A stretch of 50,564 bases of DNA from an uncultured Eubacteriales bacterium (GTDB lineage Bacteria; Bacillota; Clostridia; Lachnospirales; Lachnospiraceae). Both the position numbers and the translations under genes were made by a program. The first letter of the stretch is position 1, and the number at the start of each line of letters is the position of its first letter. The stretch spans positions 1 to 50,564 of the forward strand of contig CASFBR010000077.1 of the NCBI GenBank assembly GCA_949292795.1. Reading direction: 5' to 3'. The notes beneath the pieces were generated by a model, which was given only the letters and a program-made list of their open reading frames with translations, searched no databases and had not been told where the DNA came from. Below are positions 1-50,564 of the stretch, in pieces.

Positions 1-617
1 TCGTCAAGACCGATCAGGCCGTACATATGGGAAACATGGCCTTCCAGATAGTAGTCTTTTAAATGAACAACCGGGGAGCGGTCGGTATATTTGCGCACAT
101 AATCAGCGGGGTCTGTGCCGGCAACCTTAGCCCAGCATGTATCGATCTCTGTCTGGAGATATTCAGACGGAATGGAATCGTACATAATATCCATAGCAAA
201 CTTGCCGTCAACATCTTTAAATTCCCAGTCATGGTTATGATAGAGCAGGGTCATACCATATTTGCAGGCTGTTTCTCCAAGCATACGGGTCTTTTCGATA
301 AACTCATCGTACTGAGGAGCGCCGTAGCGGTATTCTTCCGGCTGATAAGGGATAACGATATATTTGCATCCGATTTCGGAATAGGTCTTCATCGTGCCTT
401 CAGGGTCTGCGATCATGTCAACAAAGGGAACATGTGCGGAAACCGGAATAAGGTCTGCTTCTTTGAGCATTGCCTTAACTTCTTCAACGCTGTGGTCAAA
501 TAATCCGGCGAACTCAACGCCGTCATAACCCATTTCCTTCACCTTTTTTAAGGTGCCGCCAAAATCCTGTTCCATCTCGTCTCTGATCGAATAAAGCTGT
601 AATCCAACTGGTAACAT
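1..617 (-). CDS. Sugar phosphate isomerase/epimerase (TIM barrel), 3' part missing
   Basis: The reverse strand encodes about 205 residues starting MLPVGLQLYSIRDEM and running off the left edge, so the C-terminus is missing. The opening LQLYSIRDE, then GYDGVEFAG, HNHDWEF and a final HLKDYY are typical of the xylose-isomerase-like AP-endonuclease-2 family, whose members isomerise or epimerise sugars or inositol derivatives with a divalent metal. The start is set by AGGAGG a few bases upstream. It is divergent from an AraC regulator, which suggests, but does not prove, that the regulator controls it. The exact substrate cannot be read from the sequence. Confidence 0.85.
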   Translation of the reverse strand, partial: MLPVGLQLYSIRDEMEQDFGGTLKKVKEMGYDGVEFAGLFDHSVEEVKAMLKEADLIPVSAHVPFVDMIADPEGTMKTYSEIGCKYIVIPYQPEEYRYGAPQYDEFIEKTRMLGETACKYGMTLLYHNHDWEFKDVDGKFAMDIMYDSIPSEYLQTEIDTCWAKVAGTDPADYVRKYTDRSPVVHLKDYYLEGHVSHMYGLIGLD

Positions 618-648
618 AAATCATTCCTCCTGTTCGTTTTGCCATATT

Positions 649-685
649 ACTTGAATCATACGCCAAATAATGCTATAATTCAAGT
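649..685 (+). promoter_or_regulatory. Promoter of the AraC gene with an overlapping inverted repeat
   Basis: TTGAAT at 651-656 and TATAAT at 674-679 are 17 bp apart and point towards the AraC gene. The arms ACTTGAAT (649-656) and ATTCAAGT (678-685) form a perfect inverted repeat that covers both promoter boxes, so a protein bound there would block or shape transcription. It lies between the two divergent genes. Whether the AraC protein itself binds it is inference. Confidence 0.6.
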
Positions 686-757
686 CAAATCATCGAATAA
701 ATCGGACAAATATTGCGTAATTTGAAAAATTCTGAATAAGGAAGGCTTGATAGACTG

Positions 758-1633
758 TTGAAATATTTTTATGAGGATAAAAGCAGGACCTTTACATCAT
801 ATATGGGCTCGTGTCTGGACTTTGACCCCCATTTACATGGACATGTGGAAATCGTAGCGATGATCCGGGGCTGTGCCGTTGGATTTGTGGAGTCGCGGCG
901 TTATGAAATTACACCGGGAGATATTTTTGTCGTTTTCCCCAATCAGATTCATTTTTATGAAAGCCATATGGACGAGCAGTATATTATTTTGCTTTTCCCT
1001 GCGGAGATTGCCGATGAATTTGCCTATTTATTTAATCAGAAGATACCGGCAGAGGCGCTGATTAAAGATGCGATGTCGGACCCGGAGCTTTCTCATGCGT
1101 TATATAAGCTGCATGGTCTTTTAAAACCCGGGGCAGGGGAATATCCGGCTGCGGAGATGATGCGGCAAAAGGGATATTTTCTGCTTGTATTAGGCCGTAT
1201 TTTTGAAAAGCTTAAGCTTACACCGGCAGACCCAAGGGAGCTTGCAACTGTAAATCTGATCTTAAATTACTGTATGACACATTTTAGTGAGCGGCTTCGT
1301 CTGGAGGATGTGGCCGAGGTGCTTCATATTAATAAATATTATATTTCCCACCTGTTCCGCCAGAAGCTTTCCATGGGCTTTGGGGATTATGTACGGACGC
1401 TTCGGGTGGGGCAGGCGTGCCGGCTTTTGGAGCGGCAGTCCATGTCGATTACGGATGTGGCTTACGGCGTAGGATTTTCATCGCCCCGCACCTTTAACAG
1501 GGCTTTTGCAAAGTATACTGGCATGACGCCAAGAGAATATCAGAAAAAGCATCAGCAGGCCCATACCGGTGCCAATGTTATTTTTCACGAGGCTCCTTTC
1601 CAAGCCTTCGGTAGACCGTCAGCATCATCGTAA
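758..1633 (+). CDS. AraC family transcriptional regulator with N-terminal cupin domain
   Basis: The protein has 291 residues. The N-terminal half (about 10-130) resembles the sugar-sensing cupin of AraC proteins (HLHGHVEIVAMIRG, then PGDIFVVFPNQIHFY). The C-terminal 100 residues carry two helix-turn-helix units (LEDVAEVLHINKYYISHLFR and ITDVAYGVGFSSPRTFNRAF) and the family ending GMTPREYQ. The start is TTG, preceded by AAGGAAGG at 737-744. It is divergent from the sugar isomerase gene, so control of sugar use is a fair guess. Its last 56 bases overlap the 3' end of the convergent MATE gene; the tail after PREYQKKH is about 20 residues longer than the domain needs. Confidence 0.9.
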   Translation: MKYFYEDKSRTFTSYMGSCLDFDPHLHGHVEIVAMIRGCAVGFVESRRYEITPGDIFVVFPNQIHFYESHMDEQYIILLFPAEIADEFAYLFNQKIPAEALIKDAMSDPELSHALYKLHGLLKPGAGEYPAAEMMRQKGYFLLVLGRIFEKLKLTPADPRELATVNLILNYCMTHFSERLRLEDVAEVLHINKYYISHLFRQKLSMGFGDYVRTLRVGQACRLLERQSMSITDVAYGVGFSSPRTFNRAFAKYTGMTPREYQKKHQQAHTGANVIFHEAPFQAFGRPSASS

Positions 1634-2948
1634 TAAAGCAGGCGGCGCCGCCGATAAAATTAGAGACCGGTTCAGCCAAAAAGACACCGCTTGTGCCAAG
1701 ACCGCCCACATGGGGGAGCACAAGCGTCAGAGGTACGACAATAAAAGCCTTGCGCAGCAGGGAGAAAAAGACGGCAAATTTCGCTTTGCCAAGCCCGGTA
1801 AAAACGCACTGGCCGGCAAATTGCAGCGACATCATAAAGAAGCCGAAAAAGTAAATATGCAGCGCAGGTACGCCGGCCTCAAGCAGTGTCGGATCATTAT
1901 TAAACAGACGGATAAATGCCTCGGGAAAGAGAAATACAATACCCCAGGCAATCAATGTGTAGATGATACCGGTGATGGATGTAAATTTAATGCCCTGGCG
2001 CACACGGCTGTTATTTTTTGCACCATAGTTAAAGCCAAGCACCGGCTGAGCGCCGTTGGTCAGTCCCTGAACCGGCATGGTGACGATTTCGCGGACTGAA
2101 TTTAAAACGGTCATAATGGCGACATAAATATCACCGCCCCATGTCTGGAGTGTGGTGTTGCAGACCATCTGAACGGCGCTGTTGGTCACGGACATAATAA
2201 AGCCGGAGAGCCCCAGCCCGCAGATTTTTCCTGTGAGCTTTAAATCCGGACGCAGCGTGGAAAGTTTCAGGCGCAGGAGTGCTTTAGGGCCGGTAAGAAA
2301 ACGGATGACCCACAGTGCGGACACTCCCTGGGAAATGATCGTGGCCAAAGCTGCGCCGCGGACGCCCATATCAAGCACGAAAATAAAAACTGGGTCTAAA
2401 ATAATGTTAAGTATGGCTCCGATGAGGACAGTAAACATACCGGTCCGGGCAAAGCCCTGGGCGTTGATAAAGCTGTTCATGCCAAGGCTGATCATTACAA
2501 AGACGGTGCCGAGCAGATAGACGGACAGATATTCATTGGCGTAAGGGTAGGTGGCATCGCTGGCTCCAAGCAGATAAAGCAGCGGCTTTTTAAATACGAA
2601 GAGCACAATGGTCAGCACAATGCCAATCAGGACAAGCATTGTCATGGAGGTTCCTAAAATTTTCTCGGCTTTTTTTATGTTGCCTTCGCCCCGGGAAATT
2701 GAAAACAGGGGGGCGCCGCCGGTGGAAAATAAATATGAGAAGGCCATCACCATGGAGACGATGGGAAGTGTCAGGCCGATCCCGGTGAGCGCCAGTGTGG
2801 CGGCTTCCGGCAGACGGCCGATATACATGCGGTCAACAACGCTGTATAAGACATTGATAAGCTGGGCCAGAGTCATAGGCAGCGCAATATTTAAAATATT
2901 GCGGGCCATACTGCCCTGGCCAAAATCATTTTGAGATGTGTTCGCCAT
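1578..2948 (-). CDS. MATE family efflux transporter
   Basis: This 456-residue membrane protein matches the usual length of multidrug and toxic compound extrusion proteins, which use Na+ or H+ gradients to export organic cations or other small molecules. Seen: about twelve hydrophobic segments, the early ALPMTLAQLINVLYSVVDRM with the MYIGRLPEA loop, and the mid-protein NGAQPVLGFNYGAK, all characteristic of the DinF/NorM-like branch. The start ATG is preceded by AAAGGATG. It converges on the AraC gene and overlaps its end by 56 bp. The substrate is not predictable. Confidence 0.92.
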   Translation of the reverse strand: MANTSQNDFGQGSMARNILNIALPMTLAQLINVLYSVVDRMYIGRLPEAATLALTGIGLTLPIVSMVMAFSYLFSTGGAPLFSISRGEGNIKKAEKILGTSMTMLVLIGIVLTIVLFVFKKPLLYLLGASDATYPYANEYLSVYLLGTVFVMISLGMNSFINAQGFARTGMFTVLIGAILNIILDPVFIFVLDMGVRGAALATIISQGVSALWVIRFLTGPKALLRLKLSTLRPDLKLTGKICGLGLSGFIMSVTNSAVQMVCNTTLQTWGGDIYVAIMTVLNSVREIVTMPVQGLTNGAQPVLGFNYGAKNNSRVRQGIKFTSITGIIYTLIAWGIVFLFPEAFIRLFNNDPTLLEAGVPALHIYFFGFFMMSLQFAGQCVFTGLGKAKFAVFFSLLRKAFIVVPLTLVLPHVGGLGTSGVFLAEPVSNFIGGAACFITMMLTVYRRLGKEPREK

Positions 2949-3021
2949 GATAACGACATCCTTTCTTTTTTAGAAAAATGGCTTTTTTATGGCTGCTTTT
3001 CGGTGTTTTGCGCGCCGTAAG

Positions 3022-3057
3022 GTCATAAAATTTCATACACGCATGAAATTTTATGAC
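3022..3057. repeat. Perfect 15-bp inverted repeat between divergent genes
   Basis: GTCATAAAATTTCAT (3022-3036) and ATGAAATTTTATGAC (3043-3057) are perfect arms around a 6-base loop. The element lies between the divergently transcribed MATE and helicase genes and is followed by a short T run on the plus strand. It could be an operator or a mobile-type palindrome. Terminator function is less likely because no gene ends into it. Confidence 0.7.
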
Positions 3058-3120
3058 TTTTTGGCGCTTGTCTCATATTATACAACCTGCGGGATAAAAT
3101 TACAATGAAAGTGTGAAGCT

Positions 3121-5526
3121 ATGGATAAAGTAAAAATTTCAGTCCGGCGTCTTGTGGAGTTTATACTTGTGTCCGGAGATATTGATACCGGCTCGCAAAG
3201 CCTGCGGGATGCCACGGCGATGCAGGAGGGGAGTGCTGCCCACAGAAAGCTCCAGAAAGAGGCAGGGGCGTCGTATCGTGCCGAGGTATCTTTAAAAATG
3301 GATGTCCCGGTGGGCGATGATCTGATAATCGCTCTGGAAGGGAGAGCGGACGGGATCATTGAGGATTACCATATTCCGGAAAATGAAGGGGACAGCGGCT
3401 ATTTGTATACGATCGATGAAATCAAAGGCACTTACGGGAGCTTAAACCGTATGGATGCCCCGCAGACGGTCCATCTGGGCCAGGCGCTTTGTTATGCTTA
3501 CATGTATGCCTGCCAGGAGCAGCTTTCGTCCATTGGCGTACAGATTACTTATATTCACCTGGAATCCGGAAAGGTCCGCAGGTTTAATGAAAAATGGGAT
3601 TTTGATGATCTGAAGCGCTGGTTTATGGATGTTATGGAAAAATATGCCGTCTGGGTGCGCTGGGCACTTGACTGGAAAGAGCGCCGCAACCTGTCCATTG
3701 GACGTCAGGATTTCCCGTTTGAGTACAGGAGCGGACAGCGGCGGCTGATCGCCGGTGTTTATCAGACGCTTATCCAGGGGAAAAAGCTGTTTATCCAGGC
3801 GCCGACAGGCACAGGCAAGACGATTTCCACCGTGTTTCCGGCGGTGAAGGTGATGGGAGAGGGAAAAAGCGATAAGCTTTTTTATCTCACGGCTAAGACG
3901 ATCACCCGCACAGTGGCGGAGGAAACGTTTGATCTGCTGAGAACATGCGGGATGCTTTTTAAATCCATCACCCTTACGGCCCGGGAGAAATGCTGTGTGC
4001 TGGAGGAGCCCCGCTGTAATCCCCGGGAATGTATCCGTGCGAAGGGACATTATGACCGGGTCAATGAGGCAGTGTTTGACATGATTACCCATGAACATGC
4101 CATGACCCGCGAGGTGATCCATGATTATGCCGCCCGGCATCAGGTGTGCCCCTTTGAGATGCAGCTTGACGCGGCAGTGTGGCTGGATGGGGTGATCTGC
4201 GATTATAATTATGTATTTGATCCCTATGTCTATCTGAAACGGTTCTTTGGGGACAGCCGCGAAAATTATATTCTTCTGATCGATGAGGCGCACAACCTTG
4301 TGGAGCGTGCTCGGGATATGTACAGCGCGGCTTTAAGCATTTTCCAGTTCAAGGCGGTCCGCAGGCTTATAAAAGAAGAAGCGCCCAAAATAGCCGCCCG
4401 CATTGGAAAGTGCATGAAATATCTTCAGGCAGTCGCCGCGGAATGTCCCGATTGTGCCAAGACAAACAGCAGCGGCGGTCTGACACTGTATCTGACCCGG
4501 ATGATGTCGGAGATGGAGCTGTATCTGAAAAATAATGAAGATAAGGGCGCCGCACGTCTGGCACAAAAGGATGCTGTGCTGGAGCTCTACCTTGAGGCGC
4601 GCCGCTTTATTAACGCCTATGATGCGATGGATGAGGAGCGCTATATCGAGTATGGACAGACGCTTCCTGACGGCGATTTCATGCTCAAAATTTTTTGTGT
4701 TGATCCGTCAAAGGATTTGGGAAAACGGCTGGACCTCGGGCTCGGAGCCATATTTTTCTCCGCGACGCTGCTCCCGGTGCAGTATTATAAAAACCTTTTG
4801 AGCGTTTCGGCGCCTTCCGATTATGATATGTACGCGGATTCGCCATTTGATGAAAAAAAGCGGCTGCTGATGATCGCCGGTGATGTGAGCAGCAAATATA
4901 CCCGGAGAAATGAACAGGAATATGTGCGTATTTCCGATTATATCCGGGACATTGCCCGGGCGCGGAACGGCAATTATCTTGTATTTTTTCCGTCCTATGC
5001 CTATATGGAAAATGTTTTTGAGGTATTTTCGCAGCGTGAGCTTTTAAAGGCCGGAAATGGCTTTGAGGTACTTGTTCAGGAAAATTCCATGAGCGAGGAA
5101 GCCCGTCAGAAGTTTTTGGACGCCTTTGTGGCCTGCACGCATACGACAACACTTGGCTTTTGCGTGCTGGGCGGTATTTTTTCAGAGGGGATCGATCTGA
5201 AGGAGGACCGGCTGATCGGGGCGATTATTGTGGGCACCGGTCTGCCTCAGATCGGTGCGCAGCGGGAGCTTTTGCGGGAATTTTATGATAAAAAATGCGG
5301 TTTGGGCTTTGAATATGCCTATCTTTATCCGGGACTGAACAAGGTGCTCCAGGCCGGAGGCCGGGTGATCCGCACGGAAAATGACCGCGGAGTGATCGCC
5401 CTGCTGGATGAACGGTTCCATTACCGGCAGTACCGCAGCCTGTTTCCGAGAGAGTGGAACCCGTGCCGGAGTGTGACCCGGAATAATGTGGTAGATGTTG
5501 TAAATGAATTTTGGGAAAAACAGTAA
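3121..5526 (+). CDS. ATP-dependent DNA helicase, DinG/XPD type, with N-terminal PD-(D/E)XK-like nuclease domain
   Basis: The 801-residue protein has two parts. Residues about 1-190 look like a PD-(D/E)XK nuclease (EGRADG near 75-80, DEIK at 99-102, then a QALCYAYMY helix). The rest is a superfamily 2 iron-sulphur helicase: Walker A APTGTGKT at about 227-234, a cysteine set near 291-304 plus C343 that fits the XPD/DinG [4Fe-4S] pattern, and DEAH at about 388-391. The C-terminal part has the GIFSEGIDL and QAGGRVIR motifs of helicase domain 2. DNA repair or recombination in the cytoplasm is expected. The ribosome binding site is weak. It appears to be transcribed alone. Confidence 0.88.
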   Translation: MDKVKISVRRLVEFILVSGDIDTGSQSLRDATAMQEGSAAHRKLQKEAGASYRAEVSLKMDVPVGDDLIIALEGRADGIIEDYHIPENEGDSGYLYTIDEIKGTYGSLNRMDAPQTVHLGQALCYAYMYACQEQLSSIGVQITYIHLESGKVRRFNEKWDFDDLKRWFMDVMEKYAVWVRWALDWKERRNLSIGRQDFPFEYRSGQRRLIAGVYQTLIQGKKLFIQAPTGTGKTISTVFPAVKVMGEGKSDKLFYLTAKTITRTVAEETFDLLRTCGMLFKSITLTAREKCCVLEEPRCNPRECIRAKGHYDRVNEAVFDMITHEHAMTREVIHDYAARHQVCPFEMQLDAAVWLDGVICDYNYVFDPYVYLKRFFGDSRENYILLIDEAHNLVERARDMYSAALSIFQFKAVRRLIKEEAPKIAARIGKCMKYLQAVAAECPDCAKTNSSGGLTLYLTRMMSEMELYLKNNEDKGAARLAQKDAVLELYLEARRFINAYDAMDEERYIEYGQTLPDGDFMLKIFCVDPSKDLGKRLDLGLGAIFFSATLLPVQYYKNLLSVSAPSDYDMYADSPFDEKKRLLMIAGDVSSKYTRRNEQEYVRISDYIRDIARARNGNYLVFFPSYAYMENVFEVFSQRELLKAGNGFEVLVQENSMSEEARQKFLDAFVACTHTTTLGFCVLGGIFSEGIDLKEDRLIGAIIVGTGLPQIGAQRELLREFYDKKCGLGFEYAYLYPGLNKVLQAGGRVIRTENDRGVIALLDERFHYRQYRSLFPREWNPCRSVTRNNVVDVVNEFWEKQ

Positions 5527-5571
5527 ATTTTAGATGCATTTTTGAAACATATATGAAATTTTCTGAAAATA

Positions 5572-5600
5572 TTGTTTGAAAACGGCCCGTTTGATATACT
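5572..5600 (+). promoter_or_regulatory. Promoter of the first lipoprotein gene
   Basis: TTGTTT (5572-5577) and TATACT (5595-5600) are separated by 17 bp and lie about 30 bp before the lipoprotein start. The match is moderate. Confidence 0.45.
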
Positions 5601-5630
5601 AAAAACAAACCATTGATGAGGGGGAATGCG

Positions 5631-7061
5631 ATGATGAAACGCACAGGATTGTTTTTAGCATGTCTGGTCAGTATGCTTTTACTTCCGGCTGTGTCATGCT
5701 CCGGAAATACGCAGGGGACACATGAGAGCGGCGCCGCAGATGAACAAAGCAGCGCGCATGCCGAAAACAGAGAGGATGACGCTGGGCAGGACGGCGCGGG
5801 CGCGCAGGCGGATGCAGGCGGAGAACAGGACGGCGCGGGCGCGCAGGCGGATGCAGGCGGAGAAAATGGCGCAGGCGTACAGGCGGACGATACGGATAGA
5901 GCTGCCGAAGAAGCGGCAGGACTGCAAATGTATGACGCGTATGCCAAAGGAGATGCATCCGGCGGAAGCGGCAATGCGGGCGGTTATTATGAGATTTTAT
6001 TTCATTCGGAAGGAGACAGCAATATTTTGTATACCGATATTGCAACAAAGCAGCGGATTTACCTGTCCGCAGATTTGTCATCCGATCACCGTTCACCGGC
6101 AGATACAAGCTGGCTTGAAGAGACGCCCGGGGGCGCCTTTGTCTTTGCTGGAGCGGATCGGCTGTTTATCAGAACAACCGGCATTGACGATACGCCCGGA
6201 GTGCTGTATCAGGCTGAGCTTAGCGGAGCAAACCGGGAAAAGCTGCTGTCTTTTGATCAGTGGATGCCGATGACCGATGCGGTGGCCGGAGACGGACAAT
6301 ATTTGTACACACTCATGTCGGATGATGACGGGACAGTGCAGATTATCAGGATCGATACAGTCGGCGGCACTGCGGAAGAGATAGCGGCCATGCCGGAACA
6401 AACGGCTTTTCTGATGTCAGCCTTTGACAGCAATTTGGTACTCAAGACAATCTCCAGCCCGGAGGAGGGCGCTTATGAGGATGCGCTGGAGCAGTACAAA
6501 AATTCAGAACAGATCGTGTACACCTTTGATGTTAATACGAAAGAATTAAAGGAAGTGATCCGCTGGAAGCAGGATCTGATGATGGAGGTTTTAAAGGATC
6601 AGGTGCTTTATCTGCTGGATGTTAACAAAGATAGCCTGTACAGCATCGATCTTCGGGATAACAGCCGGACAGAGATTATTTCATCAATGACGGAGAAACA
6701 GATGCCTGCGGATGAGATTTCCGGGCTGAACAGCGTAATCGATGGTCACATTATTTTTGGCGTTAAGGGGGCAGATACCGGCTATATTGATCTTAAGACA
6801 AAGACAGTTGCCGTGCAGGATATACTGGAAGAATCTTACAAACAGTCGGCGCCGTATATACTTGGGGAGTCCGGCGATTACTTTTTAGTCGTGACGGATA
6901 TGCTTGAGATTCCCTATGATGATTTTGCGCCTGACGGTGTGACGCCCATTGTGAATACCATGCTTATCCCAAATTACGGGCTGATTTTAAAGGAGGATTA
7001 CTGGAACTCGGATTATCAGTATGAGGAAATCCGCAATACGTTTTTAGATAACGGGCTGTGA
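5631..7061 (+). CDS. Lipoprotein with 13-residue repeats and a predicted beta-propeller-like body
   Basis: The start ATG at 5631 is chosen because GAGGGGG lies 6-12 bases upstream; an upstream TTG at 5613 lies before that site. The 476-residue product has a signal peptide (MMKRTGLFLACLVSMLLL) ending in PAVSC, a plausible lipobox, so it should be anchored outside the membrane. A low-complexity linker follows with tandem DGAGAQADAGGEQ units. The remaining residues (about 120-476) carry repeated patterns such as YYEILFHS, RIYLSADL, YLYTLMSDDD and LYSIDLRDN, like bacterial DUF5050-type propellers. No catalytic motif was found. Function unknown. The 3' end runs into a 17-bp tandem repeat. Confidence 0.75.
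   Translation: MMKRTGLFLACLVSMLLLPAVSCSGNTQGTHESGAADEQSSAHAENREDDAGQDGAGAQADAGGEQDGAGAQADAGGENGAGVQADDTDRAAEEAAGLQMYDAYAKGDASGGSGNAGGYYEILFHSEGDSNILYTDIATKQRIYLSADLSSDHRSPADTSWLEETPGGAFVFAGADRLFIRTTGIDDTPGVLYQAELSGANREKLLSFDQWMPMTDAVAGDGQYLYTLMSDDDGTVQIIRIDTVGGTAEEIAAMPEQTAFLMSAFDSNLVLKTISSPEEGAYEDALEQYKNSEQIVYTFDVNTKELKEVIRWKQDLMMEVLKDQVLYLLDVNKDSLYSIDLRDNSRTEIISSMTEKQMPADEISGLNSVIDGHIIFGVKGADTGYIDLKTKTVAVQDILEESYKQSAPYILGESGDYFLVVTDMLEIPYDDFAPDGVTPIVNTMLIPNYGLILKEDYWNSDYQYEEIRNTFLDNGL
5790..5893 (+). repeat. 39-bp in-frame tandem repeat in the lipoprotein linker
   Basis: Two nearly identical 39-bp units begin at 5790 and 5829 and a decayed third follows to about 5893. Each encodes 13 residues, DGAGAQADAGGEQ, so length changes keep the frame. 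It acts as a flexible spacer between the lipid anchor and the folded domain. Confidence 0.9.
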
Positions 7062-7147
7062 GAGATAACAGTCTGTGAGAGATAACAGTCTGTGAGGGAT
7101 AACAGTCTGTGAGGGATAATAGTCTGTGAGGGATAACAGGCTGTGAG
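7056..7147 (+). repeat. 17-bp tandem repeat, five units, beginning in a stop codon
   Basis: The unit CTGTGAGRGATAACAGT starts at 7056, 7073, 7090, 7107 and 7124, and a partial sixth unit at 7141. The first unit contains the last codon and TGA stop of the lipoprotein gene. Units differ by one or two bases. The 17-bp period is not a multiple of three, so this is not a coding repeat. Confidence 0.92.
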
Positions 7148-7315
7148 CGGATGCAGACTGTATGGCAAAGCTGCTGCGAAAGCAACGCAGCGGCTCAGTA
7201 GTACATATCCCGTGTCTGGGTTTCTTTATGTCTTGCAGCGGTATATAAAAGATGCTATGATAAGCCTTATAAAAATCTGCCGGGAAAACGCCGGCAAAAA
7301 GAAATGAGGTAGAGC

Positions 7316-8530
7316 ATGAAGCGAAGCTTTTGTTTTTCATATCTGTCCAAATACCGCGGTGCGCTTATGGGACTGCAAATCCTTCTGATCATAATATTTC
7401 ATTTTGTGGAGGACTGTCGGCTGTATGATGTCCGTTATGACGGGATCATTTATCTGTTTGACCGGTATATCCACAGCTCCGGAGTCGATATTTTTCTGAT
7501 GCTTTCCGGCCTTGGGCTTTATTTTTCATGGAAGCGCCGGCCGGAGAAAAAAGCTTTTTATTACCGGCGCTTTGTCCGGATTTTGCTTCCTTATATGATT
7601 GTGGCAATCCCGGCCTGGCTGTGGCTGGATATTTTTTATGAACACAGCGGGGCTATAAGCTTTGTGAGAGATATTTCGTTTGTATCGTTTTTCTTTGAAG
7701 AAAAACGGTGGTTCTGGTATATTCTCATGGCCTGTGCCTGCTATTGGATTTTTCCATGGGTATTTGAAATCGTGGAGTCTGCAAAAAACAGGGGCGGGGA
7801 GGCGCTGAGCGTGATGGGGCTGTGCACGTTTAGCACCGTATTTTTAATGATGCTCCAGCTTTATCATAAAGATTTGTACAGCGGCATCAGCATTGCCGTT
7901 TCCAGATTTCCCGCATTTTTTATCGGGGTGTGGCTCGGAAAGGCTGCCTGGGAAAAGCGAACGATGCCATATCGCCGTGTGTGGGCGGTTTTTGCGGTCG
8001 CGGTTTTGACAGCGTGGCCTCTGAAATTTGCCGGACGGACGATTTTTGGCGTCTACGCGGCGGCCTTTTTAAACTTTGCCCTGTGTCTGGTATTCGTGGC
8101 GATTGCCGCACGGCTCACGCAGGGATGTGCGGCTGCCGGTTTAACGCTGCCGGGTGAAAGAAGCCGGGGAGATGGCTTGGCACTGCCGGAGCGTACCGCA
8201 GGCGCTTATAAGATGACGGATGAAGCTGTGGCTGAAATGACAGCTAGGGGGGGTGCTTCAGGTAATAATCAAAAGCCTTCCCGCCGGGCGGCGTTTGCAG
8301 CCGCCTGTATCCGGGTCATCACAGGGGCGCTTGGCTGGTTCGGCAAATATACACTGGAGCTTTATTTAGTCCATGTGGCTGTCCGAAAGGTGATGAAAGC
8401 GATGGGGCTGTACACCTACCGTCTGTCCTGGGAAGCGTTGATGGTCCTTATCTCCGTTATTCTTGCTGTACTTTTGGGGTGGATTAGCACGAAATTGTCA
8501 TCTGCGCTGCTTTCTAAGGTTAATTTCTGA
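7316..8530 (+). CDS. Membrane acyltransferase, acyltransferase 3 family
   Basis: The 404-residue protein has about ten hydrophobic segments and the opening pattern of acyltransferase 3 proteins: RGALMGLQILLIIIFHF with the expected histidine, then SSGVDIFLMLSGLGLYFSW and YYRRFVRILLPYMIV. Such enzymes move acetyl or other acyl groups onto extracellular sugars, peptidoglycan or lipids. A glycine/arginine-rich hydrophilic insert (about 265-325) separates the last two helices, which is longer than usual. AAATGAGG precedes the ATG by about 10 bases. The acceptor cannot be predicted. Confidence 0.85.
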   Translation: MKRSFCFSYLSKYRGALMGLQILLIIIFHFVEDCRLYDVRYDGIIYLFDRYIHSSGVDIFLMLSGLGLYFSWKRRPEKKAFYYRRFVRILLPYMIVAIPAWLWLDIFYEHSGAISFVRDISFVSFFFEEKRWFWYILMACACYWIFPWVFEIVESAKNRGGEALSVMGLCTFSTVFLMMLQLYHKDLYSGISIAVSRFPAFFIGVWLGKAAWEKRTMPYRRVWAVFAVAVLTAWPLKFAGRTIFGVYAAAFLNFALCLVFVAIAARLTQGCAAAGLTLPGERSRGDGLALPERTAGAYKMTDEAVAEMTARGGASGNNQKPSRRAAFAAACIRVITGALGWFGKYTLELYLVHVAVRKVMKAMGLYTYRLSWEALMVLISVILAVLLGWISTKLSSALLSKVNF

Positions 8531-8580
8531 AAAAAAACCACCATTCCAAATTTTCCGCACTATTCCATGAAAAGCGATTA

Positions 8581-8650
8581 TGCTATAATAGCTGTAAAGG
8601 TGCAGCCGGTTTTGTCTGCCAGAGACGTGGGGGCTCTGGCAGCTGCGGCT
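8581..8650 (+). other. Extended -10 promoter followed by a stable hairpin, possible small transcript
   Basis: TGCTATAAT (8581-8589) is a good extended -10 element with no clear -35. About 15 bases later CTGCCAGAG (8616-8624) pairs with CTCTGGCAG (8634-8642), and outer arms AGCCG (8604-8608) and CGGCT (8646-8650) also pair. There is no T run directly after it, so it is not a standard terminator for the acyltransferase gene. It may be a small RNA or an upstream leader for the hydrogenase operon. Confidence 0.4.
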
Positions 8651-8688
8651 ATGTCTTAAATAAAGAACAATAATTTCATTCAAATGAT

Positions 8689-8717
8689 TTGAATCTGAAA
8701 AATTTTTGTGCTATCAT
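8689..8717 (+). promoter_or_regulatory. Promoter of the hydrogen-sensing operon
   Basis: TTGAAT (8689-8694) and TATCAT (8712-8717) are exactly 17 bp apart, about 40 bp before the first gene of the four-gene operon. CATTCAAATGATTTGAATC around 8678-8695 contains an imperfect inverted repeat (ATTCAAAT/ATTTGAAT) over the -35 box that may be an operator. Confidence 0.6.
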
Positions 8718-8755
8718 TCGTTAATGAAATAACAAAGATAGAAGGAGGTACACTT

Positions 8756-8995
8756 ATGCTTGTTACGATTTGTATTGGAAGCTCATGTCATTTAAAGGGA
8801 TCAAGAGATGTTATTTCCAGCCTGGAACGGCTGATCTCCATGAACGGTATCGGCGATGAGGTTGAGCTGACCGGCTCATTCTGCATGGGCGAATGTGCAA
8901 AAGGTGTTTGCGGAAAGGTTGATGATGAGCTGTATTCCGTGTCACCGGCAACCGTTGAAGATTTCTTCAATGAGCATATTCTCGGGAGGATTTAA
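8756..8995 (+). CDS. NuoE-like [2Fe-2S] ferredoxin, thioredoxin fold
   Basis: The start ATG at 8756 follows GAAGGAGG by about 7 bases; earlier in-frame codons lack a ribosome binding site. The 79-residue product has the four cysteines of the NuoE/HydC-type cluster: C6-x4-C11 and, later, FCMGEC (C-x3-C), plus VCG. This is the bare thioredoxin-like [2Fe-2S] domain without the helical N-terminus of full NuoE. It is the first gene of an operon and ends 2 bases before the sensory hydrogenase, so it probably passes electrons to or from it. Confidence 0.88.
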   Translation: MLVTICIGSSCHLKGSRDVISSLERLISMNGIGDEVELTGSFCMGECAKGVCGKVDDELYSVSPATVEDFFNEHILGRI

Positions 8996-8997
8996 GC

Positions 8998-10722
8998 GTG
9001 GGTGTGATCGGGTTTAAAAAGGCAAAGTGTAAAGACTGCTATAAGTGTGTCCGTCTCTGTCCGGTGAAGGCGATTACCATTCAGGACGAGCATGCAAAAT
9101 ATGTTGCCGGTGATTGTATTTTGTGCGGACAGTGCCTGGAGTCCTGCCCTCAGAATGCGATTACGGTTTTTTCGGATATTGACAAAGTCCGGCAGTACAT
9201 AGCCGATGGAATGACGGTGGTTGCCAGCCTTTCCCCGGCATATCTGGGAATCTATACCGATGTAGAGCCCGGACAGTTTATTGAAGGACTTTTTCGCCTC
9301 GGCTTTTCCGAAGTCCGGGAGTCCGCCGAGGGTGCGATTTATGTCAACCTGGAATATGAGCGGCTTATGCGGGAAGGACAGATGGATAATATCATTTCCT
9401 CGGCCTGCCCGGTGATCAATCAGTTTGTGGAAAATTATTATCCCGATATGATCCCTTACATGGCGCCGGTTGTCAGTCCGGTAATCGCTCACGCGAAAAT
9501 GCTCAAAAAAGAATTTGATGATAATGTTAAAATTGTATCAATCAGTCCGTGCCTTGCGGAAAGTACGGAGGATGTAAAGGATAGCCGTACCCGGGGCTAT
9601 GTGGATGCCGTCATCCATTTTGAGGACCTTGACCAGTGGTTTGCGGATGAGCATATTTCCCTGTCTGAATGCAGCCAGTGGCGCCACGACCGGGTAAATC
9701 CGAAGGTCAACGGAGCTTATGCCACCAGCGGCGGAATCACGATGGCCGTGCGGGCCAGAGGCGGCGCCGGAGCCTATGGCTATCAGACGCTGTCCGTGGA
9801 AGGACTTGAAGCCTGCCGCGAAGTATTTGAATCGATCCGTAAGGGGCAGATTCACCGGTGCTTTATTGAGCTTAATTCCTGCCGCCGCGGCTGTGTCAAC
9901 GGCCCGGTGACCGGGAGAAGCGGACGCGACCGTTTTAAATCACATCTGACATTGCTTGGAAGGATTATGCGCGGGTTCCCGGAATATGATCCGCTGCCGG
10001 AAGGAATCGATCTGTCCCGGAGCTTTGAAGAACGGGGCGAGGTGGCAAAGCTGCCGGAAGAGGAAGAGCTGCGCAGCATTTTAGCCCGGATTGGCAAGGA
10101 TACGCCGGAAAAGGAGCTTAACTGCGGCGCCTGCGGTTTCCACACATGCAGGGAAAAGGCCATTGCGGTGTACCAGGGGAAAAGCGACATTTCCATGTGT
10201 ATTCCGTATATGTATGAAAATGCTAGGCATTTATCCGACGTCTTTTTATCTGTGACGCCAAGCCTTGTCATTATCGTGGATGAGCAGCTCCGGATACGGG
10301 AGTTTAATAATGCGGCGGAAGTTAAGTTTAATATTTCCCGTGAGGAAGCGCTGAAGTCTTATTTGTATGAAATCATTGATTCCGAGAGCTTTCAGGAAGT
10401 CTTTTTGGAACAGCGCAGCAAGGTCAACCTGCGCGTGGACTATAAATCTTATAATATGAAAACCATCCAGAGCCTGATCTATGTGCGCGAACAGGGGGTT
10501 GTTATCGGGATTATTACGGATATTACCGAGGAGGAGCGCCAGGCTGCCAAGCGCCACCGCCTGAAGATGCAGGCTGTCGGCAGCGCCCAGAAGGTGATTG
10601 ATAAGCAGATGATGGTGGCCCAGGAAATTGCCGGACTGCTCGGCGAGACGACAGCGGAGACGAAGATGACGCTGATGAAGCTGCGCAACAGGCTTTTAGA
10701 AGATGGAGAGGATGCCAAATGA
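8998..10722 (+). CDS. Sensory [FeFe]-hydrogenase with PAS domain (HydS-like, group C type)
   Basis: The 574-residue protein starts with GTG, 2 bases after the previous stop. Domains in order: two [4Fe-4S] motifs (C11, C14, C17, C21 and C40, C43, C46, C50); an H-cluster domain (about 80-330) with SSACP, ISPCLAES and CRRGCVNG in place of the catalytic TSCCP, PCxxKK and CxGGC forms; a small iron-sulphur domain (CGACGFHTC, about 374-405); a PAS domain (about 415-510); and a coiled tail. This matches the known sensory HydS proteins, which are thought to detect hydrogen rather than turn it over. It overlaps the phosphatase gene by 4 bases, pointing to a shared signalling pathway. Confidence 0.88.
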   Translation: MGVIGFKKAKCKDCYKCVRLCPVKAITIQDEHAKYVAGDCILCGQCLESCPQNAITVFSDIDKVRQYIADGMTVVASLSPAYLGIYTDVEPGQFIEGLFRLGFSEVRESAEGAIYVNLEYERLMREGQMDNIISSACPVINQFVENYYPDMIPYMAPVVSPVIAHAKMLKKEFDDNVKIVSISPCLAESTEDVKDSRTRGYVDAVIHFEDLDQWFADEHISLSECSQWRHDRVNPKVNGAYATSGGITMAVRARGGAGAYGYQTLSVEGLEACREVFESIRKGQIHRCFIELNSCRRGCVNGPVTGRSGRDRFKSHLTLLGRIMRGFPEYDPLPEGIDLSRSFEERGEVAKLPEEEELRSILARIGKDTPEKELNCGACGFHTCREKAIAVYQGKSDISMCIPYMYENARHLSDVFLSVTPSLVIIVDEQLRIREFNNAAEVKFNISREEALKSYLYEIIDSESFQEVFLEQRSKVNLRVDYKSYNMKTIQSLIYVREQGVVIGIITDITEEERQAAKRHRLKMQAVGSAQKVIDKQMMVAQEIAGLLGETTAETKMTLMKLRNRLLEDGEDAK

Positions 10723-11894
10723 ACATGAGCCTTGATGTATCCTGGAAAAGCCTCATTAAGCATGGCGAGGAGCTGTGCGGGGATACGGTGGGAATATTAA
10801 AAAACGATGATTCCGACATATTCATCCTGTCCGACGGCATGGGCAGCGGAGTGAAGGCGAACATTTTATCAACGCTGACCACAAAAATTGTCGGGACGAT
10901 GCTGCGCGACGGCGCCAGTATTCAGGACTGTGTGGAAACGATTGCCAAAACGCTGCCGGTATGCTCTGTGCGCCATGTTGCTTACTCTACTTTTACGATC
11001 CTGCAGATTTTTAAGGACGGACATGCTTATGTCGTTGAGTATGACAATCCGGGCTGCGTCCTTGTAAGAGACGGTCAGGTGGCCGATATTCCCTACGAGG
11101 TTCATGAGATTGAAGGCAAAAAGATTCGTGACTGCCAGCTGGAAGTGTCGTTAAACGATTATTTTGTACTGTTTAGTGACGGCGTCGTTCATGCCGGTGT
11201 CGGACGGATGATGAGCTTTGGCTGGGGATGGCCAAGTGCCAGCGAGTATATACGCCAGGCATGTACGCCGGCGCATATCTCAGCGCCGAGACTGACATCG
11301 ATGATCTGTAAAACATGCAGCGACCTGTATATGGGAAGTCCGGGCGATGATACGACGGTGGCCGTGATCCATGTGGTCAAAGCAAAAAATGTCAATATTT
11401 TTACCGGCCCTCCGTCATCCCGCGATGACGATGCGGTTCTTATGAGAGATTTTATGACCTCCCCGGGAAAGAAGATCGTCTGCGGCGGGACAAGCGCCAA
11501 TATTGCGGCGCGGATACTGAAAAAGAAAATTGTAGCTTCGATCAAATATACGGACCCGGAAATTCCGCCCATTGCAACGCTGGAGGGCATCGACCTTGTG
11601 ACGGAAGGGGTGCTGACCTTAAACCGCTGTGCCAATATGCTGGAGCAGTATAATAAAGGCGACCTGACCGGGCGCTTTTTCGACAGCCTGGACGAGGATA
11701 ACGGGGCGGCGATGCTTGCAAAAATATTGATCGAATCGTGTACAAATCTGAAGCTGTTCGTAGGCAAGGCAATGAATGAGGCACACCAGAACGCAGGGCT
11801 GCCATTTGATTTGAGCATCCGTATGCGCCTGGTGGACAAAATTCGCCAGGAATGTGAAACGATGGGAAAGACTGTGACGGTGAAATATTATTAG
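10719..11894 (+). CDS. SpoIIE-type PP2C serine/threonine phosphatase
   Basis: The ATG overlaps the previous stop (ATGA), so translation is probably coupled. The 391-residue protein shows PP2C motifs: ILSDGMGSG near residue 30, FVLFSDGVVHAG near 150 and SPGDDTTVAVIHV near 210, with metal-binding aspartates in each. These belong to the SpoIIE/RsbU branch. The C-terminal 180 residues are a separate region of unknown function, also seen with hydrogenase-linked phosphatases. As the third gene of the operon it is the likely output of the hydrogen sensor, dephosphorylating an unknown protein. Confidence 0.87.
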   Translation: MNMSLDVSWKSLIKHGEELCGDTVGILKNDDSDIFILSDGMGSGVKANILSTLTTKIVGTMLRDGASIQDCVETIAKTLPVCSVRHVAYSTFTILQIFKDGHAYVVEYDNPGCVLVRDGQVADIPYEVHEIEGKKIRDCQLEVSLNDYFVLFSDGVVHAGVGRMMSFGWGWPSASEYIRQACTPAHISAPRLTSMICKTCSDLYMGSPGDDTTVAVIHVVKAKNVNIFTGPPSSRDDDAVLMRDFMTSPGKKIVCGGTSANIAARILKKKIVASIKYTDPEIPPIATLEGIDLVTEGVLTLNRCANMLEQYNKGDLTGRFFDSLDEDNGAAMLAKILIESCTNLKLFVGKAMNEAHQNAGLPFDLSIRMRLVDKIRQECETMGKTVTVKYY

Positions 11895-11952
11895 TTCCAG
11901 GGGATACCTTTATGCCGTGAAAATCACGGCAATAACAGAGAAAGGATGTATT

Positions 11953-13410
11953 ATGAAGAGACAATTTGTGACGGATATAAATATGATCAAGTATGAGGTT
12001 TGCGTGGAGGTTGCAAAGCTGGCGTTTGCAGGTGAACTGGAAGCGCGCCGGGATGAGATTCCCTATACGATCATTCCGGGAAATACTCCAAAGTGGCGGT
12101 GCTGCGTTTATCGTGAGCGTGAGATTGTGCGCCAGAGAGTTAATCTTGCAGAAGGCCGTCCGGCTGTTGGTACAAAGACGAATAAAAATATTGTACAGGT
12201 GCTTCCGGCGGCCTGCGAGGGCTGTCCGATCAACCGCTTCAGCGTGACAAGCAGCTGTCAGATGTGTATGGCTAAAAAATGTATGGGCGCCTGCAATTTT
12301 GGCGCGATTACTTTTGAAGGCGGCCGGGCCCATATTGACCCGAAGAAGTGCAAAGAGTGCGGCAAGTGTGCCCAGGCCTGCCCGTACAATGCCATTGCTG
12401 ACCTGATGCGTCCATGTAAGCGTGCCTGCCCGGTGGATGCCATTACGATGGATGAGGATAATATCGTAGCTATTGATGAAGAAAAGTGCATTAACTGCGG
12501 TCAGTGTGTCATCGGATGTCCGTTTGGCGCGATCACAGATAAATCGTTTATGGTCGATGTCATTAAGCTGATCAACAGCGGCGCGAAGGTGTATGCCATG
12601 GTCGCTCCGGCTATTGCCGGACAGTTCGGCGGGGATGTGAATAACGGCCAGATACGCCAGGCAATCAAAGCGCTTGGCTTTGAGGACATGTACGAAGTGT
12701 CTCTTGGCGCTGATTTTGTTTCCAAAAATGAGGCACTGGAGCTGGAGGAGCATGTGAAGGAAGGAAAGAAGATGACAACCTCCTGCTGCCCGGCGTTTGT
12801 CAATATGATCAAAAAGCATTTTCCGCAGGTGCTTGATGCCATGTCCACAACGGTATCTCCGATGACCGCAACGGGACGTCTGATTAAAGCAATCGACCCG
12901 GAGGCTGTGTGTGTATTTATCGGGCCGTGTATTGCCAAAAAGGGCGAGGTGATCGACTCCATTACGATGGGCGGCGCCGATTATGCCATGACTTATGAGG
13001 AACTGGCAAGCATGTTTGACGCAAAAAATATCGACCCTGCGGATTTTGAAGGTGAAATGCAGCAGGGCAGTGTGTACGGTATGGAATTTTCGGTGTCCGG
13101 CGGCGTGACCAATGCCGTGCTTTCGACCTTTAAGGAGCGCAATGAGGCGATCGATGTGAAGGTTTGCAAGGCAAACGGCGCGCTGGAGTGTAAGAAAGCG
13201 CTGACAATGTTAAAGCTTGGCAAGCTTCCGGAGGATTTTATCGAAGGTATGGCCTGCGTCGGCGGCTGTGTCAATGGCCCGGCCATGATCAACAAGAGCC
13301 GTACTTATATGAAGGATAGAAATGAGCAGATCAAGAAAGCCGATGACCGCGGTGTTCTGGAAAACTGCGCAAAGTATGATGATCTGGAATTTAGCATGGT
13401 CCGCAAGTAA
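11953..13410 (+). CDS. [FeFe] hydrogenase, catalytic subunit (HydA2-like)
   Basis: The start at 11953 is preceded by AGAAAGGATG; the 36 bases before it in frame lack a site. The 485-residue enzyme has an N-terminal cysteine-rich region (CEGCP, CQMCMAKKCMGAC), two ferredoxin motifs (CKECGKCAQACP and CINCGQCVIGCP), and an H-cluster domain with all catalytic signatures: TTSCCPAF, GPCIAKKGE and ACVGGCVNG. It should interconvert H2 with protons and electrons in the cytoplasm. It closes the operon with the sensory hydrogenase, phosphatase and [2Fe-2S] protein, an arrangement similar to hydA2/hydS clusters of anaerobic Firmicutes. A strong terminator follows. Confidence 0.92.
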   Translation: MKRQFVTDINMIKYEVCVEVAKLAFAGELEARRDEIPYTIIPGNTPKWRCCVYREREIVRQRVNLAEGRPAVGTKTNKNIVQVLPAACEGCPINRFSVTSSCQMCMAKKCMGACNFGAITFEGGRAHIDPKKCKECGKCAQACPYNAIADLMRPCKRACPVDAITMDEDNIVAIDEEKCINCGQCVIGCPFGAITDKSFMVDVIKLINSGAKVYAMVAPAIAGQFGGDVNNGQIRQAIKALGFEDMYEVSLGADFVSKNEALELEEHVKEGKKMTTSCCPAFVNMIKKHFPQVLDAMSTTVSPMTATGRLIKAIDPEAVCVFIGPCIAKKGEVIDSITMGGADYAMTYEELASMFDAKNIDPADFEGEMQQGSVYGMEFSVSGGVTNAVLSTFKERNEAIDVKVCKANGALECKKALTMLKLGKLPEDFIEGMACVGGCVNGPAMINKSRTYMKDRNEQIKKADDRGVLENCAKYDDLEFSMVRK

Positions 13411-13431
13411 AAAAGGACGGGGCTGTCTGGC

Positions 13432-13461
13432 GGCGGGAAGTAAGGCTTCCCGCCCTTTTTT
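13432..13461 (+). terminator. Rho-independent terminator of the hydrogenase operon
   Basis: GGCGGGAAG (13432-13440), a 5-base loop and CTTCCCGCC (13446-13454) form a perfect 9-bp stem followed by six T residues (13456-13461). It lies 21 bases after the hydrogenase stop codon. Confidence 0.93.
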
Positions 13462-13601
13462 GCGCGATACGCCCGGAGGGCGGCCGCCGTGCTTGCACGA
13501 GCGGACATCCGACGGGCAACGGTCATCGAGTGGCAATGCCACGAGATGAGCGAGGTATCGCGATGATCGGGTAGGGGGAGGAAACTTCCCCTATCCGATC
13601 G
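13458..13601. repeat. 144-bp dispersed structured repeat, copy 1
   Basis: This stretch is about 96% identical to 17839-17982, with six differences, all A/G transitions. It can fold as a closed multibranch: CGCGATAC near its start pairs with GTATCGCG at 13555-13562. Inside are CGCCC-GGA-GGGCG, CGTGC-TT-GCACG and TCATC-GA-GTGGC-AAT-GCCAC-GA-GATGA. A final 16-bp hairpin (13565-13580 with 13585-13600) has a GAAA loop. It follows the T run of a terminator. No open frame explains it. It may be a repeat family that forms RNA structure or a small RNA. Confidence 0.8.
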
Positions 13602-13776
13602 GCTAAGCGCCGTATGTCCGTTAATCCCGCCAGGCAAGGTCATGCAAGGTCATGCAAGCCTGCCAGCTTTCAGGATTAACGGCCGCATGGTCTGGGGGAG
13701 AAGATATTCAGCCATGCATCTCGCGTTGCGCAGCTTGCGCTGCTTTCCGCCGCTAACGCGGCCGCATGGCTGAATA
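13602..13776. other. Palindrome-rich intergenic region
   Basis: Between the repeat copy and the nrdD promoter are several inverted repeats. CCGTTAATCC (13618-13627) pairs with GGATTAACGG (13673-13682) and encloses a 10-bp direct repeat AAGGTCATGC at 13636 and 13646. TATTCAGCCATGC (13705-13717) pairs with GCATGGCTGAATA (13764-13776) and encloses GCCGC-TAAC-GCGGC. No convincing coding frame was seen. The remaining bases to 13900 show nothing recognisable. Confidence 0.7.
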
Positions 13777-13942
13777 GGTAAAATTTTGTGAAAAGTGACG
13801 AAATTTTGTGGAGATGAAAGGGGAAGGGAAGCTTTGACAGTCTGAGATAAGGCGGATTATTCCCGGATTTTCCGGGATATTTAAGGCATGGGGGACTTGC
13901 CAGAGGCCGGAGGCGGGGCGTATAATGGCTCTATATTCGCTA

Positions 13943-14028
13943 TTGCTTTTTAAATGTAAAGCGGCTATAATAAGAAACGAACACAAGATATAGTGTTTGA
14001 CTAAGCAATAAAACACTATATCATCTTT
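13943..14028 (+). promoter_or_regulatory. nrdD promoter with paired NrdR boxes
   Basis: TTGCTT (13943-13948) and TATAAT (13966-13971) are 17 bp apart. Downstream are ACACAAGATATAGTGT (13981-13996) and ACACTATATCATCTTT (14013-14028), both close to the NrdR box consensus and 32 bp apart, about three helical turns, as expected for cooperative NrdR binding. A second possible promoter, TTGCCA-N18-TATAAT, lies at 13897-13926. Repression by NrdR according to the nucleotide pool is expected; nrdR is not in this window. Confidence 0.8.
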
Positions 14029-14080
14029 TGTGCGTATGCTGCCGCAAAGCGCGGCATGAAATTTCGGGAGGCTTTTTATA

Positions 14081-16342
14081 ATGATAGACAAGATTCAAAA
14101 GCGCAATGGCGATGTGGTTGCATTTGATTCCATGAAGATCATGAATGCGATCGACCGGGCCAATAAAGCGGTAGAGGGGGAGACGATGACACCGACGGAT
14201 CTGCTTTTTCTGACAGAAAAGGTGTGCAGCCGTCTCAGTGACCGGGAGCTCAACAGCGTCGAACATATTCAGGACCTTGTGGAGGAGATACTGATCCGCT
14301 TCGGCTATGCAAAGACGGCAAAGGCCTATATTTTATACCGTGCAGATCATACAAAGATCAGAAATTCCGAGTTTGATCTGATGGATATTTACAAAAAGCT
14401 GACCTACTCCGATGCAAAGGATGAGGATATAAAGCGGGAAAATGCCAATATTGATGCCGATACCGCCATGGGAACAATGCTCAAGTACGGCTCTGAGGGC
14501 TCCAAGTATTTTATTGACAATTATGTGCTGCCAAAGGATATTGCGGCGGCCCATATGAACGGCGATATTCATATTCACGATATGGATTTTTATATGCTGA
14601 CGGAAACCTGCTGCCAGATTAACCTGCTCAAGCTGTTTGACGGCGGATTTTCCACCGGCCATGGCTACTTAAGAGAGCCCAACTCCATCCGCTCGTATGC
14701 CGCGCTGGCCTGCATTGCCATTCAGGCCAATCAAAACGAGATGCACGGCGGGCAGAGTATTCCGAACTTTGATTATGCCATGGCACAGGGCGTGGCCAAA
14801 ACCTACCGCAAGGAATATTTTAAGCATCTTAAAACGTATTTTCAGCTTAAGCTGGATATGGAAGAGGAGGAAGCCATCGAGCTTGTCAATGATCTGAAAG
14901 CGACGATGACGACCGAGATTTCCATGAGCAGCAAAGACGCCTGGGAAAAGGAGCTTTCAGGCTACGGTGTCGGCGGACGGCTGTGGGGCGATGATCTTGC
15001 CAGAGCCCACCGCTATGCGGCAGAGGCGGCGTATAAGACGACCGACCGGGAGACCTATCAGGCCATGGAAGCACTCGTACATAATCTTAATACGATGAAC
15101 TCCCGGGCCGGCGCACAGGTGCCGTTCAGCTCGATCAATTACGGAACCGATACATCGCCGGAGGGACGTATGGCTGTGCGCAATCTGCTGCTGGCAACAG
15201 AGGCCGGTCTTGGCGGAGGGGAGACGCCAATCTTCCCGGTGCAGATATTTAAGGTGAAGGAGGGCGTCAATTTTAACAAAGACGATCCAAACTACGATCT
15301 GTTTAAGCTGGCGATCAAGACAAGCGCTCAGAGATTGTTTCCGAATTTCAGCTTTATTGATGCGCCGTTTAATCTTCAGTATTACAGGGCGGGCGATTAT
15401 AATACAGAGGTGGCCTATATGGGCTGCCGGACCCGTGTTCTTGGCAATGTCCATGACCCGTCCAAAGCGGTGACCTGCGGCCGGGGCAATTTAAGCTTTA
15501 CGTCCATTAATCTCCCGAGGCTCGGGATTGAAGCCCGGGGCAATGTGGATCAGTTTTTTAAGCTGCTGGATGAACGCATCGATCTTGTCATCCGCCAGCT
15601 CCTTCACCGTTTTAAAATCCAGTGTACAAAGAAGGTACGCAATTACCCGTTCCTTATGGGACAGGGCATCTGGATTGATTCCGATACGCTGGATATTGAT
15701 GACAGCATTGCCGAGGTGCTCAAGCACGGTACGTTAAGTGTAGGCTTTATCGGACTGGCAGAGACGCTTAAGGCGCTTATTGGCAAGCATCACGGTGAAA
15801 GCGCAGAGGCTCAGGAGCTGGGGCTTAGGATCATCGGACATATGCGCGACCGCATGGATGAGGAATCGGCAAGGACCGGACTTAATTTTACATTGCTGGC
15901 AACGCCGGCAGAGGGCTTAAGCGGACGCTTTGTCGGTATCGACAAGAAGATTTATGGCATTATTGAAGGGGTTACGGACCGGGAGTACTATACAAACTCC
16001 TTCCATATCCCGGTATATTATCCGATCAAGGCATTTCAGAAAATCAGCCTTGAGGCGCCGTATCATGCGCTGACCAATGCCGGCCATATCAGCTATGTGG
16101 AGCTGGACGGCGATACCTGCAAAAACCTGGATGCCTTTGAGACGGTCATCCGCTATATGAAAGAGCAGGGGATCGGCTATGGTTCCATTAATCATCCGGT
16201 AGACCGCGATCCGGTATGCGGCTATACCGGCGTCATCGGCGAGGTCTGCCCGCGCTGCGGCCGCCGGGAGGGCGAGAGCGTCAGCATAGAAAAGCTGCGC
16301 GAGCTGCGCAAAAAATACCCGAATGTCCCTTATTATGGATAA
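14081..16342 (+). CDS. nrdD: Anaerobic ribonucleoside-triphosphate reductase, large chain lacking the glycyl-radical segment
   Basis: The 753-residue protein begins with an ATP-cone (about 1-95, IQKRNGDVVAFDSMKI) for allosteric control, followed by the class III reductase barrel (SINYGTDTSPEGRM, GLGGGETPIFPVQ, and MGCRTRVLGN with C449). It ends with a zinc-site-like PVCGYTG (C713) and CPRCGR (C723, C726). The usual RVxGYL glycyl-radical motif is absent: after CPRCGR the protein ends in a different tail, KKYPNVPYYG. That motif is in a separate 51-residue gene 31 bases downstream. The enzyme would reduce ribonucleotides to deoxyribonucleotides without oxygen only if both pieces assemble. CGGGAGG precedes the ATG. 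Confidence 0.93.
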   Translation: MIDKIQKRNGDVVAFDSMKIMNAIDRANKAVEGETMTPTDLLFLTEKVCSRLSDRELNSVEHIQDLVEEILIRFGYAKTAKAYILYRADHTKIRNSEFDLMDIYKKLTYSDAKDEDIKRENANIDADTAMGTMLKYGSEGSKYFIDNYVLPKDIAAAHMNGDIHIHDMDFYMLTETCCQINLLKLFDGGFSTGHGYLREPNSIRSYAALACIAIQANQNEMHGGQSIPNFDYAMAQGVAKTYRKEYFKHLKTYFQLKLDMEEEEAIELVNDLKATMTTEISMSSKDAWEKELSGYGVGGRLWGDDLARAHRYAAEAAYKTTDRETYQAMEALVHNLNTMNSRAGAQVPFSSINYGTDTSPEGRMAVRNLLLATEAGLGGGETPIFPVQIFKVKEGVNFNKDDPNYDLFKLAIKTSAQRLFPNFSFIDAPFNLQYYRAGDYNTEVAYMGCRTRVLGNVHDPSKAVTCGRGNLSFTSINLPRLGIEARGNVDQFFKLLDERIDLVIRQLLHRFKIQCTKKVRNYPFLMGQGIWIDSDTLDIDDSIAEVLKHGTLSVGFIGLAETLKALIGKHHGESAEAQELGLRIIGHMRDRMDEESARTGLNFTLLATPAEGLSGRFVGIDKKIYGIIEGVTDREYYTNSFHIPVYYPIKAFQKISLEAPYHALTNAGHISYVELDGDTCKNLDAFETVIRYMKEQGIGYGSINHPVDRDPVCGYTGVIGEVCPRCGRREGESVSIEKLRELRKKYPNVPYYG

Positions 16343-16373
16343 ATCACAAACAAATCAGTCAGGAGGAATCATT

Positions 16374-16529
16374 ATGAATCAGAAAGCAGTTACGAGAGAA
16401 GAAGCTATTGGAGAAAATGTAGGCTTTGACCGTATTCGCCGGATCACCGGATACCTTGTAGGTACAACCGAGCGTTTTAATAATGCCAAAAGAGCTGAGG
16501 AGAAGGATCGTGTAAAGCATGGAATCTAA
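16374..16529 (+). CDS. Stand-alone glycyl-radical domain of anaerobic ribonucleotide reductase
   Basis: The 51-residue protein has its own strong ribosome binding site (AGGAGG at 16361-16366, 7 bases before ATG). RIRRITGYLVGT is the class III reductase glycyl-radical motif, with G26 the expected radical site, followed by RFNNAKRAEEKDRVKHG, the normal C-terminal end of NrdD. It is therefore the detached last segment of NrdD. It lies between nrdD and nrdG and overlaps nrdG by 11 bases, so all three are probably co-translated. It is not a frameshift, because nrdD ends in its own distinct tail and this gene has its own start. Similar separate pieces may exist in other Clostridia; I could not check. 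Confidence 0.9.
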   Translation: MNQKAVTREEAIGENVGFDRIRRITGYLVGTTERFNNAKRAEEKDRVKHGI

Positions 16530-17025
16530 GCTGAAGGTCAGCGGCATTATCGAGGAATCCATTGTGGACGGTCCGGGACTGAGATTTACTGTCTTTACCC
16601 AGGGCTGTCCGCATCATTGTCCGGGCTGCCACAATCCCCAGACCCACGATTTTGAAGGCGGGAAATGGATGGAGCTGGATGAGATCATGGCGATGTTTGA
16701 CGAGGACCCGCTGCTGGCGGGCATGACATTTTCCGGCGGCGAGCCGTTTTGCCAGCCGGCGCCCCTGGCAGAGCTTGCCCGGCAGGTACGGGCCCGGGGA
16801 AAAAATATTGTCGCTTATTCCGGTTATACGTTTGAACAGCTGTCTGAGATGGCTGCCCATAATCCCGATATTGAGGCGCTTTTGTCCATGTGTGACCTGC
16901 TCATCGACGGCCCTTATGTGGAAGCGCGCCGTGACCTCGATCTGCTTTTCCGCGGAAGCACAAATCAGAGAATCCTTGATCTTAAAAATTATCCGGAGGT
17001 TAAAGATGTCAGCGATCAGCTGTAA
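16519..17025 (+). CDS. nrdG: Anaerobic ribonucleotide reductase activating enzyme (radical SAM)
   Basis: The 168-residue protein has the radical-SAM cluster motif QGCPHHCPGCHN (C-x3-C-x2-C), then TFSGGEPFCQP and DLLIDGPYVEARRD, the usual NrdG signatures and length. It uses S-adenosylmethionine and an iron-sulphur cluster to place the radical on the glycine of the reductase. Here the target glycine is on the separate 51-residue protein. The gene starts inside that gene, 11 bases before its stop. No clear terminator follows. Confidence 0.95.
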   Translation: MESKLKVSGIIEESIVDGPGLRFTVFTQGCPHHCPGCHNPQTHDFEGGKWMELDEIMAMFDEDPLLAGMTFSGGEPFCQPAPLAELARQVRARGKNIVAYSGYTFEQLSEMAAHNPDIEALLSMCDLLIDGPYVEARRDLDLLFRGSTNQRILDLKNYPEVKDVSDQL

Positions 17026-17040
17026 TTTTTTAAAAAACTA

Positions 17041-17096
17041 TTGACAAAACGGATGAAAGGGTATATGATAACAATATCAGTAATGATTACTGATAT
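17041..17096 (+). promoter_or_regulatory. Rubrerythrin promoter with a PerR/Fur-like palindrome
   Basis: TTGACA (17041-17046) and TATGAT (17064-17069) are 17 bp apart. Over the expected start point is a perfect 23-bp palindrome, ATATCAGTAAT-G-ATTACTGATAT (17074-17096). Its core TAATGATTA fits the 7-1-7 form of Fur-family sites. A PerR-like gene is encoded about 1 kb downstream, so peroxide-responsive repression is a reasonable inference. The long leader (about 115 bases) to the gene shows no recognised riboswitch. Confidence 0.75.
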
Positions 17097-17215
17097 GGAA
17101 GCGAATAACCTATTAAAAATTGCGGAAATGGCGTGTATCGGTGCTGTGCCTGAAAGCAGCACACCACCGGAGCGAAAGCCTAAAACCGCACCATAGAAAA
17201 GGAGAGTAAAAGCCA

Positions 17216-17758
17216 ATGAAAAAGTTTGTATGTACCGTATGCGGTTATGTTCACGAAGGAGACAGCGCACCAGCAGAATGTCCGATCTGCCATGCACCGG
17301 CTGAGAAGTTTAAAGAGCAGACCGGCGACAGAGAGTGGGCTGCCGCGCATGTTGTAGGCGTTGCACAGGGCGTCAGCGAAGATATTCTTAAAGACCTGAG
17401 AGCAAATTTTGAAGGCGAGTGCTCCGAAGTTGGTATGTATCTTGCTATGGCAAGAGTTGCTCACAGAGAAGGCTATCCTGAGATCGGTCTTTACTATGAG
17501 AAGGCTGCCTGGGAAGAGGCTGAGCATGCTGCAAAGTTTGCTGAGTTACTCGGTGAAGTTGTAACAGACAGCACCAAGAAGAACCTTGAGATGCGTGTGG
17601 ATGCAGAAAACGGCGCAACCGCCGGCAAGACTGATCTTGCAAAGCGTGCAAAGGCAGCAAATCTTGACGCAATCCATGACACTGTACATGAGATGGCAAG
17701 AGACGAGGCTCGTCATGGCAAGGCATTTGAAGGTCTGTTAAAGAGATACTTCGGCTAA
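17216..17758 (+). CDS. Reverse rubrerythrin (N-terminal rubredoxin domain, diiron ferritin-like domain)
   Basis: The 180-residue protein opens with a rubredoxin site (CTVCGYVH and CPICHAP, about 5-27) and continues with a ferritin-like four-helix domain holding diiron ligands ([33 protein letters not shown]). The rubredoxin part is N-terminal, opposite to classic rubrerythrin, as in the hydrogen-peroxide- and oxygen-induced reverse rubrerythrins of clostridia. It should reduce peroxide to water in the cytoplasm. AGGAGAG precedes the ATG. Codons are strongly biased (GAG, GCA, CTT), in keeping with high expression. It appears monocistronic, with its own terminator. Confidence 0.93.
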
Positions 17759-17779
17759 TCTCTAAAAAAGGATATTATT

Positions 17780-17842
17780 GCACACCGCATGGTGTGCGGT
17801 CATAAGGGGGCACTGGGTCGGGACCGACTCAGTGCCCATTTT
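17780..17842 (+). terminator. Rubrerythrin terminator region
   Basis: GCACACC-GCAT-GGTGTGC (17780-17797) is a first hairpin. The second, stronger one pairs 17808-17821 with 17824-17837 (GGGCACTGGGTCGG and CCGACTCAGTGCCC, one wobble) and runs into ATTTTG. It lies just before copy 2 of the structured repeat, as the hydrogenase terminator lies before copy 1. Confidence 0.75.
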
Positions 17843-17982
17843 GCGCGATACGCCCGGAGGGCGGCCGCCGTGCTTGCACGGGCGGACATCCGACGGGCAA
17901 CGGTCATCGAGTGGCAGTGCCGCGAGATGAGCGAGGTATCGCGATGATCGGGTAGGGGAAGAAAGCTTCCCCTATCCGATCG
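17839..17982. repeat. 144-bp dispersed structured repeat, copy 2
   Basis: Same length and fold as 13458-13601. The six base differences from copy 1 are all A/G transitions and those in stems keep pairing: GTGGC-AGT-GCCGC has a U-G pair where copy 1 has U-A, and the final hairpin changes a G-U to an A-U pair. The last stem (17946-17961 with 17966-17981) has an AAAG loop. It again lies directly after a terminator and before the next promoter. Confidence 0.8.
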
Positions 17983-17999
17983 CAAAGCTCAGATATGCA

Positions 18000-18050
18000 T
18001 TGACAAATATGCACTTAGAACTTATAATAATAACTACTACTATTATTATA
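18000..18050 (+). promoter_or_regulatory. perR promoter with overlapping AT-rich inverted repeat
   Basis: TTGACA (18000-18005) and TATAAT (18023-18028) are 17 bp apart. TATAATAATA (18023-18032) and TATTATTATA (18041-18050) form perfect 10-bp arms that cover the -10 box and likely start point. Such AT-rich repeats resemble PerR boxes and suggest autoregulation. Confidence 0.75.
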
Positions 18051-18075
18051 TTATTAACATCAGGGAGGTGTGCCA

Positions 18076-18486
18076 ATGAAAACCGTAAAATATAGCCGCC
18101 AGAGAGAAGCAATCAAAAATTACCTGATGTCCACAAAAGAACATCCCACTGCGGAGATGGTTTACGAAGCCATTCGCGAGGTTTGCCCCAATATCAGTCT
18201 GGGAACGGTATACCGGAACCTGACCTTCCTTGTGGAGCACGGGGAAATCATACGCCTTCGCTGCGGAGAGGACAGCGACCGCTTTGACGGAAATACAACG
18301 CGGCATTATCATTTTATCTGCCGGACATGCGGCTGTGTCAAAGACCTTGTGATGCTGCCCATCGATCATATCGATGCCATTGCCGGCGAACATTTTGATG
18401 GAAATATTGAGGGGCATTATGCGTATTTTTACGGAACATGCGCTCAGTGTGCAGCAAAAGAGACACAGACTGAAGAAGCCGGATGA
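18076..18486 (+). CDS. perR: Fur-family peroxide-responsive regulator (PerR type)
   Basis: The ATG at 18076 lies 7 bases after GGGAGG; an in-frame GTG at 18070 is too close to that site. The 136-residue protein has the Fur winged helix (HPTAEMVYEAIRE, LGTVYRNLTFLVEHGEI), the regulatory site RFDGNTTRHYHF, and two CxxC zinc pairs (CRTCG, CAQC). The residue after the first pair is aspartate (VKDL), as in PerR, where Fur has glutamate. It should sense peroxide by metal-catalysed oxidation. Placement 320 bp after rubrerythrin supports PerR over Fur or Zur, though metal specificity is not proven. A 36-bp tandem repeat begins in its stop region. Confidence 0.85.
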   Translation: MKTVKYSRQREAIKNYLMSTKEHPTAEMVYEAIREVCPNISLGTVYRNLTFLVEHGEIIRLRCGEDSDRFDGNTTRHYHFICRTCGCVKDLVMLPIDHIDAIAGEHFDGNIEGHYAYFYGTCAQCAAKETQTEEAG

Positions 18487-18565
18487 ACCGCTTAAAGCTG
18501 TGCGGCGGATGAAACCGGATGAACTGCTTAGAGCTGTGCGACGGATAAAGCCGGAAGAACAGCCA
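18478..18565 (+). repeat. 36-bp tandem repeat beginning in the perR stop region
   Basis: Units start at 18478, 18514 and 18550 (the third is partial). The first unit begins in the last two codons and TGA stop of perR. The period is 12 codons, and in another frame the units read roughly KPDELLRAVRRM, but there is no ribosome binding site to make that a gene. Confidence 0.85.
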
Positions 18566-18603
18566 TATATCCGCGGGCAACTGAGCCAGGACAGATTTTT
18601 GTA

Positions 18604-18650
18604 AAGAAGATAATTTTTATGCTTAGGTGTAAAAGTTATCTTCTTTTTTG
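18604..18650 (+). terminator. perR terminator
   Basis: AAGAAGATAA (18604-18613) pairs with TTATCTTCTT (18636-18645), the stem extends inward through TTTT/AAAA, and more T residues follow. Confidence 0.85.
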
Positions 18651-18663
18651 AACGCTATAACGG

Positions 18664-18760
18664 AACAGAATAACAGAACAGAATAGAATAGTAGAAAAGA
18701 ATAGTAGAAAAGGTTAATTGAAAAAGGATAATAGAAAAAGATAACAGAAAGGGATAATGA
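18664..18760 (+). repeat. Purine-rich degenerate repeats before the sugar kinase
   Basis: The top strand is almost all A and G, with variants of AATAGTAGAAAAG. One exact 13-bp tandem pair, GAATAGTAGAAAA, is at 18686 and 18699; the rest is decayed. It lies in the leader of the kinase gene and ends just before its AGGAGGG site. Meaning unknown. Confidence 0.6.
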
Positions 18761-18778
18761 CCAGGAGGGAAAAGGATC

Positions 18779-19762
18779 ATGAAAAAAGATAAATTGCTGG
18801 CTATCGGAGAGGCTTTGATCGATTTTGCACCGGTTCAGACCGGTGTGCCGCTCAAGGATGTTCTTGAATTTAAACGGGCCGTTGGCGGAGCTCCGGCCAA
18901 TGTGTGCGGCGCTTTTTCAAAGCTGGGCGGCCGTTCGGGAATGATCACTCAGCTTGGAGCCGATGGCTTTGGAGATTGTATTGTAGAGGAATTGGAGCAT
19001 TTTGGAATTGACACATCGATGATTTTGCGGACCGGGGAGGCCAATACCGCACTGGCCTTTGTCTCACTCGGGAATGATGGGAGCAGAGATTTTTCCTTTT
19101 ACCGGAATCCAAGTGCGGACATGCTTTTTCCGGCAGAGGCACTGAAAAAAGACTGGTTTAATGAAGCCTTTGCCCTTCATTTTTGTTCGGTGGCACTTGT
19201 GCCCTCGCCGATGCGCGGCGCCCATGACCGGGCAATTCAACTGGCCGCAAAGGCACAGGCCATCATAAGCTTTGATCCAAATGTGCGGCTTCCTTTATGG
19301 GCGGATCATGAAGCATTGCGGGAGACGATACGCAGCTATATTCCCAAAGCTCATATTGTAAAAATTTCTGATGAAGAGCTGGAATTTATCACAGGAAAGG
19401 ACGATATTTATCAGGCAGCAGAGGTGCTTTTTACAGGAAATGTGGAGCTGATTATTTATACGATGGGCAGCAGCGGGGCAATATGTCTCACAAAATCCAC
19501 GGCCGCCCGGGCCGCCGCGCGAAGCGTTCAGGCGGTGGACACGACCGGGGCGGGCGACGGTTTTATCGGCGCCTTTTTATATCAGCTCTGCCGGGACGGT
19601 ATTGGGGCGTCCGGGCTTAGTGCCCTGACACGTTCGCAGCTGGAAAATTATATAGCCTATGCCAACGTATTTTGCGAATACAGTGTGTTTGGAAACGGGG
19701 CGATTGCATCTTATCCGACATCCGGGCAGCTTGAGGATTACATATCCGGAAGCCGCGGATAA
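18779..19762 (+). CDS. PfkB-family carbohydrate kinase, fructokinase-like
   Basis: The 327-residue protein has the ribokinase/PfkB signatures: GEALIDFAP at the start, GGAPANVCGAFSKLGG near 36-51, and DTTGAGDGFIGAF near 254 with the catalytic aspartate in GAGD. It phosphorylates a sugar with ATP in the cytoplasm. The opening and the SRDFSFYRNPSADM substrate lid are most like bacterial fructokinases, but the exact sugar is uncertain. AGGAGGG lies about 10 bases before ATG. Its 3' end overlaps the convergent Gx transporter gene by 25 bases. Confidence 0.88.
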   Translation: MKKDKLLAIGEALIDFAPVQTGVPLKDVLEFKRAVGGAPANVCGAFSKLGGRSGMITQLGADGFGDCIVEELEHFGIDTSMILRTGEANTALAFVSLGNDGSRDFSFYRNPSADMLFPAEALKKDWFNEAFALHFCSVALVPSPMRGAHDRAIQLAAKAQAIISFDPNVRLPLWADHEALRETIRSYIPKAHIVKISDEELEFITGKDDIYQAAEVLFTGNVELIIYTMGSSGAICLTKSTAARAAARSVQAVDTTGAGDGFIGAFLYQLCRDGIGASGLSALTRSQLENYIAYANVFCEYSVFGNGAIASYPTSGQLEDYISGSRG

Positions 19763-20232
19763 AGAAGGGCGGCGATAAGGCCGGTAAATAGTCCGGTGAT
19801 TACACCGGAAAGGATAAGGTACGGATAATAATAAAATACATAGCCGGAGCCAAGGACCGCGGCTGCTGTAAGGAGCTGGCCGGTATTATGGGCAAGGGCA
19901 CCGAGGATGCTTATGAACCATAAGAGCCTTTTGCCAAGAAGCCGGTAAAAAACAGCCATGACAAGCAGGCAGGCCAGACCTCCGGCAATACTGTAAAGAA
20001 AGCTCATCATCTGACCGGCAAAAATACTCCCGAGAATAATCCGGGCAATAAGGACGAGCAGGGCATCCTTCCAGTTCGTCTTTACAAGAAGGATCAGCGT
20101 CACAATATTGGCAAGTCCCAGCTTAACGCCAGGAATGGGCACAAGGGGCGGGATCAGTGCTTCCAGGAGAAAGATGGTCAGGGAAATGGTTGTAAATAAA
20201 GCAAGTGTGGTAAGTTTTTTCACGGATTTCAT
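19738..20232 (-). CDS. Gx transporter family / heptaprenyl diphosphate synthase component I-like membrane protein
   Basis: The start at 20232 is preceded by GAGGTG; the longer upstream frame has no site. The 164-residue product is an integral membrane protein with about five helices and the motifs EALIPPLVPIPGVKLGLANI and ALAHNTGQL typical of this family, annotated either as an isoprenoid-synthase component or as an ECF-like transporter. It is the last gene of an operon after apbE and a NusG-II protein, the kind of set found with flavin-based extracellular electron transfer (EetB-like) or quinone use. Substrate not known. Confidence 0.8.
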   Translation of the reverse strand: MKSVKKLTTLALFTTISLTIFLLEALIPPLVPIPGVKLGLANIVTLILLVKTNWKDALLVLIARIILGSIFAGQMMSFLYSIAGGLACLLVMAVFYRLLGKRLLWFISILGALAHNTGQLLTAAAVLGSGYVFYYYPYLILSGVITGLFTGLIAALLYPRLPDM

Positions 20233-20254
20233 AAAGCACCTCGTTTTTGCGTGT

Positions 20255-20638
20255 TCAGACAGACCATCCGTCCGCCGCAGAGCCGGGGCCGCCCTCAATG
20301 CGTATAATGACCTTATTGGGCAGACAGGTAATCGGCTTTAGCCCGTCTGAAATATAGCCGGTATCAACGCAGATGCCATCCGGGCAGGAAGCGTCAATAA
20401 TGGCGATCCTTCCGGGCTCGACGCGAACCGTGTTGTAGGCGCCGTCTGCACCGGTAATGGTAAATTCCCACGGCTGTGAAACCGCGCTCAGATCGATCGT
20501 GCGGATACACTGTCCGTTTTGATAGACTTTAGCGATCGTGCCGCCGCGGCCGGCGTGGCTTTGATAAATAATGGCCGCCACACTTGCGGCGGCAATGATG
20601 CAGACAATCAGTATGCATAAAATAATTTTTTTTCGCAT
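20255..20638 (-). CDS. NusG domain II-containing membrane-anchored protein
   Basis: The start MRKKIILC at 20638 follows GGGAGG in the end of apbE, 4 bases after its stop; the longer frame upstream runs inside apbE. The 127-residue protein has one N-terminal membrane helix (about 3-23) and a small extracytoplasmic beta domain with VYQNGQCIRTIDLS and the conserved DASCPDGICVDTG and ITCLPNKVIIRI. Such NusG-II proteins often sit next to Gx transporters and flavin transferases; one is comparable to EetA of Listeria. The two cysteines in SCPDGIC could bind a metal or form a disulphide. Confidence 0.82.
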   Translation of the reverse strand: MRKKIILCILIVCIIAAASVAAIIYQSHAGRGGTIAKVYQNGQCIRTIDLSAVSQPWEFTITGADGAYNTVRVEPGRIAIIDASCPDGICVDTGYISDGLKPITCLPNKVIIRIEGGPGSAADGWSV

Positions 20639-20642
20639 CCGT

Positions 20643-21659
20643 CTACCTCCCGTCAATCCCTGCGGTTGTGGTAATCTGTCCCTGGGTATCGATAAAAACA
20701 GCGTCAATACCGTCAAGCCGGGAAAGAAGCGCGCGGGCCTTTTGCTCGCCGAGGACAAAGGCTGCGGTGGAGAGCGCATCGGCATCCATGGAACAGTCTG
20801 TGAGGATGGATACGCTGGCCAGTCCGGTGTCTGCCGGGAATCCGGTATTTCCGTCAAGGATGTGGTGATAAAGCGTGCCGTCCGGAGCGGTAAAGCAGCG
20901 CTGATAGTTTCCGGAGGTTACAATTGTTTCATCTGTAATTTCCAGAATCAGGGCCGGATTGGCTGTGTCCTGCGGCGCCTGCAGGTCGGCAATGCCGATG
21001 CTCCACGGCCCGCCGTCATAGCGTTCGCCGATGGTGATCACATTTCCGCCGAGATTTAACAGGCCGCAGGTGATATTGTAGTCATCAGTAAGAAGCTTTT
21101 TCATTTCATCGGCCGCATAGCCTTTGGCGATTGCGCCAAGGTCCAGTTCAAAATTGTCCGTTGTAAATGAAACCGTCTGTGCCGTTTCATTGAGCACGAC
21201 ATGTTCATAATTTTTCTGACCGATTAACGGCTGTATCTCATCTTCGGACGGTACGGCCGCATTTTTTGTGCCGATGCCCCAGAGTTTAATCAGCCGGCCA
21301 AGCGTCGGGTCAAAGGCCCCGTCGGAAAGGTGGGCAAAATAAAGACTGCGTTCCAGGACAGTGTACATATCCCTGGAAACAGTTACAGGGGCATTCGCCG
21401 CATTTTGGTTGACATAAGATAACTCGCTGTCCTCAAGCGTCGCGGAGAAAATCTGCTCCAGCTCCTTTGCCCGTGCCATCGCGGCATCCGCAGCCGCATC
21501 AAGCGTTTCCTGGGATGTCCTGCCGTAAATCGTTATATCAATAATCGTTCCTAAAAGAAGGTCGGTGCGCGCTGCGCTGCGCATTGGCGTACATCCTGAA
21601 GAAAATACGCACAAAAAGAGAAGGGCACAGGCGGCAGCAAAATATGTTGTTCGTTTCAT
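20643..21659 (-). CDS. apbE: FAD:protein FMN transferase, lipoprotein
   Basis: The 338-residue protein has a lipoprotein signal (MKRTTYFAAACALLFLCVF, lipobox SSGC), so it works outside the membrane. It carries the ApbE marks: GTIIDITIYG at the start, DGAFDPTLGRLIKLWGIG, ELDLGAIAKGYAAD, LNLGGNV, TSGNYQR and the late SMDADALSTAAFVLG. The enzyme attaches FMN covalently to threonine or serine of flavoproteins, such as Rnf or Nqr subunits or extracellular reductases. It leads an operon with the NusG-II and Gx genes. No target protein is in this window. Confidence 0.93.
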   Translation of the reverse strand: MKRTTYFAAACALLFLCVFSSGCTPMRSAARTDLLLGTIIDITIYGRTSQETLDAAADAAMARAKELEQIFSATLEDSELSYVNQNAANAPVTVSRDMYTVLERSLYFAHLSDGAFDPTLGRLIKLWGIGTKNAAVPSEDEIQPLIGQKNYEHVVLNETAQTVSFTTDNFELDLGAIAKGYAADEMKKLLTDDYNITCGLLNLGGNVITIGERYDGGPWSIGIADLQAPQDTANPALILEITDETIVTSGNYQRCFTAPDGTLYHHILDGNTGFPADTGLASVSILTDCSMDADALSTAAFVLGEQKARALLSRLDGIDAVFIDTQGQITTTAGIDGR

Positions 21660-21707
21660 GATCCGGTTCCTCGCATGCTATTGCCAATACACGAATGGCG
21701 CTGGACG

Positions 21708-21767
21708 GTTACATTATGAGTATATAGTTACATTATGAGTATATAATAGAAAAAATTAATTTGTCAA
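21708..21767 (-). promoter_or_regulatory. apbE operon promoter and a 19-bp tandem duplication
   Basis: On the minus strand TTGACA (21767-21762) and TATACT (21743-21738) are 18 bp apart, pointing at apbE. The 19-bp sequence GTTACATTATGAGTATATA occurs twice head-to-tail at 21708 and 21727, so the -10 region is duplicated and a second TATACT lies 19 bp closer to the gene. Confidence 0.65.
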
Positions 21768-21845
21768 ATCTTATAGAAAACGTGCCCGAAAAATGGTATG
21801 ATACGGTTGCTGAATTTTTCTGCAAATAATGAAAGGAAGATATTG

Positions 21846-22856
21846 ATGAATCGCGATGATATTATTATAAAAAAGGTCATTGTCCATATTTTAGATGCCG
21901 CTGTGGGTATGCCGGTGCTTTCCGACAGGGAGCTGTCCTGCGGGCCGAATTTATATGATTTTTTCAGTGCGCATCTGGAAAAAATAACATGCAGCGACGA
22001 TCTGAAGCAGTGCACATTTTTTGAGGACTCGGAGATTTATGATGAACTGAAGCAGTTTGATCCACAACAGTTTGTCGCCACCAGTCAGAAGCTGGCCGCA
22101 TTTTTGTATACGATCATGAACAGCAATATTGATATTGCGTCCGCGGACCTGGCAGTCGTTTTGTTTCGCAGCGAAGAAAGAGATTATCTTGGACTTTTGA
22201 AAATGAATTATAAGTCCTCCTACACCCATCTGACCGTATCAGACCAGGGGGAAAATATGAACAATATCATCCAGCAGAAAGCGCTTCTTCCGTCCGAAGG
22301 GCAGAAGCTTTCAGAGGCGGCGGTTATTGACCTGAATAATTTTGATATTATGCTTCTGGAAAAGAAATATGAGATCAACGGCGTTAAGACCAATTACCTG
22401 TCAGAGCTTTATTTAAAATGCCATGGACGTCTGTCACAGAAGGCGCGCCTGAACATTGTCACAAAGGCAGTGGAGCAGGTGAATAAGAAATATTTTGATG
22501 AGGAAAATGTGGAACGCGCCATGGAGACAAAAAAGGTGCTTTATGATGCCTTTGAAAATGACGGCGGCCTGAATGTCGGGGATGTGAAGGAGAAGCTTTT
22601 TGCCGAAAATGATGATATGAAAAAGGATTTTGAGGAAAAGCTTGAAAAGTATCATTTGGAAGAGGATGTTATTAAGCCGGTGAACCATCAGACGATCAAA
22701 AAGTTCGAGCGGCAGTTTATCAAAACCGATACCGGCATTGAGATCAGTATTCCTATGGAGCAGTATAATAATTCGGATGTGGTAGAATTTATCACCAATG
22801 CCGACGGAAGTGTGTCTGTACTTATTAAAAATGTTGGACATCTGACCAGCAGGTAA
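21846..22856 (+). CDS. Nucleoid-associated protein, NdpA/YejK family
   Basis: The ATG at 21846 follows AAAGGAAG; an upstream in-frame ATG lacks a site. The 336-residue protein resembles the 37-kDa nucleoid-associated family: it opens with VIVHILDAA, has NDPA-like FFSAHLEKI and LLKMNYKSSYTH, and ends with IEISIPMEQYNNSDVVEF. Family members associate with DNA, but their biochemical role is poorly known. It is divergent from apbE and seems to be transcribed alone; TATGAT at about 21796 may be its -10 box. Confidence 0.75.
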   Translation: MNRDDIIIKKVIVHILDAAVGMPVLSDRELSCGPNLYDFFSAHLEKITCSDDLKQCTFFEDSEIYDELKQFDPQQFVATSQKLAAFLYTIMNSNIDIASADLAVVLFRSEERDYLGLLKMNYKSSYTHLTVSDQGENMNNIIQQKALLPSEGQKLSEAAVIDLNNFDIMLLEKKYEINGVKTNYLSELYLKCHGRLSQKARLNIVTKAVEQVNKKYFDEENVERAMETKKVLYDAFENDGGLNVGDVKEKLFAENDDMKKDFEEKLEKYHLEEDVIKPVNHQTIKKFERQFIKTDTGIEISIPMEQYNNSDVVEFITNADGSVSVLIKNVGHLTSR

Positions 22857-22887
22857 AATTCTTAAGGAATATTTTAGAGGATGGCGG

Positions 22888-22916
22888 TTGATATTTTTTT
22901 CCTGAATTTATATAAT
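22888..22916 (+). promoter_or_regulatory. metA promoter
   Basis: TTGATA (22888-22893) and TATAAT (22911-22916) are 17 bp apart, and the start codon is 30 bases further on. The short leader leaves no room for a SAM riboswitch or T-box. Confidence 0.7.
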
Positions 22917-22946
22917 GGTGTAAGAGAGGAAAAGGAGAGTTAAATT

Positions 22947-23852
22947 ATGCCGATAAAGATTAATGACGATCTTCCTGCACGGCAGATACTGGAAGATGAA
23001 CATATTTTTGTGATGACTCAGAAAAGGGCGCTGACACAGGACATCCGCCCTTTAAAGATCGTTATTTTAAACCTTATGCCTACAAAGATCGAAACCGAGA
23101 CGCAGATTTTGCGGTGCCTGTCTAACACGCCGCTCCAGATTGAGATCGATCTGATGCAGACATCAACATATACATCCAGACATACCTCTGAGGAGCATAT
23201 GCTGGCTTTTTATAAAACCTTTGACGAAATCCGCGGCCACAGGTATGACGGTATGATCATTACCGGAGCGCCGGTGGAAATGATGGATTTTGAGGATGTT
23301 GAATACTGGGACGAGCTCTGTCAGATCATGGAATGGAGCAGGGAGCATGTCCACTCAACGTTTCATATTTGCTGGGGAGCCCAGGCCGGGCTGTATTATC
23401 ACTATGGCATTGGGAAGCATGTGCTGCCGGAAAAAATTTCCGGTATTTTCAGCCACCGCATGTTAAATCCGAAGTCCAGGCTGTTCCGCGGGCTGGATGA
23501 GGTGTTTTATGTGCCCCATTCCCGTCATACGACCGTCTATGAAGAAGATATTTTAAAGGTTCCGGAGCTTAAGATCATGGCGGTTTCGGATGAGGCCGTC
23601 GTATATCTTGTGAGCAACGAGAGCGGCTCTCAGTTTTTTGTTATGGGCCATTCGGAATATGATGCAGATACACTTAAAAAGGAATATTTCAGAGACCTTC
23701 AAAAGGGTATGGAGCCAAAGATACCCAAACATTATTTTCCGGATGATGATCCGGGAAAGACTCCGAGACTGACCTGGCGTTCCCACGGGATGCTTATTTA
23801 TTCCAACTGGCTGAATTATTTTGTTTATCAGACAACTCCATATGAGTTGTAG
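22947..23852 (+). CDS. metA: Homoserine O-acetyltransferase (MetA family)
   Basis: The 301-residue protein fits MetA in length and motifs: [26 protein letters not shown] with the nucleophile C142, and GHSEYD. Residue 111 is glutamate, which in characterised MetA enzymes goes with acetyl-CoA rather than succinyl-CoA, so acetylation is predicted. It starts methionine synthesis in the cytoplasm by activating homoserine. AAGGAGAG lies 8 bases before the ATG. The P-type ATPase follows after 21 bases and may be co-transcribed, though the link is not obvious. Confidence 0.94.
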
Positions 23853-23873
23853 CCTGGAAGGGAAGGAGATCGT

Positions 23874-26225
23874 ATGGAAAAAACGACCTGCACAGGTCTT
23901 TCTAAAGAAGAGGTCCGGCAGCGCATTGAGAAGGGCCTTGTCAATGAAACCAATACAAGTGTATCTAAGACGACCGGGGAGATTATCCGCACCCATTCCC
24001 TGACCTACTTCAACTTTTTAAATATTTTTCTCGGATGCCTCGTAATCATATCCGGTCAGATTAAAAACCTGACCTTTATGGCGATTATCATTATTAATAC
24101 GATCATCGGTATTTTTCAGGAGCTGAAGGTGAAAAAGCTGGTGGACGGGCTTTCAGTGATCACGGCCACAAAGGCGACGGTGCTTCGGGACGGGCAGCGC
24201 AAAGAAATTCCCATCGATCAGATCGTTATGGATGATGTTATTGCGGTGGAGAGCGGCAATCAGATCAGCGCCGACAGTATTGTGCTGGAATCTTCGGGGA
24301 TTGAGGTCAACGAGTCGATGATTACCGGTGAATCCCGTCCGGTCAAGAAAAAGGCGGGAGATACGCTGTTTTCCGGAAGCTTTCTTGTGGCCGGCAGCGG
24401 CCTGGCCCGGGTAGAGCATGTCGGTAAGGATAACTATGCCACTGTTTTGGCCAACCAGGCCAAGGATAAAAAGCGCGCGACATCTGAAATGCAGGATTCG
24501 ATTAAACGGATCATCAAGATTGTGGGATTTATCATTATCCCCGTGGGAATACTGCTGTTTTTGTCGCAGCGGAGCGTGGACGGGACAACGCTTTCGGATG
24601 CCCTTGTCAATACTGTGGCCGGCGTGATCGGCATGATCCCGGAGGGGCTTGTGCTGCTGACGAGTATTTCCTTTATTCTCGGTGTCGGGCGGCTGGCAGG
24701 AAAGCGGGCGCTTGTTCAGGAAATGGAAGCCATCGAAGCGCTGGCCCGCGTGAATGTTTTGTGTACCGATAAAACCGGGACGATTACGACCGGTGAACTG
24801 GAAGTGACGGAGCTGATCCCGCTTGCACAGGCAGGCATCGAGGAAATGAAAACGATCATGAACGAGATTGCGTTTGCCTTTGATGATGTCAATAATACGC
24901 AGACTGCGTTGATGAATTATTTTACAAAGACGCAGAGCTGGGAGATCGAGGATGCGATTCCTTTTTCGTCTGCCCGTAAATACCGGGCGATCAGCTTTAA
25001 GGATCATGGCGCCTATGTTCTTGGCGCGCCGGAGTTTATTATGAAGGATGACGAAGCCCTGGCATCACGGGTGGAGGCTTATTCCGAAAAGGGGCTGCGT
25101 GTGCTTTTACTGGCCCGTGCCGACCGCATTTCCAGTGAGGAGGAGCTTGTGGAGGGCGCTTCTGCTCTGGGCCTGATCCTGATTTCGGATTGTATCCGTA
25201 CCGAGGCCCGTTCTACGTTTGAATATTTTGCCAGTCAGAACGTTGCCGTAAAGGTGATCTCAGGGGATAATCCTGCGACCGTATCTCATATTGCAGTGGA
25301 GGCCGGACTGGCCGGCGCAGAGCGGTATGTGGATGCCACACAGCTTCCTGAGGATGATGCAGACCTGAGGGAGGTTGTAGAAGATTATACGGTATACGGC
25401 CGTGTGACACCGGAACAAAAGCAGCGGATTATTAAGGCTTATCAGGCCAATGGCCGCGTGGTCGGCATGGTCGGCGACGGTGTCAATGACGTGTTGGCAC
25501 TAAAGGATGCCGACTGCGGTATCGCTATGGCTGCCGGATCGGATGCCGCCAAGCAGGTTGCTCATATTGTGCTTCTGGATTCGGATTTTGCCTGTATGAA
25601 GGATATTGTCCGGGAAGGCCGCATGATCATTTCCAATATTGAGAGGGTCAGTGCACTCTACCTGACAAAAACGATTTACTCCGTGCTTTTGTGTGTGATT
25701 TTTATTATTATCGGGCGTTCCTATCCGTTCATCCCGATCCACTTAAGCCTGATCAGTGCTGCGGCGATCGGACTGCCAAGCTTTATTCTGGCGCTGGAGC
25801 AGACCGAGACTGTAACGCAGGATGGATTCCTGAAAAACGTCCTGCGCATAGCGGTGCCCGGGGCGCTGGTGATGGTGATCGATATGCTTATTAATCAGGT
25901 GCTTGGTATGTTCTTTGGCTTTAGCGGGGACATTTTATCCACCTATAACCTCCTTGTCGCCGGTTTTATCAGTATGATGGTGCTGGTAAAGGTGTCCAGC
26001 CCTCTGAATCTGATCCGAAAGATTTTATGCATTGTCTGTGTTGTTATTTTTGTCGCCGGCGTTTTACTTTTTGGAGGATTTTTCAGTGTGACCAGCGTAT
26101 TCCAGTGGCGGATGATCTTTATCCTGCCGGTAATCGCAATCACCTATCCGATGATGAACGGACTGATGGCGTTTATGCGGCGGTTTGCCAGAGGAAATAA
26201 GCTGCGGCTGGCGCAGGGCGAATAA
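23874..26225 (+). CDS. Cation-translocating P-type ATPase, CtpE-like
   Basis: The 783-residue protein has the P-type ATPase motifs: TGES in the actuator domain (about 147), CTDKTGTIT with the phosphorylated aspartate near 299, and GDGVNDVLALKDADCGIAM in the hinge region. About ten membrane helices are visible. The N-terminal soluble part is short and lacks heavy-metal CxxC motifs, and the sequence around the hinge is like the CtpE branch linked to calcium. Cation identity remains uncertain. AGGGAAGGAG precedes the ATG, 21 bases after metA. Confidence 0.9.
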   Translation: MEKTTCTGLSKEEVRQRIEKGLVNETNTSVSKTTGEIIRTHSLTYFNFLNIFLGCLVIISGQIKNLTFMAIIIINTIIGIFQELKVKKLVDGLSVITATKATVLRDGQRKEIPIDQIVMDDVIAVESGNQISADSIVLESSGIEVNESMITGESRPVKKKAGDTLFSGSFLVAGSGLARVEHVGKDNYATVLANQAKDKKRATSEMQDSIKRIIKIVGFIIIPVGILLFLSQRSVDGTTLSDALVNTVAGVIGMIPEGLVLLTSISFILGVGRLAGKRALVQEMEAIEALARVNVLCTDKTGTITTGELEVTELIPLAQAGIEEMKTIMNEIAFAFDDVNNTQTALMNYFTKTQSWEIEDAIPFSSARKYRAISFKDHGAYVLGAPEFIMKDDEALASRVEAYSEKGLRVLLLARADRISSEEELVEGASALGLILISDCIRTEARSTFEYFASQNVAVKVISGDNPATVSHIAVEAGLAGAERYVDATQLPEDDADLREVVEDYTVYGRVTPEQKQRIIKAYQANGRVVGMVGDGVNDVLALKDADCGIAMAAGSDAAKQVAHIVLLDSDFACMKDIVREGRMIISNIERVSALYLTKTIYSVLLCVIFIIIGRSYPFIPIHLSLISAAAIGLPSFILALEQTETVTQDGFLKNVLRIAVPGALVMVIDMLINQVLGMFFGFSGDILSTYNLLVAGFISMMVLVKVSSPLNLIRKILCIVCVVIFVAGVLLFGGFFSVTSVFQWRMIFILPVIAITYPMMNGLMAFMRRFARGNKLRLAQGE

Positions 26226-26241
26226 TAAAAGAGGGAGGAAA

Positions 26242-27231
26242 ATGAAAATGAAGGTGCGAAGATATGGGCTGGCAGCCGGAGGTCTGGCGCTGCTGCTGCT
26301 TTTAAATGGATGTAATGCCGGAACAGCGCAGGAAAGCTGCTCGCAGAATACAAGCTTTCGTTCGCAGGAGGAAAGCGGCTCGCAGAATACGGACTTTAGT
26401 CCGCAGGAGGAAAGCAGCACACAGAATACGGGCGTTCGCCCGCAGGAGGAAAGCAGCACATCGAGCAGCGGTTTAAATTCACAGGAGACAGGCCGCGTAT
26501 CAGGCAGCGGCTCCGGTCTGCCGGAAACGGAGGCGGATGCGTCTGTTCCGGCAGGGACTGCGGAAAATGGCGGGGAATTTACAGGCATAGCCCCATGTAA
26601 TGTCGGCGATACGATTTCCTTTGGCAGCTATGAGCAGGATAATAATAAAGAGAACGGAGCGGAAGAAATTGAATGGATTGTGCTGGATGCCGATGGGGAA
26701 AATGTTCTTCTTCTTAGCAAATATGGTCTGGATGCCCGGGCGTATAACAGCAGCGACGCGGCGGTTACCTGGGAAAACAGCGAATTGCGCCAATGGCTGA
26801 ACGATACATTTTATCAGACCGCTTTCAGCAAAGCCCAGCAGGAGGTTATTATCCCGGTTACAAATGTCAATCCGGATAATGAAAGATGGGGGACATCCGG
26901 CGGCAATGATACACAGGACGCGGTATTTCTTCTGAGTATTGATGAGGCAGAGAATTATTTTTCAGACCGAAACGAGACGCTTTGGATTCAGGCAACTCCT
27001 TATGCGGTGGAGCAGGGCGCATATGTGGCGGATAACGGCGACTCGCCCTGGTGGCTGCGCTCGCCCGGTGATCATAATGAAGGCGGATTCTGTGCGGCGT
27101 ATGTGGATTACCGTCCCTCTGGCGTGAGCCTTAGCGGATATGCCGTTCAGTATAACAGCCGTGCCGTGCGCCCCGCTTTGTGGGTAAAAACACAGGCCGA
27201 TAGTGCTTCCGATGATCCTTCAGCAAAATAG
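26242..27231 (+). CDS. Lipoprotein with 13-residue repeats and a DUF6273-like domain
   Basis: ATG at 26242 follows GAGGGAGG; the longer frame starts inside the ATPase gene. The 329-residue protein has a signal peptide ending in the lipobox LLNGC. It continues with four 13-residue units (pattern EESxSQNTxFxPQ), a serine-rich linker, and a globular domain from about 115: ISFGSYEQDN, IEWIVLDADGENVLLLSKYG, WENSELRQWLNDTFY, and later WWLRSPG and VRPALWVK. That set is typical of DUF6273, a fold related to formylglycine-enzyme/C-lectin domains and common on anaerobe surfaces. Function unknown. It follows the ATPase by 16 bases. Confidence 0.85.
   Translation: MKMKVRRYGLAAGGLALLLLLNGCNAGTAQESCSQNTSFRSQEESGSQNTDFSPQEESSTQNTGVRPQEESSTSSSGLNSQETGRVSGSGSGLPETEADASVPAGTAENGGEFTGIAPCNVGDTISFGSYEQDNNKENGAEEIEWIVLDADGENVLLLSKYGLDARAYNSSDAAVTWENSELRQWLNDTFYQTAFSKAQQEVIIPVTNVNPDNERWGTSGGNDTQDAVFLLSIDEAENYFSDRNETLWIQATPYAVEQGAYVADNGDSPWWLRSPGDHNEGGFCAAYVDYRPSGVSLSGYAVQYNSRAVRPALWVKTQADSASDDPSAK
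26332..26487 (+). repeat. 39-bp in-frame tandem repeat in the second lipoprotein
   Basis: Four 39-bp units begin at 26332, 26371, 26410 and 26449, each coding 13 residues. Divergence increases towards the 3' end. The unit length equals that in the first lipoprotein (5790-5893), although the sequence differs. Confidence 0.9.
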
Positions 27232-27310
27232 CCGCCATTCGGTTTTTCAAAATTTTTTTCAAAATTCTTCAAAATTTCAGTGCCATTTCAGACTATTTTT
27301 AGAAAAAAGA

Positions 27311-27438
27311 GTTCCGCCTGCGGAACTTAAGCGCCAAGCGCGGTCGCTTCAGCGACAATTTTCTTATCGCGCGCGTGCGCATCTTAAGCGAAGCTTTTTA
27401 AATTTCATAGGAACACAGTTCCCTATGAAATTTAAAAA
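27311..27438. other. Cluster of hairpins after the lipoprotein gene
   Basis: Seen in order: GTTCCGC-CT-GCGGAAC (27311-27326); GTCGCT-TC-AGCGAC (27343-27356); two copies of CTTAAGCG around a CG-rich stretch; and a long stem of TTTTTAAATTTCATAGGAAC (27395-27414) with 27418-27438, one bulged C. The last arm pair ends in runs of T and A and could serve as a bidirectional terminator. The cluster looks like a non-coding repeat element. Confidence 0.6.
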
Positions 27439-27469
27439 CAGCGGGAATCTTTTGGAAACCCGCTGTTTT
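27435..27469 (-). terminator. Terminator of tRNA-Gly, probably bidirectional
   Basis: AAAACAGCGGG (27435-27445) pairs with CCCGCTGTTTT (27459-27469). On the minus strand the stem is followed by a T run, 14 bases beyond the tRNA 3' end. Confidence 0.8.
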
Positions 27470-27482
27470 ACTGAAAAAAAGA

Positions 27483-27554
27483 AGCGCGAGACGGGATTCG
27501 AACCCGCGACCCTCGCCTTGGCAAGGCGATACTCCACCACTGAGCCACTCGCGC
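27483..27554 (-). tRNA. tRNA-Gly (anticodon GCC)
   Basis: The 72-base cloverleaf folds fully: acceptor GCGCGAG/CTCGCGC, D stem GCTC/GAGT, anticodon stem TCGCC/GGCGA with loop TTGCCAA (anticodon GCC), T stem GCGGG/CCCGT with loop TTCGAAT. The discriminator base is U, as for bacterial glycine tRNA. CCA is not encoded. It sits at the composition break between the two halves of the window. Confidence 0.97.
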
Positions 27555-27576
27555 ATAAAATATAACTACGATATTC

Positions 27577-27605
27577 ATTATAATCATAAATCAGAGCATT
27601 GTCAA
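27577..27605 (-). promoter_or_regulatory. tRNA-Gly promoter
   Basis: On the minus strand TTGACA (27605-27600) and TATAAT (27582-27577) match consensus perfectly, 17 bp apart, about 22 bases before the tRNA. Confidence 0.9.
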
Positions 27606-27649
27606 GTATTTTTTAAATTGAAACTTGTTGAAAAAGAATGTTAAGAAAC

Positions 27650-27679
27650 TTGCGTTGTTGTACTTCGTTATGCTATAAT
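27650..27679 (+). promoter_or_regulatory. Promoter of the pyr operon
   Basis: TTGCGT (27650-27655) and TATAAT (27674-27679), with TGC before the -10 box (extended -10), are 18 bp apart. A small hairpin AAGCAG/CTGCTT (27690-27708) lies in the 85-base leader. No PyrR-type attenuator was recognised. Confidence 0.6.
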
Positions 27680-27765
27680 CGAACCAGCGAAGCAGGAAAA
27701 TTCTGCTTTGAAACGTTTACTTAATTGAAAAATTAGAAATAATTAAGAAGATTGGAGGAGCTTTC

Positions 27766-28683
27766 GTGATTAATCAATTAGTAAGTAAAATCAAAAAGCT
27801 GAATGCACCAGTTGTAGTAGGATTAGATCCAATGCTTTCCTACGTGCCAGAGCATATTGTAACAAAAGCATTGAATGAATATGGTGAGACATTGGAAGGT
27901 GCCGCAGAAGCCATTTGGCAGTTTAATAAGCAAATTGTAGATAAAACATGGGATTTAATTCCAGCTGTGAAACCTCAGATCGCAATGTATGAACAATTTG
28001 GTATTCCTGGAATGGTTGCATATAAAAAGACGGTGGATTATTGTAAGAGCAAAGGATTAGTTGTAATTGGTGATGTAAAGCGAGGAGATATTGGCTCTAC
28101 TTCCGCAGCGTATGCAGTTGGACATCTTGGAAAAGTTCAGGTTGGAAGTCAGAAGATTGCTGGATTTGACGAAGACTTTGCGACAGTGAATCCTTATTTA
28201 GGTTCGGATGGAATCGAACCATTTATTAAAGTATGTAAAGAAGAGAAAAAGGGTATTTTTGTATTAGTTAAAACATCCAATCCATCCAGTGGAGAATTTC
28301 AGGATCAATTAATCAATGGAAAGCCTCTGTATGAATTAGTTGGAGAAAAAGTAGCAGAGTGGGGCATGGAACATATGGGTGAATCTTACAGTTATGTAGG
28401 CTGTGTTGTAGGAGCAACCTATCCAGAGATGGGAAAGGTACTTCGTAAGGTAATGCCAAAAACGTATATTTTAGTGCCTGGCTATGGTGCACAGGGAGGA
28501 ACGGCAGATTCTCTGCGTCCATACTTTAATGAGGATGGACTGGGAGCGATTGTAAATTCATCCCGTGGTATTATTGCAGCTTATAAGCAAGAAAAATATG
28601 CAAAATTTGGAGCAGAAAACTTTGCAGATGCGTCCAGAGCAGCAGTGATTGATATGATTGAGGATATTAGAAGTATTTTCTAA
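27766..28683 (+). CDS. pyrF: Orotidine 5'-phosphate decarboxylase
   Basis: The 305-residue length and the motifs VVGLDPMLSYVP, AVKPQIAMYEQFG and VVIGDVKRGDIGSTSAAYA identify the longer type-2 OMP decarboxylase, with the catalytic D-K-x-x-D array in DVKRGD. It converts OMP to UMP, the last step of UMP synthesis. The start is GTG, 6 bases after GGAGGAG. It leads pyrF-pyrK-pyrD-pyrE. Codon use (GGA, GCA, AGA, ATT) differs sharply from genes left of the tRNA. Confidence 0.96.
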   Translation: MINQLVSKIKKLNAPVVVGLDPMLSYVPEHIVTKALNEYGETLEGAAEAIWQFNKQIVDKTWDLIPAVKPQIAMYEQFGIPGMVAYKKTVDYCKSKGLVVIGDVKRGDIGSTSAAYAVGHLGKVQVGSQKIAGFDEDFATVNPYLGSDGIEPFIKVCKEEKKGIFVLVKTSNPSSGEFQDQLINGKPLYELVGEKVAEWGMEHMGESYSYVGCVVGATYPEMGKVLRKVMPKTYILVPGYGAQGGTADSLRPYFNEDGLGAIVNSSRGIIAAYKQEKYAKFGAENFADASRAAVIDMIEDIRSIF

Positions 28684-28695
28684 AAAGAGGTAAAT

Positions 28696-29457
28696 ATGGC
28701 AAAATATAAAGAAACAGCAATTGTTCTTTCTCAGGAACAGTTAAGTGAGGATATTTTTAGCATGTGGATTCAGACTAGTCATATAGCCAAAGAAGCCATA
28801 TGTGGTCAGTTCGTTTCCATTTATACAAAAGATGGGGCAAAACTTTTGCCTCGTCCAATTAGTCTTTGTGAAATAGAAGCGGATCGAATTAGAATTGTTT
28901 ATCGTGTAGTTGGTGCAGGAACGAAAGAGTTCTCTGCTTATCAGGCAGGTGATCCAATTGAGATTATGGGACCACTTGGAAATGGTTTCCCATTAAAAGA
29001 GAAAAAGGCATTCTTGATCGGCGGAGGAATTGGAATTCCCCCTATGCTGCAGTTGGCAAAATCATTGAATTGTGAAAAACAAATGGTGCTTGGATACCGA
29101 GATGCACAGTTATTCTTAAAAAAAGAGTTTGAACCATATGGGACAGTCTATGTAGCGACAGAAGATGGAAGCGTTGGTACAAAAGGAAATGTTCTGGATG
29201 CGATTGCTGCAAATCAATTAGACGCCGATATCATCTATGCATGTGGTCCTACTCCAATGCTGCGTGCATTGAAGCAGTATGCAAAAGAGCAAGGGATGGA
29301 ATGTTATATTTCATTGGAAGAAAAAATGGCATGTGGAATTGGAGCGTGCTTGGCATGTGTATGCAAATCTAAAGAAGTGGATGAACATACCCATGTGCAC
29401 AATAAGAGAATTTGTAAAGATGGTCCAGTGTTTGCAGCAGAGGAGGTTGAATTATAA
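28696..29457 (+). CDS. pyrK: Dihydroorotate dehydrogenase B, electron transfer subunit
   Basis: The 253-residue protein has an FAD-binding barrel (LLPRPISLCEIE), a nucleotide-binding domain (FLIGGGIGIPPMLQLA, YACGPTPML), and a C-terminal [2Fe-2S] loop (EKMACGIGACLACVCK). It passes electrons from dihydroorotate through the catalytic subunit to NAD+. It starts 12 bases after pyrF and its stop overlaps the pyrD start by one base, as usual for a coupled pair. Confidence 0.96.
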   Translation: MAKYKETAIVLSQEQLSEDIFSMWIQTSHIAKEAICGQFVSIYTKDGAKLLPRPISLCEIEADRIRIVYRVVGAGTKEFSAYQAGDPIEIMGPLGNGFPLKEKKAFLIGGGIGIPPMLQLAKSLNCEKQMVLGYRDAQLFLKKEFEPYGTVYVATEDGSVGTKGNVLDAIAANQLDADIIYACGPTPMLRALKQYAKEQGMECYISLEEKMACGIGACLACVCKSKEVDEHTHVHNKRICKDGPVFAAEEVEL

Positions 29458-30362
29458 TGTTAAATACTTCTGTAAATCTGGCTGGAGTGCAATTAAAGAA
29501 TCCAGTTATGACTGCTTCGGGTACGTTTGGATCTGGTGCAGAATACAGTGAATTTGTAGACTTAAATCGGCTTGGAGCAGTTGTGACAAAAGGTGTTGCC
29601 AATGTACCGTGGCCAGGTAATCCAACGCCTCGGATCGCAGAAACAACTGGCGGTATGCTGAATGCAATTGGCTTACAAAATCCAGGTATTGATGTATTTG
29701 TGAAAAGAGATATTCCATTTCTGAAACAATATGATACAAAGATTATTGTTAATGTATGTGGAAAAAGTACAGAAGATTATTTGGAAGTGGTAGAACGTCT
29801 TGGGGACGAGCCAGTGGATTTATTAGAAATCAATATTTCCTGCCCAAATGTAAAAGAGGGAGGCATCGCTTTTGGTCAAGATCCAAAGGCAGTGGAAGCA
29901 ATTACAAAAGCAGTAAAAGCAAAGGCAAAACAGCCGATTATTATGAAATTGAGTCCAAATGTTACGGATATTACAGTTATGGCCAAAGCAGCGGAAGCAG
30001 GCGGAGCAGATGTACTTTCTTTAATTAATACATTAACTGGAATGAAAATTGATATTCAACGACAATGTTTTGCAATTGCAAATAAAACAGGGGGATTGTC
30101 TGGTCCAGCTGTAAAGCCGATTGCATTGCGAATGGTTTATCAGGTGGCAAATGCAGTGTCCGTACCAATTATTGGCATGGGTGGAATTGCAACGCCAGAA
30201 GATGCGATCGAATTTATTTTAGCTGGTGCGACAGCGGTATCTGTAGGAACAGCTAATTTTTACAATCCATATGCGACAATTCAAGTAGCAGAGGGAATAG
30301 AAGACTATATGAAACAGCATAATTGTGAAGACATCAATCAGTTAATTGGAATTGTAAAATAA
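29457..30362 (+). CDS. pyrD: Dihydroorotate dehydrogenase B, catalytic subunit
   Basis: The 301-residue protein has the class 1B marks: GVQLKNPVMTASGTFGSG, EINISCPNVKEGG with the catalytic cysteine region, MKLSPNVTDI and IIGMGGIATPEDAIEFI. It oxidises dihydroorotate to orotate with FMN. The ATG begins on the last base of the pyrK stop (TAATG), preceded by AGGAGG inside pyrK. It works with PyrK as a heterotetramer. Confidence 0.96.
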   Translation: MLNTSVNLAGVQLKNPVMTASGTFGSGAEYSEFVDLNRLGAVVTKGVANVPWPGNPTPRIAETTGGMLNAIGLQNPGIDVFVKRDIPFLKQYDTKIIVNVCGKSTEDYLEVVERLGDEPVDLLEINISCPNVKEGGIAFGQDPKAVEAITKAVKAKAKQPIIMKLSPNVTDITVMAKAAEAGGADVLSLINTLTGMKIDIQRQCFAIANKTGGLSGPAVKPIALRMVYQVANAVSVPIIGMGGIATPEDAIEFILAGATAVSVGTANFYNPYATIQVAEGIEDYMKQHNCEDINQLIGIVK

Positions 30363-30377
30363 CGAGAGGAGATTAGT

Positions 30378-31061
30378 ATGGAACAGTATAAAAAAGAGTT
30401 TATTGAATTTATGATTGATTGCGAAGTATTGAAATTTGGCGATTTTGTGACAAAGAGTGGAAGAAACACGCCGTTTTTTGTGAATACGGGATTTTACCGC
30501 ACAGGAGCTCAGCTTCGTAAATTAGGAGAATATTATGCAAAGGCAATTCAGGCAAAGTTTGGAACTGACTTTGATGTATTATTTGGACCAGCCTATAAAG
30601 GAATTCCTTTGACCGTAGCGACTTCTATGGCTCTTTCTGAAATGTATGGTGCCGATATTCGTTATTGTTCCAATCGAAAAGAAGTAAAAGATCATGGAGA
30701 TAAGGGTATTTTGCTTGGAAGTCCAATTCAAGATGGGGATCGTGTAGTAATTATTGAAGATGTTACAACGGCAGGAACTTCCATTCAGGAAACGCTTCCA
30801 ATCATTCAGGCACAGGGAGAGGTGAATGTGCTTGGACTTGTTGTTTCCGTAGATCGAATGGAGAGAGGACAGGGTACAAAGAGTGCATTAGCAGAGATTC
30901 AAGAAAATTACGGATTACAGACAACTGCAATTGTAACAATGGCAGAGGTAATTGAACATCTTTATAATAAAGAGTATAAAGGAAAAGTTATTATCGATAA
31001 TACATTAATGGAGGCAATTGACGCATATTATAAAAAATATGGTGCTGAAAATAATGAATAG
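30378..31061 (+). CDS. pyrE: Orotate phosphoribosyltransferase
   Basis: The 227-residue protein has SGRNTPFFVNTGFYRTG, GPAYKGIPL and the PRPP-binding loop VVIIEDVTTAGTSIQE. It joins orotate and PRPP to form OMP, feeding PyrF. It follows pyrD by 15 bases with GAGAGGAG before ATG and is the last pyrimidine gene of this cluster; pyrB, pyrC and carAB are not in the window. Confidence 0.96.
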   Translation: MEQYKKEFIEFMIDCEVLKFGDFVTKSGRNTPFFVNTGFYRTGAQLRKLGEYYAKAIQAKFGTDFDVLFGPAYKGIPLTVATSMALSEMYGADIRYCSNRKEVKDHGDKGILLGSPIQDGDRVVIIEDVTTAGTSIQETLPIIQAQGEVNVLGLVVSVDRMERGQGTKSALAEIQENYGLQTTAIVTMAEVIEHLYNKEYKGKVIIDNTLMEAIDAYYKKYGAENNE

Positions 31062-31077
31062 CAAAAGGAGAACGGAC

Positions 31078-31230
31078 ATGAATGAGAAATATTATCGGTT
31101 AATCTCTCAAGTTGGCGGAGGAAGCATCGCACTTGGTATTATTGTACTTGTAACAGGAATTGTAACGGGGACTATTACGATTATAAATGGAGCAAGATTA
31201 TTAAAAAGTAAAAAAACATTAATCTTTTAG
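31078..31230 (+). CDS. Small single-helix membrane protein, unknown function
   Basis: AAAAGGAG lies 7 bases before ATG 31078, 16 bases after pyrE, so it is probably part of the pyr transcript. The 50-residue product starts MNEKYYRLISQVGGG and has a glycine- and threonine-rich membrane segment (about 15-40), then a basic tail LLKSKK. No family was recognised. The good ribosome binding site and operon position make it likely real. Confidence 0.65.
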   Translation: MNEKYYRLISQVGGGSIALGIIVLVTGIVTGTITIINGARLLKSKKTLIF

Positions 31231-31265
31231 TTAAGCCAATAAAGCAAAATGATTGCTTGGAGGAT

Positions 31266-31317
31266 GGAACTGCTGTACAAAATATAGTTTAAACTATATG
31301 AGGATGTACGGCAGTCC
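31266..31317. other. Long nested hairpin, possible terminator of the pyr operon
   Basis: ACTGCTGTAC (31269-31278) pairs with GTACGGCAGT (31306-31315, one wobble) and encloses a perfect 18-bp palindrome, ATATAGTTTAAACTATAT (31282-31299). Only a short CCTTCCT tract follows, so terminator strength is doubtful. Confidence 0.55.
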
Positions 31318-31340
31318 TTCCTATATGGGAGGAATATAGA

Positions 31341-31799
31341 TTGAAACAAAAAAGCAGAATTAGAGTGATATGGTGTATTCTGTTTGTAGTATATTTAGCA
31401 GTGCTGATCTATTTATTATTATTTGCCAAGTTAATGGGACGGGAACAAATTGGGAGAACATATTCTTATAATTTAGAATTATTTAAAGAAATTAAACGCT
31501 TTTTAAACAATACGGGAACACTTGGGATTCGTTCCGTTTTATTAAATCTCGTAGGGAATGTGATTGGTTTTATGCCGCTTGGCTTTTTGCTTCCACTTGC
31601 TTTTTCCAGGGTACGAGGAATTGTTTTCATGACATTGATTTCATTTACTACAACTTTGATTGTAGAAACATGCCAGCTTGTCAGTTGTACAGGAAGCTTT
31701 GATGTAGATGATCTACTTTTAAATACAATTGGAGGAATATTAGGATATCTAATTTATATTCTTCTGGAAAAAGGAATTACTGCTTGGAAGGAACGATGA
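31341..31799 (+). CDS. VanZ family membrane protein
   Basis: The 152-residue protein starts with TTG after GGGAGGA. It has four hydrophobic segments and the VanZ pattern: FVVYLAVLIYLLLF first, VLLNLVGNVIGFMPLGFLLP in the middle, then VETCQLVSCTGSFDVDDLLLNTIGGILGYLIY. VanZ proteins are linked to teicoplanin resistance in enterococci, but chromosomal members like this are common in Clostridia and mostly of unknown role. No other van gene is nearby. Confidence 0.88.
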   Translation: MKQKSRIRVIWCILFVVYLAVLIYLLLFAKLMGREQIGRTYSYNLELFKEIKRFLNNTGTLGIRSVLLNLVGNVIGFMPLGFLLPLAFSRVRGIVFMTLISFTTTLIVETCQLVSCTGSFDVDDLLLNTIGGILGYLIYILLEKGITAWKER

Positions 31800-31856
31800 T
31801 GGAATAGAGCTGGAAGAGATTGACGATTTACAGCGGCTCATTTGGAGGAAGTAATT

Positions 31857-32183
31857 ATGAAAACGGTAAAGGAAACAGATATTGTTACGATTGGAACAAA
31901 GCGGGTGACCAAGGATGGAATTTGGGCTTGTATTTTCTTTTTGGTAGGAACAATTGGCCTGGCAGTTAGCTTTTGGAATAGCCTGTGGGAACAATCAGGA
32001 ATCAATGTTGGAATATTGGGAGTTTTTGTTTTAATTATTAGTTTATTTGGCTTGGGATATGGGATCAGAGGAAGAAGAAAGAAAAATTGCAGCCATATTA
32101 TAGATGAAATTGGAATTGCATCCAATGTACTTTTGATTATTATTATTGTTATTTTATTTATCATCGGTATACGTATGGTATAA
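31857..32183 (+). CDS. Membrane protein, possibly DUF6142-like
   Basis: The ATG at 31857 lies 7 bases after GGAGGA. The 108-residue protein has three hydrophobic segments (about 20-40, 50-70, 85-108), with a basic loop GIRGRRKK between the second and third. The layout resembles the small DUF6142 membrane family, but that is a loose match. It ends 9 bases before the aminopeptidase-like gene and is probably co-transcribed with it. Confidence 0.65.
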   Translation: MKTVKETDIVTIGTKRVTKDGIWACIFFLVGTIGLAVSFWNSLWEQSGINVGILGVFVLIISLFGLGYGIRGRRKKNCSHIIDEIGIASNVLLIIIIVILFIIGIRMV

Positions 32184-32192
32184 GGAGATTTT

Positions 32193-34196
32193 ATGTGGAA
32201 AAATAATGATGAAGCATTAAAAGAACGCTTTATGCTTGCAATGGAGCGAATTTATGAAATTAGAGAAGCAGTAGATGTAAAACAGCCTTATTCGGATTAT
32301 TTCCAAACAGTTGCGGCATTTATATGTAAAGTGAAAGAAATCGCTGAGAAAGATGCAGCAGGAACATTGGAGGAGTTAGAAGAAGATAATAGAAGATTGT
32401 ATGAAGATATTGTAGGAGATCGTTATGAAACAAGTTATGCGAATCCATCCTATAGTACTGCATTAATGGGAAATGAGTTTGGAAAATTATTTTCAATGCT
32501 CTATGCACAGATGTATCAAATGATTGTATTTGCATATGCAAAGCGGTTAGAGAACTTTATCGTTTATGCAGAATTGTTTATTGAAGTTTATAATTTGATG
32601 GAACAGGAAGAAACAGAGTTTTTGTCTGTAAAAGATACGGTTTATTGGTTTTTCAGTGATTATAGTGATTTGTTTGCACGCCAACAAATCGAAGATTTGC
32701 TAATCACAGGTAATACTGTTTATGAGCAAATTATAGAACAGTCCGATCAGGATTTACGTTATTTATATAAATATGGCATGAATATAACAGAAAATGAACG
32801 AAAGATGGCAGAGTTTTTAAATAAAATGGATAAAGAAACGTTAAAACAAACGGCTGCTACATTTGTGAATGGATATTGCAGAGGATTTGAAGTAACGAAG
32901 AGGGATTTGTCTAAAAAAGATCGCTTTGAACTTCGCTATGCAATTGGTTTGGAACCATTAATTAAGGCTAGTTTACCGCTCTGGGAGGAGAAGGGATTAA
33001 AGCCGACCTATCGTCATATTACAATTACAACTACACCTGCAAATCGTCAGTTTGAATACGACCATCGGTATGATCAGGCTGTGTATTTAGATAGACAGTA
33101 TAAAGAACGCAGGTCGCAAGTATTCCGTGTCACATATGAAGAGCGGAAAGAAGAGGCACGACGCTATGCAGGACCAGTCGTATTAGAAACATTTGGGGAA
33201 ATTCCATTTGAACCGAAAAATAATGCAGATTCTTATCGACTGAATGAGAAACAGCAAACACTCAGTATTGAGCTGGCAAGTGAAACTCGTTCCATTATGA
33301 ATGAATATATACCAGAAGATGAAACAAGCTTTACTATTATTGCATTTCCAGTTCCAGAAATTGGAGATCAGTTTGAAGAGATTTTTAAAGAAACGATGAA
33401 GGTAAATACGCTGGATAATGAGAAATATATAAAGATTCAGCAAATAATTATTGATGCATTGGATCAGGGAAAGTTTGTGAGAGTAAAAGGAAGAAACGAG
33501 AATAAGACGGATTTAGTGATTCAACTTCATCCATTAACCGATCCAGAAAAGCAAACCAATTTTGAAAATTGTACTGCGGATGTGAATATTCCAGTTGGAG
33601 AGGTGTTTACTTCTCCTGTTTTGAAAGGAACAAATGGTATTTTGCATATTAGCCGTGTATTTATGAGAGGATTAGAATATAAAGAATTAGAGCTTACATT
33701 TAAAGATGGAATGATCTCTAGTTATACTTGTAAGAATTTTGATTCTGAAGAGGAGAATCGGGCATATATCAAGGAAAATCTGATGTATCATAGAGAAACC
33801 TTACCAATGGGAGAATTCGCAATTGGTACAAATACAACTGCCTATGCCATGGCGCAAAAATATAATATATTTAGAAGACTGCCGATTTTGATTGCAGAAA
33901 AAACAGGACCTCATTTTGCAGTAGGGGATACTTGCTATTCTCATAGTGAAGATCTGGCCGTATTTAATCCAGATGGAAAAGAGATCATTGCAAGAGACAA
34001 TGAATGTTCTGTTTTGAGAAAGACCGATCCGCATAAGGCATATTTTGCCTGTCATACAGATGCCACAATTCCATATGATGAACTAGGGGCAATTGATGTT
34101 GTTCGAGCAGATGGAACGGAAATTCCAATTATACAAAACTCCAGATTTGTATTACCTGGAACGGAAGAGTTAAACAAGGCATTGGAGATCGAATAA
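32193..34196 (+). CDS. M29-like aminopeptidase with a long N-terminal extension
   Basis: The 667-residue protein is about 250 residues longer than ordinary M29 aminopeptidases. The C-terminal half carries the M29 metal-site pattern: IPVGEVFTSP (about 467), LPMGEFAIGTNT (about 539), TGPHFAVGDTCY (about 573) and CHTDATIPYDELG (about 620). The first 260 residues are mostly helical and charged, with no recognised domain. M29 enzymes use two metal ions to remove N-terminal residues from peptides in the cytoplasm. GGAG lies just before ATG. No terminator is obvious before the purK promoter. Confidence 0.78.
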   Translation: MWKNNDEALKERFMLAMERIYEIREAVDVKQPYSDYFQTVAAFICKVKEIAEKDAAGTLEELEEDNRRLYEDIVGDRYETSYANPSYSTALMGNEFGKLFSMLYAQMYQMIVFAYAKRLENFIVYAELFIEVYNLMEQEETEFLSVKDTVYWFFSDYSDLFARQQIEDLLITGNTVYEQIIEQSDQDLRYLYKYGMNITENERKMAEFLNKMDKETLKQTAATFVNGYCRGFEVTKRDLSKKDRFELRYAIGLEPLIKASLPLWEEKGLKPTYRHITITTTPANRQFEYDHRYDQAVYLDRQYKERRSQVFRVTYEERKEEARRYAGPVVLETFGEIPFEPKNNADSYRLNEKQQTLSIELASETRSIMNEYIPEDETSFTIIAFPVPEIGDQFEEIFKETMKVNTLDNEKYIKIQQIIIDALDQGKFVRVKGRNENKTDLVIQLHPLTDPEKQTNFENCTADVNIPVGEVFTSPVLKGTNGILHISRVFMRGLEYKELELTFKDGMISSYTCKNFDSEEENRAYIKENLMYHRETLPMGEFAIGTNTTAYAMAQKYNIFRRLPILIAEKTGPHFAVGDTCYSHSEDLAVFNPDGKEIIARDNECSVLRKTDPHKAYFACHTDATIPYDELGAIDVVRADGTEIPIIQNSRFVLPGTEELNKALEIE

Positions 34197-34224
34197 AATT
34201 ACTTGGTTAACGTTGGAAAAGTAG

Positions 34225-34253
34225 TTGACGTTTGAGTCAATTATTAGTAGAAT
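34225..34253 (+). promoter_or_regulatory. Promoter of the pur operon
   Basis: TTGACG (34225-34230) and TAGAAT (34248-34253) are 17 bp apart. The -35 box is part of a small inverted repeat TTGAC-GTTTGA-GTCAA (34225-34240). No purine riboswitch was recognised in the short leader. Confidence 0.6.
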
Positions 34254-34300
34254 GTTGACGGAATGGTTATAAGATCAAATAAGATTGCGAGGGGACGCAG

Positions 34301-35434
34301 ATGAAAAAAATTGGTATTATTGGCGGCGGACAGCTGGGCAAAATGATGATTTTAGACGGAAGGCGTATGGATTATGAGTTTGTTATTGTGGATCCGACAG
34401 TAAAATGTCCTGCTCACAATATCGCAGATTCTCATATTGTTGCAGGGTTTGAAGATATTGAAGCGATCAAACGAATGGCATCTCGAGTAGATGTAGTAAC
34501 CTATGAGTTTGAGCATATTAGCGTGGAAGCTTTGAAAGAAGTGGAAGCTTCAGGAACGCCTGTTTATCCATCGAGTAAGACATTGGAACGAATACAAAAT
34601 AAGCTCCGGCAAAAAGAATGGCTGAGAAAGCATGAAATTCCAGTGCCAGATTTTTTATCAGTTAAATCTCAAGCAGATATTGAACATAGTGCAGAACTGT
34701 TTTCCTACCCGTTGATATTGAAAACTTGTACGGGTGGATATGATGGAAAAGGAAATTATGTGATTTCTAGTCCAGATGAAATTGAAAAAGGATATCAGGC
34801 ACTTGGAGCAGGAAAAGTAGAACTGATGGTAGAGCGATGTATTGATTTTGTAAAAGAAGTGTCTATCCTCGCATGTCGAAGCCTAAACGGGGATATTGCA
34901 GTATATCCGATTGCAGAGAATGTTCATAAAAATAGTATTTTAGATGAAACTACAGTGCCAGCTCGGATTAGTAAAGAGACCGAAGCGGAAGGGATGCAAA
35001 TTGCAAAAGAATGTTTAAAGGCGTTTGATGCGTATGGAATGTTATGCATTGAGTTATTTGTTACAAAAGAAGGACATATTCTTGTCAATGAATTAGCTCC
35101 ACGTCCGCATAATTCTGGACATTATACGATTGAGGGATGCTATACATCTCAGTATGAACAGCATGTGCGTGCAATTTTGGGACTTCCATTGGGAAATGCT
35201 AGTTTGATTCGTCCAACTGCAATGAAAAATATTATTGGAGATCATTCTGCTTCTGAAGCAGAACTACTTGGACTTGAAGAGGCTTATAAAAATCCGAATG
35301 TAAAAGTCCATATTTATGGAAAAGAAAAGGTAGTAAACGGTAGAAAGATGGGACATATTACTGCGACTGCCGATACCATTGAAGAAGCGTTGGAGCAGGT
35401 AAGGAAAGCACATCAGGCGCTTTCTTTCCGATAG
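34301..35434 (+). CDS. purK: N5-carboxyaminoimidazole ribonucleotide synthase
   Basis: The 377-residue ATP-grasp protein opens with IGIIGGGQLGKMMILDG and has LRQKEWLRKHEIPVPDF, LKTCTGGYDGKGNYV and NELAPRPHNSGHYTIEGC, all typical of PurK. It carboxylates AIR using ATP and bicarbonate. It leads purK-purE-purM-purN-purD. The spacer to purE is 48 bases with GGAGGAG. Confidence 0.95.
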   Translation: MKKIGIIGGGQLGKMMILDGRRMDYEFVIVDPTVKCPAHNIADSHIVAGFEDIEAIKRMASRVDVVTYEFEHISVEALKEVEASGTPVYPSSKTLERIQNKLRQKEWLRKHEIPVPDFLSVKSQADIEHSAELFSYPLILKTCTGGYDGKGNYVISSPDEIEKGYQALGAGKVELMVERCIDFVKEVSILACRSLNGDIAVYPIAENVHKNSILDETTVPARISKETEAEGMQIAKECLKAFDAYGMLCIELFVTKEGHILVNELAPRPHNSGHYTIEGCYTSQYEQHVRAILGLPLGNASLIRPTAMKNIIGDHSASEAELLGLEEAYKNPNVKVHIYGKEKVVNGRKMGHITATADTIEEALEQVRKAHQALSFR

Positions 35435-35482
35435 ATATTGTGCATGGCACATAAGAAAATTTTAGTTTAGGAGGAGATACAC

Positions 35483-35998
35483 ATGAAACCAGTTGTTGGT
35501 ATTATTATGGGAAGTGATTCTGATTTGCCAGTAATGAGTAAAGCAGCAGAAATGTTAGATCAGTTGAATGTTCCTTATGAATTAACCGTTGTTTCTGCTC
35601 ATCGTACACCAGATAAGATGTATGAGTATGCACATTCTGCAAAAGAAAGAGGATTAAAAGTTATCATTGCAGGTGCAGGCGGTGCAGCACATCTTCCTGG
35701 AATGACTGCCGCTATGACAGTACTTCCAGTAATCGGAGTACCAGTACAGACAAAGGCGCTTGGTGGAGTCGATTCGCTGTATTCCATTTGTCAGATGCCT
35801 CCTGGAATACCTGTTGCTACGGTAGCAATTAATGGAGCGTTAAATGCAGGATTATTGGCTGCTAAAATTGTTGCAATTGGGGATGAAGAACTTTCTGTAC
35901 GTATAGAGGAATATGCAAAATCTCTGGAGACGATGGTAGAGAAAAAAGCAGCCAAGCTGGAAGAGATCAAATACCAAGAATATTTAATACAAATGTAA
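35483..35998 (+). CDS. purE: N5-CAIR mutase
   Basis: The 171-residue protein has [14 protein letters not shown] at its start, [13 protein letters not shown] and [12 protein letters not shown], the class I PurE signature. It moves the carboxyl group of N5-CAIR to give CAIR. Its presence beside purK fits the two-step bacterial route. GGAGGAG precedes the ATG. Confidence 0.96.
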
Positions 35999-36036
35999 AT
36001 CAAAGCAAAAGCTTGAGTTTCAATAAGGAGGATAAT

Positions 36037-37062
36037 ATGGATTACAAAAACGCAGGAGTAGATATCGAGGCTGGATATAAGTCTGTAGAATTAATGAAGG
36101 AACATATTAAAAAGACAATGAGACCAGAGGTGTTGACGAATATCGGAGGATTTTCTGGAGCATTTTCGATGGAAGCATTTAAAAATATGGAAAAACCTAC
36201 ACTAGTATCTGGAACAGACGGCGTTGGCACAAAATTAAAATTGGCATTTATTATGGACAGACATGATACAGTTGGTATTGACTGTGTGGCAATGTGTGTG
36301 AATGATATTGCATGTGCGGGCGGTGAGCCGTTATTCTTCTTGGATTATATTGCATGCGGAAAGAATATACCAGAAAAGATTGCTATGATCGTAAAGGGAG
36401 TAGCAGACGGATGTGCACAGTCCAATGCAGCATTAATTGGAGGAGAAACGGCGGAAATGCCAGGCTTTTATCCAATTGATGAATATGATTTGGCTGGTTT
36501 TGCGGTTGGTGTAGTCGATGAAAAAGACTTGATTACAGGTGAGACAATTACAGACAAAGATGTGTTAATCGGTATTGCTTCCAGCGGAGTGCATTCCAAT
36601 GGTTTTTCACTTGTGCGTAAAGTATTTGAAATGACAAAGGAAAATTTAGAAACTTATCGAGAAGAGCTAGGTACAACGCTTGGAGATGCATTACTCACTC
36701 CTACAAAGATTTATGTAAAAACATTGGCAAATATAAAAAAAGCAGGTGTAACAATTAAAGGATGCAGCCATATTACAGGCGGTGGATTTTATGAAAATGT
36801 GCCGCGTATGCTCCCAGATGGGAAACATGCGGTAATTAAGAAAGATAGTTATCCAGTACTTCCAATCTTTAAATTACTTCAAAAAGAAGGAAATATTGAA
36901 GAAAAAATGATGTACAATACTTACAATATGGGACTTGGAATGGTTCTTGCAATTGCCCCTGAAGATGTAGAGAAGACAATTGCAGCAATTGAGGCAGCTG
37001 GAGAAAAAGCATATGTAGTTGGTCATATTGAAAATGGAGAAAAAGGGGTTACATTGTTATGA
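36037..37062 (+). CDS. purM: Phosphoribosylformylglycinamidine cyclo-ligase (AIR synthetase)
   Basis: The start [13 protein letters not shown] at 36037 follows AAGGAGG; an earlier in-frame ATG has no site. The 341-residue protein has [33 protein letters not shown] and [11 protein letters not shown], the PurM signatures. It makes AIR from FGAM with ATP. The last four bases overlap purN. Confidence 0.96.
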
Positions 37063-37685
37063 TGAAAATTGGTGTACTGGTCAGTGGAGGCGGTACAAAT
37101 CTGCAAGCAATTATTGATGCGATTCATGCAGGCACGATTCATAATACATCCATTGAATTTGTAATTAGCAATAATAAAAAAGCATATGCTTTGGAGCGTG
37201 CAAAAAAAGCTGGAATTGAAGCAAAATGTATTTCACCAAAAGATTTCTCTAATCGGGAAGCATTTAATGAAGCATTTTTAGAAGCAATTGATTCTTATCA
37301 TGTTGACTTGATTGTGCTTGCGGGATGTCTTCTGATTCTTCCTCCAGCGCTTGTGAAAAAGTATCGGAATCGAATTATCAATATTCATCCATCTCTAATT
37401 CCAGCCTTTTGTGGAAAAGGATATTATGGATTAACTGTGCATGAAAAAGCACTGGAAAGAGGAGTAAAAGTAACGGGTGCAACCGTTCATTTTGTAGATG
37501 AAGGAACGGATACTGGACCAATTATTTTGCAAAAAGCGGTAGAAGTACAGCAGGGAGATAGTCCTGAAGTATTGCAGCGCCGTGTAATGGAGCAGGCGGA
37601 ATGGAAAATAATGCCACAGGCAATTGAATTAATTGCTCAGGGCAAAGTACAAGTCGTAGATGGAAAAGTGAAGATTCTACCATAA
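37059..37685 (+). CDS. purN: Phosphoribosylglycinamide formyltransferase
   Basis: The 208-residue protein has [18 protein letters not shown], the catalytic stretch [17 protein letters not shown] and [19 protein letters not shown], as in PurN. It transfers a formyl group from 10-formyl-tetrahydrofolate to GAR. Two adjacent ATG codons (37059, 37062) overlap the purM stop, so translation is likely coupled. Confidence 0.96.
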
Positions 37686-37714
37686 TATGAAATGGTAGCA
37701 GAACAGGAGGCACT

Positions 37715-38986
37715 ATGAAAGTATTAATTGTTGGAAGCGGCGGAAGAGAACATGCAATTGCATGGAAAGTAGCACAAAGCCCAAAGGTAGAAAAAATATA
37801 TTGTGCACCAGGTAATGCAGGAATTGGAGAAATCGCAGAATGTGTTCCAATTGGAGCAATGGAATTTGATAAATTAGTTGCATTTGCAAAAGAAAAGGAA
37901 ATTGATCTGACCGTGATTGGAATGGATGATCCACTCGTTGGAGGCATTGTAGATGCATTTGAAGCAGAGGGACTGCGAGTATTTGGACCTCGTAAAAATG
38001 CAGCAATTTTGGAAGGTTCCAAAGCATTTTCGAAAGATCTGATGAAAAAATACCATATTCCAACAGCTGCTTATGAAAATTTCAATAATCCAGAAGAGGC
38101 GCTTGCCTATTTAGAAACTGCTAAAATGCCGATTGTATTAAAAGCCGATGGTTTGGCTCTTGGAAAAGGAGTATTGATCTGTAATACATTGCAGGAAGCA
38201 AAGGATGGAGTAAAGGAATTAATGCTGGATAAGCATTTTGGAGATGCTGGAAATACCATTGTAATAGAAGAATTTATGACGGGACGTGAAGTTTCAGTTC
38301 TTTCCTTTGTAGATGGCAATACGATTCAGATTATGACATCTGCTCAGGACCATAAACGTGCAAAAGATGGAGACCAGGGACTGAATACTGGCGGTATGGG
38401 AACTTTTTCTCCAAGTCCATTTTATACGGCAGAAATAGATGCATTCTGCCAGAAATATATTTATCAGCCAACTGTCGATGCAATGAAGGCAGAAGGAAGA
38501 CCATTCAAAGGAGTTATTTTCTTTGGTTTAATGCTTACAGAAGATGGACCAAGAGTATTGGAATATAATGCTCGTTTTGGAGATCCAGAAGCGCAAGTTG
38601 TGCTTCCTCGTATGAAAAATGATATTATAGACGTTTTTGAAGCGTGCATTGACGGAACGTTAGATAAAATACAATTAGACTTTGAAGAGAATGCAGCTGT
38701 TTGTGTAGTATTGGCATCCGACGGATATCCAGAACATTATGAGAAAGGATATCCAATTGAAGGGCTTGATACCTTTAAGGGAAAAAATGGTTATTATGTA
38801 TTTCATGCAGGAACTAAGTTGGCCGATGGCAAGATTGTTACAAATGGCGGCCGTGTGCTTGGAGTAACGGCAAAGGGAAGCGATTTAAAACAGGCAAGAG
38901 CCAATGCCTATGCAGCAACGGAATGGATTCAATTTGAAAATAAGTATAAGAGAAATGATATCGGCAAAGCAATTGATGAAGCATAA
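37715..38986 (+). CDS. purD: Phosphoribosylamine-glycine ligase
   Basis: The 423-residue ATP-grasp protein starts KVLIVGSGGREHAIAWKV and has LKADGLALGKGVLI, EEFMTGREVSVLSF, HKRAKDGDQGLNTGGMG and NARFGDPEAQVVLPR, all PurD marks. It makes GAR from phosphoribosylamine and glycine. It ends the operon 29 bases after purN, before a long terminator hairpin. purF, purL, purC, purH and purB are not in the window. Confidence 0.96.
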   Translation: MKVLIVGSGGREHAIAWKVAQSPKVEKIYCAPGNAGIGEIAECVPIGAMEFDKLVAFAKEKEIDLTVIGMDDPLVGGIVDAFEAEGLRVFGPRKNAAILEGSKAFSKDLMKKYHIPTAAYENFNNPEEALAYLETAKMPIVLKADGLALGKGVLICNTLQEAKDGVKELMLDKHFGDAGNTIVIEEFMTGREVSVLSFVDGNTIQIMTSAQDHKRAKDGDQGLNTGGMGTFSPSPFYTAEIDAFCQKYIYQPTVDAMKAEGRPFKGVIFFGLMLTEDGPRVLEYNARFGDPEAQVVLPRMKNDIIDVFEACIDGTLDKIQLDFEENAAVCVVLASDGYPEHYEKGYPIEGLDTFKGKNGYYVFHAGTKLADGKIVTNGGRVLGVTAKGSDLKQARANAYAATEWIQFENKYKRNDIGKAIDEA

Positions 38987-39056
38987 AGAAATAATGAACT
39001 AGATATAAAAACTTTGTTAGAAACTTAATATTTCCAATATCACGATATACAAAAGA

Positions 39057-39117
39057 AAAGTACCGTCTTTGACTAGAATCTATTTGGATTTTGCGTCAAT
39101 GTTCGGTACTTTCTTCT
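39057..39117 (+). terminator. Terminator of the pur operon
   Basis: AAAGTACCG (39057-39065) pairs with CGGTACTTT (39104-39112), with an inner TTGAC/GTCAA pair (39069-39073 with 39095-39099) and a pyrimidine-rich tail. The rest of the gap to 39200 shows nothing recognisable. Confidence 0.75.
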
Positions 39118-39206
39118 TATTTGTGATATACCATCCCGTGAAATCTTTCATCCGTTATGATGAAAAGAAATTTGTATTATTATAAACAAAAAAAATAAAA
39201 ATCAGG

Positions 39207-39260
39207 TTGACTTTTCTGAGGCAACATTTATAATGGAAGTGTCATGTATATAGTATACAT
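39207..39260 (+). promoter_or_regulatory. Promoter and likely operator of the XRE regulator
   Basis: TTGACT (39207-39212) and TATAAT (39229-39234) are 16 bp apart. Directly at the expected start point is the inverted repeat ATGTATA-TAG-TATACAT (39244-39260). The following leader of about 170 bases is A+T-rich with no reliable coding frame. Autorepression by the HTH gene downstream is likely but unproven. Confidence 0.65.
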
Positions 39261-39433
39261 TAAAGTAATGTTAAAAATAATAAAGGTTACTTTGAATAAG
39301 ATTGGGCATACTGTTAAAATAGGAAAGAAAAGAATCTTTAGCTTATTGTACATTAACATTATGATTATTGTAAGGAATCCGATATTTTGCTTACAAAGAA
39401 CAGAAGAGAAAACTTGTTTTGGAGGATAAAAAA

Positions 39434-39763
39434 GTGAAAAATCCTAAAATTGCAGAAATGTTAAAACAATGTCGAAAGATGAATCATCTCACAGTAATGG
39501 AGGTATCAGAACGTTTAAAGGCGAATGGTATTTTTGCTGCGCCGAAAACCGTTTATGGGTGGGAAAGTGGACAAACACAACCAACAGCCAATACGCTTTT
39601 AGTTTTATGTTGTATGTATCATATTGATGATGTCCTGAATACATTTGGTTATAAAGAAGAAGATGGAGTTTTGATTTTAAGCAATGAAGAAAAACAATTG
39701 ATTCGCTCTTATCGAAGTGCTCCAGAAATGCAGCAGGCTGTAAAAAAACTTTTGTCTATGTAG
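39434..39763 (+). CDS. XRE-family helix-turn-helix regulator
   Basis: GGAGG at 39421-39425 lies 8 bases before GTG 39434; the in-frame TTG further up precedes that site. The 109-residue protein has an N-terminal HTH (IAEMLKQCRKMNHLTVMEVS, then APKTVYGWESGQTQPTANTL) and a C-terminal helical part ending EMQQAVKKLLSM. This form is common among Clostridia regulators near signalling or surface genes. It lies 72 bases before the repeat-bearing membrane protein and could control it. Confidence 0.85.
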   Translation: MKNPKIAEMLKQCRKMNHLTVMEVSERLKANGIFAAPKTVYGWESGQTQPTANTLLVLCCMYHIDDVLNTFGYKEEDGVLILSNEEKQLIRSYRSAPEMQQAVKKLLSM

Positions 39764-39835
39764 TTTAGTGTGAAGAAAAGTCTTGTTGACCAATGGGAGC
39801 AATAATTCAGAATAAATACTGACGGGAGAATAATC

Positions 39836-41500
39836 ATGAGAAAATATCGAAAAAAATTAATAGGCATATGGATAGGAGTTGCTGTAAGCGCAGCAACGGT
39901 ATTTGTACCAGTTACAGCCTCTGGAACAGAGTCTGGGGAAGAAAAATTATATGAAGATGAATCATTGATTGAGGGAGAAGTAATAGAAAGTGGAGCATTG
40001 GTAGAGCCAGGCGTTCCAGCTACTACACAGACGACACCAGTACAAACGACCCCAGAACAGACGACACCAGTACAAACGACGCCAGAGCAAACAAAACCAG
40101 TACAAACGACGCCAGAGCAGACAAAGCCAGTACAAACGACGCCAGAACAGACGACACCAGTACAAACGACGCCAGAGCAGACAAAGCCAGTACAAACGAC
40201 GCCAGAGCAGACAAAGCCAGTACAAACGACACCGGAGCAGACGACACCAGTACAAACGACGCCAGAGCAGACAACACCAGAACAGACGACACCGGAACAG
40301 ACAACGCCAGAGCAGACGACACCAGTACAAACAACGCCAGAGCAAACAACACCAATACAAACGACACCAGTACAAACGACGCCAGAGCAGACAACACCAG
40401 TACAAACGACGCCAGAACAGACGACGGAGGAAGATCCAATAACTGTTTCATTGTTTAATGGTAAAACATTAGAAATTGAAAGAGATATTAATGAGTCGGA
40501 AGTACCAGATGAGTTTGATATTGTAACGTATAGTTATAAAGGAAAAGAAATTGAAATTGCGGAATCCAAAAGTGGGTTGATTCTTTTTTACCTAAAGGAT
40601 GATGGGGAAACAGCAAACTTTTATGTTTATAATGAGGGAAAAGATAGCTGTATTCCGTTTGTGAAAATAAATTCTTCCTCTGATGAATACATATTTTTGG
40701 ATTTGGAGGAAGGTTCTGAGCTGTTAGAGGGGCTGGAATCTACAAAAATTTCTGTTAATGGAAAAACATTGCCATCCTGGAAACCAGCAGAAGGAGAGAC
40801 TCCAAAAGAGGATTATATTGTTTATTTGATTAACCAAGAAAATGTGAGAAGTTTATATCATGTAAATATTGCGACTGGAGTGATTGAATCTTATTACGGA
40901 CAAAGTTTAGATCCAGCGGATGCAGAATCAGGAGAATCGGGAAGCAGTGAAATAATTGGTGGAGATTCCGTCTTACAAGAAGATACAAGTGACAGAGATG
41001 AATTACTAAGAAAAATTGCTATTTTTGGAGGAGGAGCAGTTGGAATTGCTGTTTTAATTATTGCAGGAATTCTATTATATCGTTATCTGAAAAAGAAAAT
41101 GGATCAGCCAGAAGATGAAGAGGATGAATTATATGACGATGAGTTATATGAAGATGGAGAAGATGACTATGAGGATGACGAAGAAGAATTAGATCCAGAT
41201 GAAGCAATTGAAAGAGAATTGGCTGCTTTAGAGCAAGAAGAATGGAACAAAGTTAGCCAGGAAGAAGAAAATTCTACAGAAGAAATTCAAGAATCTGGGG
41301 AAGATTCTGATACGCAAGAGGAAATAGATATGGATTCTTTAAATAAGACGTTTAATGATTTGGCATCAAAGAAAGAAGCAGATTTACAGCCAGACATGGA
41401 AACAGAATCATCAAAGGACGAAGAAAAACCTTTAAAACGAAACTTGAAACAGGTATTGGAAGACGATGATGATTTTGAAGTAACTGATTTTCGAGATTAA
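39836..41500 (+). CDS. Membrane-anchored surface protein with 26 QTTPx repeats
   Basis: The 554-residue protein has an N-terminal signal (KLIGIWIGVAVSAATVFV). Next are 26 copies of QTTP/QTKP-V/E/I (about 65-194), an extracellular domain (about 200-385; SLFNGKTLEIERDI, KGKEIEIAESKSGLILFYLK), and one membrane helix (about 392-416). A long acidic cytoplasmic tail rich in D, E and S follows. The Thr/Pro repeats resemble mucin-like stalks and may be glycosylated. No sortase motif is present. No family was recognised. GGGAGAA lies 7 bases before ATG, and a perfect terminator follows. Confidence 0.8.
   Translation: MRKYRKKLIGIWIGVAVSAATVFVPVTASGTESGEEKLYEDESLIEGEVIESGALVEPGVPATTQTTPVQTTPEQTTPVQTTPEQTKPVQTTPEQTKPVQTTPEQTTPVQTTPEQTKPVQTTPEQTKPVQTTPEQTTPVQTTPEQTTPEQTTPEQTTPEQTTPVQTTPEQTTPIQTTPVQTTPEQTTPVQTTPEQTTEEDPITVSLFNGKTLEIERDINESEVPDEFDIVTYSYKGKEIEIAESKSGLILFYLKDDGETANFYVYNEGKDSCIPFVKINSSSDEYIFLDLEEGSELLEGLESTKISVNGKTLPSWKPAEGETPKEDYIVYLINQENVRSLYHVNIATGVIESYYGQSLDPADAESGESGSSEIIGGDSVLQEDTSDRDELLRKIAIFGGGAVGIAVLIIAGILLYRYLKKKMDQPEDEEDELYDDELYEDGEDDYEDDEEELDPDEAIERELAALEQEEWNKVSQEEENSTEEIQESGEDSDTQEEIDMDSLNKTFNDLASKKEADLQPDMETESSKDEEKPLKRNLKQVLEDDDDFEVTDFRD
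40028..40417 (+). repeat. 26 tandem copies of a 15-bp coding repeat
   Basis: The unit CAGACGACACCAGTA and close variants code QTTPV/QTTPE, with lysine in some units (QTKPV). Exactly 26 units fit between 40028 and 40417. Third-base variation among units suggests age and selection on the protein. Confidence 0.95.
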
Positions 41501-41503
41501 ATA

Positions 41504-41541
41504 ATATTGGGGTCAAAATATCATTTGACCCCAATATCATT
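41504..41541 (+). terminator. Terminator of the repeat-protein gene
   Basis: ATATTGGGGTCAAA (41504-41517) and TTTGACCCCAATAT (41524-41537) are a perfect 14-bp stem followed by a short T run. Confidence 0.9.
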
Positions 41542-41566
41542 TTATAAATGCGAGTGAGAAATGGGG

Positions 41567-41603
41567 CTTCCCTTAGAAAATTGGGTCTAAGGGAAGTCTT
41601 TTA
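41567..41603 (+). terminator. Second terminator-like hairpin
   Basis: CTTCCCTTAGA (41567-41577) pairs with TCTAAGGGAAG (41586-41596), followed by TCTTTTAT. The rest of the gap to 41800 is A+T-rich; arms CTAGCA/TGCTAG (41701-41706 and 41722-41727) may be an operator for the next gene. Confidence 0.75.
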
Positions 41604-41800
41604 TCTCATAGGAAATACTATTGTTAAAACATTAAATAATCCTAAAAATGTAAATCTATAAATGCTGTTGAAAATTTTTATAATAAACTTAAAATTAGTA
41701 CTAGCATTTTCATAACATTTGTGCTAGAATATGTATAACAATAATGAAACAATAGGAGTAAATTAATTGCTGCATAAACAAAATGATTGTAGGTGAGAAT

Positions 41801-42190
41801 ATGGTACTAAAAATTGATTTTAATAGTGATGAAGCAATTTATATTCAGCTTCGTAATCAAATTATTATTGGAATTGCTACAGAAGAGATTCGCAATGGGG
41901 ATTCCCTTCCATCGGTAAGGGAATTAGCAAATCATATTGGGATCAATATGCATACTGTAAATAAGGCCTATTCTGTTTTAAAGCAGGAGGGGTTTGTAAA
42001 AGTAGATCGTAGAAAAGGAGCAGTAATTTGTATTGACATTGATAAATATGAAGCATTACAGGAATTGAAACAAGAAATGAGGGTTTTGCTTGCAAAAGCA
42101 CATTGTAAAAATATTTCACGTGGAGAAATACATCAGATTATAGATGAAATTTTTGATGCATATTTTACGCCAGATCGGGAAAAAAGATGA
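41801..42190 (+). CDS. GntR-family regulator (YtrA type) leading the mcsA-mcsB-clpC cluster
   Basis: ATG 41801 lies 3-9 bases after AGGTGAG, a better site than for the ATG at 41783. The 129-residue protein has a winged HTH of the GntR/YtrA type (YIQLRNQIIIGIATEEIRNG, LPSVRELANHIGINMHTVNK, VLKQEGFVKVDRRKG), then a short helical tail without a ligand domain. It starts 13 bases before mcsA, the place where CtsR is found in most Firmicutes. It does not resemble CtsR. It may have taken over control of this heat-shock cluster. Confidence 0.87.
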   Translation: MVLKIDFNSDEAIYIQLRNQIIIGIATEEIRNGDSLPSVRELANHIGINMHTVNKAYSVLKQEGFVKVDRRKGAVICIDIDKYEALQELKQEMRVLLAKAHCKNISRGEIHQIIDEIFDAYFTPDREKR

Positions 42191-42202
42191 GGAGGTTTCT
42201 AT

Positions 42203-42760
42203 ATGTTGTGTGAAAAATGTAAAATTCGAGAAGCAAACATTATTTTAACGGAAGTGGTAAATGGAATAAAAACAGAGCATAATTTGTGCAGCCAATGTGC
42301 ATCTCAGACACAGTTAAAACCATTTTTAGATGGGGACTTTCCGTTTGCAAAAATGTTGTCTGGAATTCTTGGACTTCAATCAGAAGCAATCGATGAACAA
42401 ACAGAAAAAATGAATCAATTAGTCTGCCCAACTTGTCATACGACTTATGGAGATTTTATAAAAAATAGTCGATTTGGTTGTGCAGATTGTTACGATACAT
42501 TTGGATTGTTATTAGATAATAATATGAAGAAACTGCATGGCAATGATACCCATGTTGGAAAACGCCCAAAGTTTCAGCCATCGGAAAAATCTTATGAGAA
42601 AACAGTAGCTTATGAGAAGGAAAGAGAAGATCAGCAAGAACAATTGGAGATTTTACAGTCACGCTTGCAGGAGGCAATTCGGGAAGAAGAATATGAATCT
42701 GCTGCCAGATATCGTGACGAGATTAAACTTTTGAAAGAAAGGATGAATGCTGATGCATAA
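42203..42760 (+). CDS. mcsA: McsA, zinc-binding activator of the arginine kinase McsB
   Basis: The 185-residue protein has CxxC pairs (CEKCKI, CSQCAS, CPTCHT and CADCYD) for zinc and a C-terminal UVR motif (LQEAIREEEYESAARYRDEI). McsA activates the protein arginine kinase and links it to ClpC. GGAGG lies 10 bases before the ATG. Its end overlaps the start of mcsB. Confidence 0.92.
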   Translation: MLCEKCKIREANIILTEVVNGIKTEHNLCSQCASQTQLKPFLDGDFPFAKMLSGILGLQSEAIDEQTEKMNQLVCPTCHTTYGDFIKNSRFGCADCYDTFGLLLDNNMKKLHGNDTHVGKRPKFQPSEKSYEKTVAYEKEREDQQEQLEILQSRLQEAIREEEYESAARYRDEIKLLKERMNADA

Positions 42761-43793
42761 ATGGTATGAAAATCAAGAAGACTCTTTGGCTGTTGTAGTT
42801 GCCAGCCGCATTCGCATACTTCGTAATTTTAAATCCTATTTATTTCCAACACGTTTGACAAATGAACAGAAAAGTGATTTATCCATATTAGTAGAAGATA
42901 AATTAAATCAACTTCCAGTTGTATTAGAAAAAAAATTTGAAAATTATATGTTGAATGAAATATCAGATACGAATAGGATTGCTTTAAGAGAGCGTCAAGT
43001 AATCAATAAATTTTCAAGTGAAAATAAAGCTGGAGTTGGGTTAATCCTTTCAGAGGATGAATCAGTTAGTTTGACAATTAATGGAATGGACCATCTGCGT
43101 ATGCAAATTTCCCGTTGTGGAATGGAATTGGATGAAGTTTGGCAAGAAATGAATCAGTTAGACGATTTTGTAAATAAACAATTTGAGTATGCATTTCATG
43201 AAAAATTTGGATATATGACTGTATATCCTACGAACGTAGGAACTGGAATGAGAGCCTATTTAATTTTGCATTTACCGATGCTTTCCAGCAGTAAACGCTT
43301 TCGTGCATTATTGAATGAGATTAGCCGTTACGGAGTAACCGTAAAAGGAGCGTTTGGGGAAGGTCAGGACAATGATGGAAATATGTTTGTTCTCTATAAT
43401 CAAAAAACGCTTGGCTTATCGGAAAAAGATATTATTCAAGTTCTTACAAAGGTGGCAAGACAGTTGGCAAGCCAAGAAAAGGCAGTACGTCGTCAAGTGC
43501 TTACGACACATCGTTTGGAATTGGAAGATAGTATTTATCGTTCTTATGGAACATTGAAATATGCCAAAAATCTATCTTTGAAAGAAACAATTGATCATTT
43601 GTCACAAATTCGGTTGGGGCAAGAAGAAGGATTATTATCCTTTAAAGAACCGTGTAATTGTTATAAAATGATGCTTGGTGTTCAAAATGCTAATTTACAA
43701 ACGTATTGGGATCGTCAAATAGAAGAAAAGGCTTTAAATAGAGCAAGAGCCACCTACATTCAGAGACAGATTCCTGAATTAAGGGAGGAGTAA
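42747..43793 (+). CDS. mcsB: Protein arginine kinase McsB
   Basis: The protein of about 348 residues resembles phosphagen kinases: VVASRIRILRNFKSYLFP, DEVWQEMNQLDDFV, GYMTVYPTNVGTGMRAYLILHLP with the catalytic cysteine region replaced as in McsB, and FGEGQDNDGNMF. It phosphorylates arginines of damaged proteins, marking them for ClpCP. The start may be ATG 42747 or 42753; GAAAGGA at 42736-42742 fits both. It overlaps mcsA by 8-14 bases. Confidence 0.92.
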   Translation: MLMHKWYENQEDSLAVVVASRIRILRNFKSYLFPTRLTNEQKSDLSILVEDKLNQLPVVLEKKFENYMLNEISDTNRIALRERQVINKFSSENKAGVGLILSEDESVSLTINGMDHLRMQISRCGMELDEVWQEMNQLDDFVNKQFEYAFHEKFGYMTVYPTNVGTGMRAYLILHLPMLSSSKRFRALLNEISRYGVTVKGAFGEGQDNDGNMFVLYNQKTLGLSEKDIIQVLTKVARQLASQEKAVRRQVLTTHRLELEDSIYRSYGTLKYAKNLSLKETIDHLSQIRLGQEEGLLSFKEPCNCYKMMLGVQNANLQTYWDRQIEEKALNRARATYIQRQIPELREE

Positions 43794-43868
43794 AAATCTT
43801 GAAGATTTGTTTTTGGATAGAAGGATAAGGGTTGAAGAGGAGAACAGATCGCTGAGAGGAGAAGAATT

Positions 43869-46331
43869 ATGATGAATCGTTTTACAAAAAAAGCAATGGA
43901 TGCTTTAGCCTGTGCAGAGGAGGCTGCAAAGGAGTTGGGGCATTCTTATATCGGAACGGAGCATATTTTAATCGGTTTAATTCAAGAAGGAACTGGTGTT
44001 GCTGCCAAAATTTTAGAAAGTTATCAAGTAACAGAAGAGAAAGTAATCAGTCTTGTGGAACAACTCATTAATCCAGCACAGCCAGTGACAGTGGAAGAAG
44101 TGGGAGGTTATTCTCCTACTGCGGTAAAAGTATTGAATAATAGCTATATTGAAGCAAGGCGCTTTAAAAGTCAATTGATTGGAACTGAACATATTTTAAT
44201 TGCCATTTTAAAAATATCCGAATGTTCCGCTACTCGTCTAATTAATACAATGAATGTAAATATTCGAAAGATGTATGTCGATTTGCTGGTAGCCATGGGA
44301 CAGGATAGTGGCGTTTATAAAGAAGAGATGTTAGGAAGTATGACATCGAATAGGGGAAATTCTAAAACTCCAATCTTGGATCAGTATAGCAGAGATTTAA
44401 CCGAAATGGCAAGAGAAGGGAAATTAGACCCTGTAATTGGACGTCAGCAAGAAATCGGAAGGGTAATTCAAATTTTGAGCCGCCGTACGAAAAATAATCC
44501 ATGTCTGATTGGAGAACCTGGAGTTGGAAAAACGGCAATTGCGGAGGGGTTGGCAAGTCAGATTGTCACAGGGAATGTGCCTGAAACGATTCGGGAAAAA
44601 CGAGTTGTGACATTGGATTTATCTGGCATGGTAGCTGGTTCCAAATACCGTGGAGAGTTTGAAGAAAGAATTAAAGGAATTATTAATGAAGTCAGAAATG
44701 ATGGTCAAGTGCTATTATTTATTGATGAGATTCATACAATTATCGGAGCAGGAGGGGCAGAAGGAGCAATGGATGCTTCTAATATTTTAAAGCCATCGCT
44801 TGCGAGAGGAGAAATTCAGATTATTGGAGCTACTACTGTAGATGAATATCGGAAACATATTGAAAAGGACGCAGCATTGGAGCGTCGTTTTCAGCCTGTC
44901 ATGATTGAAGAGCCAACGGAAGAGGAATCGGTTGCGATTTTAAAAGGATTGAGAAAGGCTTACGAAGAACATCATCATGTACAAATTACTGATAGTGCGT
45001 TACAGGCAGCAGTGAAACTTTCTACTCGTTATATTAATGATCGATTTTTGCCAGACAAGGCAATTGATTTAATTGATGAAGCTGCTTCTAAAGTTCGTTT
45101 AGCATCTTATGTACAGCCAAAAGAAATTAAAGTATTGGAAAATGATATTGAGGCATTAAATAAAACAAAAGAAGAAGCAATTAAAAAAGAAGCATTTGAA
45201 AAAGCTGCTGAAATAAAGAAAAAACAGGAACGCAAGAGAGAGAAGATGCAAAAACTTCTGGCAAAATGGGAAAGAGATAAGAAAAATAAACGTCCTGAAG
45301 TTGGAGAAGATGAAATTGCAGATATTGTATCCGATTGGACGAAAATTCCAGTGAAGTCTTTAGAGGAAGGCGAAGCACAGCGATTAAAACAGTTGGAATC
45401 TATTTTGCACCAGAGAGTGGTAGGACAAGAAGAAGCGGTAAGTGCAGTTTCAAAAGCAATTCGCCGTGGCCGTGTTGGACTGAAAGATCCAAAAAGACCA
45501 ATTGGTTCGTTTCTTTTCCTTGGTCCGACTGGTGTTGGAAAGACAGAGTTGTCAAAAGCATTGGCAGAAGCAATGTTTGGGACAGAAAATGCAATGATTC
45601 GTGTTGATATGTCCGAATATATGGAGAAGCACAGTGTGAGCAAATTAATTGGTTCTCCTCCAGGATATGTTGGATATGAAGAAGGAGGCCAATTAAGCGA
45701 AAAAGTGAGAAGAAATCCATATTCTGTCTTATTATTTGATGAGATTGAGAAGGCTCATCCAGATGTATTTAATATTTTGCTTCAGGTTTTGGATGATGGA
45801 CAGATTACGGATGCACAAGGACGGAGAATTAACTTTAAAAATACGGTTATTATTATGACTTCTAATTGTGGTGCAGAAAACATTGTTGCTCCAAAGAGAT
45901 TGGGATTTGGAACGGTGGAGAATGAAAAAGAAAGCTATAACTATATGAAGGGACGTGTTATGGATGAGGTGAAACGTTCCTTTAAGCCAGAATTTTTAAA
46001 TCGTATTGATGAAATTATTGTGTTCCATCCACTTAATAAATCTCATATGAAAAATATTGTGGATATTATGCTAAAGGATTTGATAACAAGAAGCAAAGAA
46101 CAGATGAACTTAAATTTAGGAGTTTCAGAGGAAGCAAAAGAATTCTTGATTGAGAAGGGATACGATGAAAAATATGGGGCAAGACCACTTCGTCGTACAA
46201 TACAGAACGAGATTGAGGATGCGTTAGCAGAAGAAATTCTGGATGGCAAGATACAAGAAGGAAATACGATAGAAGTAAGGAAAGAAGGAGAAAAACTTCA
46301 ATTTCTGCCAGTTACCCTTAACAATAAGTAA
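43869..46331 (+). CDS. clpC: ClpC ATPase, AAA+ chaperone of ClpCP protease
   Basis: The 820-residue protein has two N-terminal Clp repeats (about 1-145; LGHSYIGTEHILIGL and SQLIGTEHILIAIL), D1 with GEPGVGKTAIAEGLA, a middle coiled region with a UVR-like EAFEKAAEIKKKQERKREK, and D2 with GPTGVGKTELSKALAE and LLFDEIEKAHPD. It unfolds substrates for ClpP, including those marked by McsB. It lies 75 bases after mcsB. GAGAGGAG precedes ATG. Confidence 0.96.
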   Translation: MMNRFTKKAMDALACAEEAAKELGHSYIGTEHILIGLIQEGTGVAAKILESYQVTEEKVISLVEQLINPAQPVTVEEVGGYSPTAVKVLNNSYIEARRFKSQLIGTEHILIAILKISECSATRLINTMNVNIRKMYVDLLVAMGQDSGVYKEEMLGSMTSNRGNSKTPILDQYSRDLTEMAREGKLDPVIGRQQEIGRVIQILSRRTKNNPCLIGEPGVGKTAIAEGLASQIVTGNVPETIREKRVVTLDLSGMVAGSKYRGEFEERIKGIINEVRNDGQVLLFIDEIHTIIGAGGAEGAMDASNILKPSLARGEIQIIGATTVDEYRKHIEKDAALERRFQPVMIEEPTEEESVAILKGLRKAYEEHHHVQITDSALQAAVKLSTRYINDRFLPDKAIDLIDEAASKVRLASYVQPKEIKVLENDIEALNKTKEEAIKKEAFEKAAEIKKKQERKREKMQKLLAKWERDKKNKRPEVGEDEIADIVSDWTKIPVKSLEEGEAQRLKQLESILHQRVVGQEEAVSAVSKAIRRGRVGLKDPKRPIGSFLFLGPTGVGKTELSKALAEAMFGTENAMIRVDMSEYMEKHSVSKLIGSPPGYVGYEEGGQLSEKVRRNPYSVLLFDEIEKAHPDVFNILLQVLDDGQITDAQGRRINFKNTVIIMTSNCGAENIVAPKRLGFGTVENEKESYNYMKGRVMDEVKRSFKPEFLNRIDEIIVFHPLNKSHMKNIVDIMLKDLITRSKEQMNLNLGVSEEAKEFLIEKGYDEKYGARPLRRTIQNEIEDALAEEILDGKIQEGNTIEVRKEGEKLQFLPVTLNNK

Positions 46332-46415
46332 AGAATCTTCGTTGACTCCTCTAAAAAAATCAGAAAAAGATGAAAAAAAGCCAAAAATATACTGGAAATT
46401 TTAAGAGATTTATAT

Positions 46416-46534
46416 TATAATAAAAAAGTAAGAAGAGAAGTTTTTTCTTAAATATAGCAACTATTAATGAATCGCTGAATGAATGTAAAACGAATTGCTT
46501 TGGGTGTAAAAACGAAAAAAGGGGTTCGTTTTAC
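46416..46534 (+). promoter_or_regulatory. Promoter and leader hairpin of the 137-residue gene
   Basis: TATAAT (46416-46421) with a weak TGGAAA 17 bp upstream could serve as promoter. In the leader GTAAAACGAA (46485-46494) pairs perfectly with TTCGTTTTAC (46525-46534), about 30 bases before the start codon. Confidence 0.45.
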
Positions 46535-46564
46535 GAAAAAGAGGAAGAGCAGGAGGATAAATTC

Positions 46565-46978
46565 ATGTCAGTAATTACAGAGTTAATTCGTGTAGAGGCA
46601 AATGGGGCCATCAGTTTTGGGAATTACGAATTGGATCAAAAATCAAAGATTTCAGATTTTGAGTATAATGGGGATTTATACAAAGTAAAAACTTTTAAAG
46701 AGATTACAAAACTAGAACGTAATGGCATGTTTGCCTATGAATCGGTTCCTGGAACAACTGTAACAAACTATAAAAGGACAGAAGATACCGTATCGTTTGA
46801 AGCAGAGGGAATTGCAGATACACAAGTAATTATCGGTGTGGAAGATGATACGGAATACTCGATTATTATTAATGGAGTAAAAATTGATGAATTTGAGACA
46901 AACTTAAGTGGAAAATTAGTAATTAGTTTGGACTTAAGTGAAGGAAAGAAAGCAACCGTAACTGTTGAGAAATTATAA
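46565..46978 (+). CDS. Conserved small protein of unknown function
   Basis: The 137-residue acidic protein begins MSVITELIRVEANGAISFGN and is mostly predicted beta strands (YKVKTFKEITKLERNGMFA, TDTQV-like IADTQVIIGVEDDTEY, INGVKIDEFETNLSGKL). It has no signal peptide or membrane helix. I recall similar proteins labelled endosialidase in Lachnospiraceae, but nothing in the sequence supports a sialidase site. GCAGGAGG lies about 8 bases before ATG. Confidence 0.75.
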   Translation: MSVITELIRVEANGAISFGNYELDQKSKISDFEYNGDLYKVKTFKEITKLERNGMFAYESVPGTTVTNYKRTEDTVSFEAEGIADTQVIIGVEDDTEYSIIINGVKIDEFETNLSGKLVISLDLSEGKKATVTVEKL

Positions 46979-47030
46979 TTATTTCGGGAAAGAGGAATTC
47001 GTAGAATCTCTTTCTAACATAGTGAGATAA

Positions 47031-47074
47031 GGAAGAAGCATTCCATTTGATTCATCAAACGGAATGCTTCTTCC
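47031..47074. terminator. Strong stem-loop after the small protein gene
   Basis: GGAAGAAGCATTCC (47031-47044) pairs perfectly with GGAATGCTTCTTCC (47061-47074), with an inner TTTGA/TCAAA pair. There is no T run after it, so it may be a weak terminator or an RNA-stability element just before radA. Confidence 0.6.
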
Positions 47075-47101
47075 ATGCATTGATCAGATTGGGAGGAAAT
47101 T

Positions 47102-48469
47102 ATGGCAAAAGCAAGGTCAACGATGTTTTTCTGTAAAGAATGTGGGTATGAATCAAGTAAATGGCTTGGGCAATGTCCTGGATGCCGTCAGTGGAATACA
47201 ATGGTGGAAGAGCCAGTAGTAAAAAAGAATTCTTCAACTATAAAAATAGAGAGGAGCAGTCGTCAGCCAACTCGATTAGGAGAAATTTCTATCAAAGAAG
47301 AGGAACGTACGAGCACTGGTATGAAGGAATTGGATCGTGTGCTTGGAGGAGGGATCGTGGCAGGATCTCTTATGTTAGTAGGAGGAGATCCGGGAATCGG
47401 AAAATCAACGTTATTGCTGCAAGTATGTAAAAACCTTTCTGAACGGGGACATAAAATCCTTTATATTTCAGGAGAAGAGTCTTTAAGACAGATCAAAATG
47501 AGAGCAAATCGTATGGGTAGTTTTAGCGGAGAATTACTTTTGTTATCTGAGACAAATTTAGATGTGATTTCTCAAGTCATTACTGAGCAAAAACCAGAAT
47601 TGGTAATAATTGATTCCATTCAAACAATGTATCGGGAAGACGTTTCTTCTGCACCTGGAAGTGTGAGTCAAGTAAGGGAATCTACTAATGTATTAATGCA
47701 GCTTGCAAAGGGATATGGGATTTCAATGTTTCTTGTAGGGCATGTAACGAAAGAAGGAGTTGTGGCAGGTCCACGAGTATTGGAACATATGGTAGATACC
47801 GTGCTCTATTTTGAAGGAGATCGGAATGCAATTTATCGAATTTTAAGAGCAGTAAAAAATCGATTTGGATCTACCAATGAGATCGGAGTCTTTGAGATGA
47901 TGCAAGAAGGATTAATAGAAGTAGAAAATCCCTCTGCCTATATGTTAAATGGCAGACCAAAGGGAGCTTCTGGTTCAGTTGTGACTTGTGCAATGGAAGG
48001 AAGCAGACCATTACTTTTAGAAATACAGGCATTGATTTGTAAAACAAACTTTGGAATGCCGAGAAGAACAAGCGCTGGCACCGATTATAATCGTATTAAT
48101 TTACTTATGGCAGTATTGGAAAAACGAATTGGATTGAGGCTTTCTGAGTGTGATGCGTATGTGAATATTACGGGTGGGATGAAAGTTAACGAACCATCTT
48201 TGGATTTAGCAATTGTAATGGCAATTGTATCCAGTTATTGGGATCGTCCAGTGAAAGAAGATTATTTCATTATTGGTGAAGTTGGTCTTTCCGGAGAAAT
48301 TCGTGGGATTAGTATGCCGCAGCAGAGAATAAATGAAGCAAAGAAAATGGGATTTACTGGATGTATTTTGCCGGCTGTCTCAATAGAAGGATTGATTATT
48401 CCAGACGGATTTCACTGTATTGGAGTTCGAAGTGTACAAGATGCAATTCAACAAATCAATTATCAATAG
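47102..48469 (+). CDS. radA: DNA repair protein RadA (Sms)
   Basis: The 455-residue protein has an N-terminal zinc finger (CKECGY and CPGCRQW), a RecA-like core with GGDPGIGKSTLLLQ, the RadA-specific KNRFGSTNEIGVFEM, and a Lon-like C-terminal domain (NITGGMKVNEPSLDLAI, FIIGEVGLSGEIRG). It drives branch migration in recombination and repair. GGGAGG lies 9 bases before ATG. Confidence 0.96.
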   Translation: MAKARSTMFFCKECGYESSKWLGQCPGCRQWNTMVEEPVVKKNSSTIKIERSSRQPTRLGEISIKEEERTSTGMKELDRVLGGGIVAGSLMLVGGDPGIGKSTLLLQVCKNLSERGHKILYISGEESLRQIKMRANRMGSFSGELLLLSETNLDVISQVITEQKPELVIIDSIQTMYREDVSSAPGSVSQVRESTNVLMQLAKGYGISMFLVGHVTKEGVVAGPRVLEHMVDTVLYFEGDRNAIYRILRAVKNRFGSTNEIGVFEMMQEGLIEVENPSAYMLNGRPKGASGSVVTCAMEGSRPLLLEIQALICKTNFGMPRRTSAGTDYNRINLLMAVLEKRIGLRLSECDAYVNITGGMKVNEPSLDLAIVMAIVSSYWDRPVKEDYFIIGEVGLSGEIRGISMPQQRINEAKKMGFTGCILPAVSIEGLIIPDGFHCIGVRSVQDAIQQINYQ

Positions 48470-48522
48470 AAATGAAAAATATAAGAAAAACAGATTTGCA
48501 GGTAGCCTTTTGTGAATAATTG

Positions 48523-48531
48523 TGATATAAT
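48523..48531 (+). promoter_or_regulatory. Extended -10 promoter of the membrane protein gene
   Basis: TGATATAAT is an extended -10 element 43 bases before the start at 48575. No clear -35 box is present. Confidence 0.5.
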
Positions 48532-48574
48532 AACGAGGTAATAGGTTAATTTTGTAAAAAAAATGGAGGATTTC

Positions 48575-49147
48575 ATGTCAAATATTATTCAAAGATTTAT
48601 GGATGAATTACCACAGAGCCAATTATTAGGAGTTGCAATTGCAATTATTGTGATTGGTTTGCTTATCTGTTTTTTTGGCTATAAGCTTATGAGAGTTGGG
48701 ATTACTGTAATTGGTTTCTCAATTGGATTTTTTATTACCGCATTTATTGTAAATTATTTTACCAATAATAACTGGATTACATTTCCAGCGGCGATTATTG
48801 TAGGGTTGCTCATTGCTTTTGCTGCGTTTCGATTATATGAAGTGGGTATCTTTCTTGTATGCGGAGTATGTACTACATTAACCGTATTTTCGCTGTTATC
48901 CAGTTACGATACATGGTGGATTTACATAATTGTAATTGCAGCAGGTATATTGGCAGGTGTATTGGCAGTTTTGTTTATTAAGCCAGTATGTATTTTTGTA
49001 ACAGCAATGAGCGGAGGAATTATTACAGTACTGGAAGTGTGTCAAAAACTTCAATTTAATCATACAATTGTAATATTTGTTGTAGGAATTTTATTGGGGA
49101 TTATGGGAATGACATTTCAGACATCACTCGAAAAAAGAAAGAACTAA
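48575..49147 (+). CDS. Multi-pass membrane protein, TMEM198/DUF4203-like
   Basis: The ATG at 48575 follows GGAGGA by 4 bases; the ATG at 48563 lies before that site. The 190-residue protein has about seven hydrophobic segments with a glycine-rich second half (AAGILAGVLAVLFIKPVCIF, MSGGIITVLEV), similar to DUF4203 proteins. Function unknown. A terminator follows, so it is probably a single-gene unit. Confidence 0.75.
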   Translation: MSNIIQRFMDELPQSQLLGVAIAIIVIGLLICFFGYKLMRVGITVIGFSIGFFITAFIVNYFTNNNWITFPAAIIVGLLIAFAAFRLYEVGIFLVCGVCTTLTVFSLLSSYDTWWIYIIVIAAGILAGVLAVLFIKPVCIFVTAMSGGIITVLEVCQKLQFNHTIVIFVVGILLGIMGMTFQTSLEKRKN

Positions 49148-49182
49148 CCGTACAGTTTTACTTTTATAAATAATTTTAAAAT

Positions 49183-49203
49183 CCCCGCTTTAAAGAAGCG
49201 GGG
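49183..49203. terminator. Hairpin terminator before the RodA/FtsW gene
   Basis: CCCCGCTT (49183-49190), loop TAAAG and AAGCGGGG (49196-49203) form a perfect 8-bp GC-rich stem in an A+T-rich setting. The T run is poor on the plus strand. Confidence 0.7.
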
Positions 49204-49232
49204 AAATTCATATATAAGAAGAGGATGATGAT

Positions 49233-50483
49233 TTGAAACAGAGAAGAAGAACAAAAAAAAAGAAAAAGAGAATTGTTAGAATACCATGGATTCATAAAGT
49301 TCCGATGGATTATAATTTGTTGTTTTCTCTTATCTTTTTAATTGTGTTTGGTATTATTATGATATATAGTGCGAGCTATTATAATGCAAGTCAAGTATAC
49401 GGGATTGCTGGATATAGCTTTGCAGTTCAGCAAGCCAGAGCTGCGGTGATTGGAATTGTTGGAATGTTGTTGATTTCTATGATTGATTATCATGTATGGG
49501 AAAAGTTATCGTTTTGGGGGTTTCCAATCTCATTTCTACTAATTTTGCTATTAAAAACGCCGCTTGGATCAGAGTCGCATGAAGCCACCCGTTGGTTACA
49601 GATTGGTCCGATTAATTTTCAAGTTGCAGAACCTGTAAAATTGCTTATGATTTTGTTTTTAGCTGCATTTATAAAGAAATATCCAGTTCGGCATTTGCCA
49701 AATATTTTAAGAGTAGGATTTTGTTCCCTCCTTATTAGTGGAATGATCTTTGTTATTTCTGATAATATGAGTACCGCCATTATTATTATGGGAATTTCGA
49801 TTTTGTTAATTTTTCTTTCTCATCCAAATATGAAATACTTTGTAATGGCAGCTGGGATTTTGCTTGCAGTTGTAGTTGTGGCGGTTATTGGGATTGAATT
49901 ATTCATGGATGGAAGCTCGGGAGGATTTCGTGTAACCCGTATTTTAGCATGGCTGCATCCAACTGATCCAGCCTATGCAAGCGGAGTAGCATTACAGGCA
50001 TCGCAGGCGCTTTATGCAATCGGCTCAGGCGGTTTTTGGGGAAGAGGATTGGGACAAAGTCTTATAAAATTTAAGATGCCAGAACCCCATAATGATTTTA
50101 TTTTAGCGATTATTGCAGAAGAACTGGGGGCATTTGGAGTTTTATTATTATTCTTCTTATTTATATACTTGCTGTATCGTTTGTATCATATTGCGCAAAG
50201 TGCAATGGACTTATATGGAAGACTAATTGTAGCAGGTGTATTTTGCCAGATTGCAATTCAAGTTGTTTTAAATGTAGCAGTTGTTACAAGTGTAATACCT
50301 ACGACAGGAGTGACGTTACCGTTTATTAGTTATGGAGGAGCATCCATTTGTTTCCTTTTGGCTGAATTTGGATTAGTGTTTAGCGTGGACAAATATTCCA
50401 GAGATCAGGAAATAAAACGCAGAGCACGCAGGAAGATTGAACGGCAATGGGAAAACGAATTAGGAGGTAATTATGATACATAA
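49233..50483 (+). CDS. RodA/FtsW/SpoVE family peptidoglycan glycosyltransferase
   Basis: The 416-residue protein starts with TTG after AGAGGATG, with a very basic N-terminus (KQRRRTKKKKKRIVRIP). About ten membrane helices carry the SEDS marks: GIIMIYSASYYNA, RWLQIGPINFQVAEPVKLLMI, GSGGFWGRGLGQS, EPHNDFILAIIAEELG and TTGVTLPFISYGGAS. These enzymes polymerise glycan strands from lipid II. RodA and FtsW cannot be separated by reading alone; no penicillin-binding protein gene is adjacent. Confidence 0.93.
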   Translation: MKQRRRTKKKKKRIVRIPWIHKVPMDYNLLFSLIFLIVFGIIMIYSASYYNASQVYGIAGYSFAVQQARAAVIGIVGMLLISMIDYHVWEKLSFWGFPISFLLILLLKTPLGSESHEATRWLQIGPINFQVAEPVKLLMILFLAAFIKKYPVRHLPNILRVGFCSLLISGMIFVISDNMSTAIIIMGISILLIFLSHPNMKYFVMAAGILLAVVVVAVIGIELFMDGSSGGFRVTRILAWLHPTDPAYASGVALQASQALYAIGSGGFWGRGLGQSLIKFKMPEPHNDFILAIIAEELGAFGVLLLFFLFIYLLYRLYHIAQSAMDLYGRLIVAGVFCQIAIQVVLNVAVVTSVIPTTGVTLPFISYGGASICFLLAEFGLVFSVDKYSRDQEIKRRARRKIERQWENELGGNYDT

Positions 50484-50564
50484 GGGAATAGAATTTGCAA
50501 TACGTGCGCATGGGCAGCAGAAAAGAAAAGGTTCTGATCTTTTGTACATTGTACATCCATTTGA
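50473..50564 (+). CDS. HD-domain protein, 3' part missing
   Basis: The ATG at 50473 follows TAGGAGG and overlaps the RodA/FtsW gene by 11 bases. The 30 visible residues start MIHKGIEFAIRAHGQQKRKG and reach YIVHPF, typical of HD phosphohydrolases of the RelA/SpoT type, where HP is a metal-site landmark. The window ends here, so a ppGpp hydrolase or another HD enzyme cannot be distinguished. Confidence 0.75.
   Translation, partial: MIHKGIEFAIRAHGQQKRKGSDLLYIVHPF

Follow-up and report, generated by a model that had tools for sequence, protein, structure and literature searches.

A probable three-polypeptide class III ribonucleotide reductase whose glycyl-radical loop is encoded as a separate 51-residue protein

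The window analysed here is the 50,564-nt contig CASFBR010000077.1 of an uncultured Eubacteriales bacterium (Lachnospiraceae; assembly GCA_949292795.1), a draft genome in 171 contigs. It carries the genes of a class III ribonucleotide reductase (RNR), which the earlier note had described as split into a large chain and a 51-residue glycyl-radical protein, and our profile searches bear this out (Table 1). The nrdD frame terminates in ...CPRCGRREGESVSIEKLRELRKKYPNVPYYG, with its stop 25 residues past CPRCGR, and is without the radical motif. The small gene follows after a gap of 31 nt in frame +1 relative to nrdD, with its own AGGAGG, and the open frames of the two genes share 50 nt. The radical loop RRITGYLVG lies on the 51-aa protein, whose gene overlaps nrdG, as the earlier note had it; the Gly26 codon is at 16449-16451, and the overlap amounts to 11 nt. 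The nrdG product matches the NCBIfam model TIGR02491 for NrdG with 140.5 bits against a cut-off of 126.1. Further downstream, Pfam matches identify a rubrerythrin gene (17216-17758) and a gene for a Fur-family regulator (18070-18486), and a 144-nt direct repeat, 96% identical between its copies (13458-13601 and 17839-17982), brackets the nrd and rubrerythrin genes. Upstream of them, an ORF at 11917-13410 has many ferredoxin-like cysteine motifs and, judged by eye, resembles an iron-only hydrogenase.

Table 1. Features of the nrd locus, in positions of the window
Feature	Position	Strand	Basis
nrdD, large chain, 753 aa	14081..16342	+	Pfam, NCBIfam, P. copri alignment, AlphaFold2 model
25-residue tail of the large chain past CPRCGR	16265..16339	+	sequence comparison, dN/dS
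AGGAGG, ribosome-binding site for the small gene	16361..16366	+	sequence; 6/6 match
small glycyl-radical gene, 51 aa, own ATG	16374..16529	+	Pfam, NCBIfam, P. copri alignment, dN/dS
nrdG, radical-SAM activase	16519..17025	+	TIGR02491

Between them, the two chains account for nearly the whole of the Pfam NRDD profile: of its 562 positions, 1-531 are matched by the large chain and 533-562 by the small protein (E 2.4e-8), and NCBIfam gives the same partition. In the large chain, the NRDD match (PF13597, E 7.6e-189) is preceded by an ATP-cone (PF03477, residues 4-91, E 3.4e-17). Its finger-loop MGC (Cys449) is invariant in 40 of 40 split large chains aligned, as are Cys713, Cys723 and Cys726 of the zinc-site region, the fourth place of which, position 710, is occupied by Asp in at least 90% of the rows and by Cys in L070 and L234. 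As the profile match ends at 531, the large chain is without a glycyl-radical loop and the radical glycine is not on the same chain. In the alignment with P. copri NrdD (PDB 8P23), residues 5-247 and 278-706 are matched by the large chain, in two stretches, and 707-738 by the small protein. Position 26 of the latter falls on residue 715 of the 8P23 chain, which, with four residues subtracted to count from the start methionine, would be Gly711 of the paper. An AlphaFold2 model of the large chain (mean pLDDT 82) has P. copri NrdD as its top Foldseek matches and places a helix in the tail (736-745) with moderate confidence. For the small protein, NRDD was the sole Pfam match at E up to 1; a match to PF01228 (Gly_radical) was absent, which rules it out as a member of the GrcA family of pyruvate formate-lyase (PFL) type. 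In PHROGs, matches were obtained to two NrdD families (best E for the window protein 1e-6), with a few further ones at E >0.05.

The tail that follows the zinc-site region of the large chain had been called unrelated in the earlier note, a label that we do not uphold, as the tail is conserved in split forms. Pooled over 13 split-locus pairs, dN/dS came to 0.053 across 9728 codons of the core, 0.052 across the 309 codons of the tail that follows CGR and 0.086 across 657 codons of the small protein; several dS values were saturated, which makes these ratios approximate. Both chains and the tail are thus under strong purifying selection, and the small chain changes somewhat faster than the core. 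A tail motif, GExVSxEKLxELRKKYPxVP, is common to the Lachnospiraceae and Oscillospiraceae rows, and the Bacilli rows have other short conserved tails. Given its low dN/dS and the recurrence of this motif, the tail is not filler.

The split layout is not peculiar to the window genome. Relatives of the small protein were found in at least 555 stretches of genome_contigs, and classification of the best 80 of these loci by one rule returned 62 adjacent splits, 10 fused genes, 6 orphans and 2 cases at contig ends; 62 of 80 is no measure of prevalence, the loci having been picked by similarity to the small protein. When this genomic set was pooled with 80 viral loci from IMG/VR, 64 adjacent splits were available for comparison. 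In these, relative to the large frame, the small one is 0 in 26 cases, +1 in 22 and +2 in 16, and it opens only past the large stop in 44. Measured from the stop to whichever ATG has the best-scoring Shine-Dalgarno match, the gap ranges from 5 to 763 nt (median 24), and that match reaches at least 5/6 in 57 of the 64. One of them, viral L201, has a different break, within the barrel. Recurrence of the adjacent layout, variation of the frames and the presence of Shine-Dalgarno matches together argue for two genes and against one interrupted frame. In G018, the search table lists one 818-aa frame for both parts, which the DNA separates by TAG and TAA.

Sampling of genomes gave a complementary view. 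At the family level, the small protein was matched in 14 of 299 genomes, all 14 of which had a large chain ending at NRDD 530-531 plus the small chain; since NRDD was present in 118 of the 120 genomes of this family with a completeness of 90% or more, most NrdD proteins of the family are not of the split kind. In the phylum sample, the loop profile was matched in 123 of 299 genomes, 26 of them (counted from the listing) with the loop in a frame of <250 aa. Seventeen of these 26 were examined: 11 had a loop-less NRDD chain, including G592 with a second NRDD chain that reaches position 560, and 6 had a complete chain together with a further loop protein. A tree was built from 67 NrdD chains, thinned from 104 and trimmed before the zinc motif; on it, the label split or fused required 7 changes, at least 3 of them forced by well-supported branches; this tree, from a short search and with long branches, does not allow the direction of change to be inferred, leaves out the differently broken L201 and does not label L241 and L243 as fused. 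Outside the tree, L265 (G310) presents a split in a shorter NrdD (686 aa, zinc region NFPIDFCKVCGY) with a loop ORF, RRVTGYF, directly 5' of nrdG, and is possibly of separate origin. In L268 (G369; 3340-3363), nrdD ends ...FERIHRITE with a stop in place of the radical glycine, and a loop gene lies on another contig. This hints at a route by which such enzymes may arise, as if a spare part took over from a lost glycine; G369 also has PF02867 matches.

The genome from which the window derives encodes a second, full-length NrdD with its own NrdG on contig C164 (loop RRTCGYLG), which is 29% identical to the window NrdD, and a search with PF02867 found no class I/II RNR in this genome. Given the complete NrdD-NrdG pair, the split enzyme need not be essential in this organism. 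The earlier note had named a second complete nrdD, with the present one inactive, as grounds for giving up its reading; the first half of this is realised, while the window copy gives no sign of inactivity. Complete NrdD proteins are also present in the congener G067 and in G305, to which the near relative L019 belongs. The situation is different in part of the 25 split genomes (14 from the family and 11 from the phylum sample). Searches with two Pfam models, in mostly draft genomes, found neither a further NRDD match nor a class I/II (PF02867) match in 11 of them (G013, G030, G183, G484, G508, G529, G549, G531, G333, G487 and G310), ten of which are 94-99% complete and one, G030, 86%. Each of the remaining 14 has at least one of the two, a further NRDD chain or a PF02867 match. 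Among the 11, G531 and G487 are single-contig assemblies. In the former the order is nrdD, loop gene, nrdG, and in the latter the sole NRDD chain found, ending KEFGTMTVPRMKD, lies ~430 kb from the sole loop gene found. In G333, the loop gene overlaps nrdG and nrdD is on a different contig. In G310, the loop match falls below the Pfam cut-off, and the DNA displays the short RRVTGYF ORF just 5' of nrdG. As the sole RNR detected in these genomes is without the loop, the glycine must act in trans there, barring an RNR that both profiles missed or, for the drafts, one in sequence absent from the assembly. The proposition of the earlier note that the radical glycine has to act from a second polypeptide is accordingly well supported at the level of sequence by the wide occurrence of the split, the conservation of both chains and the layout of G487.

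Several other explanations have to be weighed. A single nrdD broken by a frameshift or stop, whether by sequencing error or as a pseudogene, might be suspected in a fragmented draft genome that holds a complete second copy. However, each gene has its own start and the small one its own Shine-Dalgarno sequence, adjacent splits recur in 62 of the best 80 of at least 555 loci, all three frame relations are represented among the 64, selection is purifying on both chains and the tail, and the genes lie apart in G487 and G333. Cross-genome conservation rules this explanation out, and its probability is next to nil. Programmed frameshifting or read-through, which would produce a fused protein from two frames, could draw on the 50 nt that the open frames share in the window, yet most small frames open past the large stop (44/64), the frame relations vary (26/22/16) and the genes do not adjoin in G487 and G333. 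With variable frames, late-opening small frames and separated genes, both processes are ruled out as well, and we grant them only a minute chance.

The two remaining alternatives concern the part that the split enzyme plays. Conceivably, the complete NrdD of C164 is the working enzyme and the split one a minor paralogue with another role, as the intact C164 NrdD-NrdG and the complete enzymes of G067 and G305 might suggest. Retention of the MGC and zinc cysteines, a dN/dS of ~0.05 in split large chains and the status of the split form as sole RNR found in 11 of 25 genomes render this unlikely. Even less probable is that the small protein is a mere spare for another NrdD and that the large chain next to it does not depend on it as a subunit: orphan copies do exist in genomes with a complete NrdD elsewhere, but the C164 enzyme, the one further NrdD detected in this genome, belongs to another type (RRTCGYLG, 29% identity), and a Gly loop is entirely missing from the neighbouring large chain.

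The locus thus very probably encodes a three-polypeptide class III RNR, consisting of the large NrdD, a dissociable 51-residue glycyl-radical subunit and the NrdG activase. The partition, its conservation, the operon layout and the genomes with the split form as sole detected RNR can be read from the sequences themselves; that the chains form a complex, that the radical resides on Gly26 and that the enzyme turns over is what we infer. In class III enzymes, NrdG removes a hydrogen from glycine, and the glycyl radical gives rise to a thiyl radical on the finger-loop cysteine, with formate as the reductant in the methionine-containing MGCR type. Transferred to the split form, the large chain would contribute the ATP-cone, the allosteric sites, the active-site cysteines and the zinc-site region, the Gly loop of the 51-residue subunit would insert into the barrel of the large chain, and NrdG would generate the radical on Gly26, from where it would pass to Cys449 on the finger loop and back again during catalysis. 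Evolutionarily, a cut of the chain between zinc site and loop would have turned a mobile element into a subunit. Glycyl-radical enzymes suffer backbone cleavage at the radical glycine when exposed to oxygen. Since oxygen thus cleaves these proteins at the very residue that the small subunit carries, the latter may be exchangeable: the cheap small subunit would be swapped and the 85-kDa chain retained, and stand-alone loop copies in bacteria and phages might serve as spare parts, a replacement and spare-part role for which the support is circumstantial. In P. copri NrdD, Gly711 is the radical glycine, proximal to Cys416, and the glycyl-radical domain is mobile: it takes up an ordered state in the active monomer alone and becomes disordered in the presence of dATP (PMC11226230). 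A mobile loop domain is thus already normal in a one-chain NrdD. In the case of PFL, activation of YfiD depends on the cleaved enzyme (PMC8683613).

Loop proteins also occur without an adjoining large chain. A complete NrdD together with an extra loop protein was found in 12 genomes, namely G299-G301 (among 8 genomes tested) and G352, G514, G467, G491, G337, G579, G720, G709 and G619 (among 20); the extra match was below the Pfam cut-off in G337, G579 and G619, and the ORFs were viewed directly for G299-G301, G709, G514, G720 and G491. Besides, G302-G304 combine the split enzyme with additional loop genes, and the loci through which they were reached, L080, L074 and L092, sit amid phage-like genes (by eye). 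The 80 IMG/VR loci comprised 44 orphans, 26 fused genes, 2 adjacent splits, 2 loci in which NRDD lay apart from the small gene, 5 cases at ends and 1 without the motif. Stand-alone NrdD glycyl-radical proteins on phage or prophage contigs include L155, L168 and L184 as well as L074, L080 and L092. In the Eggerthella phage EL753P1 (L234, 1700-5161), a loop-less NrdD has an insert after the finger-loop MGC that looks intein-like by eye, and the loop gene close by is spread over two frames that overlap. Orphans come in two forms, short proteins and proteins of ~85-100 aa with an N-terminal beta-alpha-beta-beta domain (e.g. L072:3851-4111, L168, L184 and L204). In predicted folds of the longer form, the N-terminal domain reached pLDDT 76-84 (ten-residue blocks) and the radical part <60, and a comparison with the PDB returned no significant match (best E 0.43).

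Neighbouring genes were tested with Pfam at four loci, the window with its rubrerythrin and Fur-family genes among them. One orphan gene lies between genes for rubrerythrin and a cNMP-binding regulator, another between genes for MsrA-MsrB and a cNMP-binding regulator, and in viral L154 the loop gene adjoins glycosyl hydrolase 108, with a large-chain gene also in the locus. Among the neighbours at these four loci, rubrerythrin, MsrA-MsrB and the Fur-family gene are what would be expected for a role in oxygen damage, while inspection by eye of the further orphan loci L061, L249, L276, L278, L280 and L281 revealed no oxidative-stress neighbour. The occurrence of orphans beside complete NrdD and on viral contigs is as expected of a GrcA-like spare part. 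We lean towards the view that the NrdD glycyl-radical loop is a free, exchangeable module across anaerobes: an obligatory subunit in many lineages, a GrcA-like spare beside complete NrdD in others and, as phage or prophage copies, a means of keeping or restarting host dNTP supply after oxygen damage. If true, a glycyl-radical enzyme other than PFL would for the first time be seen to have a spare-part system.

The available text of PMC8683613 names YfiD and Y06I as the only validated spare parts and holds that such parts are possible for further glycyl-radical enzymes. A split of the present kind is absent from the available portions of two papers on RNR phylogeny and extensions (PMC9531940, PMC9669993) and of a phage survey (PMC3653736); the RNR phylogeny dropped sequences of <400 residues, which would hide the small chain. 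Likewise, a literature search with subscription journals mostly outside its scope retrieved neither a split NrdD of this kind nor an NrdD spare part. The locus and its relatives offer a concrete spare-part candidate for an essential enzyme of DNA synthesis, along with natural experiments in the shape of obligatory split forms, complete enzymes with a spare, and phage-carried copies. The small radical carrier might also prove handy for studying how the radical is transferred in class III RNR by EPR, labelling and mutagenesis.

In comparison with known systems, the closest structural reference is P. copri NrdD (8P23), which shares the ATP-cone, barrel, MGC, zinc-site region, RITGYLVGT loop and NrdG and to which the large and small chains of the window align end to end; in P. 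copri, however, loop and barrel are in one chain, whereas in the window the loop and C-terminal tail make up the distinct 51-aa protein, and the large chain ends in a conserved tail of its own. The class II RNR of Pseudomonas aeruginosa is likewise encoded as two polypeptides, yet it is B12-dependent and without a glycyl radical, and its split is not known to be one of a radical carrier. Interrupted phage nrdD genes are also read as more than one ORF, mainly owing to introns, inteins and homing endonucleases, with one interruption of unknown cause in phiAS4 (PMC3653736), while the break in the window coincides with a domain boundary, and its conservation extends across bacteria. With GrcA/YfiD and phage T4 Y06I, as described in the available text of PMC8683613, the system has in common that a small autonomous glycyl-radical protein complements a large chain without a working radical glycine, and that phage-borne versions exist. 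The analogy to GrcA/YfiD drawn in the earlier note is apt in mechanism, and the orphan copies add support to it, but the small protein lacks PF01228 and consists of the NrdD loop. Besides, the window genome has no complete repair partner of the same type, the C164 NrdD being of another type, whereas the orphans in 12 other genomes do coexist with a complete NrdD. Since the large chain of the window is without the glycine by gene design, the small part should, unlike GrcA, be obligatory; it is the orphan loop copies that come closer to GrcA than the small protein of the window does.
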